Below are positions 1-64,000 of a stretch of 64,000 nt of DNA, piece after piece. Position numbers and translations under genes: made by a program. Every line of letters starts with the position of its first letter. Positions within the stretch are counted from its first letter, which is position 1. The DNA lies in contig NZ_JAPFQM010000006.1 of NCBI RefSeq assembly GCF_026241205.1, forward strand, positions 682,001 to 746,000. Direction: 5' to 3'. The stretch is from Thermomicrobium sp. 4228-Ro (GTDB lineage Bacteria > Chloroflexota > Chloroflexia > Thermomicrobiales > Thermomicrobiaceae). The notes below the pieces were generated by a model. That model was not told where the DNA came from. It worked only from the letters and a program-made list of their open reading frames with translations, and made no database searches.

Positions 1-803
1 ACACCGATGATGCCCAGCTGGCCCAGCAGTTCGTTCGTGTTCTCGAGTTCCAGGACACGGGCATTGGGTCCGCCGACGCGGACTGAGGCCTGGCGCAGCG
101 CGACGATCGCTGACAGCTCAGGATCAGCCAGGACAGCCCGTGCCAAACGCACGAGATCGGCTGCGCTGGTCGTCTGCTCTGGTACGTCGTCGCCGTCCGG
201 TGTCCGCACGACCGTCTGCTCGAGCCCGAGCGCACGAGCTTTTTCCTGCATGGCTGAGAGGAAACGTTCCTGTGGTGACCGATCAGCTGGCTCGGCGAGT
301 CGTTCGCCAGCGACCCGGGCCAGAGTCCGGGCCGCGTCGTTGCCGGAGGGCAGTAAAAGACCGATCAGAAGGTCATGGACCGTGATCGTATCTCCTGCTG
401 CCAACCCCATGGACGATTCGACAGCCGGATCGACGACATCCTCGCGGGCCACTGTCACGATCTCCTCCGAGGAGAGGATGTCCTTCACGGTCAGGGCGGT
501 CAGCAGTTTCAGCGTACTCGCCGGTGGCAGTGGTGTTCGGCTCTCTCGTTCGAGCAGGACGTGGTCTTCGGAGAGGTCGACAACGAGGATAGCCCGTGCG
601 CCGAGCGGTGGTGGCGTCGGTGTCGGTAGCGGGGTAGGGGTCGGTGTTGGTGTTGCAGGAGGTTCCATCGTCAGTGTGGCCGACGGCGTCGGAGCGGAGG
701 ACGCAGCGAAGCGCGCGAGCGTGATACCGGCGATCGCGATACTCGACACCAGGAGCAGGAGCGCAAGACCGAACTCCCGACCCAGTTTCCTCGGTCCGCT
801 CAC
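1..803 (-). CDS. D-alanyl-D-alanine carboxypeptidase family protein (peptidase S11), C-terminus cut by window edge
   Basis: Penicillin-binding-type serine peptidase expected to trim peptidoglycan stem peptides outside the membrane. Read from GTG at 803, the N-terminus has a short basic stretch, a hydrophobic segment at about residues 12-30 (signal anchor) and a Pro/Thr linker (about 38-66), then the S11 domain. The active-site motif SxxK is S96-T-L-K99 and the second motif SxN is S153-G-N155; the KTG motif would lie beyond base 1. The start lies 2 bases after the stop of the DUF2236 gene, so it is the last visible gene of the htrA operon. I considered beta-lactamase class A, but the PSGND context and the linker fit S11 better. 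About 267 residues are visible. Confidence 0.85.
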   Translation of the reverse strand, partial: MSGPRKLGREFGLALLLLVSSIAIAGITLARFAASSAPTPSATLTMEPPATPTPTPTPLPTPTPPPLGARAILVVDLSEDHVLLERESRTPLPPASTLKLLTALTVKDILSSEEIVTVAREDVVDPAVESSMGLAAGDTITVHDLLIGLLLPSGNDAARTLARVAGERLAEPADRSPQERFLSAMQEKARALGLEQTVVRTPDGDDVPEQTTSAADLVRLARAVLADPELSAIVALRQASVRVGGPNARVLELENTNELLGQLGIIG

Positions 804-805
804 CG

Positions 806-1654
806 TTACGCTCCGACGCGAACGATTCGGTCAGGGGGAACCGGGAGCGGAAGACCAGCTCGCGCTTCGGGCCAATGGCGCACCCGCGTCGGGAGTGCCC
901 GCCACACCGTGCAAAAGATGCGGCACCAGCGGTCGAAGCGTTGCTGGTCGCGCTCCGTCCAGCTGAGGGCATAGGCCTCGCGGAGCCAAGCAGGGAGGAG
1001 TCCCAGCGTCAGCCAGCGCCAGGCACGGGCCGCCGGACCGAGCCACCAGGGCTGGGGCGGGTTCAGGACCGCTGCGGCCAGGCGTCGTGCCAGGGGCGTG
1101 ACGACGATGGCTCCGGAGCGCTGGACTCGCGCGATCGTGTCCTCCAGCTCGGCCCAGCTGCGCGGGAACGTGCCCGGTGGGGCACCGAGCCAGCGCTCCA
1201 TCGCAGTCGCTTCTGCGCAGTACTGGTCGCGGGCTCGGACATCGAGCGGCGCGACGAACCGCTCGTACGCGACGAGCGTCGCTTCGATCGTCGTCACGTG
1301 AACCCAGGTGAGGAGTTCCGGGTCATGTGCTGAATAGCGTGTTCCAGCTGGGTAGGGACCGAGGGGCTCCGGAAGGATACCGTGGACACGGTCGTGGGTA
1401 CGTGCGATCCGTTCGGCAACAGCGATCGCTCGTGCTGGTGGGCCGAACGTGAGCGCACGCATAGCGTCGACGGTCGCGCGGAACCGGCAGAGGGCCGAGC
1501 GCCAGTCGGTGGCGAAACGCGAATGATCGGCGACGCCAGCAGCGACGAGCGGGTGGGCGAGTTGCGCCAGGATCGCTCGCCCCCAGCCCAGCACGACGAT
1601 CCGTTCCGCGTTGATGACTTGCACGAGCGGTCGCTCGCTCACTCGTTCCGTCAT
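806..1654 (-). CDS. DUF2236 (MpaB/rubber oxygenase-like) family protein
   Basis: A 282-residue protein with the hallmarks of the DUF2236 family: an N-terminal IVVLGWGRAILAQLAHP-type segment, then HSRFATDWRSALCRFRAT, and a central AHDPELLTWVH segment containing the family's conserved histidine. The family includes latex-clearing protein and fungal MpaB, which bind heme, but most bacterial members have no known substrate. It overlaps the upstream methyltransferase by 4 bases (ATGA), so translation is probably coupled. The role here is unknown; sitting between a methyltransferase and an envelope carboxypeptidase, it may act on a lipid or isoprenoid (inference). Confidence 0.8.
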   Translation of the reverse strand: MTERVSERPLVQVINAERIVVLGWGRAILAQLAHPLVAAGVADHSRFATDWRSALCRFRATVDAMRALTFGPPARAIAVAERIARTHDRVHGILPEPLGPYPAGTRYSAHDPELLTWVHVTTIEATLVAYERFVAPLDVRARDQYCAEATAMERWLGAPPGTFPRSWAELEDTIARVQRSGAIVVTPLARRLAAAVLNPPQPWWLGPAARAWRWLTLGLLPAWLREAYALSWTERDQQRFDRWCRIFCTVWRALPTRVRHWPEARAGLPLPVPPDRIVRVGA

Positions 1655-2442
1655 GTCCTCTCGCTCCGCGTTTCGCCCACAACGAGCGGTTCAGCCGGTC
1701 CGCTTTCGGTCCGCGCGATCACGAGTAGCCGCGGTGACCACAGGTTGTACGGTGTTCCATCGTCGTCGCCCCAACACTCGGTCGCAACGTAGCCGAGCTG
1801 TCGGCAGAGCCGAGTGACCTCGCTCGCGGTATAGAGGCGCAACGCGCGCTCGTGCCTGTCTCGTGTACCGTTCGGCCAGACGAGCTGCCACTCGACCCGG
1901 AGTATCCCACTGGGGAGGTCCCAGCGCTCGTGCACGAGCACGAGGAGCCCATTGAGTTCGCCCCAGAGCCGCTCGACGAAATCGCGTGCCAAAAGTTCCC
2001 GATTGGGCAGGTCCAGCACCAGGGTGCCACCCGGCCGGAGTGTGGTCGCCGCGATGCGCAGGAACTCCTCGTCGTCATGTTCCTGGCCGGTCGCTCCCAG
2101 GACGAGACCGGGAGCGAGAACGAGATCGAAGGCACGGCGGAACGGGAGCCGGTGCGGATCGCGGCGTACCCAGTGGATCGCAGCCGAACCCGTGCCGATG
2201 CGCTGTCGCGCCTGTTCGACGAGTGCCTCAAGCGGTTCGGCAGCCGTCACGTGCGCACCACGCGCCGCGAGTTCGGCGACGAGTTCAGCCGGTGCCAGAA
2301 GCGTCAGCACATCGCTGCCGGTTCGCAAAAGGCCGCGCTGAGCGAGCGTGTCGAGCAAGTAGCGGCGTGCTGGGTCGGCCGGCGCTGGTCGCCCGAACTC
2401 GCGTACGAGTTGCTGGACGATGAGCTCGCTCTGCGTCGCCAT
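1651..2442 (-). CDS. class I SAM-dependent methyltransferase
   Basis: A 263-residue protein with a Rossmann-type methyltransferase core: an N-terminal helical cap, the motif I region at about residues 43-68 (LLAPAELVAELAARG, degenerate for the usual GxGxG), the acidic residue at the end of strand 2 (AAEPLEAL), and post-motif strand LRPGGTLVLDLPNRE near residues 137-151. The closest general type is the methyltransferase 11/25 group; the substrate is unknown. The start ATG at 2442 has a GAAGGAA ribosome site, 12 bases after the HtrA stop. Motif I lacks the classic glycines, so SAM binding should be checked. Confidence 0.75.
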   Translation of the reverse strand: MATQSELIVQQLVREFGRPAPADPARRYLLDTLAQRGLLRTGSDVLTLLAPAELVAELAARGAHVTAAEPLEALVEQARQRIGTGSAAIHWVRRDPHRLPFRRAFDLVLAPGLVLGATGQEHDDEEFLRIAATTLRPGGTLVLDLPNRELLARDFVERLWGELNGLLVLVHERWDLPSGILRVEWQLVWPNGTRDRHERALRLYTASEVTRLCRQLGYVATECWGDDDGTPYNLWSPRLLVIARTESGPAEPLVVGETRSERT

Positions 2443-2454
2443 GGTGGGTTTCCT

Positions 2455-3609
2455 TCACTGGATGACTGGTGCCGTGCCTAGGGTGACGCGCAGACTGATC
2501 TCCCGTCCGTTCCGGTTCACCACGAGTGTCACCTCGTCTCCGGGTTGATGGATACCGAGTGCGGCTTGTAAGTCGTCTCCATTGGCGATCTCCCGATCGT
2601 CCAAGCGGACGATGATATCACCCGGCTGGATTCCGGCCTGATCGGCCGGTCCACCGGACTCCACGTCGACGACGAGAACACCGCGGCTCACCGGCAGACC
2701 GTAGGCGGCCGCGAGTGCGGGCGTGACCGACACGGACGTGATGCCCAGGTACGGACGCGGCCGGGCTTCTAGGAGTTGTTGGACGATCTCTTTGGCCTTG
2801 TTGATCGGTATCGCGAAGCCGATCCCTTCGGCCGTTTGGATCTTCGCGGTGTTGATACCGACGACTTCACCCTGGAGGTTCACCAGAGGACCACCGGAAT
2901 TGCCAGGATTGATCGCGGCATCGGTCTGGATCAGCGGGCCGAACGCTGCTTCGCCCGGTGAGGGCGTGATGGTACGGTTCAATGCACTGACGACACCGGC
3001 GGTCACGGTCGGCCCACCCTCGAGCCCGAGCGCGTTGCCGATGGCGACGACCCACTGGCCGACTCGGAGCTGGTCGCTGTCTCCGAGCGTTGCGACCGGA
3101 AGGTTTTCTCCATCGATTTTGACGACAGCGATGTCGTTGGCTGGCGAGCGGCCGACCACCCGGCCGGTGAACTGGCGTCCGTCGCCGAGAACGACCTGGA
3201 TTTCCTGTGCGCCAGCGATGACATGGTCGTTGGTGAGGATATAGCCGCGTGCATCGAAGATGACACCGGAACCGACGCCTTGCTGGATCTGTCCGAACCC
3301 GAAGAGACTGGGCACGATCGAGCGGACGGCTACGTAGACGACAGCTGGCGTCACCTGCTGCGCCACCGTCTCGATCGCGGTCGCGAAGTTCGTCTCGGCT
3401 GCGGGAGCAGGAGCAGTGACGGTCGTGCCGGCCGGCGTGCGGTCAGCCTGTGCCAGGGGGGAAAGCGCTGCAGCCGTCTGGACTGGGGTGAGCGCGCCAG
3501 TCGGGCTCGGTGAACTCGGCGCGACGCTGACGTTGAAACAACCGCTTCCGGCGATCCAGCCGACGAAAAAGGCGATGAGGGCAGTAAGTCCGAGTATCTG
3601 ATGTCGCAT
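2455..3609 (-). CDS. htrA: HtrA/DegP-type serine protease with one PDZ domain
   Basis: Envelope quality-control protease. The start ATG at 3609 follows GAGGGAGGAG and gives a 384-residue protein; the open frame extends further upstream but that part runs across the divergent sigma factor gene and is not protein-like. Residues 5-20 form a signal anchor ending in GSGC (C24, a weak lipobox), followed by a Ser/Pro/Ala linker. The trypsin-like domain carries the triad H129 (TNDH), D159 (ANDIAVV) and S238 (GNSGGP). A single PDZ domain covers about residues 285-375. It heads the minus-strand envelope operon and faces the ECF sigma gene across 114 bases, as expected for an extracytoplasmic stress regulon. 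Confidence 0.95.
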   Translation of the reverse strand: MRHQILGLTALIAFFVGWIAGSGCFNVSVAPSSPSPTGALTPVQTAAALSPLAQADRTPAGTTVTAPAPAAETNFATAIETVAQQVTPAVVYVAVRSIVPSLFGFGQIQQGVGSGVIFDARGYILTNDHVIAGAQEIQVVLGDGRQFTGRVVGRSPANDIAVVKIDGENLPVATLGDSDQLRVGQWVVAIGNALGLEGGPTVTAGVVSALNRTITPSPGEAAFGPLIQTDAAINPGNSGGPLVNLQGEVVGINTAKIQTAEGIGFAIPINKAKEIVQQLLEARPRPYLGITSVSVTPALAAAYGLPVSRGVLVVDVESGGPADQAGIQPGDIIVRLDDREIANGDDLQAALGIHQPGDEVTLVVNRNGREISLRVTLGTAPVIQ

Positions 3610-3653
3610 GCGTGCGCTCCTCCCTCTGACGGAGCACCTTGTCCCGGCGCTCA

Positions 3654-3684
3654 ATCCTACGTCTGGCAGCACGAGACGTATGAT
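3654..3684. promoter_or_regulatory. Dyad with possible divergent -10 boxes between htrA and the sigma factor gene
   Basis: A perfect 7-base inverted repeat, TACGTCT at 3658-3664 and AGACGTA at 3674-3680 with a 9-base spacer, lies in the 114-base divergent interval. A plus-strand -10-like TATGAT (3679-3684) and a minus-strand -10-like TAGGAT (complement of 3654-3659) flank it almost symmetrically. No good -35 hexamer was seen for either. A shared operator for a dimeric regulator is an inference. Confidence 0.35.
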
Positions 3685-3723
3685 AGGAGCTATCGGAGCT
3701 GGTGTGTGCCCGCCGGAGCGCGT

Positions 3724-4308
3724 ATGGACGGTGACCTGCACGGAGTCAGCGACAGTGAGCTGGTGGGGCGCATTCGACAGCGCGACCGGTCGGCGCTCGC
3801 GGCGCTCTACGATCGGTACGCGCGAACGGTCTATTCGCTGGTGCTCAGCATCGTGCACGACCGCAGCGTTGCTGAGGACATCGTGCAGGAACTGTTCGTG
3901 CAGCTCTGGCAATACCCGGAACTCTACGATGCGGGACGCGGAGCCTTCGCGCCGTGGTTCCTGCGCATGGCCCGGAATCGGGCGATCGACGCCCTCCGGC
4001 GTCGCCAGCGCGATCGGTACCTGTACGAGCGGCTCCGCGGGATCGAGTGGCGGAAGGTTCAGGACGACCCGGATGAGCTGACAGTATTGGGAGACGAAGC
4101 AACCCGGATCCGCCAAGCGTTCGCTGATCTGGAGAACGAGCAACGGCAGGTCATCGAACTGGCGTATTTCGGCGGCCTGACGCAACGGGAGATCGCCGAA
4201 TACCTGGGGATCCCGCTCGGTACGGTGAAGACGCGCATCCGCACTGCATTGCAGCGACTAGCCGATGCACTGGCGGGAGAACGGGAGCCATGGGGCGAGA
4301 CGCGGTGA
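3724..4308 (+). CDS. ECF-type RNA polymerase sigma factor
   Basis: A 194-residue sigma-70 family protein of the ECF class. Region 2 (about residues 18-85) contains ALYDRYARTVYSLVL and the AEDIVQELFVQLW segment; region 4 (about 130-180) contains the helix-turn-helix LTQREIAEYLGIPLGTVKTRI. There is no region 1 or 3. The ATG at 3724 was chosen because upstream sequence in this frame overlaps the htrA start and is not sigma-like. The next gene, a zinc-finger anti-sigma factor, overlaps it, so the two form a classic sigma/anti-sigma pair that probably responds to envelope or redox stress and may control htrA. Confidence 0.93.
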   Translation: MDGDLHGVSDSELVGRIRQRDRSALAALYDRYARTVYSLVLSIVHDRSVAEDIVQELFVQLWQYPELYDAGRGAFAPWFLRMARNRAIDALRRRQRDRYLYERLRGIEWRKVQDDPDELTVLGDEATRIRQAFADLENEQRQVIELAYFGGLTQREIAEYLGIPLGTVKTRIRTALQRLADALAGEREPWGETR

Positions 4309-5036
4309 GCGAGCACGAACCGGAACTCGTTGGGTATGCGTTGGGCGAGCTGAGTCCAGCCGAAGCAGCTCGGGTCGCCAGGCATCTGGAAGCGTGTCCG
4401 GAATGCCGCACGACGTTGCGGAACATCGAGGCGTCGCTCGGCTGGCTGGGAACGGTGGTACCGCAGACCGAGCCACCAGCGGGGCTGCGAGCGCGGGTGC
4501 TGGCGGCAGCGGCCGGGGACGATCGGCGCCGGTGGCGCTCGGCATGGGCGCGTGGCCTTCTGGCCGCGGCAGCGGGACTCCTCGTAATCGCGCTCGTGCT
4601 CGCTGTTACCCGAGCGGATCGGCGGGTCGACGAACTGGCGAGCCGGCAGGCGGTCGTCGCGGCGGTGCTGGCTGAGGCGGACTGGTCGACGGCGATGCGA
4701 GGTGAAGCGCCTGGCCTCCCATCGGTGGTCGGGCGTGTCTATCTCGATCGCGAAGGAGAGCGTGCTGTCGTCGCGCTGGAGAAGATGCCGCCGCCGGAGC
4801 GGGGAACGGTCTATCAACTCTGGCTCGTGCGATCCGATGGGCAACGCGAGAACGGGGGCGTGTTCGTGCCTGATGCGGCTGGGCGTGTCTTGCTCGTCGT
4901 CGAAGCGCAGGCGAGCTGGAGCGCCTATCAGGGGATGGGCATCACGATGGAGCCAGCGCCGGAAGGAAGTCCACAGCCGACTGGGCGCCGCGTGGCCGGT
5001 TGCAGCTGGAAGTGGGAAGCGTGGCGTTCGGGCTGA
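4290..5036 (+). CDS. anti-sigma factor, zinc-finger N-terminus and RskA-like C-terminal domain
   Basis: A 248-residue single-pass membrane protein. The N-terminal ZAS domain has HLEACPEC (His-x3-Cys-x2-Cys, about residues 33-40), which holds the partner sigma factor; a membrane segment spans about 87-107 (LLAAAAGLLVIALVLAV); the extracytoplasmic half (about 130-235) matches the RskA type (AVVALEKMPPP, VYQLWLVRSDG). The start could be ATG 4290 (19-base overlap with the sigma gene) or GTG 4305 (4-base GTGA overlap); both have a plausible ribosome site. Regulated proteolysis of such proteins releases the sigma factor (family knowledge). Confidence 0.9.
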   Translation: MGRDAVSEHEPELVGYALGELSPAEAARVARHLEACPECRTTLRNIEASLGWLGTVVPQTEPPAGLRARVLAAAAGDDRRRWRSAWARGLLAAAAGLLVIALVLAVTRADRRVDELASRQAVVAAVLAEADWSTAMRGEAPGLPSVVGRVYLDREGERAVVALEKMPPPERGTVYQLWLVRSDGQRENGGVFVPDAAGRVLLVVEAQASWSAYQGMGITMEPAPEGSPQPTGRRVAGCSWKWEAWRSG

Positions 5037-5050
5037 GGCAGGAGCCAGAA

Positions 5051-5086
5051 GACCGGTGGCACCCGCTGGAGAGGGTGCCACCGGTC
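5051..5086. terminator. Strong hairpin between convergent genes
   Basis: A 14-base perfect stem (5051-5064 pairing with 5073-5086) with an 8-base loop, between the stops of the anti-sigma factor (5036, plus) and the peptide-binding protein (5111, minus). No T-run follows on either strand, so it is a bidirectional hairpin terminator by position rather than a canonical intrinsic one. Confidence 0.75.
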
Positions 5087-5110
5087 GTGTGTCTGCGTTC
5101 GTCGGAACGC

Positions 5111-6955
5111 TCAGTGCTTCAGGATCTTGTAATAATCGTAGTGCCGGAGGAAGATATTCCATGCTGGCGTAAAGTCGCCGTTGCGGTTGCGTGGTAAGTT
5201 CGTGACCCAGGGCTTCATGAGTCCATAGTTCCACGGATTATACACATAGATCGCGGCTGCATCCTCTAGCTGGATGAGCTGCGCCTTGTAGTACAACTCG
5301 TAGCGCTTCTTTGGATCCTGCTCGCCGTTCGCCTGGAGGACGAGTCGGTCGAACTCATCGTTCGTCCAGGAGTGGCGGTGACCAGTGGGCGCCTTCGAGT
5401 ACCAGACCTGGAACAGCGTATTGGCCGGATCCGGATAGTCGACGTACCAGCGCACCCACATGAGCGGGATTTCGTGCTTCCACATGCGCTCGTAGGTCTC
5501 GCGAGGCTCGCCGACAATGTGCTCGATCTCCATACCGAGCACTTCTTTGAGCATCTGGATGATCGCCGCTGCGGCGGCCTTCGGTGCGTCGCCTTCTTCG
5601 CGGTGGGTGAGCGTGAGGCCCTTCGGCCAGTTCTTGCCGCCCTCATAGGGCGTTCCCTTGAGCCACTGGCGTGCCTTGTCCGGGTTGTACTCGGTGAGTT
5701 CACGGATCTTGTCGTCCGGCTCGATGTAGTAGGGCATGCCGGGCGGCGTGAAGGTATAGGCGACGGTCGCCAGACCCTTCAGTACTTGCTTCACGATCGT
5801 CTCGCGGTCGATGGCGTGGGCCATCGCGCGGCGGACTTCCTTGAGATTGTAAGGCTCGAAGTTCGGGTCGGGGACCAGATACCACGTGCCGAAGAGGTTG
5901 AACTGCTGGTATTCCTTGCTGAGTTTCGGATCGGATCGGACACGCTCGAGCTGACCGAGCGGGCCGCGGTACATCCAATCGATCTCGTTATTCTCGTACG
6001 CCTGTAAGGCGGCGTCGCTCGGGATGATCGGCCGTTCGACCCGCTGGAGCGTGATGTTCTTGGCGTTCCAGTACTTCTCGTTCTTCTCGAGCACCACGAT
6101 CTTGTCGTGCTCCCACCGGACGAGCTTGAAGGGGCCATTGCAGACGATATTCTCGGCTTCGGTCCACTTGTCGCCGTACTTCTCGACCGAGGGGCGATGA
6201 GCCGGAGCGGCTGCGATATAGGCGGCGAGAATCGGGAAGTAACCGCGCGGTCCTTCCAGCGTGACCTGGAGCGTGTAGTCGTCGAGCGCCTTGACGCCGA
6301 CATCGTCGCGCGTGACACCCGGCTTCTGCGTGTTGAAGGCCTCCGCGTTCTTGATGTCGTAGAGGAAACCAGCGTAGGGAGCGGCAGTGGCGGGATCGAG
6401 CTGGCGCTTCCAGGACCATTCGTAGTCATGTGCGGTGACCGGATCGCCGTTGCTCCAGTAGCTATCTTTGCGGAGATAGAAGGTCCAGACGGAGGCATCC
6501 TGGTTCGGTTCCCAACGTTCGGCGATATCGGGCACGACCTCGAGGTCTGGAGTGAACATGCCCAGCATGGCGAAGCATGCTTCATCGCCGCCACAGTAGA
6601 GGTCGCGGTTGAAGTCGAAGCTTTGCGGATCCTGCTCGAAGTTCGTTCGGAAGACCTGATCCGCGGCCAGTTCAGCCGCTGCAGCGGTCGGGCTGGGGGC
6701 TGCGGTCGGCGTGGGACCGACGGCTCGTGGTGGCGTCGGAGTCGGAACGGGTGGCGGGGTCACGCCAGCAGCCGGGCTCGGTGTGGTTCCCTCACCACGC
6801 TGGCAAGCGGCAGCGGCGAGTGCGGCACCAGTCGCACCACCGGCAGCTCCCACGATGCGAATGAACTCACGCCGGTCGAGGCCGATCGCCTGGAAGCGTT
6901 TCCAGAGTAGTGCGACTTGTTCTGGGTCTTCCCACCAGCGGAGTTTGTCGCTCAT
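5111..6955 (-). CDS. oligopeptide/dipeptide ABC transporter substrate-binding protein
   Basis: Extracytoplasmic solute-binding protein, family 5 (OppA/DppA type), 614 residues. The N-terminus carries DRREFIRIVGAAGG, a twin-arginine-like signal, ending in AAAAC (lipobox Cys near 52), then a Pro/Thr linker and the binding domain with family segments such as AERWEPNQDASVWTFYLR and ITLQRVERPIIP. The start ATG 6955 follows GGAGGAGGTT. It is the third gene of a minus-strand operon after two permeases; ATPase genes are not present in the window, so the system may share ATPases encoded elsewhere. Confidence 0.95.
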   Translation of the reverse strand: MSDKLRWWEDPEQVALLWKRFQAIGLDRREFIRIVGAAGGATGAALAAAACQRGEGTTPSPAAGVTPPPVPTPTPPRAVGPTPTAAPSPTAAAAELAADQVFRTNFEQDPQSFDFNRDLYCGGDEACFAMLGMFTPDLEVVPDIAERWEPNQDASVWTFYLRKDSYWSNGDPVTAHDYEWSWKRQLDPATAAPYAGFLYDIKNAEAFNTQKPGVTRDDVGVKALDDYTLQVTLEGPRGYFPILAAYIAAAPAHRPSVEKYGDKWTEAENIVCNGPFKLVRWEHDKIVVLEKNEKYWNAKNITLQRVERPIIPSDAALQAYENNEIDWMYRGPLGQLERVRSDPKLSKEYQQFNLFGTWYLVPDPNFEPYNLKEVRRAMAHAIDRETIVKQVLKGLATVAYTFTPPGMPYYIEPDDKIRELTEYNPDKARQWLKGTPYEGGKNWPKGLTLTHREEGDAPKAAAAAIIQMLKEVLGMEIEHIVGEPRETYERMWKHEIPLMWVRWYVDYPDPANTLFQVWYSKAPTGHRHSWTNDEFDRLVLQANGEQDPKKRYELYYKAQLIQLEDAAAIYVYNPWNYGLMKPWVTNLPRNRNGDFTPAWNIFLRHYDYYKILKH

Positions 6956-7042
6956 CGAACCTCCTCCTCTCAGCAGACGATGCGGTGAGCCGAACGGTAG
7001 TCAACGAACCGCGCGTCCAGCGGGCCGTGCACCTCCTTCCGT

Positions 7043-7969
7043 TCAGTCGCGTTTGCGCGTGCGCGGGTCGAGCGCGTCGCGAAGCCCATCACCGAGGAAG
7101 GTAAAGCTCAGCATCAGGAGCGCGATGAGGATAGTCGGGAAGATCGGCATGTACCAGTAGGAGGTGATGTACTGCTGCGTCTCGCCGGCCATCTTGCCCC
7201 AACTCGGTCGTGGCTCCGGGATGCCGATGCCGATGAAGCTCAGCGCCGCCTCGGTGAAGATCGCTTGCGGGATACCGAACGTGAGTGCGACGATGATCGG
7301 CGACAGCGCGTTGGGGAGCATATGGCGCGTGATGATCCGCCAGGGCGACGCGCCGGCCGCCCGTGCAGCGATCACGAAATCGCGCTCGCGGAGTGCCAGG
7401 AACTCGGCGCGGGTGAGCCGCGCCAGCGTGACCCAACCCGTGACGCCGATCGCGATGAAGATGTTCTGCATTCCACGTCCGAGCGCCGCCATGATCAGAA
7501 TCACGAAGAGCAGTTGCGGAAACGCGTACATCACGTCGACGAAACGCATGAGGATCGCGTCAACGCGCCCGCCGAGGTAACCGGCGAGTGCGCCGATCGG
7601 CACACCGATCAAGAAAACGATCACCTGCGCGCCGAGTCCGACCAGCATCGAGACCTGTGCGCCCCAAATCAGGCGGCTGAGCATATCGCGGCCGACGAGG
7701 TCGGTACCGAGCGGGTACTTCCCGGTCCAGGTGGGGAACTGCGAAACAGCCGAGAAGTCCGCCTTGTCGTACGGGTACGGTGCGAGGATCGGCGCGAAGA
7801 TCGCCATGATGGTAAAGAGGCTGACCATGATGAGACCGAACAGGGCCAGGCGGTTGGCCAGCAAGCGGCTGAGCGCGTCGCGCCAGAGCGTCCGGTGCGG
7901 GCGCGCGGCCCAGACCAGTGCGTCCAGCCGCTCCGCTCGTCCTGTCATTCCAGCGCCAGTCGTCGCCAT
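7043..7969 (-). CDS. peptide ABC transporter permease (OppC/DppC type)
   Basis: A 308-residue inner-membrane permease. It has an N-terminal cytoplasmic extension, a first helix (ALFGLIMVSLFTIMAIF), the periplasmic loop containing YPLGTDLVGRDMLSRLIWG that is typical of OppC, and the EAA-type loop with AARAAGASPWRIITRHMLPNA for docking the ATPase. About six membrane segments. It follows the OppB-type gene by 23 bases and precedes the binding-protein gene. GGGAG precedes the ATG. Confidence 0.95.
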   Translation of the reverse strand: MATTGAGMTGRAERLDALVWAARPHRTLWRDALSRLLANRLALFGLIMVSLFTIMAIFAPILAPYPYDKADFSAVSQFPTWTGKYPLGTDLVGRDMLSRLIWGAQVSMLVGLGAQVIVFLIGVPIGALAGYLGGRVDAILMRFVDVMYAFPQLLFVILIMAALGRGMQNIFIAIGVTGWVTLARLTRAEFLALRERDFVIAARAAGASPWRIITRHMLPNALSPIIVALTFGIPQAIFTEAALSFIGIGIPEPRPSWGKMAGETQQYITSYWYMPIFPTILIALLMLSFTFLGDGLRDALDPRTRKRD

Positions 7970-7992
7970 GCACGGGACTCCCTTCTACGGGC

Positions 7993-8925
7993 TCAGGCCA
8001 GCCGAATGCGCGGGTCGACGATACCGTAGAGAATGTCGACGACGATGTTCATGACGGCCAAGAATGCACCGTAGATCAGGATGACGGCCATGATCATCGG
8101 GTAATCCCGGGCGATCAAGCTATCGACGAAGAAACGACCCATACCAGGAACCCGAAAGATCTTTTCGACGAACGGCGACCCGGTTCCGATGGCAGCGAAC
8201 ATCGGCCCGAGAATCGTGATGGGTGGGATGAGGCCGTTCTTGAGCACGTGCCGCACGATGACCTGCCGGTCATTGAGGCCCTTCGCGTACGCGGTGCGGA
8301 CGAAGTCTTGCCGGAGTACCTCGACCATACTCGCCCGGGTGTAGCGCGCGATGATTCCGATCGGGCCGAGTGCGAGTGCGATGGTCGGCAGGACCCAATC
8401 GATCGGTGAGTCCCATCCGCCGGTACGTGGTACGACCGGAATGAGGAGGACTAAGAGCACGATGAGGAACAGGGCGAGGATGAAGTTCGGCACCGCTACA
8501 CCCAATGTCGCGATCAAACTACAGAGGTAGTCGACCGGACCGTTCTGGTTGATCGCCGCGATGACCCCGAGCGGGATACCGATCAGGATGGCGAGTGCCA
8601 TGGCCATGATACCCAGGTGCAAGGAAATGGGCAGCGTGCTCGCCATGATCTCCCGCACCTCACGCGTCTGATATTGATACGAATAACCGAAGTCGAGCGT
8701 AAAGATGTGGCGGAGGTAGTTGAGGTACTGCTGCCACAGCGGCTTGTCCAGGCCGTACTTCTTGGCGAGCGCTTCCTGTGCTGCTGGGGGAAGAGGGTTG
8801 GCATTGGGAGCACGCGGTTGCAAGGGACTCCCTGGTGTCGCATGCATGATGATGAAGGTAATCAGAGAAATTGCAATGAGCGTCGGAATGATCATCAGTA
8901 AGCGCCGAGCGATATACGCTGCCAT
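7993..8925 (-). CDS. peptide ABC transporter permease (OppB/DppB type)
   Basis: A 310-residue inner-membrane permease beginning with the OppB signature AAYIARRLLMIIPTLIAISLI. It has a large periplasmic loop (about 35-95), the ATPase-docking EAA loop (YAKGLNDRQVIVRHVLKNG, about 205-225) and a C-terminal end typical of the family (DILYGIVDPRIRLA). It is the first gene of the transporter operon, with a good sigma-A-like promoter about 70 bases upstream. Confidence 0.95.
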   Translation of the reverse strand: MAAYIARRLLMIIPTLIAISLITFIIMHATPGSPLQPRAPNANPLPPAAQEALAKKYGLDKPLWQQYLNYLRHIFTLDFGYSYQYQTREVREIMASTLPISLHLGIMAMALAILIGIPLGVIAAINQNGPVDYLCSLIATLGVAVPNFILALFLIVLLVLLIPVVPRTGGWDSPIDWVLPTIALALGPIGIIARYTRASMVEVLRQDFVRTAYAKGLNDRQVIVRHVLKNGLIPPITILGPMFAAIGTGSPFVEKIFRVPGMGRFFVDSLIARDYPMIMAVILIYGAFLAVMNIVVDILYGIVDPRIRLA

Positions 8926-8996
8926 CGAGGCGACTCCCCGCTTCGATCGACTTCGCTTTCGCCACTACGTGGTCATCGGGCAGGATCGCTACATGC

Positions 8997-9026
8997 ACAC
9001 TAGCACACGGACGAAACCCGTGTCAA
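8997..9026 (-). promoter_or_regulatory. Promoter of the peptide transporter operon
   Basis: On the minus strand a perfect -35 hexamer TTGACA (complement of 9021-9026) is followed after 18 bases by TAGTGT (complement of 8997-9002). It lies about 70 bases upstream of the oppB-type ATG at 8925. The -10 box is weak (3 of 6 consensus bases), but it is the best promoter candidate in this interval. Confidence 0.55.
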
Positions 9027-9174
9027 TCATGATGTCGGAAGCGGCGGGTAAAGTCCGTTCTGTGCGTATGGGTCGGCTGTTGACGTTTGCCGAACACACC
9101 AGCTCGTGCTCACGAGACGAGTCTACGCGGAGAACCGGAAGAGCGAGGTGATGCAGCGTGTTACAAGAGCGAGA

Positions 9175-9205
9175 AGCCTGGCCATGCAGGGTGCACGGCC
9201 AGGCT
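9175..9205 (-). terminator. Hairpin downstream of the ferredoxin-NADP reductase gene
   Basis: AGCCTGGCC (9175-9183) pairs perfectly with GGCCAGGCT (9197-9205) across a 13-base loop, and outer AGAGCG/CGCTCT can extend the stem past a small bulge. It sits 27 bases beyond the minus-strand stop at 9232. No clear T-run. Confidence 0.55.
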
Positions 9206-9231
9206 CGCTCTCGGGTCGATCCGAGTGCTCG

Positions 9232-10257
9232 TCAACTCGCCGATGCGGTGGCGCGCTCGCGCTTTTCCATCACGTTGGTGGAGTGGCCGGCATCGAGCCG
9301 GGCGGACGGGTCGATATGGACAACCGCGTGGTTGACGGCGGTGATCGCCTCGGCGACGCCGGTGGCGATCAGCTTGAACTTGCCGGGATAGACGGCGACG
9401 TCACCGGCGGCGAAGACACCGGGGAGGCCGGTGCTCATCGTGCGTGGGTCGACGACGATGCCGTTGCGCTCGATCGTCAGGCCCCAGCTCTTGAGCGGAC
9501 CCAAGTCTGCTGCGAAGCCGATGGCGATGATCAGCGCCTGAGCGGGGAAGACGCGTTCCTCGCCGGTGCGGGTCTGGTGGACGACGACTTCCTCCAGCCA
9601 GGCGTTACCGTGCACCTCCTTGACCTCGTAGAACGGGTAGTAGAGCGCCACTGGCGACTCGTGCAGCTGCTGGACCGAGCGCTCGTGGGCGCGGAACTTG
9701 GAGCGGTGGACGAGCGTCGTCGAGCGGGCGAGCGGATACACCGCCAGGGCCCAGTCGACGGCGGAGTCGCCGCCACCGACGATCACCACGTCCTTGTCGC
9801 GGAACTCTTCGAGGGAACGGACGAGGTAGGTCACGCCGCGGCCTTCGAAGTCTCGGACACCGGGTGCCTCGAGGCGCTTGGGCTCGAAGGAGCCGACGCC
9901 GGCGCAGATGATGACGGTCCGGGTGTAATGCTCACCCTTGTCGGTCGTCAGGCGATAGGAGCCGGCGTCCTCGAGCCACTCGAGCGTCTGAGCGGTCTCG
10001 CCGAGGCAGGGGACGGCGCCGGTCGAGAGGCCCTGCTCGACCGCGCCCTTGACATAGTCCTTGGCCAGGATCTTGGGGAAACCGGCGATATCGTAGATGT
10101 ACTTTTCGGGGTAGACGGCGATGAGCTGGCCGCCGAGTTCGGGCAGGGAGTCGATGATCTTGGTCTTGAGGCCGCGCATGCCGGCGTAGAAGGCGGCGAA
10201 GAGCCCCACCGGCCCCCCACCGATGATCGTGGTATCGAACACTTCGTGCTGCGTCAT
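9232..10257 (-). CDS. ferredoxin--NADP+ reductase, thioredoxin-reductase-like (YumC type)
   Basis: A 341-residue flavoprotein that moves electrons between NADPH and ferredoxin. FAD-binding GGGPVG lies near residues 13-18 and the NADPH motif VGGGDSAVDWA near 160. It has no CxxC redox pair between the NADPH segments, which separates it from true thioredoxin reductase and supports the ferredoxin reductase type 2 assignment. The C-terminal FAD segment FAAGDV and the GVAEAITAVNHAVVHIDP tail fit. ATG at 10257 was chosen because AGGTGA precedes it at good spacing; upstream in-frame sequence overlaps the promoter. Possible partners in the window are the FixX-like ferredoxin (40842-41153) and the [2Fe-2S] protein (43802-44320). 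Confidence 0.9.
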   Translation of the reverse strand: MTQHEVFDTTIIGGGPVGLFAAFYAGMRGLKTKIIDSLPELGGQLIAVYPEKYIYDIAGFPKILAKDYVKGAVEQGLSTGAVPCLGETAQTLEWLEDAGSYRLTTDKGEHYTRTVIICAGVGSFEPKRLEAPGVRDFEGRGVTYLVRSLEEFRDKDVVIVGGGDSAVDWALAVYPLARSTTLVHRSKFRAHERSVQQLHESPVALYYPFYEVKEVHGNAWLEEVVVHQTRTGEERVFPAQALIIAIGFAADLGPLKSWGLTIERNGIVVDPRTMSTGLPGVFAAGDVAVYPGKFKLIATGVAEAITAVNHAVVHIDPSARLDAGHSTNVMEKRERATASAS

Positions 10258-10353
10258 CGTTCGTTTCACCTCCGCACCGCTCATGGTGCGCCCGTCTCCC
10301 GAACGCCATCGGTCGGAAGCGGGCTCCGCTCGGGAACAGCACGTCTTCCAGAC

Positions 10354-10382
10354 AGTATACGCATTGACGCGCATGGTGACCA
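10354..10382 (-). promoter_or_regulatory. Promoter of the ferredoxin-NADP reductase gene
   Basis: On the minus strand, -35 TGGTCA (complement of 10377-10382) and -10 TATACT (complement of 10354-10359) are separated by 17 bases, about 95 bases upstream of the start at 10257. On the plus strand an overlapping weak candidate for trkH, TTGACG (10364-10369) with TAGGCT (10388-10393) and an 18-base spacer, is also present. Confidence 0.5.
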
Positions 10383-10441
10383 TCCCCTAGGCTTTCGTCC
10401 AGAATCGACGCGAGTGCCGTGGGAGGCTGATCGGAGCGCCG

Positions 10442-11887
10442 ATGGAGCGCGTGAGACATCCCAGTCGCCCGCACGAGCAAGTTCGGCGACCAGGCGATCG
10501 CGTCGTCCGCCGGGCGGTCGCCCGGCGTGAAGCGGTTCAACTCCCCCGGCCTCGTGTGCATCGGCGCCCCCGACCGATCGCGTTTCGGCTCGTGGTCGGC
10601 TTCGCGCTGCTCATCGCGATCGGTACTGTGTTGCTGAGCCTTCCCTTCGCTTCGGCTGATGGCCAGCGTGCCAGGCTGGTCGATGCGCTCTTCACGGCGA
10701 CCTCGGCCGTGTGCGTGACCGGTCTTGCTGTGCGCGATACGGCGACAGCCTGGAGCGGCTTCGGGCAGGCTGTGATCCTCCTCCTGATCCAGCTCGGCGG
10801 TTTTGGGTTCGCGACCAGTGCGACGTTGCTCCTCGCGCTCCTCGGTATCCGCCCCACCTTACGGGATCGGTTGGCCTGCGGCATGAGTCTCGGGGAACCC
10901 GGGCCAGGCGGCGTGGTACGGTTGCTCCGCCGGCTGGCGATCCTGACGCTCGCTATCGAAGCGACAGGAGGGCTCCTGCTCCTTCCCAGCGGGATCGCGG
11001 CGACTCAGTCGTTTCTCCGAGGCCTGTGGTGGGCGGTCTTCCACAGCGTCTCGGCTTTCAACAATGCAGGATTCGATATCGTCGGTGGGTATCGTTCGCT
11101 GACACCATACCAGCATGCGCCAGAGGTACTGCTCCCGATCGCCGCGCTCATCATTCTGGGTGGACTCAGTTTCGCGGTGCTCTCCGATTTGGTGCGCGAA
11201 CGTCGCTGGGGGCGCTTGACGTTAGATAGCAAGCTCGTGCTCGCGATGACAGGTGTGTTGCTCGCTCTCGGTACGCTTCTCATCCTCTTCTTTGAGTGGC
11301 ACAATCCGCGAACACTCGGTCCGCTTCCCTGGACGGACAAGCTCTTGAACGCCTTCTTCCAGGCAGTCGTCCCCCGGACGGCTGGTTTCAATTCGATCGA
11401 CGTCGCTGGCATGAACGACGAGTCGGCATTCGTGACGATCGGTCTCATGTTTATCGGTGGAGCGAGCGGCTCGTTCGCTGGTGGAATCAAGGTACAGAGC
11501 TTCGCCGTGCTTGTCCTCGCTGTATGGACAGTGCTCCGTGGGCGGCCACACGTGGTCGCTTTTGGGCGGGAGATTCCGGGAGAGTTCGTGTACCGGGCGA
11601 TGGCTATCGCCCTCCTGGCGGTCGCACTCGTCTTCGTCAGCAGTTTCGTCATCTCGCTCGTCGAACCGTTCAGCCTGCTGGAGATCTGGTTCGAGTCGGC
11701 ATCGGCCTTCGGTACGGTCGGCCTGAGCATGGGAATCACGCCCGAGCTGCATACACTGAGCAAGATCGTGCTCGTCGCGACCATGTTCGCGGGACGTCTC
11801 GGGCCACTCACCCTGGCGCTGGCGCTCGCCGAGCGAGCCCGGCCCGAGCCAATCCGTTATGCCCGTACAGCGGTGGCGCTCGGCTGA
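10442..11887 (+). CDS. trkH: Trk/Ktr potassium uptake membrane subunit TrkH, copy 1
   Basis: A 481-residue K+ channel-like transporter with four pore repeats. The filter segments are canonical: SAVCVTGLA (P1), FNNAGFD (P2), PRTAGFNS (P3) and FGTVGLSMG (P4). The intramembrane loop IGGASGSFAGGIKV in the third repeat is present. The basic N-terminal tail contains RHPSRP...VRRPGDR, shared with the next gene. It probably works with the TrkA gene at 13506-14156 to import K+. ATG at 10442. Confidence 0.95.
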   Translation: MERVRHPSRPHEQVRRPGDRVVRRAVARREAVQLPRPRVHRRPRPIAFRLVVGFALLIAIGTVLLSLPFASADGQRARLVDALFTATSAVCVTGLAVRDTATAWSGFGQAVILLLIQLGGFGFATSATLLLALLGIRPTLRDRLACGMSLGEPGPGGVVRLLRRLAILTLAIEATGGLLLLPSGIAATQSFLRGLWWAVFHSVSAFNNAGFDIVGGYRSLTPYQHAPEVLLPIAALIILGGLSFAVLSDLVRERRWGRLTLDSKLVLAMTGVLLALGTLLILFFEWHNPRTLGPLPWTDKLLNAFFQAVVPRTAGFNSIDVAGMNDESAFVTIGLMFIGGASGSFAGGIKVQSFAVLVLAVWTVLRGRPHVVAFGREIPGEFVYRAMAIALLAVALVFVSSFVISLVEPFSLLEIWFESASAFGTVGLSMGITPELHTLSKIVLVATMFAGRLGPLTLALALAERARPEPIRYARTAVALG

Positions 11888-12040
11888 GGCCGTTGACGGC
11901 GTTCCGAGAACCCCTGGTGCGCCCGGCTGAGCTACGTGGTCGAAGCGAAATCCATCGTTGACGGCGAAACAGGCAGGGCGTAGGCTTCAGGACGCGCCAG
12001 CACTGCGGTGCGGCGGCGTAGCCGGAAGCAGGCGACGACG

Positions 12041-13495
12041 GTGGAACGTAGACTACGACCGAGACATCCCAGTCGTCCACCAGCGCATGTGCGTCGTCCG
12101 GGAGACCGGACGATCCGGCGGGAGGCATGGACCAGCGAGACGATCTCGCTCCGGATGCCGCGTCGCTACCGCGTGACGGTTCCCATCCTGGTGGTCCTCT
12201 GGTTCGGTACCGCTCTCCTCACGCTCCTCGGCACGCTCCTGCTCCGCTGGCCGGCCACCTGGCAAGGCGGTCAAGCTGTGTCCTGGTGGGAGGCGGCCTT
12301 CGTCGCGCTCTCAGCGATCTGCACTGCTGGGTTCGCACCGGTCGATGTGGCGACGACGTGGAATCGGATCGGGCAGCTCGTTCTCGTCCTGCTCGTCGAG
12401 GTGGGGGGCGTGAGCTACGTCGCGACGGCGACGGTGCTGCTGGCAGGGATCATGCGGCGGACGATCGTCTACGAAGCACATCACGTGCTGGGTATGCGCC
12501 TCGGTGAAGAACAACTCGGCGAACTCTGGCCATTGCTCCGTCGGCTCTTGCTCGCGACGCTCGCGATCCAGTTCGTTGGTTTTGGCATGCTTCTGGTGCC
12601 GAGTCTCTCCCTGCACGGTACTATCGCCGAAGCGCTCTGGTGGTCGCTCGCGACTGCTGTCACCGCGTTCCACAATGCCGGATTCGATTTCGAGCCGGGT
12701 CTGGGTGGTTTCACCGGGTACCAGCGGTACCCGCTGGTGATCATTCCGGTCGGTCTGCTGGTGTCGCTCGGCGCGACTGGTTTCCCAGTGCTTTCCGATA
12801 TCGTCACGCGGCGGTCCTGGCGACGACTCTATCCCGATACCCGACTCGTACTCACGACGATGCTGGCTTTACTCGCCATCGGAACGATGGGCATCTGGTT
12901 GCTCGAGCGGTCCAATCCAGCAACCCTCGCTGGACTGCCCTGGTACCAGCAGGTGCTCGACTCGCTCGCGGTGGCGCTCAGTCGGACTGGTGGGCCGCGC
13001 GTCATCGAAACGCGCATGCTCGGCGAGGAAACGACTTTCCTCTTCGGCGCGCTCACCTTCATCGGTGGGGCGAGCGGGTCAGTAGCCGGTGGCGTGAAGG
13101 TTCAGGCTTTCTGCTTACTCCTGCTCGCGATTCTGGCAACGATCCGGGGGAGTCGTTCGGTGGTCGTCTTCGGCCGTGAAGTACCGGACTGGCAGATCTT
13201 CCGCGCGCTCGCGACAGCGGTCTTCGCGCTCCTGGTGATGTTTCTGGGGACGGTCATCCTGGCGGCCTGGGCACCTTACCAGCTCACGACTGTGTGGTTG
13301 CTCGTCGTCCAGGCTTTCGCTCTGGCTGGATCGGAGGGCCAGTTGGTCGCGAACTTGGACGTCGGTGGACAGAGCCTGCTGGCTGCACTCATCGTGTTGG
13401 GACGATTCGGCCCGCTGCTTCTCGCCGTCGTGTTTGCGACTCGTGTGCCACGAGAGATCGTCCATTACGCGCAAGAATCGGTCCGGCTCGGCTAG
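12041..13495 (+). CDS. TrkH paralog, copy 2, with altered third and fourth filter segments
   Basis: A 484-residue paralog of the preceding gene. GTG at 12041 was chosen because the resulting tail aligns with copy 1 (VER..RHPSRP...VRRPGDR against MER.RHPSRP...VRRPGDR). Filter segments 1 and 2 are normal (CTAGFAP, HNAGFDF), but segment 3 reads SRTGGPRV instead of PRTAGFNS and segment 4 reads FALAGSEGQ instead of FGTVGLSMG. The central glycines survive. The loop IGGASGSVAGGVKV is kept, as is overall length. The protein may form a heterodimer with copy 1, have altered ion selectivity, or be regulatory; the sequence cannot decide. Confidence 0.88.
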   Translation: MERRLRPRHPSRPPAHVRRPGDRTIRREAWTSETISLRMPRRYRVTVPILVVLWFGTALLTLLGTLLLRWPATWQGGQAVSWWEAAFVALSAICTAGFAPVDVATTWNRIGQLVLVLLVEVGGVSYVATATVLLAGIMRRTIVYEAHHVLGMRLGEEQLGELWPLLRRLLLATLAIQFVGFGMLLVPSLSLHGTIAEALWWSLATAVTAFHNAGFDFEPGLGGFTGYQRYPLVIIPVGLLVSLGATGFPVLSDIVTRRSWRRLYPDTRLVLTTMLALLAIGTMGIWLLERSNPATLAGLPWYQQVLDSLAVALSRTGGPRVIETRMLGEETTFLFGALTFIGGASGSVAGGVKVQAFCLLLLAILATIRGSRSVVVFGREVPDWQIFRALATAVFALLVMFLGTVILAAWAPYQLTTVWLLVVQAFALAGSEGQLVANLDVGGQSLLAALIVLGRFGPLLLAVVFATRVPREIVHYAQESVRLG

Positions 13496-13505
13496 GGGGC
13501 AGGGG

Positions 13506-14156
13506 ATGCGGAAGCAGTTCATGGTGCTGGGTGTCGGTCGGTTCGGGAGTGCTGTCGCGATCGAGCTGGAACGGCTCGGACACGAGGTCTTGGCGATCGA
13601 TCGTTCCGAGCGCGCGATCGAGGCGGTGGCGGATTACGTGACGCATGCGGTAACCGCTGACGTCACTGACCTCGAAGTGCTCCGGACGCTCGGTGCCCAG
13701 GACTTCGACGCTGCCGTTGTCGCGATCGGAGCCGACGAACGTTCCAGCATCATGGCGACCGTGCTGCTGAAAAAGCTCGGTGTGCGCTTCGTCCTCGCCA
13801 AAGCGCAGAACCAACTCCACGGCGATATCCTGACGATGGTCGGTGCCGACCGCGTCGTCTACCCCGAGCGTGAGACCGGTATCCGCGTCGCCCACAGCTT
13901 GACGATGCCACTTGCGAAAGATTATTTCGACGTCGGACCAGGATACGGTCTGGCCAAGGTCGTGGTCGACCAGCGTATGGCGGGGAAGACGTTGGAGGAA
14001 CTGGACTTGCGGGAGCGGTTCGGCGTGACCCCCCTGTTCTTGCGGCGCGGCGACCAGGTCATCATGAATCCCCACCGTGGAGAACGTCTGCACCTCGGTG
14101 ACGAGTTGACGATCGCCGGACGTGACGAACAGCTCCAGCAAGTGCTCCTGCTGTGA
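13506..14156 (+). CDS. trkA: TrkA/KtrA-type potassium uptake regulatory protein
   Basis: A 216-residue cytoplasmic gating subunit. The N-terminal RCK/KTN Rossmann domain has VLGVGRFGSAVAIEL (residues 7-21) with an acidic residue ending strand 2 (AIDRSE); the TrkA-C domain covers about 135-216. The start ATG at 13506 is 11 bases after the TrkH copy 2 stop and follows GGGGGCAGGGG. One regulatory subunit serving two membrane subunits suggests both TrkH proteins assemble on the same ring. Confidence 0.93.
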   Translation: MRKQFMVLGVGRFGSAVAIELERLGHEVLAIDRSERAIEAVADYVTHAVTADVTDLEVLRTLGAQDFDAAVVAIGADERSSIMATVLLKKLGVRFVLAKAQNQLHGDILTMVGADRVVYPERETGIRVAHSLTMPLAKDYFDVGPGYGLAKVVVDQRMAGKTLEELDLRERFGVTPLFLRRGDQVIMNPHRGERLHLGDELTIAGRDEQLQQVLLL

Positions 14157-14214
14157 GCGTCATCGTGGACGAGACGGGGCGTGCTGATCGGAAACGAAAG
14201 AGAAGGAGATCGAG

Positions 14215-14994
14215 GTGCGTCTGGCACGGATCATCGTCGATGGGCGGCCGACACCGGTCGTGGTCGAGGGTGACATCGCCTATGAGGCGATCGGTGACTG
14301 GTTCGCCGGGGCTCCGCGGCGAGGACGGGAGCTCGGGCCGTTCGAGTCGTTCGCCGTCCTTCCACCGGTCGAGCGCCCGAGCAAGATCGTCGCCGTGGGG
14401 TTGAACTATGCTGCGCACGTGACGGAAAACGATCCGACGCGGAAGATCCCCGACGAACCGGTGGTTTTCCTCAAGCCGCCGAGTGCATTGCTCAGCCATG
14501 GTGGGACGATCCTGCTGCCGCCGGGGAATCGGATCGACTACGAAGCGGAGCTGTGTATCGTGATCGGTCGCCGGGCGTACCGTGTAGGCGAGACAGAGGC
14601 GCTCGACTACGTGTTGGGCTATACCTGTGGTAACGACGTCAGTCACCGTGACCAGCAGTACAAGGACGGCCAGTGGGTACGTGGCAAGGGGTACGATACC
14701 TTCTGCCCCCTCGGCCCTTGGATCGAGACCGAGGTCGATCCGAGCGATCTCGCGATCGTCTCGCGGCTCAATGGCGAGGTGCGACAGAATGCCCGGACGA
14801 GTCAGATGTTGTTCCCACCAGCGTTTCTGATCGCCTTCATCTCGAACGTGATGACGCTGGAACCGGGCGACGTGATCATGACCGGCACTCCATACGGGGT
14901 CGGCCCGATGGAGCCGGGCGATGTCGTCGAAGTGGAAATCGAAGGGATCGGCGTCCTGCGCAATCCAGTCGGGGCGCGTGCCGATCGCTGCTGA
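14215..14994 (+). CDS. fumarylacetoacetate hydrolase (FAH) family protein
   Basis: A 259-residue enzyme of the FAH fold, with the metal-binding core of YDYEAELCIVIG type (IDYEAELCIVIGR), GYTCGNDVSHRD and KGYDTFCPLGPW, and the C-terminal MLEPGDVIMTGTP-like segment (TLEPGDVIMTGTPYGVG). Members cleave or isomerise C-C bonds of beta-dicarbonyl compounds, e.g. in aromatic catabolism; the substrate here is not determinable. GTG start at 14215 has AAGGAGA upstream. It is 12 bases from the HD-domain gene that follows. Confidence 0.9.
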   Translation: MRLARIIVDGRPTPVVVEGDIAYEAIGDWFAGAPRRGRELGPFESFAVLPPVERPSKIVAVGLNYAAHVTENDPTRKIPDEPVVFLKPPSALLSHGGTILLPPGNRIDYEAELCIVIGRRAYRVGETEALDYVLGYTCGNDVSHRDQQYKDGQWVRGKGYDTFCPLGPWIETEVDPSDLAIVSRLNGEVRQNARTSQMLFPPAFLIAFISNVMTLEPGDVIMTGTPYGVGPMEPGDVVEVEIEGIGVLRNPVGARADRC

Positions 14995-15006
14995 GGAGGT
15001 CGAACG

Positions 15007-15639
15007 GTGACCGGGCTGGACGGCTGGCTCCGCTTCTTCCGGCTCGTCGGCCGACTGAAGACGCTCCGCCGTCAAGGCTGGGTCGACCGTGGTGTGCGCG
15101 TGCCCGAGTCGGTCGCCGATCATAGCTTCCGCCTCGCACTCATGGCCTGGCTCCTGGCTCAGGAACGCCCGGGCCTCGACGCTGAGCGTGCGGCGCTCCT
15201 GGCATTGGCGCACGATGTCGCTGAGGCTCTCGCCGGCGACCGGACACCGTTCGATGCTGCGCTTCGGGCTGGTGCGGAGCGGGAGCGCTTGTTCCGCCAG
15301 CGGCCGGTCTACGATCCGGAAAGCGAGGCGAAGAAGGCAGCCGCTGAACGGGCTGCCTTGCAGGAGTTGGCTGCCACGTTGCCTGGATCAGTCGGTACGG
15401 AACTGGTGACAGCGTGGGAAGAGTACGAAGCAGGGCAGACAGCGGAGGCGCGTTTCGTCCGTCAGCTCGACAAGCTCGAGACGGTGCTTCAGGCCTTCGA
15501 GTATCGAGCCCAGCAGCCGGAACTGATCATCGATTCGTTCGTGCTCGGAGCGATGGAAGCGGTCACCGACCCGGAGCTTCGTCGTTTGCTGGAGCAGGCG
15601 ATCGAGGAGACGAAATGGCAGCCACCTGCCGAGGGTTGA
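15007..15639 (+). CDS. HD-domain phosphohydrolase (YfbR/HDDC2 5'-nucleotidase-like)
   Basis: A 210-residue HD protein. Metal ligands are visible in VADHSFRLAL (His near residue 38), LALAHDVAEAL (the HD pair near 72-73) and a downstream Asp in RQLDKLETVLQA (near 156). The short N-terminus FFRLVGRLKTLRRQGW and the VPESVADHS motif match the 5'-deoxynucleotidase/HDDC2 group. Role: probably nucleotide pool cleanup. GTG start at 15007 with GAGGAGGT. Confidence 0.88.
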   Translation: MTGLDGWLRFFRLVGRLKTLRRQGWVDRGVRVPESVADHSFRLALMAWLLAQERPGLDAERAALLALAHDVAEALAGDRTPFDAALRAGAERERLFRQRPVYDPESEAKKAAAERAALQELAATLPGSVGTELVTAWEEYEAGQTAEARFVRQLDKLETVLQAFEYRAQQPELIIDSFVLGAMEAVTDPELRRLLEQAIEETKWQPPAEG

Positions 15640-15650
15640 AGGGGCGTCCC

Positions 15651-15664
15651 TGACGTGAACGTCA
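15651..15664. repeat. Perfect 14-base inverted repeat in the gap after the HD gene
   Basis: TGACGT at 15651-15656 and ACGTCA at 15659-15664 with a 2-base spacer, 11 bases after the HD gene stop and 190 bases before the CBS-domain gene. Could be an operator for the downstream gene or chance; no promoter hexamers were recognised beside it. Confidence 0.3.
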
Positions 15665-15856
15665 CCGCGGACGGGGAGCGCCTGCGAGGCTGGTTCGCCG
15701 TTCCTGCTCCCTCAGCGGACGATCGGCGTCACAGCGGTGGCTTCTGCGACGCCTGTCGTCAAGCCGGTCGTGTTTGCTGGGTCTGAGCTGACGGGGCTGC
15801 ACGAGCGTTCCGAGCCCCCGATTGGCTTCGGGCTCTGAACGAGAGTGGAGGCGGGC

Positions 15857-17176
15857 ATGCCACTGGTCGGCGAACTGTTGGTGATCGTCGCGCTCCTGGC
15901 CGTGAACGGTGCGCTCGCTGCTGCGGAACTTGCCATCGTTTCCGTTCGGCGGGCGCACTTGCATGCGCTCGCCGAGGAAGGGAGCACGGCTGCACGACAG
16001 GTGCTGCGCCTCCTCGAGGAGCCGTCGCGGCTGTTGGCGACGATTCAGGTGGGCGTGACGCTGGCAACGTTCTTCACGTCGGCGGTCGGCGCAGTTTCTC
16101 TGGCCGAACCGCTCGCCTCGCTGCTCCGACGTCTGCCGATCAGCGAGCAGGAGGCTTCGGCGGTTGCCCTCGTGGTCGTGACCGTCGGGCTCTCGTTCGC
16201 CAGTATCGTCTTGGGTGAACTCGTCCCCAAGACGCTGGCCGTGCAGCACGCGGAGCGTCTGGCGCTCGTCGCGGCGCGTCCACTCGTCTGGCTTTCCCGA
16301 GTCGCCTCGCCAGTGGTCTGGTTCCTGTCTGGCGCCACGACGATCGCGCTCCGTGTACTCGGCGTACGCTACCCGGGACGGGTACCGAGCGTGACGCGCG
16401 AAGAACTCTTGACGCTCCTCGATGTCGCGGCACGCGAAGGTTCGGTAAGTCGGGAAGAAGCGCGGCTCATCGAGGATGCCTTCGAGTTCGGTGAAATCAC
16501 CGTGCGCACGGTCATGGTTCCGCGCGTCGATATGATCACGGTTGCCGCGTCCATGCCGTTGGCACAGGCGGTCGAGCACTTTTTCCGCACCGGGTTGTCG
16601 CGGTTGCCGGTGATCGGTGACTCGCCGGACGATGTGCGGGGTGTCCTCTACATCAAGGATGTGTTCCGCATCGTCTGGCAGCAACCGGCGATGAAAGAGC
16701 AGCCGTGCCATCGCTTCGCGCGCCCAGCAGTCTTCGTCCCCGAACACACGCCGGCACGGCAGGCGCTCCGCTTGCTCCGCCTCCGCCGGACGAAGATCGC
16801 GATCGTCGTCGACGAGTTCGGCGGTGTCGCGGGACTGGTCACGCTCGAGGACCTGCTCGAGCGGATCGTCGGTGAGATCGCCGACGAGTTCGATCCGGAC
16901 TACGAGCCGCTCCGCGAAATCGCACCCGGCGTGCTCGAGGTGGACGGACGGGTCTCCCTGGACGAGTTGCTGGACCGCCTCGAACTGGATGAGGAAGAAC
17001 TGGGTGTCGAGTTCGAGGCGGAGTCGGTCGGTGGCGTGATCATCGAGTTCCTGGGGAGGTTCCCGGAAGTCGGGGACACGGTGCAGCTGGGCCCCTTGCG
17101 CCTCGAGGTGCGCTCGATGGAAGGGTACCGGGTTCGGGTCGTGCGGGTCACGTACGAGGCACGGTCGGCGGAATGA
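15857..17176 (+). CDS. CNNM/CorC-type transporter (DUF21, paired CBS, CorC_HlyC domains)
   Basis: A 439-residue membrane protein of the hemolysin-C/CorC/CNNM class, implicated in Mg2+/Co2+ transport or resistance. The DUF21 membrane domain covers about residues 1-190 (with AAAELAIVSVRRAHL and ASIVLGELVPKTLA), followed by two CBS motifs (about 205-330, starting at TVMVPRVDMITVAAS) and the C-terminal CorC_HlyC domain (about 345-430). ATG 15857 was chosen over GTG 15845 because GTGGAGGCGGG then serves as the ribosome site. Confidence 0.9.
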   Translation: MPLVGELLVIVALLAVNGALAAAELAIVSVRRAHLHALAEEGSTAARQVLRLLEEPSRLLATIQVGVTLATFFTSAVGAVSLAEPLASLLRRLPISEQEASAVALVVVTVGLSFASIVLGELVPKTLAVQHAERLALVAARPLVWLSRVASPVVWFLSGATTIALRVLGVRYPGRVPSVTREELLTLLDVAAREGSVSREEARLIEDAFEFGEITVRTVMVPRVDMITVAASMPLAQAVEHFFRTGLSRLPVIGDSPDDVRGVLYIKDVFRIVWQQPAMKEQPCHRFARPAVFVPEHTPARQALRLLRLRRTKIAIVVDEFGGVAGLVTLEDLLERIVGEIADEFDPDYEPLREIAPGVLEVDGRVSLDELLDRLELDEEELGVEFEAESVGGVIIEFLGRFPEVGDTVQLGPLRLEVRSMEGYRVRVVRVTYEARSAE

Positions 17177-17413
17177 GGTAGGGCCGGAAGGCTGAAAGCC
17201 CGCACCCACCGAGCGTGTGACCCTCGTGCGATCGTCCTTCCTCGTCTGGCCCGCTCTCCTGCGGCGGACAGCGTCCCTGCTGCGGCGGCTAGCACGCCTT
17301 CACGAACGGGCAAACAACGAACGCTCTGTGGACCTGGCGCGAACGAGCGTGGCCTGCTACACTGCACCGAACGATCAACGGTTCGAACCGAATCGACTGG
17401 GGCGAGGTGAAGC

Positions 17414-17908
17414 GTGCGGCAGCCGACATGGACGATCGTGGCGATCGCTGCTGGCTTGGTCGTGCTGATCGTCGCGACGACGGTACTCGTCCTACTCGTC
17501 GAACGCGCGGGGCCGCCCCAGTATCCACCCGACTCACCGGAAGCGACGGTTGTTGCCTTCGTCGAGGCGCTGCGTGCTGCCGACCGAGACCAGGTGCTCG
17601 CGCTCCTCTCCTCACGCGCCCGTGCGGAGCTGGAACGACGCGAGCAGATGGAACCCTTCTACGACTTCGATGCCGAACTCCGCGGCGCCAGCGAGAGCCT
17701 CCGCACGGCGCGAGTGCGGATCGATCGCGTCGAGGTGCGAGGAGGGCGCGCACTGGTGACCGTGACGATCGAGCGGACAGGTCCTGCCCTCGAGCCGAGT
17801 TTTCCGTTTCCGGCGGTCGGTGGCGGTACGTTCTCCTATGAGCGCACGCTCGCTCTGGTGCGTGACGGCGGTGCATGGAAGGTCGACGAAGTGGCTTTTT
17901 ACTTTTAA
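17414..17908 (+). CDS. single-pass membrane protein with NTF2-like extracytoplasmic domain
   Basis: A 164-residue protein with a hydrophobic segment at about residues 7-30 and a soluble domain beginning SPEATVVAFVEALRAADRDQVLALLSSRARAEL, then a beta-rich part ending in DGGAWKVDEVAFYF. This is the pattern of small NTF2-like (SnoaL/DUF4878-like) domains, which serve as binding or scaffold modules. GTG start at 17414 after GGGGCGAGG. It is 30 bases upstream of the DUF5671 membrane protein and may be co-expressed. Function unknown. Confidence 0.7.
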   Translation: MRQPTWTIVAIAAGLVVLIVATTVLVLLVERAGPPQYPPDSPEATVVAFVEALRAADRDQVLALLSSRARAELERREQMEPFYDFDAELRGASESLRTARVRIDRVEVRGGRALVTVTIERTGPALEPSFPFPAVGGGTFSYERTLALVRDGGAWKVDEVAFYF

Positions 17909-17938
17909 AAGAGGCGCGTGGCCGGAAGGAATGAGACG

Positions 17939-19573
17939 ATGGCGATCGCTCGTCGGCTGTACTTGTATGGAATCGCGAGCGTCGCACTGGCCGTGTGGGC
18001 GATCGGAGCGGTGCGCTTGCTGCGCGCACTGGCCTCGGCTGCCTGGGAGCTCGTTGCGCGGCCGGCGGTGGTCGGGGATGCGGAGACGTTCCGGCGACAG
18101 CTCAGCGTGAGCGTTGCGCTCCTGGTCGTCGGATTCCCGATTTGGGCTGTCCACTGGTGGCTGGTCGAGCGCCAGGCGGCAGCCGATGAGGCGGAGCGGC
18201 GATCCGCCGTCCGTGCTGTCTTCTTCACGGTCGTTTTGTCGATCAGCTTCAGCTTCTGGTTGGCGAGCGGCATCGAGCTGGTGCGTCTCATCGTGCTCGC
18301 ACTCCTCGGTGTTGCCGAGCCAGCGGGGGCGAGTGTCCCGCGCGTGCTCGACGAACTTACCGTCCTCCTCGTCGCAGGGACGTTGTGGCTGGGGCACGCC
18401 CGTGCCGCACGCGAGGAGCACCGGTCCGTCACGCGTGCCGGTGCCGCCGACTGGCTCCCACGGCTCTACGGATACGGCGCTGCCGGGAGCGGCATCGTGT
18501 TGCTCGTCGTCGGCACCGCGAACCTCCTGCGGCTCGGGCTGGACTCACTGCTCGTTCCCACCGCTTTCGCTGGTACCCTCCGGTATCCGCTGGCAACGCA
18601 GACGAGCCTGCTCGTCGGCGGGGCGGTCGCCTGGGCCCTCCATTGGGGCGAGGCACTCGTGCTCGTGGCGCGCCCGTTCCCAGCGGCTGACCGGGAGCGC
18701 CGTTCACTCCTCCGTTGGACCTACCTGGGCTTCGCCGTCTTCGCTGGGCTAGCGGTCATGCTGGTCGCACTGGCGGCTTTCCTGCACGAAGTGTTGCGCT
18801 GGGTACTCGGTGTACCGGACGGGGATGTGCGAGAGCGTGTCCGCCAGTTGTTGGATCCGCTCGCCTGGCTCCTGCCAGTTGCGCTCGTTTGGCACTATCA
18901 CCGGCGTGTGATGGAGGAGGAAGCGACTGCCCTCGCCGCGCGACCAGTCGCCGGCCCAGACTGGGCACGCGGGGTCTCGCGCTTCCTGCTGTACCTCTCG
19001 GCATTCGCCAGCCTTGCGCTCGCCGTGCTCGGGTTGGGTGGGCTCGTCGGACTTTTCCTGCAGGTGCTTCTCGCTGCCCTCACGGCAGCTCCACTCGGGA
19101 CATGGCGCGAGGACCTCGCGTTTCAGCTTTCCGTAGCCTCCGTGGGCGGTATCGCTTGGCTCGCGCTCTGGCGCGCGGTCCTGGTACGCGTCGCGCGGGA
19201 GCCGGCAGCCGAGTGCGCCAGCTTGAGCCGGCGGGCGTATCTGTATGGGACACTCGGCCTGAGCGTTCTCGTCATACTCGGAACAGCCGGCTACGTCATC
19301 TATCGAGCTGTCGGTCTTGCCCTCGGTCTGGTCCAACCCCTGAACGCACTATCCGATGCCGCGCCCGCCTTCGGTTTCACGCTCGTCGCGCTCGGCGTGC
19401 TGGTCTACCACGCTGCCGTGCTGGTGGCTGACACGCGCGCTGCGGTGCCACAGCGGGCTGCTGTGACGGTGCGACTCGTCCTGCGCTTACCGCCGGAGAG
19501 CGATGCGGATGCGGTCGTGCAGGAATTGACCACACACTTGCCGCCTGGGGCTGTCCTCGAGCGGGCAACCTAA
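17939..19573 (+). CDS. large DUF5671-repeat membrane protein
   Basis: A 544-residue protein made of about five copies of a unit of roughly 100 residues, each starting with an arginine-tyrosine motif (RRLYLYG, PRLYGYG, RRSLLRWTYLG, SRFLLYLSA, RRAYLYGTLG) and containing a membrane segment, a long hydrophobic stretch and a W/H-rich segment. This matches the DUF5671 family seen in Chloroflexota. The ATG at 17939 has GGAAGGA 8 bases upstream; the GTG at 17918 is less likely. Role unknown. The stop overlaps the convergent YjjX gene by 4 bases. Confidence 0.75.
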   Translation: MAIARRLYLYGIASVALAVWAIGAVRLLRALASAAWELVARPAVVGDAETFRRQLSVSVALLVVGFPIWAVHWWLVERQAAADEAERRSAVRAVFFTVVLSISFSFWLASGIELVRLIVLALLGVAEPAGASVPRVLDELTVLLVAGTLWLGHARAAREEHRSVTRAGAADWLPRLYGYGAAGSGIVLLVVGTANLLRLGLDSLLVPTAFAGTLRYPLATQTSLLVGGAVAWALHWGEALVLVARPFPAADRERRSLLRWTYLGFAVFAGLAVMLVALAAFLHEVLRWVLGVPDGDVRERVRQLLDPLAWLLPVALVWHYHRRVMEEEATALAARPVAGPDWARGVSRFLLYLSAFASLALAVLGLGGLVGLFLQVLLAALTAAPLGTWREDLAFQLSVASVGGIAWLALWRAVLVRVAREPAAECASLSRRAYLYGTLGLSVLVILGTAGYVIYRAVGLALGLVQPLNALSDAAPAFGFTLVALGVLVYHAAVLVADTRAAVPQRAAVTVRLVLRLPPESDADAVVQELTTHLPPGAVLERAT

Positions 19574-20109
19574 CGGGAAGCGCCCGTCTGGTGCTCGAGG
19601 TCAACGAGCGCGAGCAGCAGTGCACCAGCGAGGAGATCGACGCGCTGTCGCCGTCCAGCGCTCCACACGGCGACCGTTCCGCCGCCCGCTGGCGGTTCGG
19701 TGCCGAGCACGGAAGCGAGTGCGCTCGCGAGGTCGCTGCCCGCCCGCAGGCGTTCCGCGATCGGTTGGGGGAGCGGGAAGCGCTCTGAACCACCGACGCC
19801 GATCCGTCCCGCGCGGTCGACGACGACGGCCCAGCTCACGACGTACAACCGGCCGAGCGGCCCAGGAGCAACACCGGATTCGAGCCCGATACCGAAATCT
19901 GCTTCGACCGCACTGCGCGCGTTGCGGGCCCGCTCGAGCGCACCGAGTACCGTCTCGTCGTCACTGAGCGGTTGTTCCCGCACACCGCTCGGCACACTCA
20001 GCGTGACGATGCGCCAGTTGCTCCAGAAGCTCGGTGCGACCCGTTCGACGGCTGCACGTTTGGCCGGTTGGTGGGAGCCGAGCGCGAGAAGCACTGCTCG
20101 GTCCGGCAT
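19570..20109 (-). CDS. yjjX: inosine/xanthosine triphosphatase-like protein (YjjX, DUF84)
   Basis: A 179-residue house-cleaning NTPase that hydrolyses non-canonical purine triphosphates. Family motifs: ALGSHQPAKRAAVERV near the N-terminus, VPSGVREQPLSDDETVLGALERARNA, and DFGIGLESGV (usually DFGIGLEGGV). A C-terminal segment is also consistent. It starts 4 bases after the ABC-2 permease stop, so it is the last gene of that operon. Confidence 0.87.
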   Translation of the reverse strand: MPDRAVLLALGSHQPAKRAAVERVAPSFWSNWRIVTLSVPSGVREQPLSDDETVLGALERARNARSAVEADFGIGLESGVAPGPLGRLYVVSWAVVVDRAGRIGVGGSERFPLPQPIAERLRAGSDLASALASVLGTEPPAGGGTVAVWSAGRRQRVDLLAGALLLALVDLEHQTGASR

Positions 20110-20112
20110 GGT

Positions 20113-21186
20113 TCAGGCGACCTCCCGGCGGAGCGTCGTCATGGCCAGAAGGAGCATGAGTGTCGCGAAGGCGACCAGGACCAGGACGTGCGGCACGAGG
20201 TCGCTGAGACCATGCCCCCGGAGCATGACGGCACGCAAGGCATCGTTCGCCCAGGTGAGCGGTAGGACATGCGCGATCCACTGCAAGGGGCGCGGCAGCG
20301 TTTCGACCGGCCAGATGATACCGGAGAGCAGTCCCTGGAGGGTGATGACGAGAGGGATGAACTGGACGACCTGAAGTTCTGTCCGCGCGAAGGTGGAGAG
20401 GAAGATGCCGAGATTGACCGCACCGATGGTCAGGATGACGGTCAGGACGATGATCAGCCAGAGCGCACCGACCGTGTGGATCCGCAAGACGTAGACGGTA
20501 AAGAGGACCATCACGATCGACTGGATCAGCGCGTAGAAGGCGAAGCCGAGCATGTACCCGAGGACGATTTCCGCGCGGCCGAGCGGCGAGACGATGAGAC
20601 GCTCGATACTGCCCTGGAGTCGCTCACGGAGAAACGAGACGGAGGTCAGCAGGAAAACGAAGAAGAAGGCGAAGAACCCGATGAAGACCGGGGCGAACGT
20701 ATCCAGCTCGTCGAACTGTAGGCTACCGGCGACGTAGGCGATCTGCGGCTGCGGGAGCGCCAGACCGGGAGGCAGTCGTTCGGTCGCGGCGCGCATGATC
20801 GCCTCGTTCACGATTGCGATCACTTGCCGCACTCGGCCCGGCTGGGAGCCATCGAGGTAGAGCTGGAGAGTGATCGCTGTGCCGGTGGGTTCGACGACGA
20901 GGGCACCGGCGACGTCACCGGAGCGGACACGGGCGAGCGCCTCGTCCGAAGGGAGGCGTTCCACCTGCACCGAGAGCGAGGAGAGGGTGTCGATCATGGC
21001 TTCGGCGAACGGATCGGCGGGTGCGCTCACCGCGAGGGCGACGGTGTGGGAACTCCCGCGATAGACATAGCCGAGGAGCGAGAGGATAACGACCGGTGCG
21101 AGGAAGATGAGGGCGAGCGTTCGCCGATCGCGCCGGATTTGCCGAACGATGCGGATCGTGATCGCGAGAACGCGCTGCCCGCTCAT
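20113..21186 (-). CDS. ABC-2 type exporter permease
   Basis: A 357-residue membrane protein with an N-terminal helix (IFLAPVVILSLLGYVY), a large extracytoplasmic loop (about 45-165), and five C-terminal helices with the ABC-2 signature RLIVSPLGRAEIVLGYMLGF and the LSGIIWPVETLPRPLQWIAHVLPLTWA segment. It overlaps the ATPase gene by 4 bases. Substrate unknown (drug or lipid export in the family). Confidence 0.92.
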   Translation of the reverse strand: MSGQRVLAITIRIVRQIRRDRRTLALIFLAPVVILSLLGYVYRGSSHTVALAVSAPADPFAEAMIDTLSSLSVQVERLPSDEALARVRSGDVAGALVVEPTGTAITLQLYLDGSQPGRVRQVIAIVNEAIMRAATERLPPGLALPQPQIAYVAGSLQFDELDTFAPVFIGFFAFFFVFLLTSVSFLRERLQGSIERLIVSPLGRAEIVLGYMLGFAFYALIQSIVMVLFTVYVLRIHTVGALWLIIVLTVILTIGAVNLGIFLSTFARTELQVVQFIPLVITLQGLLSGIIWPVETLPRPLQWIAHVLPLTWANDALRAVMLRGHGLSDLVPHVLVLVAFATLMLLLAMTTLRREVA

Positions 21187-21959
21187 CGCGGTGGCTCCAC
21201 CGGCAGGACGGGGTGACCGGCGAGGATCAGGAACGCGTCTTCGAGCGAATCCTGGCCGGTCAGGGCGCGGAGTGCAGCTGGCGTATCGCTCGCCAGCAGC
21301 CGGCCACCGCGCAGGAACCCTAAGAGGTCACAGCGGTCAGCTTCGTCCATGCTGTGCGTGGAAATGAGGAGCGTGGTTCCCCGACTGGCGAGCAGACGGA
21401 ACCGCTCCCACAACGTGCGGCGCAGGAGGGGGTCGAGGCCGACTGTCGGCTCATCGAGCACGAGCAGGTCTGGCTCGTGCAGGAGGGCGACGGCGAGCGA
21501 GGCGCGTTGCAGCATCCCGCCGGAGAACCGGTACAAGGGATGGTCGAGCCAGGCCAGGAGATCGAGATCGGTTGCCAGTTCTTCGATCCGCTGCTCGAGC
21601 TGGCGGCGTGAGACACGATAGACGGCGCCAAAGAAGCGCAGGTTCTCGCGCAAGGTCAGATCGGGGTAGAGGGCAGGCGCCTGCGGCATATAACCGATGC
21701 GCTGTGCGACGCGCCGACTGGGCATCGCGATGCCGAAGACCCAGAGCCGACCTTCGCTCGGCCGCAGCGCACCGACGACCATGCGGAGGAAGGTCGTCTT
21801 GCCGGATCCGCTCGGCCCGAGGAGGGCATAGATCACGCCGCGCGGGATGACCACGGAGAGCCGGTCGACAGCACGGAGGGGGCCGAAAATCCGGGAGACC
21901 CCGTCTGCGATGACTGCAGCCTCCTGTCCTTCCACGGTCACCCGCTCCGCACCCGGCAT
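21183..21959 (-). CDS. ABC-2 exporter ATP-binding protein
   Basis: A 258-residue ATPase with Walker A GPSGSGKTT (about 49-57), Q-loop in IGYMPQAPALYP, signature YRFSGGMLQRASLAVALLHEP with Walker B LLVLDEPTVGLD, and the switch histidine in LLISTHSMDEAD. It drives the adjacent permease; the pair is a typical drug or lipid exporter. Confidence 0.95.
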   Translation of the reverse strand: MPGAERVTVEGQEAAVIADGVSRIFGPLRAVDRLSVVIPRGVIYALLGPSGSGKTTFLRMVVGALRPSEGRLWVFGIAMPSRRVAQRIGYMPQAPALYPDLTLRENLRFFGAVYRVSRRQLEQRIEELATDLDLLAWLDHPLYRFSGGMLQRASLAVALLHEPDLLVLDEPTVGLDPLLRRTLWERFRLLASRGTTLLISTHSMDEADRCDLLGFLRGGRLLASDTPAALRALTGQDSLEDAFLILAGHPVLPVEPPR

Positions 21960-22178
21960 CGAGCCTGCCCTCTCGGCTGTCCGTCTCGCTGGACCACGGA
22001 AGGAAGACGCTGTCTCGCCTCAACGGGAAGGCTAACAGAGTGCCCGAGACCGTGACAAGGAGCCCCGTTCCAGCTGGTTTCGCTCCCGAAGATGCGCTAC
22101 CCCAGCACGTCGCTGGCTCGGAGCGGTATCAGGCTCCAACCGGTAGAAGTGCCACGAGAACCGGCATCGGTGCACTCG

Positions 22179-22613
22179 TCAGTCGAGGCCGACGTAGCGC
22201 AGGACGTCCCTCGCGCGTTCGCCGAGGACTGCGCTGGCGCGCTCATAGGTTCGGTCGATGGTTTCCTCGAACGGGAATTCCGCTTCCCAGGCTGTTTCCA
22301 GGATGTCGGCGGGCAGGATCGTACGGAGCGCCCGGGCGACAGAGGCGCAGAGATAGACGTCGTCCACGAAACCGCGTGGCCCGTAGATTTCCTCCGGCTC
22401 CACGTCGTAGGGTGCGACGAAATAGGCCAGCGCTGCGCAGATGAGTCGCCGGGCTGGTGCGGTGACACGAGTGTCCTCGAGGAGATTCGTGAGGAAGCGA
22501 AAGAGATCGGGCGCGAGCTGAACGATCTCGTCGACCTCGCCGCGGTAGCGACTGAGCTGCTCGACGAGCAACTCGTAGAAGCCGTGGTAGTCGAGATTGC
22601 GCAGCCGTGCCAC
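22179..22613 (-). CDS. YkvA/DUF1232 family protein
   Basis: A 144-residue protein; GTG at 22613 is preceded by AAGGGGG and lies 2 bases from the helicase stop. The central ICAALAYFVAPYDVEPEEIYGPRGFVDDVYLCA segment is the DUF1232 (YkvA) motif, in which YFVxPxDxxPD is the family consensus (here YDVEPEE, slightly altered). DUF1232 is often a hydrophobic hairpin of unknown function. Probably co-transcribed with the helicase-nuclease. Confidence 0.8.
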   Translation of the reverse strand: MARLRNLDYHGFYELLVEQLSRYRGEVDEIVQLAPDLFRFLTNLLEDTRVTAPARRLICAALAYFVAPYDVEPEEIYGPRGFVDDVYLCASVARALRTILPADILETAWEAEFPFEETIDRTYERASAVLGERARDVLRYVGLD

Positions 22614-22615
22614 CC

Positions 22616-25387
22616 TCAGCCCCCTTTCGCAGCTGGACAGAACGCAGCGAGCTCGCAGGCAGTGCAGTGCGAGCCAGGACGTGGCGGGAACGAACGAGTA
22701 GCGATGCCGTCCCAGATTTCCCTGACCTCGGCCTCGATCGCGGCCCGTTCGTGCGCAGTCCAGGCCCACGATTCTTCGCGGTCGTCTGCCAGCAGATGCA
22801 CACAGAGGCGACTGACCGGACGTTGTGTCGTCCGCTCGAACGCTAGCGCGTAGAGGCGGAGCTGGAAATCGGGTCTGATGAGCGCGATACCAGCAGTCGC
22901 TCGCGTCTTGAAGTCGACGAGCTCGAGCGTCCCGTCGGGACACGCGCGTACCAGGTCGATTCGCCCGGTTATGACACCGTGGCCGGTGGGGTAGCAGAAC
23001 GATTGCTCGACGCTGACGATCCGTTCGAACGTGTGGTGCCAGTGCCGCACGTAGCGGATCACCGCCTCGCGTCCCGTTCGGTATAGCCCCTCGCGTTGGG
23101 CCGACGGCAGGCGCGAGGTGGGGAGCCAGTACCGGTCGAAAAGGTGGGCAGCGAGGTCTTCGTCGACGGGTTGTCCAGCCAGTACCTCCCGGTGCACTGC
23201 AGCGAGCGCGAGATGGATCGTCTGGCCCAGCTGGACAGTCGGCCATACCGGAAGCTCGAACCCTGCTTCGTAGAGGAGGAAGAAACGCAATGGACAGGTC
23301 GCGTAGGTGACGATGGCCGATGTGCCGAGCTCGCGCGGTCGAGTCTGGGCTCGCGTGCTGGTGAGCGAGAAGCGTCGTGCTGACGAAGCATTCGCTGGCT
23401 CACGAGGCATGCCCATCTCCTCGAGGAACCGTGAGGGGCGGCAACGCTGGCGCCGGATCCGCGCTGGAGCGCTGAGGACGAGCAGGTCACGAGCTCGCGT
23501 CAAGGCGACGTAGGCTAGGCGTCGCTGGTCGCTGAGTGCTTCCTCTGGATCGCTGAGGTGGCGTTCGGCGATCTCCGGTGGGGTCAGCTGCGCCAGCAGC
23601 TCGGGTGGGAGGCGGAACCGACGCGGGCGCTCCCGGCCAGGCAAGCGGCCTTCGACGAGCGAAGCGAGGACGACGACCGGAAACTCGCGCCCTTTGGCCT
23701 GGTGAATCGTCATCACCTGGACGGCATCTTCGTCCTCCGGCTCGAGTTCGTCGAGCGAGCGTTCCGGGAGACTGCGGAGGAACTCGCCGAACCGGAAGGG
23801 GGCGGCGGAACGTTCCTGCCGATCGAAGTCGGCGGCGAGGCGCGAGAACTGAGCGAGGTTCAGGACGGCTCGGGTATCCCCGCGTTCGACGCACCGAGCC
23901 ACGTATTTACTGCGGGCCAGGATCTCGTAGACGAGGGTGAGGATAGAGCCATGCTGCTTTCCCTTGACACGGCGTTGCAGCGCGATGATGCTGGCCAGCA
24001 GCTTGCGCTCTCGCTCATCGGTGATGCCGAGTGCTGCGAGCTCGCGCTCGTCCAATTCCCAGATGTTGCCGGTGAACGCTGCGAGGCGCTCGAGTGTCTC
24101 TAGCGCGAAGTCGAGGATCGGACCGGCGAAATGGTCAGGTCGCCAGCTTGCTGGCCAGCCGAACGCGACGATGAGGTCGCGGAGTTGCTGGATATCGGGA
24201 CGGTCGAAGAATGCACCGTTTCCTGCCGCTACGGCCGGAATGCCGCGCGCGGCCAGTGCCGCGAGGAGCGGCTGGGCGTAGTAGCGCACGCTGCGGTAGA
24301 GCACTGCGATGTCGCTCCAGCGCTCGATCGCCCCCTCGGCACGGAGCGTCGCGATCAGCTCGGCGAGGCGCTCGCCCTCGTCGTCGACGTCGTCGCTCGT
24401 CAGGAGCAGAACCTCTGGCCCCTCGCCGCGCACGGGCTCGATCGCTTTCGCGTAGCGCAGGGGATTATGTGCGATGAGGCGTGAGGCGACCTGGACGATC
24501 GGACGCGTCGAACGGAAGTTGCGCGAGAGCTCGATACGGCGAGCCTGCGGGTAGAGTTCAGGAAAGCGGAGAAAGTTGGCGACTGTGGCACCGCGAAAAC
24601 GGTAGATGCTCTGGTCGTCGTCACCGACCACGCACAGGTTCGTCTCCGGTGCGGCGACGATCCCGAGAATGAGGTCCTGGAGGACGTTCGTGTCCTGGTG
24701 TTCATCGACGATCACGTGTTCGAAACGAGCCTGGACGGCTGCCCGGACTGTGTCGTCGTCACGCAGGAGCCGATAGGCCTCGCGCTGGAGCCCGGGAAAG
24801 TCCAGCCAGCCTGACTCGTCGAGGAGTTGCCGGTAGCGTTGGTAGGCAACGGCGACAGCCAATGCCTCGGGATCGTCGCTCGATGCCGAGAGAAGCGTCA
24901 CGAGCGCATCGGGATCGACGAGGTCCTCGCTATAGGTGTTGAACGCCGCGATAACGTCAGCGATGAAGTCTCCGAAGCGGCCGCGTGCCTGGTGCAGGCC
25001 CAACGCTCTGGCATGCGTGAAGACGAAGAGGTGCTGGAGGTGCTCGTCGAGGATCCGGAGCGGCTGGCCGAACGGATGGTGGTCGGGAAATTGCTCGAGC
25101 AACCACTGGCAGAAGCCGTGGATCGTGGTGATGAGTAACCGTTCGACCTGGGGGCCGAGGAGCGATGCCAAGCGAACGCGCAGCTCTTCGGCTGCCTTGC
25201 GCGTAAACGTCGTGAGCAGGATCCCTTCCGGCTCGACGCCTCGTTCGAGAATCAAGTAGGCAGCGCGGCGCAGCATCACCTCGGTTTTCCCAGCACCAGG
25301 CCCAGCGATGACGAGCAGTGGACCGGATTCATGGGTCACGACAGCCTGTTGCTCCGGGGTGAGTGATTCCAGTAACCGATGCGGCAT
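22616..25387 (-). CDS. UvrD/PcrA-family helicase with C-terminal PD-(D/E)XK nuclease
   Basis: A 923-residue superfamily 1A helicase fused to a RecB/AddB-like nuclease. Walker A is GPGAGKT at 29-35; VIVDEHQDTN is motif II; GDDDQSIYRFRGA is motif III; YVALTRARDLLVLSAP is motif VI. The C-terminal domain has GRIDLV and ELVDFKT, matching the nuclease D...D/ExK core, and four cysteines, one in YATCPLRFF and C908-x2-C911-x5-C917, that fit the iron-sulfur cluster of AddB/Cas4/AdnA-type nucleases. Probably acts in double-strand break or recombination repair. Confidence 0.93.
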   Translation of the reverse strand: MPHRLLESLTPEQQAVVTHESGPLLVIAGPGAGKTEVMLRRAAYLILERGVEPEGILLTTFTRKAAEELRVRLASLLGPQVERLLITTIHGFCQWLLEQFPDHHPFGQPLRILDEHLQHLFVFTHARALGLHQARGRFGDFIADVIAAFNTYSEDLVDPDALVTLLSASSDDPEALAVAVAYQRYRQLLDESGWLDFPGLQREAYRLLRDDDTVRAAVQARFEHVIVDEHQDTNVLQDLILGIVAAPETNLCVVGDDDQSIYRFRGATVANFLRFPELYPQARRIELSRNFRSTRPIVQVASRLIAHNPLRYAKAIEPVRGEGPEVLLLTSDDVDDEGERLAELIATLRAEGAIERWSDIAVLYRSVRYYAQPLLAALAARGIPAVAAGNGAFFDRPDIQQLRDLIVAFGWPASWRPDHFAGPILDFALETLERLAAFTGNIWELDERELAALGITDERERKLLASIIALQRRVKGKQHGSILTLVYEILARSKYVARCVERGDTRAVLNLAQFSRLAADFDRQERSAAPFRFGEFLRSLPERSLDELEPEDEDAVQVMTIHQAKGREFPVVVLASLVEGRLPGRERPRRFRLPPELLAQLTPPEIAERHLSDPEEALSDQRRLAYVALTRARDLLVLSAPARIRRQRCRPSRFLEEMGMPREPANASSARRFSLTSTRAQTRPRELGTSAIVTYATCPLRFFLLYEAGFELPVWPTVQLGQTIHLALAAVHREVLAGQPVDEDLAAHLFDRYWLPTSRLPSAQREGLYRTGREAVIRYVRHWHHTFERIVSVEQSFCYPTGHGVITGRIDLVRACPDGTLELVDFKTRATAGIALIRPDFQLRLYALAFERTTQRPVSRLCVHLLADDREESWAWTAHERAAIEAEVREIWDGIATRSFPPRPGSHCTACELAAFCPAAKGG

Positions 25388-25591
25388 GGTCCGACTCCAG
25401 CGCGAACGTGATGGTACGGAGAACCCCCATTTGTTTTACGGCAAGCGAGCGAGGAGTCAAATGGTACCGGCAGGGCGGTAGCGGCGATTGCGCGGCCGCC
25501 TGCCGGGTGACCGGCTCGCTATCGCGGCTCCGCGCGTGTGTCGGTGCGGTCGGATCCTACCCCCGCTGGAGAAATCGAGCGAGCGGTGCCT

Positions 25592-26074
25592 TCAGGAGCG
25601 CATCGTGACCGGCTCCAGGAACAGGGTCGCCTGGCGGTTCCAGTCGCTCTGCGGGTACCGGTCCTCGAGCCGCACGCACTGGGCCTGGAGTTCCGCGGGG
25701 AGTTGCGCGATGCTCGGATAGTTGACCTCGATCAGATTGCCAGCTGGGTCGCGCACGTAGAGCTGGACGTTCCCGTTGGGCAACTGGACGAGGAAATGCG
25801 AGAAGGTATCGCCGTCCAGGCAGCCCCGGGCACGTGCCTTCTCGTAGACCGTGACGAGATCGTCAACAGTCAGTGCGAAATGCGCGTAGCGGCGCGCTTC
25901 TTCCGGTCGCTCGAAGATGTGCAACTGCAAGTCGCCGACGCGGAGCCACTGGACTGGGTGACCGAAGTTGGGGGTGGGAATGCGCTCGAGTCCGAAGACG
26001 TCCTCGTAAAACCGGACGGATTCCTCGAGGTTCTTCGCGACGATGCTGACGTGGTTCAAGTTCCGTGCGGGCAT
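25592..26074 (-). CDS. VOC (glyoxalase/bleomycin resistance) superfamily protein
   Basis: A 160-residue protein with two beta-alpha-beta-beta-beta units: ARNLNHVSIVAKNLEESVRFYEDVFGLE and YAHFALTVDDLVTVYEKARARG. Candidate metal ligands are H8, H53 region (LQLHIFE), H66 (YAHFAL) and the Glu in DPAGNLIEVNYP. The specific reaction (lyase, dioxygenase or epimerase) cannot be told. AGGAGCAGGAG precedes the ATG. Confidence 0.88.
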   Translation of the reverse strand: MPARNLNHVSIVAKNLEESVRFYEDVFGLERIPTPNFGHPVQWLRVGDLQLHIFERPEEARRYAHFALTVDDLVTVYEKARARGCLDGDTFSHFLVQLPNGNVQLYVRDPAGNLIEVNYPSIAQLPAELQAQCVRLEDRYPQSDWNRQATLFLEPVTMRS

Positions 26075-26165
26075 CGCTCCTGCTCCTCTCGCGCTCGTAC
26101 CGGTGCGCGGTGACGGCTGGAGTGTAGCAGGTCCTTCCGCGGACCGGACAGGCTCCGCCCGCTGG

Positions 26166-26408
26166 TCAACTCGCTCCGCTGCGGCGACTCAGGAGCGCTC
26201 GACCGAGCATCCACCCGATGACGATGAGGAAGAACAACAAGAACAAGAGAGCGAATTCGACGCTTCCGATGGCTGGCGGGAACACCATCGTGTCGGCCGT
26301 CCCACCACGCAGACCGACGACCACAGCGAGCCCGATGCTGAGAGCGAGGACGAGGATGACGACCGAGAGACAACCGACCACGATTCCCTCGAACAGGTAG
26401 CGGAACAC
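26166..26408 (-). CDS. small two-helix membrane protein of unknown function
   Basis: An 80-residue protein with two hydrophobic segments (about residues 8-33 and 48-70) and a short basic C-terminus. No family recognised. It lies 90 bases downstream of nothing co-directional except the VOC gene's upstream region, and a perfect 6-base-arm dyad lies about 30 bases upstream of its start. Confidence 0.55.
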   Translation of the reverse strand: MFRYLFEGIVVGCLSVVILVLALSIGLAVVVGLRGGTADTMVFPPAIGSVEFALLFLLFFLIVIGWMLGRALLSRRSGAS

Positions 26409-26815
26409 GTGCGTCCTCCGTTAGCCTGCTGGTTCGCATACCGAGGGTATGGTAGCATGTCTCGCGTCCGGGGGAGAAGCTGGCGACGAGTACCGCTGGT
26501 CGCGGCCTGCTGCGGCGCCACGCGACCAAGACGAACGTGACCCGTGCAGCCTCCGTCCGAACGGGCTGCTCCAGCGCGGTCTGATATATCCCCTGAGGTC
26601 GAGGGCGTTGCCCGAGCTCGCGCACCAGGGCACGTGGCCTCTCCGTCCTTCGCTCGGGTGCCGATATCGACCCATCCCAGCTCGCGGTTCGCGATGGAGC
26701 TCACAGGTGCTGGGCGCAAGCGGTGTGTGCGCGTGAAGGGCTGGGTCACGCGCACGGGCAGGGCAGGCGACCTGTCCCGGCATGAGCGCACAACGCTGTC
26801 GATCCGGCCTGTCAG
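26409..26815. other. Gene-free interval
   Basis: About 400 bases between two minus-strand genes with no credible coding frame. Next to the small membrane protein it holds the dyad CATACC-GAG-GGTATG (26437-26451) and a weak minus-strand -10-like TACCAT just beyond it. Near the aminotransferase stop there is an imperfect GGG(A)CAGG/CCTGCCC hairpin that could terminate it. Nothing else recognised. Confidence 0.5.
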
Positions 26816-28102
26816 TCAGCTGCTCACCGCGCGGAGCCCGTCGGCGAAGACGGCCAGCGCGCGCTCCAGCTGCTCCCAGCCGATCGTCAGCGGTGGCTGG
26901 ATACGAACGACGTTTCCCTCTTGCCCGCCCACACCGATCAGGACGCCATGCTCGCGGCAGTAGGCCCGGAGCGCGGCAGCGTGCTTCGCGGCTGGCTCTT
27001 TGGTCGTTCGGTCGGTAACGAGTTCGACGCCGATCATGAGGCCGATCCCGCGTACGTCGCCGATCAGCTCGTGCTCGGCAGCCAGTTCGCGCAGCTGCGC
27101 CAGCGCCTGTTCTCCCTTGCGGGCGGCCTGACCGGGCACGTCTTCTTCCAGCATGACGTCGATGTTCGCCAGTGCAGCGGCGCAGGAGACCGGATTGCCC
27201 CCGAAGGTGGAGAGGTGCTCGCCGGGCTGGAAGGCGTCGGCGATCTCGGCGCGGGCGATGCAAGCCGAGAGCGGGAAGCCATCGGCGATTCCCTTGGCCA
27301 TCACCATGATGTCCGGCTCGACGCCGTAATGCTCGATCGCGAAGAGCTTGCCGGTCCGTCCGAAGCCGCTCTGCACTTCGTCGACGATGAAGAGGATGCC
27401 GTAGCGGTCGAGCACGTCCTTGACGTAGCGGAAATAGTTGGCCGGTGGCACGATGATGCCGCCCTCGCCCATGACCGGTTCGGCGATGAAGGCAGCCACG
27501 TTGCCGGACGTCTGGTACTTGATCGCCCACTCGACCATCTCGGCGCAGCGCTGGGCGAGGACTTCCGGGTCGTCCGTTCCGAAGGGGTTCCGGTAGAGAT
27601 ACGGAGCGGGAGCGAAAGCCACGCCGGGGAGGTAGGGACCACCGCGCTTCTTGCGCAGCATGTTGCCGGTGACCGAGAGCGTGCCGACCGTACGCCCGTG
27701 GAACGAGTGGGTCAGCGCGATGAACTCGTTCCTCCCGGTGTACGCCTTCGCCATGCGGAGTGCCGTCTCGATTCCTTCGGCACCGCTGTTCCCGAAGAAC
27801 GTCTTCTTGAGCCGGCCCGGTGTGATCTGGGCGAGCCGCTCCGCCAGATCAGCGACCACCGGTACATGGTAGACGTAACTAGCGGCATGCACGAGCTTGT
27901 CGGCCTGCGCCTTGGCTGCCGCGACGACCTTGGGATGGCAGTGGCCGGCGTTGGTAACGGCGATGCCAGCGAAGCAGTCGATGTACTCGCGCCCCTCGAC
28001 GTCGAACACGGTCGCGCCGGACGCACGAGCGACGACGACTGGCTCGACTGCGGCGACGAAGCTCGTGCAGACGTATTCGCGATATTTTTCGATCGTTCCC
28101 AT
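26816..28102 (-). CDS. class III PLP-dependent aminotransferase, probably 4-aminobutyrate aminotransferase type
   Basis: A 428-residue fold-type I aminotransferase. The PLP lysine is K270 in VMAKGIADGFPLSA; the cofactor aspartate is in LFIVDEVQSGFGRTG; FHGRTVGTLSVTGN and FGGNPVSCAAALANIDV are typical class III blocks. GabT, ornithine and acetylornithine aminotransferases share these, so the substrate is inferred only. The ATG at 28102 has GAGGAG 6 bases before it. A -10-like TACAAT lies at 28148-28153 on the minus strand. Confidence 0.9.
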   Translation of the reverse strand: MGTIEKYREYVCTSFVAAVEPVVVARASGATVFDVEGREYIDCFAGIAVTNAGHCHPKVVAAAKAQADKLVHAASYVYHVPVVADLAERLAQITPGRLKKTFFGNSGAEGIETALRMAKAYTGRNEFIALTHSFHGRTVGTLSVTGNMLRKKRGGPYLPGVAFAPAPYLYRNPFGTDDPEVLAQRCAEMVEWAIKYQTSGNVAAFIAEPVMGEGGIIVPPANYFRYVKDVLDRYGILFIVDEVQSGFGRTGKLFAIEHYGVEPDIMVMAKGIADGFPLSACIARAEIADAFQPGEHLSTFGGNPVSCAAALANIDVMLEEDVPGQAARKGEQALAQLRELAAEHELIGDVRGIGLMIGVELVTDRTTKEPAAKHAAALRAYCREHGVLIGVGGQEGNVVRIQPPLTIGWEQLERALAVFADGLRAVSS

Positions 28103-28486
28103 ACCGCACTCCTCGACCACGCTGAACAGCCACGCTCATACGCCAGGATTGTAACCGGAAGCACGGGGTGGCGGATCGTGCGGAGATCGAGATGACGGTG
28201 GCCCGACCGAAAGCGGGGCTGTCCCAGGTCGGCCGCACTGTCTGACGGCCGTTCCTGCTCGGACGCACGCGGCGCGTCTTCCCTGTCGACTGCGCTGCCG
28301 TCACCGACGTCGAGGCAGTGTTCGCGGTGCGCCCATTGCGTTCAGAGCGGGAAGCGGGTTGGAGCGCATCGGAGCGAGGCCAGCTGGCAGGTTGTCCGAT
28401 CCCAGTGAGGAGGGGCGCGAGGGAGCGCTGACTCGTTCGCGGATCGCTCGCTACCGTGATAGCATGGGGCGCGTGTGGGAGGAGTC
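28103..28486. other. Divergent gene-free interval
   Basis: About 380 bases between the aminotransferase (minus) and the MFS gene (plus). A minus-strand -10-like TACAAT (complement of 28148-28153) is present without a convincing -35. On the plus side GGGAGGAG (28477-28484) is the MFS ribosome site. No coding frame or RNA gene recognised. Confidence 0.5.
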
Positions 28487-29767
28487 ATGGCGCAGGAAAG
28501 CGACGATGCACGGTCGATGACGGACCGGGTCGATGTACTCTACTCGTTGCGCATGTATCCGGCCTTTCGCGTGTTGTTCGGGACGACCTTGACGACGAAT
28601 GCTGCCTTCTGGATGTGGTCGCTCCTCGCTGGCTGGCTCGCCTTGCTCCTCACCGACTCACCATTCTTCGTCGGCCTCACGGGCTTTCTCAGCGGGATCC
28701 CCATGCTCATCGTCAGTCTGCCGGCTGGTGTCCTCATCGATCGGTTCGACCGCCGGTTCGTCCTGCTGGCAGCGCAGGTCGTCGTCGCCCTGGTCACGGT
28801 CGTGCTGGTGCTTTTCCTGTGGTTCGGCTGGCTGCATCCGTGGCAGCTTCTGCTCGCCGCATTTCTCTCCGGGGCAGGGATGGCCTTCGTCTTCGCGACG
28901 CGCAGCGCGCTCGTGGGGAACCTCGTCGGGCGCGAGGCGCTCGCCAATGCGGTCGCCCTCACTTCGACGGCCCAAAATGCGCCGCGTATCGTCGGCCCGG
29001 CGTTGGCCGGGCCGCTCGTCGGGCTCCTCGGAATGCCTGGAGCCTTCGCGGTCTGTGCAGTCTTCCAGGTGCTCTCGGTCGTGATCACGGTGCGGCTCCC
29101 ACGCGTTCGACCCACCACGCGCAGGAGCGGTTTTTGGCGCTCGTTCGTCGAGGGGCTGGAAGCGGTTTGGCGGCGCGAGCAGCTCCGAGCTCTGATGGGG
29201 CTGGCGGCGCTGCCGACCCTGCTCGTCTTCCCCTACACCAATTTTCTGCCGGTCTTCGCGCGGGACGAACTGGGACTCGGTGCGACCGGCCTTGGGGTGT
29301 TGATGGCTCTGAACGGCCTGGGAGCCGTCATCGGCTCCGTCGCGGTCGCAGCTCGCCGCCGGTTCGGCGAGTCACCGCGCATTCTCGTGGCGAGTGTGCT
29401 CGCCTTCGCGGCTGCAGTGTTCGCTTTCGCGCACGCGCCAGTACCCTGGCTCGCTGCGCTCTTCTTGTTCGTGGCGGGGGCGACAGGGGCGGTGTACATG
29501 GCATCGACGAACACGCTCTTGCAGCTTGCAGTGGATGACCAGATTCGGGGGCGGGTGCTGAGCGTCTATTTGCTGACCTGGGGCTTGTTACCGGTGGGGA
29601 CTTTGCCGGCCGGTGCGATCGCGGATGTCTGGGGCGCGCCACGGGCGGTCACGCTGCTCACGCTGAGCGCGATGCTCGCGATCGTGATGGTTGCCGCACG
29701 TTTTCCCATCCTGCGTCGCCCGACGCTTCTCGGCGAGCAGCCGCGGGCAGTGACGCGCGTCCGCTGA
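28487..29767 (+). CDS. MFS transporter, EntS/MFS_3-like
   Basis: A 426-residue, about 12-helix major facilitator with the family loop segments SLPAGVLIDRFDRRFVLLA (loop 2-3) and RGRVLSVYLLTWGLLPVG (late half). The pattern resembles the enterobactin exporter-like MFS_3 group, usually multidrug or siderophore exporters. ATG at 28487 chosen for the GGGAGGAG site. Followed by a second MFS gene after 27 bases. Confidence 0.88.
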   Translation: MAQESDDARSMTDRVDVLYSLRMYPAFRVLFGTTLTTNAAFWMWSLLAGWLALLLTDSPFFVGLTGFLSGIPMLIVSLPAGVLIDRFDRRFVLLAAQVVVALVTVVLVLFLWFGWLHPWQLLLAAFLSGAGMAFVFATRSALVGNLVGREALANAVALTSTAQNAPRIVGPALAGPLVGLLGMPGAFAVCAVFQVLSVVITVRLPRVRPTTRRSGFWRSFVEGLEAVWRREQLRALMGLAALPTLLVFPYTNFLPVFARDELGLGATGLGVLMALNGLGAVIGSVAVAARRRFGESPRILVASVLAFAAAVFAFAHAPVPWLAALFLFVAGATGAVYMASTNTLLQLAVDDQIRGRVLSVYLLTWGLLPVGTLPAGAIADVWGAPRAVTLLTLSAMLAIVMVAARFPILRRPTLLGEQPRAVTRVR

Positions 29768-29794
29768 ATCGGCGATCGCGAGGAGCGTAGCGGC

Positions 29795-31009
29795 ATGCGT
29801 GACCTGATACCCCGACCGTGGGTCTTCCGGCAACCGGCGCTCCGCGCAGTGCTCGGTCTGACCCTGCTGGCAGGACTGGTGAGCGGGTTCGTCGTGCCGT
29901 TCCTCCCGTTGGTCGCGCGCGACCGGGGCGCCTCCTACGGAACGATCGGCTTGATGGCCTCGACCTTCCTGCTCGCGCAACTCGTGTTTCAGTTCCCCGC
30001 TGGAGCGCTGGCCGATCGCATCGGGCGCGCCAGACCAGTGATGGCGGGTCTGCTCATCGAGGGGGCAGCGACGGCTGCTTTCGCCTGGGCAGAATCGACC
30101 TGGGCATTCGTCGCGTTGCGGCTGGTGCAAGGAATCGGCCTGTCGTTGATCTATCCGGCTGTCCGTGCACTGATCGTCGATCTCGCGCCGGTGGAGCGCC
30201 GGGGCGAAGCCTTTGCCGCGTTCTGGAGCATGCTCAACGTCGGCTGGTTACTCGGCCCTGCACTCGGTGGGCTCTTAGTCAGTGTCGTCGGGAAGGTGCC
30301 GCTGCTCGTGCTCAGCGGCCTGGGGGAGATGGTACTGGTCGTCCCGGCTGCCTTCGCTTTCCGGCGACTGATCGCCGTGCGGGACGAGGTGACGCGCACG
30401 GTGACGGGCGGTTCCTTCCGTCCACTCCTCGGGCCACCGCTCTTCGCGGCGATGCTCCTGGCGTTCGGGTTCGAGGTTCCGGTGGGCATCTTCAGCGGGA
30501 TCTGGAGTATCTACCTCAGTGAACTCGGTGCCAGCGAGTTGGCATTGGGGCTCTCGTACACAGCCTTCTCGGTGACGAATCTCTTGACGCTCCCCGTCGG
30601 TGGACGGCTGGCGAATCGTCGACCGCGCTGGCGCCGCATGACCATCTTGGCGCTCTGTCTCGGAATGATCGTCGTGAGTTACGGTATCCCGTCGGTGCCG
30701 GTACTGCTTCTCCTCGCTGCCGTGGAGGGAGCGCTGGTTGGGTTGCTGATCCCGTCGGTGGATGCCTATCTCTCGACGATCGCGGGGCCGGAGCACCAAG
30801 GGCGCGTCCAAGGGGCCTATACGACGGCCGGTATCGCCGGTGCAGCGCTGAGTGCCTTGGGCAGTTCGGCTCTCTACGGACTCGGTCAGTGGGTGCCGTT
30901 CACCGTTGCCGGTGTCGCGCTGGTCGCGCTCGCCCTCCCGGCCTCGCTGGTGATGCGCGTGACGGAGCGGGCGACCGTGCCGGAATCCCGCGTGCGATCG
31001 TTGGTGTGA
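29795..31009 (+). CDS. MFS transporter, MFS_1 type
   Basis: A 404-residue, 12-helix facilitator with the motif A loop GALADRIGRARPVMAGLL, RLVQGIGLSLIYPAVRAL (motif-like segment of helix 4) and GPEHQGRVQGAYTTAGIAG in the second half. Pattern of drug efflux transporters. It is co-directional with the previous MFS gene, and both are likely one unit with the downstream thioesterase. Confidence 0.88.
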   Translation: MRDLIPRPWVFRQPALRAVLGLTLLAGLVSGFVVPFLPLVARDRGASYGTIGLMASTFLLAQLVFQFPAGALADRIGRARPVMAGLLIEGAATAAFAWAESTWAFVALRLVQGIGLSLIYPAVRALIVDLAPVERRGEAFAAFWSMLNVGWLLGPALGGLLVSVVGKVPLLVLSGLGEMVLVVPAAFAFRRLIAVRDEVTRTVTGGSFRPLLGPPLFAAMLLAFGFEVPVGIFSGIWSIYLSELGASELALGLSYTAFSVTNLLTLPVGGRLANRRPRWRRMTILALCLGMIVVSYGIPSVPVLLLLAAVEGALVGLLIPSVDAYLSTIAGPEHQGRVQGAYTTAGIAGAALSALGSSALYGLGQWVPFTVAGVALVALALPASLVMRVTERATVPESRVRSLV

Positions 31010-31054
31010 GAGTTGGCGACACGTGTGCGAAAGCGAGTCCGGGAAGGAGGGATC

Positions 31055-31471
31055 GTGCGCCGAGTCGAGGTGCCGTTCGTCGTCTACTGGGGCGACGCCG
31101 ATGCCGCACAGCTGGTCTTCTACCCGAATGTGTTCCGCTACGTGATGCAGGCGGAACACGAGCTGTTCAGCGGTCTCGGTTTCGACACGATCCGCCTGAT
31201 GCGTGAGCGACGGCTGGCCAACCCGCGCGTGCACGTGGAGGCGGATTACCATCGCCCGCTCTGGATTTTCGATCGCGGTACCTGCCAGCTCTGGGTGAGT
31301 ACGATCGGCCGTTCGTCGCTGCGGCTCGATTTCGCCCTCGTCAAAGAGGGCGAAGCTGAACCGGCAGTGACAGGCCATATGGTCCAGGTCTTCGTCGATG
31401 TGGACTCCATGCGGCCGGTACCGATCCCGGAGGAACTCCGGCGGGCACTCGAGGCAGACGACGGTGGTTGA
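31055..31471 (+). CDS. acyl-CoA thioesterase, hot-dog fold (YbgC/FadM-like)
   Basis: A 138-residue 4HBT-type thioesterase. FVVYWGDADAAQLVFYPNVFRYV is the active-site segment, with Asp at the usual catalytic position (WGDAD), and VHVEADYHRPLWIFDR and STIGRSSLRLDFAL follow. GTG 31055 is preferred over the TTG at 31013 because AAGGAGG precedes it and the length is normal for the family. Hydrolyses acyl-CoA; chain specificity unknown. Confidence 0.85.
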   Translation: MRRVEVPFVVYWGDADAAQLVFYPNVFRYVMQAEHELFSGLGFDTIRLMRERRLANPRVHVEADYHRPLWIFDRGTCQLWVSTIGRSSLRLDFALVKEGEAEPAVTGHMVQVFVDVDSMRPVPIPEELRRALEADDGG

Positions 31472-31554
31472 ACGTTCCGTGCCGCAGCGAAGAGGGAGAA
31501 GCTGATCTTCCAGCTCGTGGTATCCTCTCCCGTCGGAATGCAGGAGGAGCGAGG

Positions 31555-32559
31555 ATGGCGGGGAAGCCGCGCGCGTTCTCGGGAATCCAACCGACTGGTG
31601 GCATTCACTTGGGAAACTACCTTGGGGCGATCCGGAACTGGGTGCTCCAGCAGGATCAGTACGAGAACATCTTCAGTATCGTCGATTTGCACGCGATGAC
31701 CGTGCCGTACGATCCTCGCGAGCTCCGGCAGCGGACGCTCGAAGTCGCGAGTGTCCTGCTCGCAGCTGGGATCGACCCCGAGCGCTCGATCCTGTTCGTC
31801 CAATCGGACGTGCGCGAGCATACGGAGCTCTGCTGGATCCTGGGTACGCTCGCCACGTTCGGTGAGCTGCGGCGGATGACGCAGTTCAAGGAGAAATCGA
31901 AAGGAAACGAACGGGTTGGAGCGGGATTGTTCTTCTACCCGGTTCTGCAGGCCGCCGATATCTTGCTCTACGATGCTGCCGTCGTGCCGGTGGGTGAGGA
32001 CCAGAAGCAGCACATCGAGCTGACGCGCGATCTCGCGATCCGCTTCAACCACACATTCGGCGAGACGTTCGTCGTGCCGGAGCCGGACATCAAGCCCGCC
32101 GGGGCACGCATCATGTCGCTGACCGACCCGTCCAAGAAGATGAGCAAGAGCGATCCGGACCCGGACAGCCGGATCGAACTCCGTGACCCACCGGACGTGA
32201 TCCGGCGCAAGATCCGCAAGGCGGTGACCGACTCGGAGACGGTCATTCGCTACGACGAGGAGCGGAAACCGGCGATCGCGAACCTGCTCACGATCTATTC
32301 GCTGCTCTCGGGCATCCCGATACCGGAACTCGAGGCGCGCTATGCCGGCAAAGGGTACGGGCAGTTCAAACAGGATCTGGCTGAAGTTATCGTTCATGCG
32401 CTCGCACCGATTCAGGCGAAGCTCGACGAGCTGATGTCGGATCCGCGTATCGTGATCCGCACGCTGCACGAGGGGGCTGCCAAGGCACGCGAGCTGGCTG
32501 CAGCCAAGATGGCGGTGGTCCGCGAGCGCTGTGGACTGGGGCTCCCGCCGCTCGATTGA
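31555..32559 (+). CDS. trpS: tryptophanyl-tRNA synthetase
   Basis: A 334-residue class I synthetase. The HIGH-like motif is PTGGIHLGN near residues 12-20 and the KMSKS loop is intact (SKKMSKSD near 195). GLFFYPVLQAADILLYDAAVVPVGEDQKQHIEL is the typical core. The ATG at 31555 follows AGGAGGAGCGAGG. Starts a run of small downstream genes (cupin, small basic protein) that end at the 33208-33247 terminator. Confidence 0.97.
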   Translation: MAGKPRAFSGIQPTGGIHLGNYLGAIRNWVLQQDQYENIFSIVDLHAMTVPYDPRELRQRTLEVASVLLAAGIDPERSILFVQSDVREHTELCWILGTLATFGELRRMTQFKEKSKGNERVGAGLFFYPVLQAADILLYDAAVVPVGEDQKQHIELTRDLAIRFNHTFGETFVVPEPDIKPAGARIMSLTDPSKKMSKSDPDPDSRIELRDPPDVIRRKIRKAVTDSETVIRYDEERKPAIANLLTIYSLLSGIPIPELEARYAGKGYGQFKQDLAEVIVHALAPIQAKLDELMSDPRIVIRTLHEGAAKARELAAAKMAVVRERCGLGLPPLD

Positions 32560-32571
32560 ACGGATCGGCCG

Positions 32572-32916
32572 ATGGCTGCTGCGGAACGCGTTACCCTGTA
32601 TCGGTGGTCGACTATGCCGGAAGAGGTGCCCCGACCGGGTGTGATCCGGCAGACGGTAAACGCTGAGCGCCAGACGCTCGTCCGATACCGGTATGCGCCC
32701 GGCTCGGTGTTCCCCGTCCATGCGCATCCGGAAGAACAGATCACCGTCGTGCTCCGTGGGACGCTCGCGTTCGAGATCGATGGCACCGAGCTGCTCGGTG
32801 AGCCGGGTGACGTCATCGTGATCCCGGGTGGTGTGGCGCACGGAGCACGCGTCGTCGGCGATGAGGAAGTCGAGACGTTGAATACGTTCGTACCGCGGCG
32901 CGAGCAAGCGCCCTGA
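32572..32916 (+). CDS. cupin-domain protein
   Basis: A 114-residue single cupin. The two motifs are visible: YAPGSVFPVHAHPEEQITVVLRGTLAFE (two His and one Glu) and GDVIVIPGGVAHGARV (final His). Such small cupins bind a metal and act as isomerases, dioxygenases or sensors; the substrate is unknown. Starts 12 bases after the trpS stop. Confidence 0.88.
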   Translation: MAAAERVTLYRWSTMPEEVPRPGVIRQTVNAERQTLVRYRYAPGSVFPVHAHPEEQITVVLRGTLAFEIDGTELLGEPGDVIVIPGGVAHGARVVGDEEVETLNTFVPRREQAP

Positions 32917-32946
32917 CGAAGCTGGAGAGGAACGGAGGAACGCACG

Positions 32947-33177
32947 ATGTCGGTCGAATCGATGGCACGGAAGCTTCGCCGGCAAGCTGCCAAGCGGATC
33001 AACCAGCGGCTCAAGCAGCCGAAGCACAGCATCCCGCAGCGGTATCCGTTCAAGTACCGGCAGACGGAGCGCGGCCGGGTGCCCTTGACGCAAGACGATG
33101 CAGTCGCGATGCTGCGCTGGCGCGAGGCCAAGCGGGCGCGCCAGCAGCAGACGCCGGAGAGCACCGAGAAGGCGTAA
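32947..33177 (+). CDS. small basic protein of unknown function
   Basis: A 76-residue protein, strongly basic, with many Arg/Lys/Gln (MARKLRRQAAKRINQRL, KYRQTERGRVPL) and a C-terminal charged helix. GAACGGAGGAACG precedes the ATG at 32947. No membrane segment, zinc ligands or known domain are visible. The charge pattern would allow nucleic-acid or ribosome binding (inference only). Ends just before a clear intrinsic terminator. Confidence 0.7.
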   Translation: MSVESMARKLRRQAAKRINQRLKQPKHSIPQRYPFKYRQTERGRVPLTQDDAVAMLRWREAKRARQQQTPESTEKA

Positions 33178-33207
33178 GGTCTTGATGTCCCAATCGCACT
33201 GCTGGAG

Positions 33208-33247
33208 CGTAGGGCGGTTCTGAAAACGGGCCGCCCTGCGTGTTTTT
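33208..33247 (+). terminator. Intrinsic terminator after the trpS-cupin-small protein run
   Basis: A 10-base stem (33208-33217 with 33231-33240, one G.T pair) and a 13-base loop, followed by TGTTTTTG at 33241-33248. It is 30 bases after the small basic gene and 19 bases before the end of the convergent mrp operon. Confidence 0.85.
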
Positions 33248-33265
33248 GCCGGTTCGTCGTGTCGT

Positions 33266-33634
33266 TCAGGGCGACGAGCCCGCGTCAGGCGCGCTTTCCA
33301 GTTCGTGCGTCTCGGGGTGGTAGCGCCCGGCGAGATCATCCTCGAGCACCCATGGACGGATCCCCGAGAGGTACGCAGCGCGGCCCAGAAGGTGCGTCGC
33401 GATCGGTGTCGTCAGGAGGAAAAACAAGCTGGCGAGCAGCGCGTGGAGCAGCGCGGAGAGGCTGCCGAGGACGAGGCCGGTGGCGGTCACGACGAGCAGG
33501 ATGCCGAGCGTTCCAGCCTTCGCGGCCGCTTGCATGCGTGTGTAGAAATCAGGCATGCGGAGCAGGCCGAGTGCTGCGATCAGCATGAGCGAGGAACCGG
33601 AGAGGGCCAGGAGACCGGTCACGACGTCCGTCAT
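33266..33634 (-). CDS. mrpG: Na+/H+ antiporter subunit MrpG
   Basis: A 122-residue, three-helix subunit of the multi-subunit Mrp (Mnh/Sha) antiporter. Characteristic segments are [24 protein letters not shown] and [17 protein letters not shown]. Its ATG at 33634 overlaps the mrpF stop by 4 bases. Last gene of the operon; a long cytoplasmic C-terminal tail (about 30 residues) follows the last helix. Confidence 0.95.
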
Positions 33635-33924
33635 TCGCGCGTCCTCCGTTCGACGAGCGAAGCGAAGGCGACCGTGCTGAGGAAAGCGATGAGCGCGAGC
33701 ACGATCGCGATATCGACGATGGCGAGCATCCGGAGTACGGCGCCGAGCAGGAGCAGCAGCCCGACGACGAGCGTCGCCATCATGTCGAGCGCAACGACGC
33801 GATCCGGAATCGTCGGGCCGCGCACGACACGCGCGAAGGCGAGCACGAGCGCGAGGACGAGCAGGAGCATCGCTCCGACGAGGAACGGTGAGTCGGTCGG
33901 GAGCCCGATCAACTGCTCGATCAT
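33631..33924 (-). CDS. mrpF: Na+/H+ antiporter subunit MrpF
   Basis: A 97-residue, three-helix subunit with the family segment [24 protein letters not shown] (conserved Pro, Asp and Arg). Overlaps mrpE and mrpG by 4 bases each. Confidence 0.95.
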
Positions 33925-34394
33925 CGCAGAACCTCCAGAAGTCGCGCTTCGAGCCCGCGCTTGACCTCAGCGATAAACTGCTCACGACTCTCGGCGTACA
34001 TGGTGTGGACATAAAGCGTCCGCCGGTCGGCTGAAACGTCAAGCGAGAGCGTGCCAGGAGTGAGCGTGAGGAAATTCGCGACGAGCGTGACTTCTGTGTC
34101 GGTTCGAGCATCGAGTGGAACGGCGAAGATGCGCGGGCGGGCATGCAGCTCGGGCGTGACAATATCGTAGGCGACACGCAAACTGCTCAGGAGGAGTTCC
34201 CAGAAGAAGAAACCAGCGAAACGAACGAACCGAAAGACGCGACGGGCGTACGCTCCGCTGCCCCACAGTGGCTCGACGACCGAGACGACGAGGAACCCGA
34301 GCAGGAAACCGAGCAGAAGCTGGTGGAACGTGAAGCGGCCGACTGCCATCATCCACACCATAGCGAGCAAGATATTGAGGAGCAGAGCGTTCAC
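33921..34394 (-). CDS. mrpE: Na+/H+ antiporter subunit MrpE
   Basis: A 157-residue subunit with two N-terminal helices and a cytoplasmic domain containing [26 protein letters not shown], the family signature. It overlaps mrpD and mrpF by 4 bases. Confidence 0.95.
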
Positions 34395-35923
34395 GCGTGA
34401 CCTCCCCCGGGAAACGTGTATGCCACCTGTGCCGACCGTGCACCGAGGACTGCATCCCGATAGGCCTGGTTGTCGAGCAACTGCTCGGCTGCTTCGGTGG
34501 AGAGCGTGAGCACCGGTTCAGCCGCGATGCCGATCAGAATGGTGACGAGTGCAAGGAGCACACTCGGGAGTACGAGCCTGAGCGAGTGCTTCGCCTGCAG
34601 TGAGCTCGACGGTGCGTGGCCCTCTTCTTTCCAGAAGGCCTCATTCCAAATCTTCAGCATAGAGAGGAGAGTGAGCAGGCTAACCACGATCGCGACTGCT
34701 ACTGCACAGTACGTTCCGGCAGCGAATCCGGCACGTATCACCAGGAGCTTTGCGAAGAAACCAGAGAGAGGTGGGATACCTGCCAGGGATAACGCAGGGA
34801 TCAAGAAAATCAGGCCGAGCCAGGGGTGTATCCGATCGAGGCCACCGAGATTAGCGAGTCGGCTGCTCCCACCCGTGCGTTCGACCAATCCACCGATCAG
34901 AAACAGGTTCGTCTTGACCACGATATGGTGGATTAGGTAGTAGACGCTACTGGATAGTCCGAGCGGCGTCAGCAAAGCGAGCCCGAAGATCATGTAACCG
35001 ATTTGACTCACGATGTGGAACGACAGGATGCGCCGCACCTCCTGCTGCGCGAGTGCACCGAGCACGCCGGTAACCATGGTCGAGGCGGCGCAGACGAGCA
35101 AGATCCGATGCGTCCAACCTGGGTCGTGGACGAAGAGGAGGGTGAAGACGCGGATCAAGGCATAGACGCCAACCTTGGTCAAGAGGCCAGCGAAGAGCGC
35201 CGACACCGGTACCGGCGGCGTGTGATAGGAGGCTGGTAGCCAGAAGAACAGCGGGAAGACCGCTGCCTTGATCCCGAACGCAACAGCGAACAGCATGGCG
35301 ATCACGGTGACGATTCCGGGATCGAGACGCGGGAGGACCACACTCAGATCGGCCAGATTGAGGGTTCCAGCGATGCCGTAGAGGATACCGGCAGCACTGA
35401 GGAAAAAGGTTGAAGCGAGGAGATTCAGCGAAACGTACTTGATACCACCTTCGACCTCACCCCGCTCGACGCCGAGGACGAGAAGCACGAAGGATGCCAT
35501 CAGCATGACTTCGAACCAGACATAGAGATTGAACAGATCTCCGGTGAGAAATGCTCCGTTCACGCCGACAAGGAGCACGAAGACGAGGGGGTAAAAACCA
35601 GCACGTTCTCGGTCGGGGTCCATCCAAGCGGTCGCGTAGACGACTGTTGCCCAGGAGACGAGCTGGGAGACGACCAGGAGCGCTGAACTGAACAGATCGG
35701 CGACGAGCACGATCCCATACGGAGGTGGCCAGCGACCGATGGCGATGACGCGGATTCCGTGTGTCCAGACATCGGCGAGCAGAACAGCTGCAGCGAGGAG
35801 GGTAAGTGTCGCACCGATGATGGCAATTCCGTGCGAGATCACTCGTCGCCGCTGCCGCACGGCGAACAGCACGAGAGTTGTCACGAGTGGGATGAGGAGA
35901 GGGAGGACGAGCGTCAGTCCCAT
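34391..35923 (-). CDS. mrpD: Na+/H+ antiporter subunit MrpD (NuoL/M/N-like)
   Basis: A 510-residue, about 14-helix antiporter-like subunit, homologous to complex I NuoM/N. Core features include FNLYVWFEVMLMASFVLL, a lysine-bearing FGIKAAVFPLFFWLPASYHTPP and the ALAGIPPLSGFFAKLLVI-like loop (SLAGIPPLSGFFAK). Proton transfer residues sit in these segments (family knowledge). Confidence 0.96.
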   Translation of the reverse strand: MGLTLVLPLLIPLVTTLVLFAVRQRRRVISHGIAIIGATLTLLAAAVLLADVWTHGIRVIAIGRWPPPYGIVLVADLFSSALLVVSQLVSWATVVYATAWMDPDRERAGFYPLVFVLLVGVNGAFLTGDLFNLYVWFEVMLMASFVLLVLGVERGEVEGGIKYVSLNLLASTFFLSAAGILYGIAGTLNLADLSVVLPRLDPGIVTVIAMLFAVAFGIKAAVFPLFFWLPASYHTPPVPVSALFAGLLTKVGVYALIRVFTLLFVHDPGWTHRILLVCAASTMVTGVLGALAQQEVRRILSFHIVSQIGYMIFGLALLTPLGLSSSVYYLIHHIVVKTNLFLIGGLVERTGGSSRLANLGGLDRIHPWLGLIFLIPALSLAGIPPLSGFFAKLLVIRAGFAAGTYCAVAVAIVVSLLTLLSMLKIWNEAFWKEEGHAPSSSLQAKHSLRLVLPSVLLALVTILIGIAAEPVLTLSTEAAEQLLDNQAYRDAVLGARSAQVAYTFPGGGHA

Positions 35924-35926
35924 AGA

Positions 35927-36352
35927 TCAGCCTTCCTCCCGGTTCGTCTCGCTCGCGACAACGGCTGGGATCATCGGTGCGTGAGCGGCTTCCGGCACCT
36001 CGCCCAGCCGGTCGGTGGTGATGAGTGCGTCCAGATCGTCAGTACTAAGTGCGCGATAGGTGCGGTAGACAAGCGCGACGGCAAAGACGAGCACCCCGAA
36101 GCTAATGACGATCGCGGTGAGGATGAGCGCCTGGGGAAGCGGATCGGCATACGGTGGTGAAACACTCGTGGCATCGGGTGGGACGAGCGGCGGGCGACCA
36201 CGGATCAAGCCGCCAGCAGTGAAAATCAGGAGATTCGTGCCGTTGCCGAGCAGGATCAAGCCTACTACGACCTTCACGATGCTCCGGCGCAGCAGAAGGT
36301 AGAGACCGCACCCATAGAGGAGACCGGCCATGAGTGCGAAGAGGATCTCCAT
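35927..36352 (-). CDS. mrpC: Na+/H+ antiporter subunit MrpC (NuoK-like)
   Basis: A 141-residue, three-helix NuoK homolog with GLILLGNGTNLLIF in helix 2 and ADPLPQALILTAIVISFG in helix 3. The C-terminal 30 residues are a hydrophilic tail. Three bases separate it from mrpD. Confidence 0.95.
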   Translation of the reverse strand: MEILFALMAGLLYGCGLYLLLRRSIVKVVVGLILLGNGTNLLIFTAGGLIRGRPPLVPPDATSVSPPYADPLPQALILTAIVISFGVLVFAVALVYRTYRALSTDDLDALITTDRLGEVPEAAHAPMIPAVVASETNREEG

Positions 36353-36359
36353 CGTACCC

Positions 36360-36782
36360 TCACTCCTTGGCGAACTCGAACAGCATCGTCAACGTGGCCC
36401 CGATCACTGCCAGGTACACGCCGATATCGAAGAGCACCGGAGAGCCCAGTTCCAGCGTGAGAGCCGTCGTGACCGGGATCTTCAACCACAAGCCGGTCAG
36501 GAACGGATCGCCGAGGAGGAGCGAAAGCAGTCCACTTGCCAAGGCGACAGCGATCCCGAGCGCGGTGAGCGTGAGCGGACGGATACGGAGCAGGCGTTTC
36601 GCCGTTGAGAGGTCGTACCCAAAGGTGAGCAGAGCGAATGCCGTCGCGGCGACGAGGCCGCCGCCAAAGCCACCGCCGGGTTCGTGGTGCCCACGCAGCA
36701 GCAAGAAGAGACTGAAGAGCAGGAGCAACGGGGAGATCCAGCGAACAGCGGTCCGCAGAATGATCGATGCCAGCGTGGTCAT
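36360..36782 (-). CDS. mrpB: Na+/H+ antiporter subunit MrpB
   Basis: A 140-residue, four-helix subunit with the family stretch [23 protein letters not shown]. Overlaps mrpA by 4 bases. Confidence 0.95.
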
Positions 36783-39097
36783 GTGGTGCGTTCCCCTCTC
36801 CGGCGTAGCAGAGCAGCAACGCCGAGCGCCGCCAAGCCGAGAACCGTTATTTCGCCCAACGTATCCAACGCACGGAAATCGACCAGGATCACGTTGACGA
36901 CGTTCCGTCCGTGGGCTGCCGGGTAGGCTTCTTCGACGAAGAATGCGGAGATCCGCTCCGGGTACCGGAAGACGTGGGTCGCGAGTGCGAACCCTGCCAT
37001 CATGCAGCCGAATGCGGTAGCGAGGATGGCGTCGCGAACGCGCGACCGGGTCGACGAAAGACGAGCATAGCGTGGGAGTCGGTAGAAGGCGAAAACGAGG
37101 AGGACAACTGTCAGAGTATCGACCAGCACCTGGGTGATTGCCAGGTCAGGGGCACCGTACCGGGCATAAAGCAGCGCGAGACTGAAGCCGAGTGCGCCGA
37201 GAGCAGCGACGGCCGCAAGGCGCTCTGCGGCGCGTACGGCGACAAGGCTGCTCACGACGATGATGCCGACGAGGATCGCATCGATGACGTCGATAACGAG
37301 GAACGCTGGCAGGTCTGCAGGGACGGGAATCCGCGCGTGGAAGATGCTTGCCCCGACGAGTGCCAGAGCGGTGAGAATGACCGTGCTCACGTAGACCCGA
37401 AGGTAACCGTTCTGCAGATATCCTGTGACGAGCGTCGCGAAACGGTTCAGAACCAGCAAGGTGGCACCGTACCAGCGTTCTGTTCCCCAACGCCCGAGTC
37501 CCCGCGGTGATTCCTCGAGAGGAGTCGTCAAAGCGAGGCGATCGCCGAGACGAAGGATGCGGGGCCATACGAGGGCGATCGCTGCCGCGACGACCAGCAG
37601 CACGCTGCTCGCACCGAGCACTGGCGTGAAGCCGTGCCAGAGCGCGAGCTCGAATGACTCCTCGGATTTCGTGTGCAGGCTGGCTGTGACGGCTTGGATC
37701 AGGCGAACGAGGCGCGAGACGACGACACCGCTCAGCAGTGCGGTGCTCGCGAGAAGCAACGGGCCGGCGAGGAGCGTCCAGTTTACCCCGTGCGGGTCGT
37801 GCAGCTGTTCGGAGCGGGTGAGGATCGGTCGCAGCAGGAGCCAGGCGACTGCAGCATGTCCGGTGAAGCTGAACAACAGAACGATGAAAACGAGTACGCT
37901 CGTATCGTGAAATCCAGCTTCGAGTGCTGCTTCCTTCGCGACGTAACTCAGGGTCGGTGGGAGTCCGGCGGCAGCCAGGACGACGAGCCCGGTGGCGATG
38001 GCCAGCGTGTGGCTCGTGTGCCAGAGACTGCCGATTCGATCCAGATTTCGCGAGCCGGTGGCGTGCTCGATCGCCCCGGTGACGAGGAAGGCGCCGCCCT
38101 TGTACAGAGCATGAGCGAGGAGGAACAGAGCGAACGGCTTGGCTCCCGCCGAGCCGAGTCCGAGCAAGAGCACGAGCGTTCCCAGCGCGCTGACGGTACT
38201 GTAGGCGAGGAGTCGCTTGAGGTCGCGTTGGGGTACGGCCAAGAGCACACCGAGCAGGGCGGTTGTGCTCCCGAGCGTGACCAGGGCAGGTTCCCACCAA
38301 GGGTGAGTACCGAAGAGCGGGCTCATGCGCGCGAGCAGGTACACCCCGGCTTTGACCATCGTCGCCGAGTGGAGATAGGCACTGACCGGCGTCGGTGCTT
38401 CCATGGCATTGGGGAGCCAGAAATGAAAGGGGACCTGCGCGGACTTGGTCGCAGCACCGAGAAGCACGAGGATGAAAGCTGCCGTAAAGATCGGTTCGTC
38501 CTTCGCCCCCTGGAGCGTGACGAGGAGTTCGCTCAGGCGAAAGGTAGAGGCCTGGAGAGCGAGGAGCAGGAGCCCAGCGAGGAGCGCCAACCCGCCCGCA
38601 CCGGTGACGACGAGGGCCTGCTGGGCACTGGCGCGGGCACGTGGTCGCTCGCTCGCGAAACCGATCAGGAAGAACGAGGCGATGCCGGTGAGTTCCCAGA
38701 ACACGAAGAGCACCAGGATGTCGTCAGCGAGTACCACTGCGAGCATCGCCAGCTCGAACAGGAGCAGTACGATCCAGAAACGCACGAGGCGTGGATGATC
38801 TTCGAGATAGCCGACGGTATACAGCGCCACGAGCGCTCCGATACCGGTGATAAGTAGTGCGAACAGCGCACCGAGACCGTCGAGCCGAAACGCCAGCGAG
38901 CTGCCGAGCGTCGGAAGCCAGGGTAGGACTTCGATGCGGGGGGCGTCCTGCGAAAGCTCCGGAGTGTGGGCAGCGAACCAGACGAAAAGCAGGAAGGAAA
39001 TCGACGCGACGAGATAGCCGAAGCGCCGCCGGAGGTACGGAACAGTGATCGGTGCAAGAACGATCAGGAGAGCGAGCGCTGCGAGGCCGAACAGCAT
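36779..39097 (-). CDS. mrpA: Na+/H+ antiporter subunit MrpA (NuoL-like, with MrpB-like C-terminal part)
   Basis: A 772-residue giant subunit, first of seven. The N-terminal two thirds is NuoL-like ([55 protein letters not shown], read in parts), and the C-terminal third resembles MbhE/MrpB-type helices ([25 protein letters not shown]). The complete A-G order supports a working Na+/H+ antiporter for pH or sodium homeostasis driven by proton motive force. GGAG precedes the ATG. Confidence 0.96.
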
Positions 39098-39352
39098 CGC
39101 GACTCCGTCCGCTCGATTTCGTACGCTCGTGCTGTGGGGGCGGCGGCACAGTCAGCTCTCGGTGGAACCCCCGCGGGACGGCCGGCACGCAAACCGGTCG
39201 CCTCGCGGAGTTTCCAGGAACGAGACGCCGCAGGCGCGGCTCCGTGCAGTGTAGCCTACCGATACCGAATCCGACAAGACACCACCGGGCACAGCACCGA
39301 GTTGGGTACACTGCTGCTCTGGAGCGAGGGCCGAGTGGAAGGAGTAACACCC

Positions 39353-40120
39353 GTGCTCCGACAGATCGATCACCTCGTGGTGTTGTTTCCGGGGCTCGAG
39401 GAGGCAGTGACCTTAGCGGAGCATGCCGGTTTTACGGTCGTCCGCGGTGGGGAGCATCCGACGGGAACGCACAATGCGCTGGTCGGGTTCGCTGATGGTT
39501 CCTATCTGGAACTGCTCGCCTTCCGCGAGGCGAACCCGGATCACCGCTGGTACCGGTTCGTCGCGCCGGGTGGTGGCATCATCGATCTGTGTCTCCTGGT
39601 CGACGGCCTCGACGCGGAAGTGCGCCGGCTCGCCGAGCGCGGCCTGGCCTACCAGGTGAGCGAGGGGAGCCGCCGGAGGCCCGATGGCGTCGTGATCGCC
39701 TGGAAGAACGCGACGCCTGCGAAGGAACTGACTGGCGTCCTCCCGTTCTTGATCGAAGACGTGACGCCACGGAGCGAGCGGGTGCCGCATGGGCGCTTCG
39801 CAGAACATGCCAATGGTGCTCGTGGCCTCGCCGAGGTGCTGATTGCGGTCGCGGAACTTCCCACTGCGGTCGACCTCTGGCGTGCCTTGACTGGAAGTAT
39901 CGGTAGCGAGGAAATCGATCCGAGCCTCGGGATACCGGTGCATCGCTTCGTCGTGGGGCCGCATCGTGTCCTGCTCACCGAGGCTGGAACCCATCCGCTC
40001 GTAGCCGAGCGGCTCGGGCGACTCGGGCCGGGGCCGGTGCTGGCGCGGCTCTGGGCCTGGACAGAGCACGACGTGCAGCTCGGCGCTGCCCGCCTGCAGC
40101 TCCGTCGCTTCGACGGTTAG
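39353..40120 (+). CDS. glyoxalase-like domain protein (PF13468-type)
   Basis: A 255-residue protein with a VOC-like core: QIDHLVVLFPGLEEAVTLAEHAGFTVVRGGEHPTGTHNALVGFADGSYLELLAF, read as first module, and a second half with IPVHRFVVGPHRVLLTEAG. The H...GTHN/DGSYLEL pattern is the glyoxalase-3-like family. GTG 39353 chosen because GGAAGGAG lies 9 bases upstream; further upstream the frame overlaps the mrpA promoter region. Function not assignable. Its 3' end overlaps the LOG gene by 4 bases. Confidence 0.8.
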   Translation: MLRQIDHLVVLFPGLEEAVTLAEHAGFTVVRGGEHPTGTHNALVGFADGSYLELLAFREANPDHRWYRFVAPGGGIIDLCLLVDGLDAEVRRLAERGLAYQVSEGSRRRPDGVVIAWKNATPAKELTGVLPFLIEDVTPRSERVPHGRFAEHANGARGLAEVLIAVAELPTAVDLWRALTGSIGSEEIDPSLGIPVHRFVVGPHRVLLTEAGTHPLVAERLGRLGPGPVLARLWAWTEHDVQLGAARLQLRRFDG

Positions 40121-40722
40121 CGTTCCTCGCGTCCCATCCAGCGTGGGATGGCGACCGGTGGTCGGTAGGTCAGGACGGCTTCGACAGCTTCCTCCGGGTC
40201 ATCCGTCACGGCGAGCAGTCCGGCATGTTCCGGGGCGATGAATCCCTCCTCGACAGCGTGCCGGAGGCTCGCGAGAAGGTGTCGATAGTAGTCGCCGGAG
40301 TTCAACAGCACGACGGGCTTGCTGTGAATCCCGAGCTGAGCCCAGGTGACGATCTCGAAGAGCTCGTCGAGCGTCCCGAAGCCACCGGGCAGTGCGATGA
40401 ACCCGTCGGCGAGGTCCGACATGAGGGCCTTCCGCTCGTGCATGGTGCGGACGACGTGCAGTCGCGTGAGGTTCGGGTGCGCGAACTCGCGCGCCATCAG
40501 CACTTCCGGAATGACACCGATCACCTCAGCGCCCGCGCGCAATGCGGCATCGGCGACGACCCCCATCAGCCCGATACTGCCACCGCCGTAGACGATCCCG
40601 ATACCGCGTTCGGCCAGCAGTCCAGCGACACGTGCCGCGTGGCTCCGGTAAATCGGCCGGTTGCCGAGCCGTGACCCACAGAAAATACAGACGCGCTCGA
40701 TCGGCGTGCGACGATCCGCCAT
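40117..40722 (-). CDS. LOG family protein (TIGR00730; nucleotide 5'-monophosphate phosphoribohydrolase-like)
   Basis: A 201-residue Rossmann protein. IERVCIFCGSRLGNRPIY starts the domain, YGGGSIGLMG and MHERKALM follow, and PGGFGTLDELFEIVTWAQLG is the catalytic PGGxGTxxE motif. Members cleave the N-glycosidic bond of nucleoside monophosphates; many were once misnamed lysine decarboxylases. Confidence 0.92.
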   Translation of the reverse strand: MADRRTPIERVCIFCGSRLGNRPIYRSHAARVAGLLAERGIGIVYGGGSIGLMGVVADAALRAGAEVIGVIPEVLMAREFAHPNLTRLHVVRTMHERKALMSDLADGFIALPGGFGTLDELFEIVTWAQLGIHSKPVVLLNSGDYYRHLLASLRHAVEEGFIAPEHAGLLAVTDDPEEAVEAVLTYRPPVAIPRWMGREER

Positions 40723-40841
40723 GGAGAGTTCCGCCTTCCATCGACTGCGGGGCAGGAAACCCCGGCCCGCTGAGTGTACCTTGCGATGCCGATGCGCGGA
40801 AAGGCGTGGTAGACTGCCGTGGAAGCGATCGGAGTGGGCCG

Positions 40842-41153
40842 GTGCGTGTCGTCGATCCGATCCTCGACCGGGCAGGTCTCGAACGGAAGCTCGCGACGAC
40901 CCCGTACCATGTGGATCGGGAGCGAGCGCACATCTGGATCATCGATCCGGACGTCTGTCTGCAGTGCGAGCGGCAGCAGTGTATCGTCTGCTGCCCAGCT
41001 GCCTGTTACACACCCTTGCCGGACGGGCGAGTGAAGTTCTCCTACGAAGGCTGCGTCGAGTGCGGCACCTGCCGGATCGTCTGTTACGAGTTCCGCAACA
41101 TCGCCTGGACGTATCCGCGCGGCGGCTTCGGTGTCCAGTATCGGTATGGGTAG
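40842..41153 (+). CDS. fixX: FixX-like ferredoxin, orphan
   Basis: A 103-residue ferredoxin. Two cysteine groups are seen: CLQCERQQCIVCC (about residues 39-51) and CVECGTCRIVC (about 72-82), matching the FixX/ETF-quinone oxidoreductase-associated ferredoxin layout with IIDPDVCLQC and CYEFRN. The GTG at 40842 has GGAGTGGG before it. No fixA, fixB or fixC lies nearby, so its partner is elsewhere, or it pairs with the ferredoxin-NADP reductase at 9232. Confidence 0.8.
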   Translation: MRVVDPILDRAGLERKLATTPYHVDRERAHIWIIDPDVCLQCERQQCIVCCPAACYTPLPDGRVKFSYEGCVECGTCRIVCYEFRNIAWTYPRGGFGVQYRYG

Positions 41154-41163
41154 CTGCCCCTCG

Positions 41164-41787
41164 CTACTGGAGCGCCAATGCTGCGTGCTCTGCCGCTCCG
41201 GAACTCGTACCGCGATCCGATGAGAGAGATCGCAGCACACGGCGGAGCTGTTCTTCCTGCGGCGCGCCGATGCCCGTGAAGATCACGTGGCCGCCCGAGT
41301 CGAAGACGATGAGTTGGTCGAGGCCCCGGGCGCCGAGACGTCTCGCTGCTGTGCCGTTCGCATCGAGCGCATACCGCAGCGTGCCAGGTGGGATGCCAGC
41401 TCGCCGAAGAAATTCCTCCATCATCGCTGGTGAATCGGTCGGGTCAACGGACAGAAGAACGAACCGTACAGTCGAAAACTCCGGAGCGAGCGTCGCGAGC
41501 ACCTGGGCACCGGGAACGCAGGAGGGGCACCAGCTGGCTACGGTGTAGAGAACGACCGGACCGCTGCTGGGTCCACCGATCTCAAGCGTGCTTCTTCCGT
41601 CGTCGAGCGTGAGGGTCACGAGCGGAGCTGACGAAAGCGATGCCGTGCCGGGTAACGCAGCGGGCGCGCGGCCTCGAAACAGGAGAACGACGACGGTACC
41701 GAGTAGAACGAGCGTGAGCACGAACCCGAGGAGCACGGTTCGTTGCCCACGCGACCGGGGCGTGCGTCGCGTCGTCCGGGTGCTCAT
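41164..41787 (-). CDS. membrane-anchored thioredoxin/TlpA-like protein
   Basis: A 207-residue protein with an N-terminal helix (about residues 17-37) and a thioredoxin-fold domain holding the redox motif WCPSC (in VASWCPSCVPGAQVLATL). RLGARGLDQLIVFDSGGHVIFTGIG follows the typical TlpA pattern. The start at 41787 overlaps the upstream lipoprotein stop by 4 bases. Extracytoplasmic thiol:disulfide exchange is likely; the substrate is unknown. Last gene of the four-gene cysteine-rich operon. Confidence 0.85.
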   Translation of the reverse strand: MSTRTTRRTPRSRGQRTVLLGFVLTLVLLGTVVVLLFRGRAPAALPGTASLSSAPLVTLTLDDGRSTLEIGGPSSGPVVLYTVASWCPSCVPGAQVLATLAPEFSTVRFVLLSVDPTDSPAMMEEFLRRAGIPPGTLRYALDANGTAARRLGARGLDQLIVFDSGGHVIFTGIGAPQEEQLRRVLRSLSSDRGTSSGAAEHAALALQ

Positions 41788-42476
41788 CGTGTGCGGATCC
41801 TTCCTGCCCTCTCCGAACAGCAGCCGGATGCTGGCCCTGGCGGTGACGGGATCGCTGGAGAGCGACCGGTGAGCAACGGTACCCATCGCTCCTGGTTCAC
41901 GAGCGCACTACCGCGGTAGGTCACGGCGCCATTCGGATCGAGGACGAGCAGCTGATCGACGGTCGCGAGTTCCAGTTCGCGCGCGAGCTTGCCGTCCGGG
42001 TCGACGACCCAGACGAGATGTTCGACACCGAGAGCGTTTTGCAGCTCGAGGAGACCGCTCTCGTCCTGTCCCGGTGCGAGATCGAGCACGAGCGCGAGGA
42101 CGTCCGGCCGCTGCTGAGCGACCGACTCGAGTGACCGAATCGCGGGAACGCACGAAACGCATCCTCGTGAGCTGATCGCCAAGACGGCGAGCGTGCGTCC
42201 CCGAAACGCCGTCAGGTCGAGCATGTCCGCAGTGACGACCGAACCGACTCGCGGGACCGTCGTGGCGCGGGCAGGCGAGCCCGGGAATCGATCAGGAGAT
42301 GGGGACGCGAGAGGTGGGTTCGGAGTCGATCGCCTCGCTCGTGCGGGAGTCGTGTCCGGCGGTCGTTGGGCCGTCCGCTCACGATTCGACTGGCAGGCAG
42401 AGACCAGGGCGAACAGAACCGAGACGAGGATCACGACGAGTTTCCGATCGGCTCGGGTTTTCCGGATGTTCGCCAT
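41784..42476 (-). CDS. thioredoxin-like lipoprotein
   Basis: A 230-residue protein with a signal peptide ending in the lipobox LVSAC (Cys about 28), a long Pro/Ser/Arg linker, and a thioredoxin-fold domain with the motif RGCVSCVPAIRSLE (Cys-x2-Cys) and VVDPDGKLARELELATVDQLLVLDPNG. It is like its downstream neighbour but less typical. The active-site pair is VSC preceded by GC, so the CxxC is CVSC. Probably extracytoplasmic. Confidence 0.8.
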   Translation of the reverse strand: MANIRKTRADRKLVVILVSVLFALVSACQSNRERTAQRPPDTTPARARRSTPNPPLASPSPDRFPGSPARATTVPRVGSVVTADMLDLTAFRGRTLAVLAISSRGCVSCVPAIRSLESVAQQRPDVLALVLDLAPGQDESGLLELQNALGVEHLVWVVDPDGKLARELELATVDQLLVLDPNGAVTYRGSALVNQERWVPLLTGRSPAIPSPPGPASGCCSERAGRIRTR

Positions 42477-42512
42477 GTCGACCCCTCATTCCCGGCGAGA
42501 CCGCAGCGTGGC

Positions 42513-42782
42513 CTACCGTTCGGCTGAGCGGCTCTCGAGCAGCGATGCACGCTGCAGGCGAGAGGAACAGCACGGTTCCAGCTTTCCGCGTGCTGAGCGA
42601 TGCCGGCGCAGCAGCATCACGAGTCGCGTGCCTCCGAGCGCAACCGCTGTGAGACCAGTGACGAGCACGGATGTCGGAACCGAGCGCGAGAGGCTGAGGC
42701 CGACGAACGCGAGGACTGGCCAGCTGCACGGGCAGGCCAAGGTCAGGATCGTGAAGAGAGCAATCTTTCGGACAGTACCCAT
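42513..42782 (-). CDS. small two-helix membrane protein with Cys-Pro-Cys motif
   Basis: An 89-residue protein with two helices. Helix 1 carries C17-P18-C19, the same CPC motif that metal-transporting P-type ATPases use in the membrane, followed by SWP. A CC pair lies near residue 71 and the C-terminus is basic. No named family recognised; the closest look-alikes are the small mercury-handling proteins MerE/MerF. Part of the MerT-like operon. Confidence 0.65.
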   Translation of the reverse strand: MGTVRKIALFTILTLACPCSWPVLAFVGLSLSRSVPTSVLVTGLTAVALGGTRLVMLLRRHRSARGKLEPCCSSRLQRASLLESRSAER

Positions 42783-42823
42783 CGCAGACCTTCCGACTCG
42801 GCGATCCAGAAACCGAGTAGGGC

Positions 42824-43381
42824 CTAGGGTCCACCCTCGCTCGCGGAGACGTGGGAGTGGTGCCCTGCCAGCAGTGCTGCCTCTGCGCTGGACGTTGCGC
42901 AGCAGGCCGCCTGAGCGGACCGCTGCCAGCGATGCAGGAGAGCCAGAAGCAGTCGAACCACGAGTGCACCCGTAAAGGCAACGAAAAGGGCTTGCTGCCG
43001 ATGGATGAAGAGCCAGTTCAGCGGTGGAGCGGTCCACAGGGCGGTGGGTTGCCACTCCCGAACCGTCCGCAAGAGGGCGAGGCAGAGAGCGAGTCCGGCC
43101 AGGGCAACGTCCAGGATTCGTGACCACGTATCCCGGGCGACGATTCCGGCGAGAGTGAGCAGCACGGCGATCGCAGCCAGAAAGACGTGTTCGAACCGGC
43201 TGAGATACGTGAAGGCAGCGGTGCCGCCGAGCGTTGCCAGCGCGAGCGCGAGCCACTGGATGACGAGCCAACTGCAGCAGGCTATGGCGGTCACAGCCAG
43301 GGCCCCGACCGTTGCGAGACTCTCGAGGACAGTACTGACCGGCTTCGCTGGTCGCGCTGTTCCCGCAGTGATTTCGTCCAT
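42824..43381 (-). CDS. MerT-like membrane protein with in-helix Cys-Cys pair
   Basis: A 185-residue membrane protein with four or five helices. C35-C36 in the first helix, followed by LGGTAAF and an LSRFEHVFL segment, resemble MerT, which imports Hg2+ through a vicinal cysteine pair. The C-terminal tail holds another CC (AACCATSS) and histidines (AGHHSHVSA). It is first in the operon. Mercury is not proven; no MerA, MerP or MerR is visible nearby. Confidence 0.65.
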   Translation of the reverse strand: MDEITAGTARPAKPVSTVLESLATVGALAVTAIACCSWLVIQWLALALATLGGTAAFTYLSRFEHVFLAAIAVLLTLAGIVARDTWSRILDVALAGLALCLALLRTVREWQPTALWTAPPLNWLFIHRQQALFVAFTGALVVRLLLALLHRWQRSAQAACCATSSAEAALLAGHHSHVSASEGGP

Positions 43382-43424
43382 CGCTGATTCCGCCTTTCGA
43401 GGTGCCCAGGCCGGCCCTGGGCAC

Positions 43425-43454
43425 AGTGTAACGCATACGCAATTCCGTATGCAA
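43425..43454 (-). promoter_or_regulatory. Promoter with dyad, MerR-like layout
   Basis: Minus strand: -35 TTGCAT (complement of 43449-43454), then 18 bases, then -10 TACACT (complement of 43425-43430). The inverted repeat GCATACG-CAATTC-CGTATGC (43433-43452) sits between and slightly over the two boxes, as in MerR-type promoters. It is about 45 bases upstream of the MerT-like start codon at 43381. Confidence 0.5.
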
Positions 43455-43801
43455 CAGGTTCATTTTTTACTAGCGAAGGAAAAATGGCTCGACCCTCGTA
43501 TACTTCGGCTCGGCTCCGTCGCTGTGGCTGGCTCGCGCGCTGGCGGATCTGGTCGAGGTGTCCCGCGTTCTACCCGATCCCCGATGCCGATTCTCGGCTC
43601 GCGCGAGACGCTCGGCAGGTTCGAGCGTGCTCGCGGATTCGCATCGGTGCAACGCAGAACGCGTCGCTCGGTGGCTTCTCCTGGCGAGAGACAGCAGGGT
43701 CGTCCGTGGCCGCGCCAGGTCACGGAAACGTCTAGACTTTTCCCGGGCGTCGTCTCGCCTCCAGCGTACTCGTTGCAGGGCAGCATGAAAGGAGACGCCC
43801 C
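43455..43801. other. Gene-free interval with weak coding-like traces
   Basis: About 350 bases between the promoter above and the [2Fe-2S] protein. Several short frames on the plus strand look vaguely like ArsR-type regulator fragments but none is continuous or convincing. AAAGGAGA near 43790 is the ribosome site for the gene at 43802. A TAGACT box (43732-43737 region) could be a -10. Confidence 0.4.
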
Positions 43802-44320
43802 ATGTACTGGTGCCGCTTGCATGTCCTGGTGTGCACAGCCAACCACTGTACCCAAAAGGGTGCGCAGCAGGTCGCCGCGCGCTTGCGCCTCGAGCTCAAG
43901 CGTGCTGGTCTCGATGCCGAGATCATGGTCAATACCTGCGACTCGATCGACCTCTGCGACATCGGTCCCAACATCGTCGTCTATCCGCCGGGCTGGATCT
44001 ATCGGAACGTCCAGGTGAGCGATCTGGCCGAATTGATCGACTCACTGCGCAGGGGTGACCGGCCGGTGGAGCGCCTGCTCCTGCGCCCGGACTCGGAGGA
44101 CGAGGCGCGCCGGCGGGCGCTCTATCGCGAAGCCGTCGAGCAGGAACCACTCTCAGTGGATGCGTTCGCCGCGCTCGCCCAGCGTTACGGCTTCGACGAG
44201 GCCTGGGTCGCTGAGCAGGCCCGTCGTGGCTTCATCGCCCGCAAGCCCGGTGAAGGCGGCGACCGGATTACCGTGACGAGCAAAGCGCGGCATCGGTATG
44301 GTCTCGCCAGCGACGAATGA
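43802..44320 (+). CDS. thioredoxin-like [2Fe-2S] ferredoxin domain protein
   Basis: A 172-residue protein. The N-terminal half has HVLVCTANHC (Cys-x4-Cys) and NTCDSIDLC (Cys-x5-Cys) with GPNIVVYPPGWIYR, the signature of the thioredoxin-fold [2Fe-2S] ferredoxins (COG3411 type). The C-terminal half is a helix-rich domain of unknown role. AAAGGAGA precedes ATG 43802. May exchange electrons with a reductase such as the one at 9232-10257. Confidence 0.85.
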   Translation: MYWCRLHVLVCTANHCTQKGAQQVAARLRLELKRAGLDAEIMVNTCDSIDLCDIGPNIVVYPPGWIYRNVQVSDLAELIDSLRRGDRPVERLLLRPDSEDEARRRALYREAVEQEPLSVDAFAALAQRYGFDEAWVAEQARRGFIARKPGEGGDRITVTSKARHRYGLASDE

Positions 44321-44485
44321 GTCCTGCGATCGAGAAGATACGAGCAACGACCTGCCGTGTGCTCCGGTCGCGGGATGGCATTGCCCGAGCTGACGCTCAT
44401 TTTGCGTGTTGCAGATGGTGGGGAGAGGAGTACGCAGCACGTCATTCGTCCGTGAGGAGTGTGACAGATTGGCACCATGTTCTGG

Positions 44486-44514
44486 AAGACATTTTTCCGG
44501 AAATGTGCTAGACT
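44486..44514 (+). promoter_or_regulatory. Promoter with dyad before the nuclease-like/HPRT gene
   Basis: AAGACA (44486-44491), 17-base spacer, TAGACT (44509-44514). A dyad, ACATTT (44489-44494) and AAATGT (44501-44506) around TTCCGG, lies within the spacer. The stretch is AT-richer than its surroundings. Confidence 0.45.
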
Positions 44515-44569
44515 TGTGGTAGCGGGAGGGAAGGTGGAGTGGGGGTTGACCGGATGCTGAGGAGGTCGG

Positions 44570-45529
44570 ATGGCGAGAGAAGCAGAGCAGGTGCTGCCGC
44601 CGGGCACCGGTAAGCTCCGGCGGTTCGCGCACCCGGCAGAAGCTGAGTTCGCGGCGTTTCTGGACTTCTATCGCATCGCCTGGGAGTACGAACCCCGAAC
44701 GTTCCCGCTCCGCTGGGAAAACGGTCGCGTCATCGAGCAGTTCACCCCGGATTTCTATCTCCCCGAACAAGACCTCTACGTCGAACTCACCACGATGAAA
44801 CAGAGTCTGGTTACCCGCAAGCACCGCAAGGTGCGTCGCCTCAAGGAACTCTATCCACACGTGAACATCGTCCTCCTGTACCGCAAGGACTATCACGAGA
44901 TCCTCTCGCGGTTCGGTTACGGTTCGGTCGACATCACCTCGCTCCGGCCGGACCAGATCGAGCGGGTGCTGTTGAGCCCGGCGGAGATCCAGCGTCGCGT
45001 GGCCGAGCTGGGCCGGCAGATCTCCGAAGACTACGCGGGTGAGTCGCTCCTGCTGGTGGGCGTGCTGAAGGGAATCACCTTCTTTCTCGCTGATCTGGCG
45101 CGGGCGATCACGCGGCCGCTCGCGATCGACTACTTGCAGCTCACGCGTGACCTGCGCCAGGGGGTGGCGATCCGCAAAGATCTCGACCTCGACATCCGCG
45201 GGAAGCATGTCTTGCTCGTCGAAGATATCGTCAATACCGGGCTCACGGTCGACTTCATCCTGCGCACGCTCCGCGAGCGCGAGCCAGCGAGTCTCGAAGT
45301 CTGTGCCCTACTCGACAAGGCCGAGCGCCGGCTCGTACCGGTACCGGTGAAGTACGTCGGTTTCACGATTCCCAACGAGTTCGTCGTCGGATACGGGCTG
45401 GATTATCGCGAACTCTACCGCAACCTGCCGTTCATCTGTGTCCTCAAGCGCGAGGTGTACGAAGCGAACGGGAACGGCTACACGGAGGGCGAGTCTCGTC
45501 ACGAGGCCGTGATGGCTGTCTCTACCTGA
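44570..45529 (+). CDS. fusion of a PD-(D/E)XK nuclease-like domain and hypoxanthine phosphoribosyltransferase
   Basis: A 319-residue protein with two domains. Residues about 15-115 look like a restriction-endonuclease fold: AEAEFAAFLDF, then FTPDFYLPEQDLYVELT with D61 and E72, and a basic stretch KHRKVRRLKEL, followed by NIVLLYRKDYH. The usual catalytic lysine (ExK) reads T74, so activity is doubtful. Residues about 135-305 are HPRT: LVGVLKGITFFLADLAR, the PRPP loop VEDIVNTGLT (218-226 region) and FVVGYGLDYRELYRNLPFI. Strong ribosome site AGGAGGTCGG at 44570. The 3' end overlaps mutM by 31 bases. Confidence 0.85.
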   Translation: MAREAEQVLPPGTGKLRRFAHPAEAEFAAFLDFYRIAWEYEPRTFPLRWENGRVIEQFTPDFYLPEQDLYVELTTMKQSLVTRKHRKVRRLKELYPHVNIVLLYRKDYHEILSRFGYGSVDITSLRPDQIERVLLSPAEIQRRVAELGRQISEDYAGESLLLVGVLKGITFFLADLARAITRPLAIDYLQLTRDLRQGVAIRKDLDLDIRGKHVLLVEDIVNTGLTVDFILRTLREREPASLEVCALLDKAERRLVPVPVKYVGFTIPNEFVVGYGLDYRELYRNLPFICVLKREVYEANGNGYTEGESRHEAVMAVST

Positions 45530-46413
45530 TCGCCTGCCGGGAGCGCGTCTCCGGTCGGCTCAGGTTGGCACGACGGGCAGTAATATGTCCCGCGTCCGAC
45601 GATCGTCCGCTTCACGATCGGGGTAGCGCAGCGGACGCACGGTTGTCCAGCGCGTCCGTGGACGTACGGAAATTCGCCGAGCGGCGGAACAGCACGACCG
45701 TTACGGATCTCGGCTCCGCCGATCGGTACGGCGAGCGCGAGCACCGAACGGATCGCCTCGTACAGGCGTTCGATTTCTTCATCAGTGAGGCTTCCGACCA
45801 GCCGCTGCGGATGCAGGCGGGCGGCCCAGAGGCTCTCGTCGACATAGATATTGCCGAGCCCGGCGACGACCGTCTGGTCGAGCAGCGCTGCCTTGAGCGC
45901 GGTGCCACGGCGATGGGTGAGTCCGCGGCGGAGTGCCTCGAGCGTGAACGCCGGACTCAGCGCATCGGGGCCCAGTCCGAGCGACGCGACTGTCGTCGGC
46001 AATTCCTCGGGGAGCACGAGCTGGACGCGCGCGAAATGGCGAATGTCGGTGAGGAAGAGCTGAACGTCGGGTGCGAAATCGAGCCGCAAGGCAGTCGACT
46101 TGTGGGGAAGCGGCGCGTCGTAGGGTGGAACGGGATGGCCAGCGGCGAATCCGGGGATCGTCGACCCGCGGGCGACGAGCTGACCGGTCAGTTTGAGGTG
46201 GACGAGCAACGCGAGGTGCGGGAACCGGAGCCAGAGATACTTCCCCCAGCGCCCGACATCCTGGAGTGTATCGCCGACGATGAGATCGAGCGTGAGGCCA
46301 GCGGGCGCGACGATCAGGCGAGGTCGGTAGAGCTCGTAGCCGGTGCAGCGGCGGCCGACTAACTGTTCGGCGATCCCGCGCCGGGCTGCTTCGACCTCGG
46401 GGAGTTCAGGCAC
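45499..46413 (-). CDS. mutM: formamidopyrimidine-DNA glycosylase MutM/Fpg
   Basis: A 304-residue DNA repair glycosylase/AP lyase. Starting at GTG 46413 the mature protein begins PELPEVE (catalytic Pro), followed by LKLTGQL-type (VHLKLTGQLV) and the GLGNIYVDESLWAARLHPQR loop. The C-terminal zinc finger is CVRC...CPSC (Cys-x2-Cys-x16-Cys-x2-Cys). It starts 8 bases inside the zinc-ribbon gene, and its end overlaps the HPRT fusion gene. Confidence 0.95.
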   Translation of the reverse strand: MPELPEVEAARRGIAEQLVGRRCTGYELYRPRLIVAPAGLTLDLIVGDTLQDVGRWGKYLWLRFPHLALLVHLKLTGQLVARGSTIPGFAAGHPVPPYDAPLPHKSTALRLDFAPDVQLFLTDIRHFARVQLVLPEELPTTVASLGLGPDALSPAFTLEALRRGLTHRRGTALKAALLDQTVVAGLGNIYVDESLWAARLHPQRLVGSLTDEEIERLYEAIRSVLALAVPIGGAEIRNGRAVPPLGEFPYVHGRAGQPCVRCATPIVKRTIVGRGTYYCPSCQPEPTGDALPAGDQVETAITAS

Positions 46414-46822
46414 GGTGCCCGCCCCCTGCCGGAACCGCGGTCGTCTCCGGCTGCGCGACTGGAGCCGGTGGCCGGATACCGAGCCGTTCCCAGTCGACTT
46501 GCCAGAAGCGTGGATCGAACGCATCGACTTCCTGACGCGTATCCAGCCGGTTCCAAAGAGTGGGGAACGCGTAGATTGCCTTGCCTTCGAGCACGATACG
46601 GCGGGCGATACCGCCTGGTCGAGTGACCGGGAAGATCTCGCGCGGTGGGCGACTGATCACCTCGGCCTGGAACCAGCCGTGCTGCGGACAGCGCCCAGCA
46701 TGGAGTTGCCAAGGCAACCGTGCCGTTACCTGCCCGAGGTGGCGTATGACGACATCCTCGAGCTCGCTGCGGCAGAGCGGGCAGCGCAGCGGTGTGGTTG
46801 GCTCTCGCCGAACGGTCTTCAT
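46406..46822 (-). CDS. zinc-ribbon protein of unknown function
   Basis: A 138-residue protein. CPLCRSELEDVVIRHLG at the N-terminus and GRCPQHGWFQAEVISRP form a CxxC...CxxH zinc site; the rest is a proline-rich, mixed sequence. ATG 46822 is preceded by GAGGGGACG; a GTG at 46840 in frame is less likely. Overlaps mutM by 8 bases, so it may be co-expressed with repair functions. Confidence 0.6.
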   Translation of the reverse strand: MKTVRREPTTPLRCPLCRSELEDVVIRHLGQVTARLPWQLHAGRCPQHGWFQAEVISRPPREIFPVTRPGGIARRIVLEGKAIYAFPTLWNRLDTRQEVDAFDPRFWQVDWERLGIRPPAPVAQPETTAVPAGGGHRA

Positions 46823-47105
46823 GGCCGCTCGTCCCCTCACCGAGAGAAGGTGTGGTCGCTCCCGTCCGGAGCTCCTCGCTGACGATCATAGCACGTGCAT
46901 GCCGTGGGCGCGTCGGCACGCGGTTCTCGAGGTAAAGGCGAGAGCAGCCCCTGTCCGTGCGGCGGATGCATCGCTCGGACGGGGGCGCCCGAGCCTGCTG
47001 GCTGCAGACTGCGGTGTCTGGGTGCTCTTGACTCCGGTAGTGATATGAATTGATATGTGAACCAACGCATCTCCTCGTGAAAAGACAACGCGAAAGGGGC
47101 GCAGC

Positions 47106-48775
47106 ATGTGGGCGTGGACACGGCGTGACCTGCTGCGGGCTTCCTGGGCGATGCTCCTCACCGGCTCCCTGGTCGCTTGCCGCGGTGGTGCAGCTCCGAC
47201 GTCGATGACTGCTCCGGGCACGCCTCCGCCGGTCACCACACCGATGGGAGCGGCGACGCCTGCCCCGACGCCGACCGAGGCGCTGCGGCGAGGGGGTATC
47301 CTCGCGTTCAACCTCCCCGGTGATCCGGTGAACTTCGACCTCCATCAGGCCGGCACGAGCACCGATCTCTGGTGTCTTCATCCCTGCTTCGATTCGCTCC
47401 TGCAGTTCGGAACGATCAGACGAAACTACTGCCGAACCTCGCTGAACGGTGGGAAGTATCACCGGACGGGCTGGTCTACACGTTCTTCTTGCGCCGTGGT
47501 GTGCAGTTCCATGACGGGAGCCCCTTCACGAGTCGCGATGTCGTGGTGAACTTCGAGCGCATTATCAATCCACCGGAAGGAGTCAACAGCCCGCCGGCGG
47601 TCTTCTTCGATACGGTAGATCATCTGGAAGCGCCGGACCCCTCGACCGTGCGGTTCGTCCTCACGGAGCCGTATCCCTCGCTCGTCTCTTTCGTCGCGAT
47701 CCCGTGGTGTGGCTTCTATCCGGCCCATCTCATCGAGTCTGGGGCGGATCTGCGGGAGCCACAGAACATCATCGGCACGGGACCGTTCCGCTTCAAGAGC
47801 TACACGCCATCGGTGAGCTACGAGCTGGAGCGGAACCCGAACTATTACGATCGGAACCTACCGTATCTTGATGGTATCGTCGCGTATCCGATGGTCGATT
47901 GGAACGCCGCTTCGCAGTCGTTCCTCGCCGGGCAGCTGCACCTGTACCGGTCGCTCACGGCACCACCGCTCGATCTCCTGGAGAGTCAGCCGGACGTTCG
48001 GGTCGTCGGTGTGCCGACCCTGCTCGTCTGGACGCTCTACACGAATGCCGCGAACGTCGAAGCGTTCAAAAATCAACGCGTTCGTCTCGCCATTTCGCTC
48101 GCACTCGATCGTGAGGGCTTGATCGCGAGTTTGACCGAAGGCCGGAGCCGGCTCTCCGGCTGGATGCATCCCGATGGCGCCTGGGCCTTACCGGAGGAAC
48201 GCGTTCGCAGTGTCCCCGGGTTCGGCAGCGACAAGGCGGCGGATATCGCCCGGGCAAAACAGCTCCTCGCCGAAGCAGGCTATCCGAACGGCTTCGATGT
48301 CGAGTTGCTAGCGTTCAACCTGGACGTGTCGACCCCGAGCTCCATCGCTGACCAGCTCGGTCAGATCGGTATCCGCGTCCAGACGCAGATTCTCCAGCTC
48401 GGGGAGTACGTGAGCCGGCTGCAGGATCGCGCCTATCAGCTCGTGCTCGGTTTCGATGCGCCGTGGCTCGACGAGCCTAAGGCGACCTTTGCTTCCTGGA
48501 TGACGAATGATCCCGATACGTCGTTCACTGGCCTGTGGTAGGACGAGTTGATCGCTCTCTTCGAGCGAATCCTGCGTGAGAGCGATGAAGCGCAGCGGCG
48601 GACGATGGTGAACGAGCTGGACTATCTTACGCTCGCTGAACTGAGCTTCGGGAAGATCTCCGTCTACCGACCGGTGATCTGGCATGTCTATCGCCCGGGC
48701 GTCGTGGCCAACTGGACGCCGCAGCCGAACTATAACCTGACGGAGAAACACCAGCTCACCTGGCTGCGGTTCTGA
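47106..48775 (+). pseudogene. peptide ABC transporter substrate-binding protein (family 5), broken
   Basis: Originally about 555 residues of OppA/DppA type. The start (TRRDLLRASWAMLLTGSLVAC: twin-arginine plus lipobox, quoted in part) at 47106 is intact. At about 47410 the frame shifts: the expected continuation NDQTKLLPNLAERWEVSPDG lies in the +2 frame, so one base is missing near GGAACG. The second frame then runs to an in-frame TAG at 48539-48541, followed directly by 77 more residues in the same frame (DELIALFERIL...QLTWLRF) to TGA 48775. Two separate lesions favour a real pseudogene over a sequencing slip. No permease or ATPase is adjacent. Confidence 0.85.
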
Positions 48776-48818
48776 GCCGGGGATGAGTCTGCACTGGTCG
48801 CTCTGCCACTCACACGAG

Positions 48819-48852
48819 ACGAGGCGGCCCGCATCGCGCCGGGCCGCCTCGT
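48819..48852. terminator. Hairpin between the broken binding-protein gene and alcohol dehydrogenase
   Basis: A 12-base stem (48819-48830 with 48841-48852) around a 10-base loop, between the plus-strand pseudogene and the minus-strand alcohol dehydrogenase. Probably bidirectional; only TTG follows it on the plus strand. Confidence 0.7.
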
Positions 48853-48872
48853 TGACCTGCTCCGGTTACCGC

Positions 48873-49991
48873 TCAGTCGAAGAGCAGGACGCCCCGAATG
48901 ACCTTGCCCGCCTCGAGATCGTGGTAAGCCTGGTTGATCTCGTCGAGGCGGTAGCGGTGCGTCACCAGTTCGTCGAGCTTGAGCTTACCGTCCCGATAGA
49001 GGTCGAGCAAGCGCGGGATATCGACGCGTGGGACGTTATGGCCGAAAATCGTGCCGAATACCTCTTTGGCCATGAGCATGAACATGAGGTCGAGCGGGTG
49101 GGTCTCCGGTTCGTTGGGATCTTGCCCGATCAGCCCGACGATGACTGTGCGCCCGGCCTTGCGCGTCGCGCGGGTCGCCGTTGCCAAGAGTGCTGGTGTG
49201 ACGAGGCCAGCGGTGAGGATGGTCGCGTCAGCACCGACCCCATGGGTAATCTCCATGATGCGTTGCACCGGGTCCTCCCGGGTGGGGTTGATCGTGTGCG
49301 TAGCGCCGAACTCCTTCGCCTTCTCCAGCTTCCAGTCCACGAGATCGATGGCGATCACCTTCTCGGCACCCGCCATCGCTGCCCCTTGCACCGCGTTCAT
49401 CCCCACGCCACCGGTGCCGAAGATGGCGACCGTCTCGCCGGGACGCACCCGTGCCCGGTTGACCGCCGCACCCCACCCGGTCGGGACGGCGCAGCCGACC
49501 AGACAGGCGCGGTCGAGCGGCAGATCGGGGTCGATCTTGATCACCGAGTCGACCGGGCAGACCGTGTACTCGCTGAACGCCGACACCAGCGCGAACTGGG
49601 CGATGTCCTGGCCATCCTTGTGCATCCGGAAGGTGCCGTCGAGTTGAGTGCCCTGGGTTAACAGGATACCACGGTCACAGAGGGCGGCCAGTCCGCTCAA
49701 GCACCAGCGGCACTTGCCGCAGGCAGGAATGTAGCAGAGCACGACGTGGTCGCCCGGTTTGACCTCGGTGACGCCGGGGCCGACCTTCTCGATGATCCCG
49801 GCACCTTCGTGCCCGACGACCATCGGAAAACGGACCGGGGACTGCCCTTTAGCGAAGTGCCAGTCGGAGTGACAGAGGCCGGTCGCCACCAGCTTGACGA
49901 GTACCTCCCCTTCTTTCGGCTCGTCGACCTCGATCTCCTCGATGCTGAAGGAGCGTGTCGGACCGTACAAGATCGCTGCTCGAGATTTCAT
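48873..49991 (-). CDS. zinc-dependent alcohol dehydrogenase, NDMA-dependent-like
   Basis: A 372-residue medium-chain dehydrogenase. Catalytic zinc ligands are in TGLCHSDWH and GHEGAG; the structural zinc loop is CGKCRWCLSGLAALC; the NAD fold has GTGGVGMNAV. The pattern GCAVPTGWGAAVNRARVRPGETV is characteristic of the NDMA-dependent alcohol dehydrogenase type (TIGR03989-like), but this is family inference. ATG 49991 follows GGAGGATGCG. It has a good promoter. Confidence 0.92.
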   Translation of the reverse strand: MKSRAAILYGPTRSFSIEEIEVDEPKEGEVLVKLVATGLCHSDWHFAKGQSPVRFPMVVGHEGAGIIEKVGPGVTEVKPGDHVVLCYIPACGKCRWCLSGLAALCDRGILLTQGTQLDGTFRMHKDGQDIAQFALVSAFSEYTVCPVDSVIKIDPDLPLDRACLVGCAVPTGWGAAVNRARVRPGETVAIFGTGGVGMNAVQGAAMAGAEKVIAIDLVDWKLEKAKEFGATHTINPTREDPVQRIMEITHGVGADATILTAGLVTPALLATATRATRKAGRTVIVGLIGQDPNEPETHPLDLMFMLMAKEVFGTIFGHNVPRVDIPRLLDLYRDGKLKLDELVTHRYRLDEINQAYHDLEAGKVIRGVLLFD

Positions 49992-50037
49992 CGCATCCTC
50001 CGTTCCTTTAGCCTTGAACTTCAGCTGAACCGTCCGA

Positions 50038-50066
50038 ATCGTAGCATGGCTGTCGGTAGGTGACAA
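50038..50066 (-). promoter_or_regulatory. Promoter of the alcohol dehydrogenase gene
   Basis: Minus strand: -35 TTGTCA (complement of 50061-50066), 17-base spacer, -10 TACGAT (complement of 50038-50043), about 50 bases before the ATG. Confidence 0.6.
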
Positions 50067-50236
50067 TCGGAGTGTTCGGTATAGTTGAACGCGCGTGCCT
50101 GTGCAGGACTTGTGTCGGCTCGGTCGAGTCACCCGGGTGGGGAGCACGAAGACCCTGCTGTGTCAGGGTGGAACACGCAAGCGTGCTGGAACCGTTCTGG
50201 CGCATCTCTGGGTTGCTGTCCCAGCCGTTGCGGTAC

Positions 50237-50265
50237 TTGCTGGTCGCTGGGCTCTCGGCTATGGT
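50237..50265 (+). promoter_or_regulatory. Promoter candidate for the DinB-like gene
   Basis: TTGCTG (50237-50242), 17-base spacer, TATGGT (50260-50265), 40 bases before the start at 50307. Moderate match to consensus. Confidence 0.4.
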
Positions 50266-50306
50266 AGACAGCGATTCGCGTGAGTAGGCGGGAGACGGGG
50301 GGATCG

Positions 50307-50783
50307 ATGGCCGATCGAGATGTGATCGAAGCACTCATCGCGACCTACCGGGAACTGAACCGACGATTCCGGCCAATCCTTGTAGCGATGAACGCTGGGG
50401 TGGGCTCGATCGACGATCCGACAACGCCGCTCGGTATCCTCTATCGTCTCCGCAACCGGGAACTCAATGCGTCGCAGGCGATCAAGGAGATGCTCCGGCG
50501 AGGAGAGCGGACGATCCTCGACGATGAGGGTGAGCCGCTGCTCACACTGCAGCAGGCTGTCTCGGGTTTGACGGCGACGGTCTTGTTGAGCCAGTTCGGG
50601 ACAGCGCGCGAGGCGACGCTCGCCATGGTGCGCGATCTTCCCGACGAGGTGTGGCAGGAGGAGTTCGAGACGCCGCGTGGGCGGATGACGTTGCGGGCCT
50701 ATCTGGAGACGCTGGTCGCGCGGGACCGCGAGGCGATTCGGGCGCTCGAAGAGCGCTTGGGGCAGCTGGCTTCGCGCAGTTAG
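50307..50783 (+). CDS. DinB-like helical bundle protein
   Basis: A 158-residue, mostly helical protein: MADRDVIEALIATYRELNRRFRPI, LRNRELNASQAIKEMLRR, VWQEEFETPRGRMTLRAYLETLVARDREAIRALEERL. The four-helix outline and a late RDREAI segment where DinB-family proteins have their metal-binding HxxxH fit the DinB/YfiT superfamily, but the expected histidines are absent, so metal binding is doubtful. ATG 50307 with ACGGGGGGATCG. Function unknown. Confidence 0.5.
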   Translation: MADRDVIEALIATYRELNRRFRPILVAMNAGVGSIDDPTTPLGILYRLRNRELNASQAIKEMLRRGERTILDDEGEPLLTLQQAVSGLTATVLLSQFGTAREATLAMVRDLPDEVWQEEFETPRGRMTLRAYLETLVARDREAIRALEERLGQLASRS

Positions 50784-50826
50784 CACGCGGGGCGCGCGAG
50801 TGGCGCCTGCGCCCCGGGGGTGAACG

Positions 50827-52185
50827 ATGCCGGCGCCGCTCCTTCCCGTCTTACATGCCGCTGTTTTGCCGGTCGATGCGCTGCGCGCTTGGCATCTCGA
50901 TCCACCGTTGACGGTTCTCCTCCTGAGTATCGCGGCTGGCTATCTCTTGGCCCGGCGGGCCGCAGCGCGGGCTGGCCGGGCACTCCCGTCACGCTGGCGT
51001 GTCGTCGCGTTTCTGGGAGGGCTCGAGGCCGTGGCGGTCGCGCTGATGGGGCCGCCCGATCATGGCAATGCGGTGCGGTTCAGTGTCCACATGGCGCAGC
51101 ATACGCTGTTGATGCTCGTCGCTGCACCGCTGCTGGCGCTCGGGCAACCTGCTCGCACGCTCGTTCGCAGCTTGCCGCCACCAGCACTTCGCTGGCTAGC
51201 CGGACGACGCGCCCTCGTGGCGTCGCTCAGGGTGATCGCGCATCCCATCACCGCCTTCCTTGCGGTGGTCGGGCCCTTCGTGCTCTGGCACTATCCGCCG
51301 TTCTACGAGGCGGCGCTCCGGATCCCTGCACTGCACGAACTGGAACACGCGAGTTTTCTCGGTGGGGCGTTCCTGTTCTGGTGGGTGTTGCTCGACCCCT
51401 TCCCGCGGCGTCGCCGCTTGTCGGCGACGACTGCCCTCCTGCTCGTTTTCGCGACCTGGATGGCGACCGATCTGGTCTGTGCCACGGTGACGCTGGCTCC
51501 ACGCCCCTTCTATCGTTCCTACACCGAGACCGCTGCGCTCTGGGGGATCGATCCACTTGCTGACCAGCGGCTCGGCGGGGCGATCATGTGGGTCGGTGGT
51601 GGTGGCCTCTACGCGGTGGTGCTCCTCGTGCTGCTCGTGCGGTCTGCGCGACCAGGGACGGTCGCGAGGCGTGCGCGTGCGTCGGAACCGGCTCGTCTTC
51701 TCTTTCCGATCGCAGTGGCAGCGCTTGCGGTGGTGCCGCTCGTCTTTCTGAGCTTGGGTGTCATCGCGCCGGTCATGGCACGCGATGGTGACGTCGTGCA
51801 GTGGGAACGCGAAGATCCGCAATCGTTCGAGCGCCGGGTCGAGGCGTTCGTCGCGGCGTATCGAGTCAGCGAGCGCGATGGGCGACCGGTCGTCGCTCCA
51901 CCGGCCGGCGGCGAAGCCCTGCTCGTCGGACGAGCGGAAGGCTGGTACCCGCTGCTGGAACTTCAGCGTGGCGTCGAGTACCAGCTGGTGGTCTCGGCTC
52001 GCGACAGCGCACACGGACTGTTTGTCGATCTCGGTGGACGGCGGCTCACCGTGCGGGTCCTCCCGGGCCACGTGGCGGTGGTCCGCATTCGAGCAGATCG
52101 GGCAGGGGAATATCCGATCCTCTGTACGGAACTGTGCGGCCCCACGTTCCGGTCGATGACCGGGCTCGTCATCGTGAAAGAGTAG
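50827..52185 (+). CDS. CtaG-type oxidase assembly protein fused to a CuA-like domain missing one histidine
   Basis: A 452-residue protein. Residues about 1-300 are the caa3_CtaG membrane domain, with about seven helices and His/Asp/Gly segments such as GPPDHGNAVRFSVHMAQHTLLML and PFVLWHYPPFYEAAL. Residues about 330-452 are a cupredoxin closely related to the neighbouring subunit II (both share PVVAPPAGG, Y(R)V.ER/EL.DG and V..VLPG.V.V.R). Copper ligands: H396, C433, E435, C437 and M444 are kept, but the His position is F441. The RBS GGGGGTGA precedes ATG 50827. This domain may relay Cu or bind it weakly. Confidence 0.85.
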   Translation: MPAPLLPVLHAAVLPVDALRAWHLDPPLTVLLLSIAAGYLLARRAAARAGRALPSRWRVVAFLGGLEAVAVALMGPPDHGNAVRFSVHMAQHTLLMLVAAPLLALGQPARTLVRSLPPPALRWLAGRRALVASLRVIAHPITAFLAVVGPFVLWHYPPFYEAALRIPALHELEHASFLGGAFLFWWVLLDPFPRRRRLSATTALLLVFATWMATDLVCATVTLAPRPFYRSYTETAALWGIDPLADQRLGGAIMWVGGGGLYAVVLLVLLVRSARPGTVARRARASEPARLLFPIAVAALAVVPLVFLSLGVIAPVMARDGDVVQWEREDPQSFERRVEAFVAAYRVSERDGRPVVAPPAGGEALLVGRAEGWYPLLELQRGVEYQLVVSARDSAHGLFVDLGGRRLTVRVLPGHVAVVRIRADRAGEYPILCTELCGPTFRSMTGLVIVKE

Positions 52186-52715
52186 CGCGCAGCTCGGTCG
52201 CCGCGCACTGCTCTCTCCGGGGAGAGGACGGTTCCCCCGAGAGGAGGGCCGGTGCGAGAGGACGCTCGGTCCAGCACGGGCGACGAGTGATGGACTGGCC
52301 GGTCCATGGTCCGTGCCGGAGCGTGGCGACGGCGCCTGTGCGAGTGGCTGCCCTCTGGTTCGCGAGACGACCGCTCGTCCTCATCTCATCTGGCGCGACA
52401 GCGTCAGTCCGGGGAGCCACTGGGCTCGGGAAGCTCGTGGTGTGGGAGCGGCTGCCGCGAGCCAGGTCGGTGCGACGCTCGCGAGACCGACGAGACGCCC
52501 TCCGCGGTATCGTGGACGCCGGGACCAGAAGGAGCGGTACAGGACTGTCGAAGAAGTGTGTGTCGATGTGGACGATTAGATTCCGGTATTCTGTACATAC
52601 CGGTTTTGAAAGTATTGTTACATTCTTGTAACGCTGCTCGTGGTCACTGCCCCTTGACACGGATTGTCGTCAACCGACACTATAAGAACAGAACTCCTGA
52701 CGGAAGGAGAGTAGG
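52186..52715. other. Promoter region of the oxidase genes with two dyads
   Basis: About 530 bases without a credible gene. From about 52560 to 52690 the composition becomes AT-rich. Inverted repeat 1: CCGGTAT (52583-52589) and ATACCGG (52597-52603), followed by TTTTG. Inverted repeat 2: GTTAC (52617-52621) and GTAAC (52628-52632). A perfect -35 hexamer TTGACA lies at 52656-52661 region with TATAAG about 21 bases on, a spacing too long for a normal promoter, so the exact -10 is unsure. The start of the small gene is at 52716. Confidence 0.5.
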
Positions 52716-52874
52716 ATGGAGCATCGTGACGAGCGAGCCGAGCGCATCCCCTGGCCGCAGGTGCTCCTGGACGACATCTTCCTCATCCTGATGGCGGGAC
52801 TGGTCGTGCCGACCCTGTTCTATCTGATCTGGGGATTGATCGATCTCGGCTTCATCCCGCTCTTCGGTCGGTGA
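52716..52874 (+). CDS. 52-residue single-helix protein, candidate oxidase small subunit IIa
   Basis: A short gene with ATG 52716 and GGAAGGAGAGTAGG before it; TGA at 52872-52874. The peptide has a charged N-terminus (MEHRDERAERIPWPQ) and one membrane helix (IFLILMAGLVVPTLFYLIWGL). It ends 25 bases before subunit II. Thermus ba3 oxidase has a one-helix subunit IIa of 34 residues encoded beside subunit II, so this is the best explanation (family knowledge plus position). I see no conserved motif to prove it. Confidence 0.65.
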   Translation: MEHRDERAERIPWPQVLLDDIFLILMAGLVVPTLFYLIWGLIDLGFIPLFGR

Positions 52875-52899
52875 CGGGTGTCCAGCGGGAGGTATCGCG

Positions 52900-53451
52900 A
52901 TGGCCAGCCGGGTGAGTACGCTGGCGAAACCGCGCGGTGTCTGGTGGGAGGGGTTGGGTCGTGACGAGCGGCTCTGGGTGTGGTTGACGGTCATCTGGGG
53001 CGTCGCGATGTTCCTGATGATCGCCTTCGTCTGGCCGCTCATCGGGCAGGAGCAAAACCGGCTGAGTTCGTACCGGGTTGACCCAGCGACCTTCGCTTCC
53101 CAGGCGGAGGCGTTCATGAAGCAGTACCGAGTCGGGGAGCTCGATGGGGTGCCGGTCGTGGCACCACCGGCTGGTGGGGACGTGTACCTGGATGCGCGCG
53201 CCTTCGCGTGGCAGCCGGTGATCCGGCTCAAGCGCGGTGAGACGTACCGGTTCTTGATCAGCTCGCGCGACGTGCAGCACGGTTTCTCGCTGGTGATGCC
53301 ACCGCACAGTATCAACGTGCAGGTTCTGCCGGGTTACGTGACGGTGCTGAGGCTGACGCCCGAAGAGACCGGAGAGTTCCCCCTGATCTGCAACGAGTAC
53401 TGCGGGCTCGGTCATCATCTGATGATCGGACGGGTCATCGTCACAGAGTGA
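52900..53451 (+). CDS. cbaB: heme-copper oxidase subunit II with intact CuA site
   Basis: A 183-residue subunit with one N-terminal helix (about residues 27-48) and a cupredoxin CuA domain. Ligands are H127 (VQHGF), C164, E166 (backbone), C168, H172 and M175 in CNEYCGLGHHLM. A single helix and compact CuA domain are typical of B-family (ba3) enzymes. ATG 52900 is preceded by GGGAGGT. It is a paralog of the CtaG fusion's C-terminal domain. Confidence 0.92.
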   Translation: MASRVSTLAKPRGVWWEGLGRDERLWVWLTVIWGVAMFLMIAFVWPLIGQEQNRLSSYRVDPATFASQAEAFMKQYRVGELDGVPVVAPPAGGDVYLDARAFAWQPVIRLKRGETYRFLISSRDVQHGFSLVMPPHSINVQVLPGYVTVLRLTPEETGEFPLICNEYCGLGHHLMIGRVIVTE

Positions 53452-53460
53452 GGTGCGGCC

Positions 53461-55194
53461 ATGGCGACGATCGGTGCGATGCGACGGTGCGAGGTCACAG
53501 GGCTCTCGGTCGACCGGCACGCCGAGCGTCTCATCATGCTGAATGCGGTAACAGCAGTCGTTTATTTGACGATCGGCGGTATTCTGGCGTTGCTCATCGC
53601 GCTCACTCGCTGGCAGGCTGTCCATCTTCTCGCTCCGCAACGGTTCTACGAGTTCGTTTCGACGCATGGCATGGTGATGCTGATCTTTTGGATCCTCTTT
53701 TTCGAGGTTGCCGGGTTGATTTTCGCCAGCACAGTACTGCTCAGTGCGCGGATGGTCATCCCCTGGCTCGGTTGGCTTGCCTACTGGCTGATGCTCGGAG
53801 GATCCGTCGTCGCCACGCTCCTGATGCTGAGCGGGCGTGCGACCGTCATGTTCACGTCGTATCCGCCGCTGCGTGCCGAGACGCACTGGTATTACGCAGC
53901 CGTCCTGGTGTTCGCGGTCGGCGCGATCCTGGCAGTGGTGCACTTTTTCCTGAACATCGTCGCCGCCCGGCTGCGTGGCGAGGTGGAGAGTCTTCCGCTC
54001 TTCACCTTCGCGTTGATGGGAGCCGCCATCATCGCGCTCTGGTCTTTGGTGTCGGGTGCGCTGGCTCTTTTCCCAGTCTGGCTCTGGACGCTCGGTGTCA
54101 TTCCCGAGGTCGACCCTGGTATTTACCGCTTGCTCTACTGGGGACTGGGGCATGGGGCTCAGCAAGTGAATCTCGCCGCGATGGTCGGTGTCTGGTACGG
54201 GCTGGCGAGTCTGACGACCGGCGCGCGGCCGCTCAATGAGGGGTTGAGCCGGATCGCGATCGTGCTGTACGTCCTGTTCATCAATATGGGCGCGATGCAT
54301 CATCTGCTGGTCGATCCCGGGCTCGGGACCTGGGTGAAGAACGTGAATGCGAGTTACTTCATGTACGCGGCGGTGATGGGAAGCTTGATCCACGCCTTCA
54401 GCATCCCGGCCTCGATGGAGTTGGCATTGCGTGAGCGCGGGTACCGGCGTGGACTCTTCGAGTGGTTGCGTCGTGCGCCCTGGGGTGAACCGGGTTTCGC
54501 GGCGCTCGTCGTGAGCATGATCCTCTTCGGGCTCCTCGGTGGCATCAGCGGGGTCATCATCGGTGGGCCGCAGGTGAACATGATTTCGCACAATACCTTG
54601 CTGGTTCCAGCCCACTTCCACATGACCGTTGTCGCTGGGACGACAACAGCGTTCATGGGGATCGCCTACTACCTGGTGCCGCTGATCTTCCAGCGGCAGC
54701 TCTTGTTCCGCCGGCTTGCCCAGTGGCAGCCGTACGTCTACGGGTTCGGCATGTTGATCTTCGGCATCGGCATGGGGTTGGCTGGGCACTGGGGCGTTCC
54801 CCGACGACACTGGGATATCACGTTCTCGACAGCTCCGGCACTGGGCATGAACCTGATCGACCTCCGCCCCGAGATCGCGGTCTTCCTGGCGATGATGGGG
54901 ATCGGTGGAATTATCGCTGTCGTGGGCGGTGCGATGTTCGTGTTGGTCGCGGTCGCGACCGTTTTCGTCGGACAGCGGACACCGCGGCCGGTCGTCGGTC
55001 GAATCGTTCCGGAAGCGTTCAGCCCGTATCCGGTGATCGCTGGTGGAAGCGGGGAAGCGGCTGCGTCTGGCGAGCACAGTCGCTTTGAGGTTCCTGGCAC
55101 GCTGGTCATTTCGGTCGCTTTCCTCATCTTGTTCATTTTCCTCTATGGGTTCTCGTGGTTCGAATTGAGTCGGGTGCCGTGGAAAATCGGGTGA
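53461..55194 (+). CDS. cbaA: B-family heme-copper oxidase subunit I with Gln replacing the active-site Tyr
   Basis: A 577-residue, about 13-helix catalytic subunit most like Thermus ba3 subunit I (shared VISHNTLLVPAHFH and GAMHHLLVDPG patterns). Low-spin heme ligands are H69 and H387; high-spin heme ligand H385; CuB ligands H231, H280 and H281. In standard oxidases CuB-His is followed four residues later by Tyr (H-x-x-x-Y, GHP.VY), cross-linked to it; here it reads GHGAQQV, so position 235 is Gln. Y270 in the helix before HH is a possible substitute. Function could be NO reduction or O2 reduction. Confidence 0.9.
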   Translation: MATIGAMRRCEVTGLSVDRHAERLIMLNAVTAVVYLTIGGILALLIALTRWQAVHLLAPQRFYEFVSTHGMVMLIFWILFFEVAGLIFASTVLLSARMVIPWLGWLAYWLMLGGSVVATLLMLSGRATVMFTSYPPLRAETHWYYAAVLVFAVGAILAVVHFFLNIVAARLRGEVESLPLFTFALMGAAIIALWSLVSGALALFPVWLWTLGVIPEVDPGIYRLLYWGLGHGAQQVNLAAMVGVWYGLASLTTGARPLNEGLSRIAIVLYVLFINMGAMHHLLVDPGLGTWVKNVNASYFMYAAVMGSLIHAFSIPASMELALRERGYRRGLFEWLRRAPWGEPGFAALVVSMILFGLLGGISGVIIGGPQVNMISHNTLLVPAHFHMTVVAGTTTAFMGIAYYLVPLIFQRQLLFRRLAQWQPYVYGFGMLIFGIGMGLAGHWGVPRRHWDITFSTAPALGMNLIDLRPEIAVFLAMMGIGGIIAVVGGAMFVLVAVATVFVGQRTPRPVVGRIVPEAFSPYPVIAGGSGEAAASGEHSRFEVPGTLVISVAFLILFIFLYGFSWFELSRVPWKIG

Positions 55195-55293
55195 TCTCCG
55201 ACACCGTCCTCACGGTCGGTGCGTTACGCTCACTGTGGTAGACTCGCGTCGAGCGAGTCGTGTCGGTAGACGACAGGTTAGTCGGGGGCCGCT

Positions 55294-57105
55294 ATGCGTG
55301 AGTCGGGAGAGGGACAGCCAGGACTTCGCTGGCTCGCGCTTGCTACCGCTCTTGCAGGGTATTCGCTGATCGTTATCGGCGGAACGGTCCGCGTGACCGG
55401 TGCAGGGTTGGGATGCGGTCCGGAATGGCCGCTCTGTAATGGGCGCATCGTTCCCGGGTGGGATCTCTTGGCCTGGATCGAGTACGTGCACCGGTTGATC
55501 GCGCTCGCGGTAATCCTCCTCACCGGCATAGTTGCAGGAGTGGGCTGGCGAGCGCGGGTATCGGACCGCTGGGTCAACCGGCTCCCGCTTGTCGCGGTCG
55601 GATTGGTTCTCTTGCAGGCGCTCCTCGGTGCGGTGACCGTTTGGACGCACCTCGAAGCAGCGGTCGTCGCGCTGCATCTCGGTGTCGCGCTGAGCTATCT
55701 CGCGGTCGCCCTCATCCTGACCTTCCGAACCTGGTTTCCCGCTCTCGCTCGCCACGCCGTGCACTCACCGCTCCGCCCCTGGCTGCTGATGTCGCTCGTC
55801 ACGGTGTTCGTCCTGATGCTCAGCGGTGCGTATACGGCTAAGCGTGGGGCCGGGTTCGCCTGCCCAGAGTGGCCGTTCTGTGGCGGCTTTTGGCTCCCGA
55901 CCGGCTGGACGAATGTCGACGTGCATCTGACGCACCGGTTGCTCGCGCTGGTCGCCATTTTCTCGGTCGTTTTGCTGGCCTGGCAAGCCCGGCGCGTCCG
56001 CAGCGATGCACCGTGGGTCGTCGGGCTGACGTCGGCAGCAGCTGTCCTCATGGTGGCGCAGGTCTTCGTCGGGGCAGCCAATATCTGGTTCCACCTGCAT
56101 CCGGCCGTGAGCGTCGCGCATCTCGCGGTCGCGACGGTCATCTGGGTGCTCCTCGTCCTGGCGACGCTGGCCGACCGCGCGTTGCCGGTGCTCGAGCGAG
56201 AAAGCTCGCGGGCAGGAGCGCGCGTGGAGCGCAACCGCCCCCTCCGGGCGGTGCTCCGCGACTATGCTGTCCTGACGAAGCCGGGCGTGATGGTCTTGTT
56301 GCTCGTCACGACGCTCTGCGCGATGCTCGTGGCGGCTCAGGGACTGCCCGCGCTCGGCACGCTCTTCTGGACGCTGGTCGGTGGGGCGCTGGCGTCTGGG
56401 GGTGCAGGCGCTATCAACCACTATGTCGATCGGGACATCGACGCGGTGATGACGCGGACGCGACGCCGGCCGTTGCCGGCTGGTCGGCTGGCGCCGGAGT
56501 ACGCGCTCGTTTTCGGCGTGGTGCTGAGCGTGCTGGCAGTCTATGTGCTCACGGCGTTCGTGAACCCGGTCGCAGCGCTCCTGTCGCTCGCGGGAAATCT
56601 CTTCTACGTCTTCGTGTACACCATCTGGCTCAAGCGGTCGACGCCGCAGAATATCGTGATCGGTGGTGCGGCGGGTGCGGTACCACCGCTGGTCGGTTGG
56701 GCGGCGGTCACCGGACAACTGAGTGTCGCTGCGCTGCTGATGTTCCTGCTCGTCTTCGCCTGGACACCACCGCACTTCTGGGCACTGGCCCTCTACAAGC
56801 GCGGCGACTACGCCGCAGCGGGGGTACCGATGCTGCCAGCCGTGCGGGGCGAGGAGGAAACGCGGCGGCAGATTCTCGTCTACACGGCCGCGATGGTGCT
56901 GACGAGCCTCCTCTTCTATCCGCTCGGGGTGCTCGGTCTACCCTATCTCGTCGCAGCAGCGGCTCTCGGCGCCCGCTTCCTCTGGCTGGTGGCTCGGCTC
57001 TACCGCGAACGGAGCGATCGCCTCGCGAAGAAGGTCTTCCTGTACTCGATGCAGTATCTCGGGCTGCTCTTCGCGGCGATGGTCGTGGACGCGGTGGTGT
57101 TTTGA
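55294..57105 (+). CDS. ctaA/ctaB: heme A synthase (CtaA)-protoheme IX farnesyltransferase (CtaB) fusion
   Basis: A 603-residue protein joining two steps of heme biosynthesis. Residues about 10-310 are CtaA/Cox15-like: GGTVRVTGAGLGCGPEWPLCNG with paired cysteines, WIEYVHRLIAL and VHLTHRLLAL histidines, and a second ACPEWPFCGGF. Residues about 320-600 are CtaB: INHYVDRDIDAVMTRTRRRPLPAG (Mg-prenyl binding), TPQNIVIGGAAGAVPPLVGWA and TPPHFWALALYK. It makes heme O and heme A from heme B, supporting use of an A- or O-type heme in the oxidase. ATG 55294. Confidence 0.95.
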   Translation: MRESGEGQPGLRWLALATALAGYSLIVIGGTVRVTGAGLGCGPEWPLCNGRIVPGWDLLAWIEYVHRLIALAVILLTGIVAGVGWRARVSDRWVNRLPLVAVGLVLLQALLGAVTVWTHLEAAVVALHLGVALSYLAVALILTFRTWFPALARHAVHSPLRPWLLMSLVTVFVLMLSGAYTAKRGAGFACPEWPFCGGFWLPTGWTNVDVHLTHRLLALVAIFSVVLLAWQARRVRSDAPWVVGLTSAAAVLMVAQVFVGAANIWFHLHPAVSVAHLAVATVIWVLLVLATLADRALPVLERESSRAGARVERNRPLRAVLRDYAVLTKPGVMVLLLVTTLCAMLVAAQGLPALGTLFWTLVGGALASGGAGAINHYVDRDIDAVMTRTRRRPLPAGRLAPEYALVFGVVLSVLAVYVLTAFVNPVAALLSLAGNLFYVFVYTIWLKRSTPQNIVIGGAAGAVPPLVGWAAVTGQLSVAALLMFLLVFAWTPPHFWALALYKRGDYAAAGVPMLPAVRGEEETRRQILVYTAAMVLTSLLFYPLGVLGLPYLVAAAALGARFLWLVARLYRERSDRLAKKVFLYSMQYLGLLFAAMVVDAVVF

Positions 57106-57403
57106 GCCACAGCGAGACGCTTCTCTCGGTCATCGCCGGTTGTACCCTTCCCGCGAGTTTCCTGACGCGACCCGAGCTGCTGGTTCCTCGGTAGCGTCGC
57201 GTTGCTTGTGGGGCCACACTCGTCGGCGTTTCGCTGCAGGCAGAGCCGCAGGCCCGTGCCGGATATGGCCGCGGCGCGATGAGCCAAAGCCGCTCCAGCG
57301 GGGTGCGGGAGGGCTGTCCGATCCACCACCAGTGGCCAACGAGAGCGCAGAACGAGCGAGTCGCTGCTGCCCCACCGCGCTCCTGCTTGCGGGGTGCCGC
57401 TGT
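57106..57403. other. Convergent gene-free interval
   Basis: About 300 bases between the ctaA/ctaB fusion (plus) and a minus-strand secreted protein. No clear terminator, promoter or coding frame recognised. Confidence 0.5.
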
Positions 57404-58696
57404 TCACCCGGAATGGTCGAGTCTCCTATCGGTGTCGCGCACGCTGGCCACGACAGCCAGGAGTTCGCTGATGCCCCGTGCCTCGTCGCCGATCCGCCGT
57501 TCCCAACTTTCGCCCCGTGCGGCTGGGGTATCGTCCACACCCGTGGCAGTGTCCAATAGGTGGCGTGCTCGTGCTTCCTCACGCTGGAGTGCGAAGGCGA
57601 CGAGGCGGTTACCTTCGCCGAGAATGAGCCACGCGGTCGAGGTGGACTCGTCGGCCAGTTGGAGGATCACAGCGGGACCGGTCGTTCCAGTGTCGAACCC
57701 TTCCACCTGATCCGGCCAGCGGTGCGGGTGCGTGTGCAACCGTTCGAGAGCTTCCTCGGCTGCTCTCGTGTCGGGATACGTGATGACGAGGCGTGTGACT
57801 GAACGGAAAAGCGGTGGGGTCAGCCGCGTGAGCCGCTCGGCAGCCTCCAGCACCGGCTGACCCGGCAAGGCGAGTGGAACGAGCGCTGCGCTGGCCTGCG
57901 CGGGTGCGAGCGTCTCCGCCCGACAGGGCACGAAACGGCAGATGGGTACGGTCTCGCTGGTCAGGCGAACTCCAGCGAGCGGTCCGGGGACAGATGCGAC
58001 GGTCATCGGTTCCAGGCCAGTCATCTGCAGCACGTCAGCGAGGAGAGCCTCGCGCATCGCTGTGCGTTCTGGGGTCGTGGATCCGAACGAACTGAGCGCA
58101 TCGACCAGGTCTGGGGCAACCTGCTCGATCGTCGACCGAAGGGATGCCTGCCACCCTCTAAGCGTGGCCGCCTCGAGCACGAGCAGGAAGCGGTCCCGTT
58201 GGACTGCAACCAGTGTGCTCTCGCCACTGATGTCCTGGTAGGTGTGCGTCGATGCCCAGAAACCTGTCGCGTGCGTACTGCGCGCGAGCGGTCGCGCGTC
58301 GGGAAAGCTGGCGGCGCTCAGGCGCACTGCTTCTCGGGCCTGCGCGGGATCGCCGAAGGTGAGGAGAGTTTGCACGAGGACGAGTGGGATCGGCATCGTC
58401 TCGATCAGGATGGTGCGCGAGCGTGCGGCGGTGGGTGTCACCGTGATGCCGTAGGCACGAGCGAACGCTTGCCAATCCTCCGAACCGGGCACGAACTCGT
58501 GCTCGTCCATTTCGCAGATGGCGAGGTGGCAGACAGCGAGCGATTCCGGACCGAGCAGGCGAGGAACGGGATCCGTCGCTCGGGAGACGCTCACCGGGGC
58601 GGATGGCCGGCTCGTCCAGAGCGCGAGCCCGCTGCCCAGAAACGAGAGCGCCACGAGCCCGATCACAGCGACCAGGACGATGCGCCGAAGCACCAT
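57404..58696 (-). CDS. membrane-anchored protein of unknown function
   Basis: A 430-residue protein with an N-terminal helix (VLRRIVLVAVIGLVALSFLG, signal anchor) and an otherwise soluble body without recognised domain. It has paired cysteines (AVCHLAICEMDE and ICRFVPC). The start ATG 58696 has AAAGGG before it; a longer reading would run over the next gene. The segments RLVITYPDTRAAEEALERLHTH and WLILGEGNRLVAFAL might form beta-alpha modules. Confidence 0.65.
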   Translation of the reverse strand: MVLRRIVLVAVIGLVALSFLGSGLALWTSRPSAPVSVSRATDPVPRLLGPESLAVCHLAICEMDEHEFVPGSEDWQAFARAYGITVTPTAARSRTILIETMPIPLVLVQTLLTFGDPAQAREAVRLSAASFPDARPLARSTHATGFWASTHTYQDISGESTLVAVQRDRFLLVLEAATLRGWQASLRSTIEQVAPDLVDALSSFGSTTPERTAMREALLADVLQMTGLEPMTVASVPGPLAGVRLTSETVPICRFVPCRAETLAPAQASAALVPLALPGQPVLEAAERLTRLTPPLFRSVTRLVITYPDTRAAEEALERLHTHPHRWPDQVEGFDTGTTGPAVILQLADESTSTAWLILGEGNRLVAFALQREEARARHLLDTATGVDDTPAARGESWERRIGDEARGISELLAVVASVRDTDRRLDHSG

Positions 58697-58709
58697 GAGC
58701 GTAACCCTT

Positions 58710-59120
58710 TCAGTCGAACCAGCAAACGGCTGAGTAGTTCGAAATATTGCGGCGGTCGGCTCGCCACGGCGTGACCCACCAGCGGCCGGGAACGCCGAGC
58801 TTCGATTGGGGTGCCCGCATCCACCAGGTCCACTGGCCGATGCAACCGTGGCCACTCGAGCAGGTATCCTGGTTACCGGCTGAACCGTGGAACTGCGGGC
58901 TGTAACAGGACGGTCGGCTCCAGATGGCGAGGACGTGTGGCCGGTAGTCGACGAACGGAAACTCCCAGTGGTCGCCGCGGATTCGAGCCCACCACAAGTA
59001 CTGGGCGTCGCGTTCCAGCTGTTGCGCTTCAGCTCGGGCGGTGCTGCTGGCGGGGACCGGCGGGACGAGGAGCGTCACCGCGAGAACCAAAGTGAGCCAG
59101 AGTCGAGAGAACTGTCCCAT
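58710..59120 (-). CDS. small secreted protein with cysteines and many tryptophans
   Basis: A 136-residue protein with a signal peptide (about residues 6-25, LWLTLVLAVTLLVPPVPAS) and a mature part rich in W, R and G with five cysteines (SCYSP, DTCSSGHGCIG, AVCWFD). No family recognised. It ends 13 bases before the start of the membrane-anchored protein, so the two are probably one unit. Confidence 0.6.
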   Translation of the reverse strand: MGQFSRLWLTLVLAVTLLVPPVPASSTARAEAQQLERDAQYLWWARIRGDHWEFPFVDYRPHVLAIWSRPSCYSPQFHGSAGNQDTCSSGHGCIGQWTWWMRAPQSKLGVPGRWWVTPWRADRRNISNYSAVCWFD

Positions 59121-59408
59121 CGCTCTCTCCTTGCCCGGTCGCTCCGGGCGTCGGATGGCTTACGCAGGCGAGTGCGCAGGAGACTGCACGGCCCTCGGTC
59201 TACTCGCGCACAACAGAGCAGAGAGAGTTGTCAACAGGTGCCTCCACTCCGCGACGCCTCGGAATCGGGACGGATGCCTGACGGGATCCGGAGTCGTGAT
59301 GCGAGTCCTGAGGCAGGCGTCCTCTTCGGTGCGCACGAGGAGGCCTCGCTCGTCGAGTAGGCTGAGCGTTCGGGGGTACCGCAAACGGGCGAGAGGAGCG
59401 GCGAGGCG

Positions 59409-60284
59409 ATGCTCGGGAGTTACCATAACCATCCTGGTTACTGCGACGGGTCGGGAAGCGTCGAGGACTATATCGTTGCAGCGCGGCAGGCGGGACTCGC
59501 TGCGGTCGGGTTTTCGTCGCACGCACCGGTGCCGTTTCCGTGCGACTGGACGATGACGGTCGAGCGTTTCCAACAGTACCTGACGGACGTGCGGGCAGCT
59601 CAGGAACGGTGGCGGGGGCGTTTCCCGATCTGGCTCGGGGTCGAACTCGACTATCTGGATCCGCTGCTCGTACCGGGAGGGATGGCCTTCCAGCGGGAGG
59701 TCGTGCTCGGCACGGGACTCGATTACGCCGTCGTGAGCCTCCATTTCGTCGGGCGCGACGGGAAGGGACACCCGTGGGCGGTCGACGAGTCGGCCGAGTC
59801 CTTCGCCCGGCAAGTCGAGGAGGTGTACGGTGGCGACGTGCGACGACTGGTCGAAGACTACTACCGGCTCCTCCGGCAGCTCGTCCACTGGGCGAGCACG
59901 CTCGGCCTACCGGCCGTGATCGGGCATCTCGACAAAGTGAAGCAGTGGAACCTTGGCGGGCGGTACTTCTCCGAGTCGGCAGCGTGGTACCGGCAGGCGG
60001 TGGAGCGCGTGCTGGCGGCGATCCGCGAAACAGGCTTGCCGATCGAACTCAACACCGCTGGACTGCGGCGGGCGATCGCGGCGCCGTATCCCAGCGAGTG
60101 GGTGCTCCATCGCTGCCGGGAACTCGCCATTCCCGTCACGATCGGTGCGGACGCGCACCGGCCGGAGGACGTGACAGCGGGTTTTGCAGAAGCGCAGGAG
60201 ATTCTCGCTGCGGTCGGGTACCGGGAGGTATCGCTGCTCAGCGAAGCGGGCTGGCAACCGGTTCCCTTACCGACTCACACCTGA
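59409..60284 (+). CDS. PHP-domain phosphatase, histidinol-phosphatase (HisK/HisJ)-like
   Basis: A 291-residue PHP-family hydrolase. Metal-binding residues are in YHNHPGYCDGSG, GFSSHAP, GVELDYLD, VSLHFV and GHLDKVK, ending with ELNTAGLRR and GADAHRPEDV. The pattern matches histidinol-phosphate phosphatase, though other PHP substrates are possible and no other his genes are nearby. ATG at 59409. Confidence 0.85.
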   Translation: MLGSYHNHPGYCDGSGSVEDYIVAARQAGLAAVGFSSHAPVPFPCDWTMTVERFQQYLTDVRAAQERWRGRFPIWLGVELDYLDPLLVPGGMAFQREVVLGTGLDYAVVSLHFVGRDGKGHPWAVDESAESFARQVEEVYGGDVRRLVEDYYRLLRQLVHWASTLGLPAVIGHLDKVKQWNLGGRYFSESAAWYRQAVERVLAAIRETGLPIELNTAGLRRAIAAPYPSEWVLHRCRELAIPVTIGADAHRPEDVTAGFAEAQEILAAVGYREVSLLSEAGWQPVPLPTHT

Positions 60285-60354
60285 GCGAACGGCAGGTGTG
60301 GCGCGCGCGGCACGCTCCTGCTATGCTTTCGCTGCAGCGAGGGGGAGGAGCTGG

Positions 60355-61346
60355 GTGAGTGCATATTCGAAGCACATTGAAGAGTTTCTGCACTTGCTGG
60401 AGACCTCGCCGGAGTTCCGGGCGGCGGTACGGGCTCTCTTGCTCTCGGAGGAACTCCTGCAGTTACCCGATGTCGTCCGATCGCTGGTGGTGGGGCAGGA
60501 ACGGTTGACTGCCCATCTGGCAGCGTTCCAAGAGGCGATGGAGCGTGCTCTAGCTGGACTAGCTGCGCGGATCGACGAACTGGCGGGGCGAGTCGAAGCG
60601 CAGATCGAAGCGCTGACGCAGCGCATGGACCGGGTCGAGGCGCAGATCGAGGCGCTGACGCAGCGCATGGAGCGGGTGGAGGCGCAGATCGAGGCGTTGA
60701 CGCAGCGGGTCGACGACCTGACGGTGCGGATGGAGCGTGTCGAAGCCCAGATCGAGGCGCTGACGCGGAAGCCCAGATCGAGGCGCTGACGCAACGGATG
60801 GAGCGCGTCGAGGCGCAGATCGAGGCGTTGACCCAACGGATGGAGCGGGTGGAAGCGCAGATCGAAGCGTTGACGCAGCGGGTCGACGACCTCACAGTGC
60901 GGATGGGTCGGGTCGAGCGTGACCTCGGACGGCTCAAGGGCCTGGTTCTCCCGCTCCTCGTCGAGCGGCGGTTCGGTGGACTCTTCCGCAAGGTCGTCCG
61001 GCGCCCGCGTGTGCTGACGAACGAAGACCTGACCCGGTTGGTCGAAGATGCGGTGGATGCCGGGCTCCTCAGCGAGGAGGAAGCGGAACAGCTGTTGCTC
61101 GCCGACCTGGTGATCGAGGGACGCGAGGCGAACGGGCGGGAGCGTCTGGTCTACCTGGTCTGCGAGATTTCCTGGGGGGTCGGCCCGTCCGACGTCCAGC
61201 GAGCCCGCGAGCGGGCGGCGATACTCGAGCGCATCGGGCGGCGCCCCGCCCGCGCGGTCGTGCTCGGAACCTGGCTTACCCGCGAAGGCGAGGAACTCCT
61301 CGCTGATGCTGCCTTCGTGCCGATCCCTGAATCGTTCTTCGACTGA
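60355..61346 (+). pseudogene. coiled-coil repeat protein with PD-(D/E)XK-like C-terminus, frame broken inside repeats
   Basis: Read through, it would be about 335 residues: a helical N-terminus (SAYSKHIEEFLHLLE), a long coiled coil of 14-residue repeats (RMERVEAQIEALTQ), then a domain with LLADLVIEG and LVYLVCEISWGVGPSDVQRARERAAIL, where D and E could be nuclease-like. GTG 60355 follows GGGGGAGGAG. At about 60764-60768 one repeat is cut to 26 bases instead of 42, a 16-base loss. The first frame then ends at TGA 60789 and the rest continues one frame over (ATG 60798 to 61346). May be phase variation or sequencing slippage. Confidence 0.75.
60589..60915 (+). repeat. Tandem 42-base repeats coding for 14-residue heptad units
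   Basis: Eight or so units of 42 bases, each coding for RMERVEAQIEALTQ or variants, with RVDDLTVRM closing two larger blocks. The block of three to four units plus RVDDLTVRM occurs twice (about 60589-60738 and 60739-60915), showing two levels of duplication. One unit is shortened to 26 bases. Confidence 0.85.
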
Positions 61347-61569
61347 ATGTGTCCCCGCGTGTCCGATGGATACCGCGCAGGGTCTTCTCGACCCTGCACG
61401 CAAGGCCGGTATTCGGTCTCCCAGGTGCCCGCTGGGTTCGACGAGGGCGCGGTGTCCCACCCTGCGTGCGTCTCGGCCTCGCCTGAGGGTTGACATCTCT
61501 CTCTGATATTTTGGACGTACGACGCGCCGTGACCGGTAGAGCGTCTCTGGAATTCGAGAGGGGGTTCCG

Positions 61570-62235
61570 ATGCGCAGCCTCTGGCGACGCCGTACGGCTT
61601 TGCTCGTCTTCGCGCTCTCCCTCGCGGTGGTGCCGACGCCGGTCGCGGCAGCGAAGCCGGTCACGACTTGAACGCGCGAGCGAGCGGAACGGATCGTGGC
61701 TGCGCTGGCGCAGGCTGGCGATCCGGCCGGAGCGTTCCAGCAGCTGTCTCCTGAAGAGCAGCAGCTCGTTCGTGACTACCTCTCAGCGGAGCGCACGACT
61801 ATCACTATCGGACGCCCCGCTGCCATTTCGAGCCCTCGGAACCACTTCGTCTCGACAACGGGAATTTGCTGGGAAGCGGGTGTCCTTCTTGTAGGACGTA
61901 ATGCATTCGGTGTCGCATTGTGGGAATATCACGTCGTGCTTTGGCGGTGCTCGAATGGCTCTACAATAACAGGTTATGGTGGCCGGAGCAGAGGTAGTGT
62001 CCTTATGCCGTTTTGGTAATTCGTTGGCGATATCGCACAGAATACCGCCGATGGTAATGGCTATAACTTCGTCCGTCATTTCCGGCAAGGGCATTTCGCA
62101 TTGTGCCTGACCTCGCAGCTCGGCTGCGTCAGTCACTCCTACCCATGGGCTGAACTGACTGGTTATGCCGACGGAAGGTATTCGGCCAGGGGGCGATCGT
62201 ATCGATCCCCGCTAGCGGTGCGATCGGGGAGGTGA
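61570..62235 (+). pseudogene. secreted protein of unknown function with two in-frame stop codons
   Basis: ATG 61570 starts a signal peptide (TALLVFALSLAVVPTPVAA), then TGA at 61669-61671 (likely Trp TGG to TGA), then continuous coding in the same frame (TRERAERIVAALAQAGDP...) to TAA at 62017-62019, then again protein-like sequence in frame (FVGDIAQNTADGNGYNFVRHF) to TGA 62233-62235. All pieces share one frame, so two point mutations best explain it. Codon composition from about 61860 to 62130 is AT-richer than neighbours. No known family. Confidence 0.7.
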
Positions 62236-62238
62236 GCC

Positions 62239-62439
62239 GTGCAGAACGGAGAGCGGGCACACTCGCTCGGGACGATGCGTCGGTTCGTGTTCTGGATTGT
62301 TACCCTCAGTGGGGCAATCGTTCTCGCCTGTGTTGTCCTGTTCGTGGCGTTCTACCTCTGGTTCGGTGTTGCCCGGATCGAGGGCAGCACGATTTCGACC
62401 GAGTCCGTAACGGTCGTCTCGATCACGCCACAGCCGTGA
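62239..62439 (+). CDS. small single-helix membrane protein
   Basis: A 66-residue protein with one hydrophobic helix (RFVFWIVTLSGAIVLACVVLFVAF, quoted in part) and a short extracytoplasmic tail. GTG 62239 has GGGGAGGTGAGCC upstream; it is 3 bases after the pseudogene's end, so it may once have been co-translated. Function unknown. Confidence 0.6.
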   Translation: MQNGERAHSLGTMRRFVFWIVTLSGAIVLACVVLFVAFYLWFGVARIEGSTISTESVTVVSITPQP

Positions 62440-62783
62440 GTGCCGACCGGGCAAACCGGATTGCTAGCGCGGCTCGCTCGGGGAGCGTGCGGACGGCTGC
62501 ACCACGCCCGACGCGCACGCGATACGTCCACCTGGCCATGCAGGCGCGTCAATGCGCTGTGTGTCCCCGTTTCCCGGCAATCGGGGAGATGCGCCGCCCC
62601 GATCCCAGCCACTGCCTGCTGGAAACGCTGGGTAGCGCGGGTTCCTGCCATGCGACTGCCACCGGGCCCTGCGCTCGGGTTCGCTCCCGACCAGGCTGCA
62701 GTGGCCGCTCGGGAGGCGGTCGCTGGGAGCATGCGCGAAGCGATCGGACCGGGTGACAAGCGACCCGATCGCTTCGCTCCCCC
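62440..62783. other. Gene-free interval ending in a terminator
   Basis: About 345 bases without a credible gene. The only recognised element is the 13-base hairpin at 62735-62777 (listed separately) that lies just beyond the end of the molybdenum hydroxylase gene. Confidence 0.5.
62735..62777 (-). terminator. Hairpin after the molybdenum hydroxylase gene
   Basis: GCGAAGCGATCGG (62735-62747) pairs perfectly with CCGATCGCTTCGC (62765-62777) around a 17-base loop, 7 bases beyond the stop at 62784. No T-run. Confidence 0.7.
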
Positions 62784-64000
62784 TCAGCTCGCCGAGGCTT
62801 CCTGGAGCGCTGCTCGGACGCGTTCCGGCGTGATCGGAAGCTCGGTCATGCGCACGCCGATCGCGTCGGCGATGGCATTGGCGACCGCAGCGGCGGTCGG
62901 TATCACCGGCGGTTCACCGACTCCCTTCGCGCCGAAAGGACCGACCGGCGAGGGCACCTCGACCAGCTCGACGGCGATCGCCGGAAGGTGGCTCGCCTTC
63001 GGGAGGTCGTAGTCGAGGAACGTCGGGTTGAGCGGTCGGCCGTTCTCGTCCCAGCGCATCGCCTCGTGGAGCGCCCAGCCGACCCCTTGACCGACGCCAC
63101 CGTGCACCTGCTCTTCCACCAGTGCCGGGTTGAGCGCCCGCCCCACGTCCTGGATCGCGACGAGGTCGAGGAGGTGCACTTCGCCCGTCTCGGGGTCGAC
63201 GCGCACGTGCGCGATCTGCAGGTCGAAACCGGGCGACTGCTGGGTCACGGCCACCCGGCCCGTGCCGTAGACCGGCGCGTACCGACCGCCGAACGCCATG
63301 CTGAGCGCGGCAATGTGCTGGAGCGTGATACGGCGATCGGGCACGCCACGTACCTGAACCGCCCCGTCGACCAGTTCGAGGTCTTCCGGTGCTGCTTCGA
63401 GCTCGCTGGCGGCGATCTCCAGGAGCTGCCGTTTCGCTTCCTCGGCCGCTGCCTTGACGGCGAGTCCGACCGTGTAGGTGATCTTGCTCCCGCCGCTCAT
63501 CCCCGCGTACGGGGCGGCATCGCTCGGGAGGAGCGCGATGCGGACGCGCTCGACCGGTTGCTCGAGCACCTCAGCGGCGATCATCGCGAGGACGGTATGC
63601 GTACCGGTGATGTCGACAGCGCCGAGCGTCACGGTGAAGGTACCGTCGTGGTTGAGGCGGACGTTCGCTGCGCAGGGTTCGATGCCACCCGGCCAGCCGC
63701 CGATGGCGAGTCCCCAGCCTTCGTTCGGGCGCTTCTCCCGTGCGCGCCAGAGGGGATGTTCTCGCGCGCGCTCGAGGACCTCGACGAGTCCGATCGGTGG
63801 CCAGGGGACGCCGTTCGGCTGGAGATCACCGGTCCGGGACGCGTTCCGGAGGCGCACCTCGAGCGGGTCCAGACCGATCCCCCGAGCCAGCTCGTCGACC
63901 AGTTGTTCGACGGCGAAGGTCGCTTGCGGAACTCCCGGAGCCCGGTAGGCCCCGGTGCCCGGCTTGTTGGTCAGGACCTCGTATCCGACGAGATCGAGGT
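62784..64000 (-). CDS. xanthine/CO dehydrogenase family molybdopterin-binding large subunit, N-terminus cut by window edge
   Basis: About 405 residues of the C-terminal part of a molybdenum hydroxylase large subunit. YRAPGVPQATFAVEQLVDELA is the entry segment; SKITYTVGLAVKAAA and VHGGVGQGVGWALHEA contact the cofactor; FGAKGVGEPP holds the catalytic Glu (GVGEP). Likely substrates are purines, aldehydes or CO; the loop that would decide CO dehydrogenase (AYRCSFR) lies outside or is not present here (YRAPGVPQ fits xanthine/aldehyde type). The medium and small subunits are probably beyond the window. Confidence 0.9.
   Translation of the reverse strand, partial: LDLVGYEVLTNKPGTGAYRAPGVPQATFAVEQLVDELARGIGLDPLEVRLRNASRTGDLQPNGVPWPPIGLVEVLERAREHPLWRAREKRPNEGWGLAIGGWPGGIEPCAANVRLNHDGTFTVTLGAVDITGTHTVLAMIAAEVLEQPVERVRIALLPSDAAPYAGMSGGSKITYTVGLAVKAAAEEAKRQLLEIAASELEAAPEDLELVDGAVQVRGVPDRRITLQHIAALSMAFGGRYAPVYGTGRVAVTQQSPGFDLQIAHVRVDPETGEVHLLDLVAIQDVGRALNPALVEEQVHGGVGQGVGWALHEAMRWDENGRPLNPTFLDYDLPKASHLPAIAVELVEVPSPVGPFGAKGVGEPPVIPTAAAVANAIADAIGVRMTELPITPERVRAALQEASAS

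Follow-up and report, generated by a model that had tools for sequence, protein, structure and literature searches.

The window, a 64,000-nucleotide stretch of Thermomicrobium sp. 4228-Ro DNA, very probably (probability about 0.88, judged from sequence) encodes an eNOR, the Gln-type NO reductase of the heme-copper superfamily, whose subunit I is a protein of 577 residues. Its most likely function is CuA-fed reduction of NO to N2O. eNOR reportedly features in work by Hemp and Gennis from 2008. The protein adds a member to an already described family: eNORs of Chloroflexi were reported in 2015 for Ardenticatena maritima (PMC4653789) and again in 2022 (PMC8756737), and a passage of PMC11388526 lists eNOR as biochemically characterised, citing Murali et al. 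2024. The features of the locus, with coordinates in the window, are as follows.

50827..52185, plus strand: CtaG-type assembly protein with an eNOR subunit II copy fused to it (Caa3_CtaG, 206 bits)
52615..52633, no strand: possible regulatory element TTGTTACATTCTTGTAACG (GTTAC-N6-GTAAC), about 80 bp 5' of the small open reading frame
52716..52874, plus strand: single-helix peptide of 52 residues, with similar DNA in the corresponding position of 13 loci
52900..53451, plus strand: probable eNOR subunit II, 183 residues (COX2, 25.1 bits, cut-off 22)
53461..55194, plus strand: very probable eNOR subunit I, 577 residues (COX1, 205 bits; six His ligands, Gln235, inside the Gln clade with support 100/100)
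55294..57105, plus strand: CtaA-CtaB fusion of heme A synthase and heme O synthase (COX15-CtaA, 130 bits; UbiA, 244 bits)

The reading frame of subunit I is intact, and the Pfam COX1 match lies well above its cut-off of 34.8 bits. The best solved relatives are the Thermus thermophilus ba3 oxidases (E ~1e-42), and no solved NO reductase is found among the matches to solved structures. The six histidines that the first-pass annotation had put forward as ligands (H69, H231, H280, H281, H385 and H387) all stand opposite ligand histidines of ba3. The same annotation placed Gln where the catalytic Tyr should stand, four residues after H231, and the alignment confirms this: Q235 falls opposite the ba3 cross-link Tyr (GHGAQQV versus GHPIVYF). 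Gln occupies position 235 in 37/37 relatives aligned over their full length (identity at least 43%), whereas Tyr is present in all 28 B-family oxidases of the far set, so neither chance nor a sequencing error accounts for Gln235. Positions that are invariant in the Gln clade and differ from the oxidases include Q234, Q235, N237 and A240, on the helix that carries the first CuB histidine, together with H311; E82 is a clade-specific carboxylate.

The comparison with T. thermophilus ba3, given in published residue numbers (the alignment printout ran 6 higher), shows a shared fold, the six histidines and the K-channel pair Y248/S309, matched by Y246 and S308 here. The two proteins differ where ba3 has Tyr237, Trp239 and Thr312 and the Thermomicrobium protein has Gln235, Asn237 and His311; H311 is also the position of the A-family K-channel Lys. 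A structure model built from 12 sequences has a mean pLDDT of 56, too poor for a distance from Q235 or Y270 to CuB. A separate variation is seen in two T. thermophilus plasmid eNORs from two strains (L049 7983-9668 and L050 7983-9665), in which HFK replaces HFH and a ligand position of the low-spin heme carries Lys. Both of these Thermus genes have an Rrf2 regulator and a DUF542 gene as neighbours.

Relatives were collected from genome contigs and plasmids as well as from genomes of Chloroflexota; their identity to the 577-residue protein is bimodal, with a near set at 43% or more and the next set at 34% or less. Those at 92-93% identity are from Thermomicrobium and include T. roseum DSM 5159, whose enzyme carries the locus tags TRD_RS10980/RS10985. 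Placement in a heme-copper tree had been proposed as a check in the first-pass annotation; by maximum likelihood, the Gln proteins form a single clade (support 100/100) beside the B-family oxidases and apart from the B-family O2 reductases. Its members come from Thermomicrobiales, other Chloroflexota families, two T. thermophilus plasmids and one Defluviimonas plasmid. The published eNORs likewise have Gln, six His and a CuA cupredoxin subunit II directly upstream; as in this clade, they occur in Chloroflexi, Thermus and Proteobacteria and show a link to genes for nitrite reductase. The assignment to eNOR rests on the diagnostic residue, the architecture and the host groups named in PMC8756737.

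The operon around subunit I agrees with this description and adds to it. In subunit II, a single helix at the N-terminus is combined with a cupredoxin domain whose CuA motif is complete (H...C-x3-C-x3-H-x2-M), and the CuA ligands are conserved across the eNOR subunits II aligned; such a subunit upstream of subunit I has been described for eNOR (PMC8756737). The 52-residue peptide has no Pfam match and is a probable small subunit, by analogy with subunit IIa of ba3. In T. roseum, Thermus and Defluviimonas, too, short open reading frames are annotated directly 5' of subunit II. An element resembling GTTAC-N6-GTAAC is found in the corresponding position of four other Thermomicrobium loci, and the TTGTTACATTCTTGTAACG inverted repeat is a possible candidate for a regulatory element. 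A second inverted repeat, CCGGTAT-N7-ATACCGG, precedes the operon in the same region (52580-52633) and is seen in the window only.

Two genes distinguish the locus from the published eNOR operons. The operon here includes the CtaA-CtaB fusion, whose product also scores above the cut-off of heme o synthase models, and Thermomicrobium has in addition the CtaG protein, joined to a subunit II copy that is CuA-deficient. Residues 306-452 of this fusion are 41% identical to the subunit II of the window, and the copy lacks the second CuA histidine (CTELCGPxFRxM) in 5/5 Thermomicrobium sequences (the window, L001, L002, L003 and L047). In the other loci tested, outside Thermomicrobium, the CtaG match stops short of the subunit II-like part. 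It is conceivable, though unlikely, that the fusion represents a new kind of eNOR assembly protein in which the copy would donate copper or act as a placeholder during assembly of CuA or CuB. Beyond the CtaA-CtaB gene, a radical SAM gene of the TIGR04053 type is found in three loci (L003, L004 and L006, ~11.7-12.8 kb) and lies in pieces at the same place in L001 and L002; a gene of this type is also found near the Thermus nitrite reductase.

In the mechanism proposed for the enzyme, a soluble donor would deliver electrons to the CuA of subunit II, from which they would pass to the low-spin heme on H69 and H387 of subunit I and on to the binuclear site, formed by the high-spin heme on H385 and by CuB on H231, H280 and H281. 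There, two molecules of NO would be converted to N2O and water. Gln235 would leave this site without the redox-active Tyr that oxygen reductases use for O-O bond cleavage. Protons would probably arrive through a modified K-channel comprising Y246, S308 and H311; this pattern fits, without proving, the single proton channel published for eNOR (PMC8756737). The CtaA-CtaB fusion may supply the hemes, presumably of the a/o type.

The genomic company of eNOR also points to nitrogen oxides. A sample of 400 Chloroflexota genomes contains 28 with eNOR and 372 without. By TIGR02376 matches over the cut-off, nirK is present in 19/28 of the former and 32/372 of the latter (Fisher p 1e-12, a value that ignores relatedness), and the link persists outside the family to which the window belongs (p 1.4e-9, again ignoring relatedness). 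The gene nosZ shows the same tendency (11/28 versus 16/372, p 1.6e-7, likewise ignoring relatedness), and any of nirK, nirS or nosZ is found in 25 of the 28 eNOR genomes as compared with 50 of the other 372. At the level of genera, 11 of the 15 with eNOR have nirK or nirS. In one genome (G139) nirK directly adjoins eNOR, and a Thermus plasmid carries a nitrite reductase gene ~4.5 kb from its eNOR.

Could the protein instead be an unusual B-family O2 reductase, fed by CuA in the same way, whose cross-linked Tyr is lost or replaced in function by Y270? The B-family fold, the CuA subunit II and the public records, which annotate eNOR subunit I as a cbb3-type cytochrome c oxidase, speak for such an enzyme, as does retention of Y270 in 34/37 clade members. 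However, B-family O2 reductases have their Tyr four residues after the first CuB histidine, and the Gln found there is clade-invariant. Y270 does stand ten residues before the HH pair, as the first-pass annotation noted, but the role of alternative Tyr suggested for it does not survive the conservation pattern: three relatives (L025-L027) carry Ile there, and true oxidases carry Phe or Leu. A C-family-like oxidase can be set aside in the same way. The C-family Tyr lies in helix VII at HH minus 6, as in the Pseudomonas stutzeri cbb3 structure, and this position is Ile274 here, four residues from Y270. The association of eNOR with nirK and nosZ is a further argument against an oxidase, and the genome of the window has separate A- and B-family oxidases, both with Tyr, so that O2 reduction does not need eNOR. 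An O2 reductase is highly improbable. Scarcely probable at all is another Tyr-less NO reductase of B-family origin, be it bNOR, sNOR, gNOR or nNOR, even though these enzymes and eNOR share the pairing of a CuA subunit II with a Tyr-less subunit I. The residue at the Tyr position distinguishes them in a comparison that took in bNOR, sNOR and gNOR: PMC8756737 (Table A4) gives Y for O2 reductases, E for cNOR and qNOR, N for sNOR, D for gNOR and Q for eNOR, which is recognised by this Gln. The Glu type and the Asn type are thus excluded by Gln235. The first-pass annotation had the type right in proposing a Tyr-less NO reductase derived from the B-family, but its lead towards bNOR fails. The enzyme of that name (formerly CuANOR, PMC11388526; also qCuANOR, CbaA of Bacillus azotoformans) shares the B-family-derived subunit I and the CuA subunit II but has Asn at the cross-link position (PMC3475470), and since it is Gln that the literature uses to recognise eNOR, the protein belongs to that family and not to bNOR. 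The genome's own sNOR-like protein (L016), which like L107 of Ruegeria pomeroyi is of the NorSY-type sNOR kind, is also Tyr-less with a CuA subunit II, but it differs in its Asn, is only ~25% identical and stands apart in the tree on a very long separate branch.

A quite possible alternative concerns the role of the enzyme rather than its chemistry and overlaps with the main eNOR explanation: eNOR may serve mainly in NO detoxification or redox balance and not as a step of respiratory denitrification. Family profile searches of the window's genome find no NirK over the cut-off and no NirS, and a family search finds no intact narG. A generalised role is allowed by PMC8756737. Near position 501280 of contig G000:C1 (L103), a short C-terminal piece of narG that contains an in-frame TAG is followed by narH-like sequence split over frames; the region looks like a decayed nitrate reductase operon or the product of assembly errors, and decay would suit detoxification. 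Against this reading, nosZ is present in the genome of the window (C6:534644-536455) and full-length in 4/4 sampled Thermomicrobium genomes with eNOR, so that N2O made from NO could feed respiration. Moreover, eNOR, the sNOR-like genes and nosZ share one 918-kb megaplasmid in T. roseum DSM 5159 (NC_011961.1), and in the window's genome they share one contig (G000:C6, 907 kb). The most likely role of eNOR in Thermomicrobium, as far as gene content can indicate, would be conversion of NO to N2O, whether respiratory or protective.

The sNOR-like gene on that contig (L016 1396-2880, minus strand; G000:C6:13499-14827) encodes a second heme-copper enzyme without the Tyr, which is replaced by Asn. 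It is accompanied by genes for a CuA subunit II and a formate/nitrite transporter as well as by a CtaG gene, and its relative on the R. pomeroyi megaplasmid (L107) sits in an sNOR-like operon.

Since the family itself is already described, the points of interest that are left are the annotation, the fused CtaG and the Lys of the Thermus eNORs. The latter two offer testable leads, the one to copper assembly and the other to heme ligation. The label of cbb3-type oxidase is a misannotation, and NO reduction in Thermomicrobium and many other Chloroflexota can therefore escape gene surveys. Thermomicrobium is probably capable of reducing NO to N2, since nosZ and another NOR-like enzyme share the replicon of eNOR.
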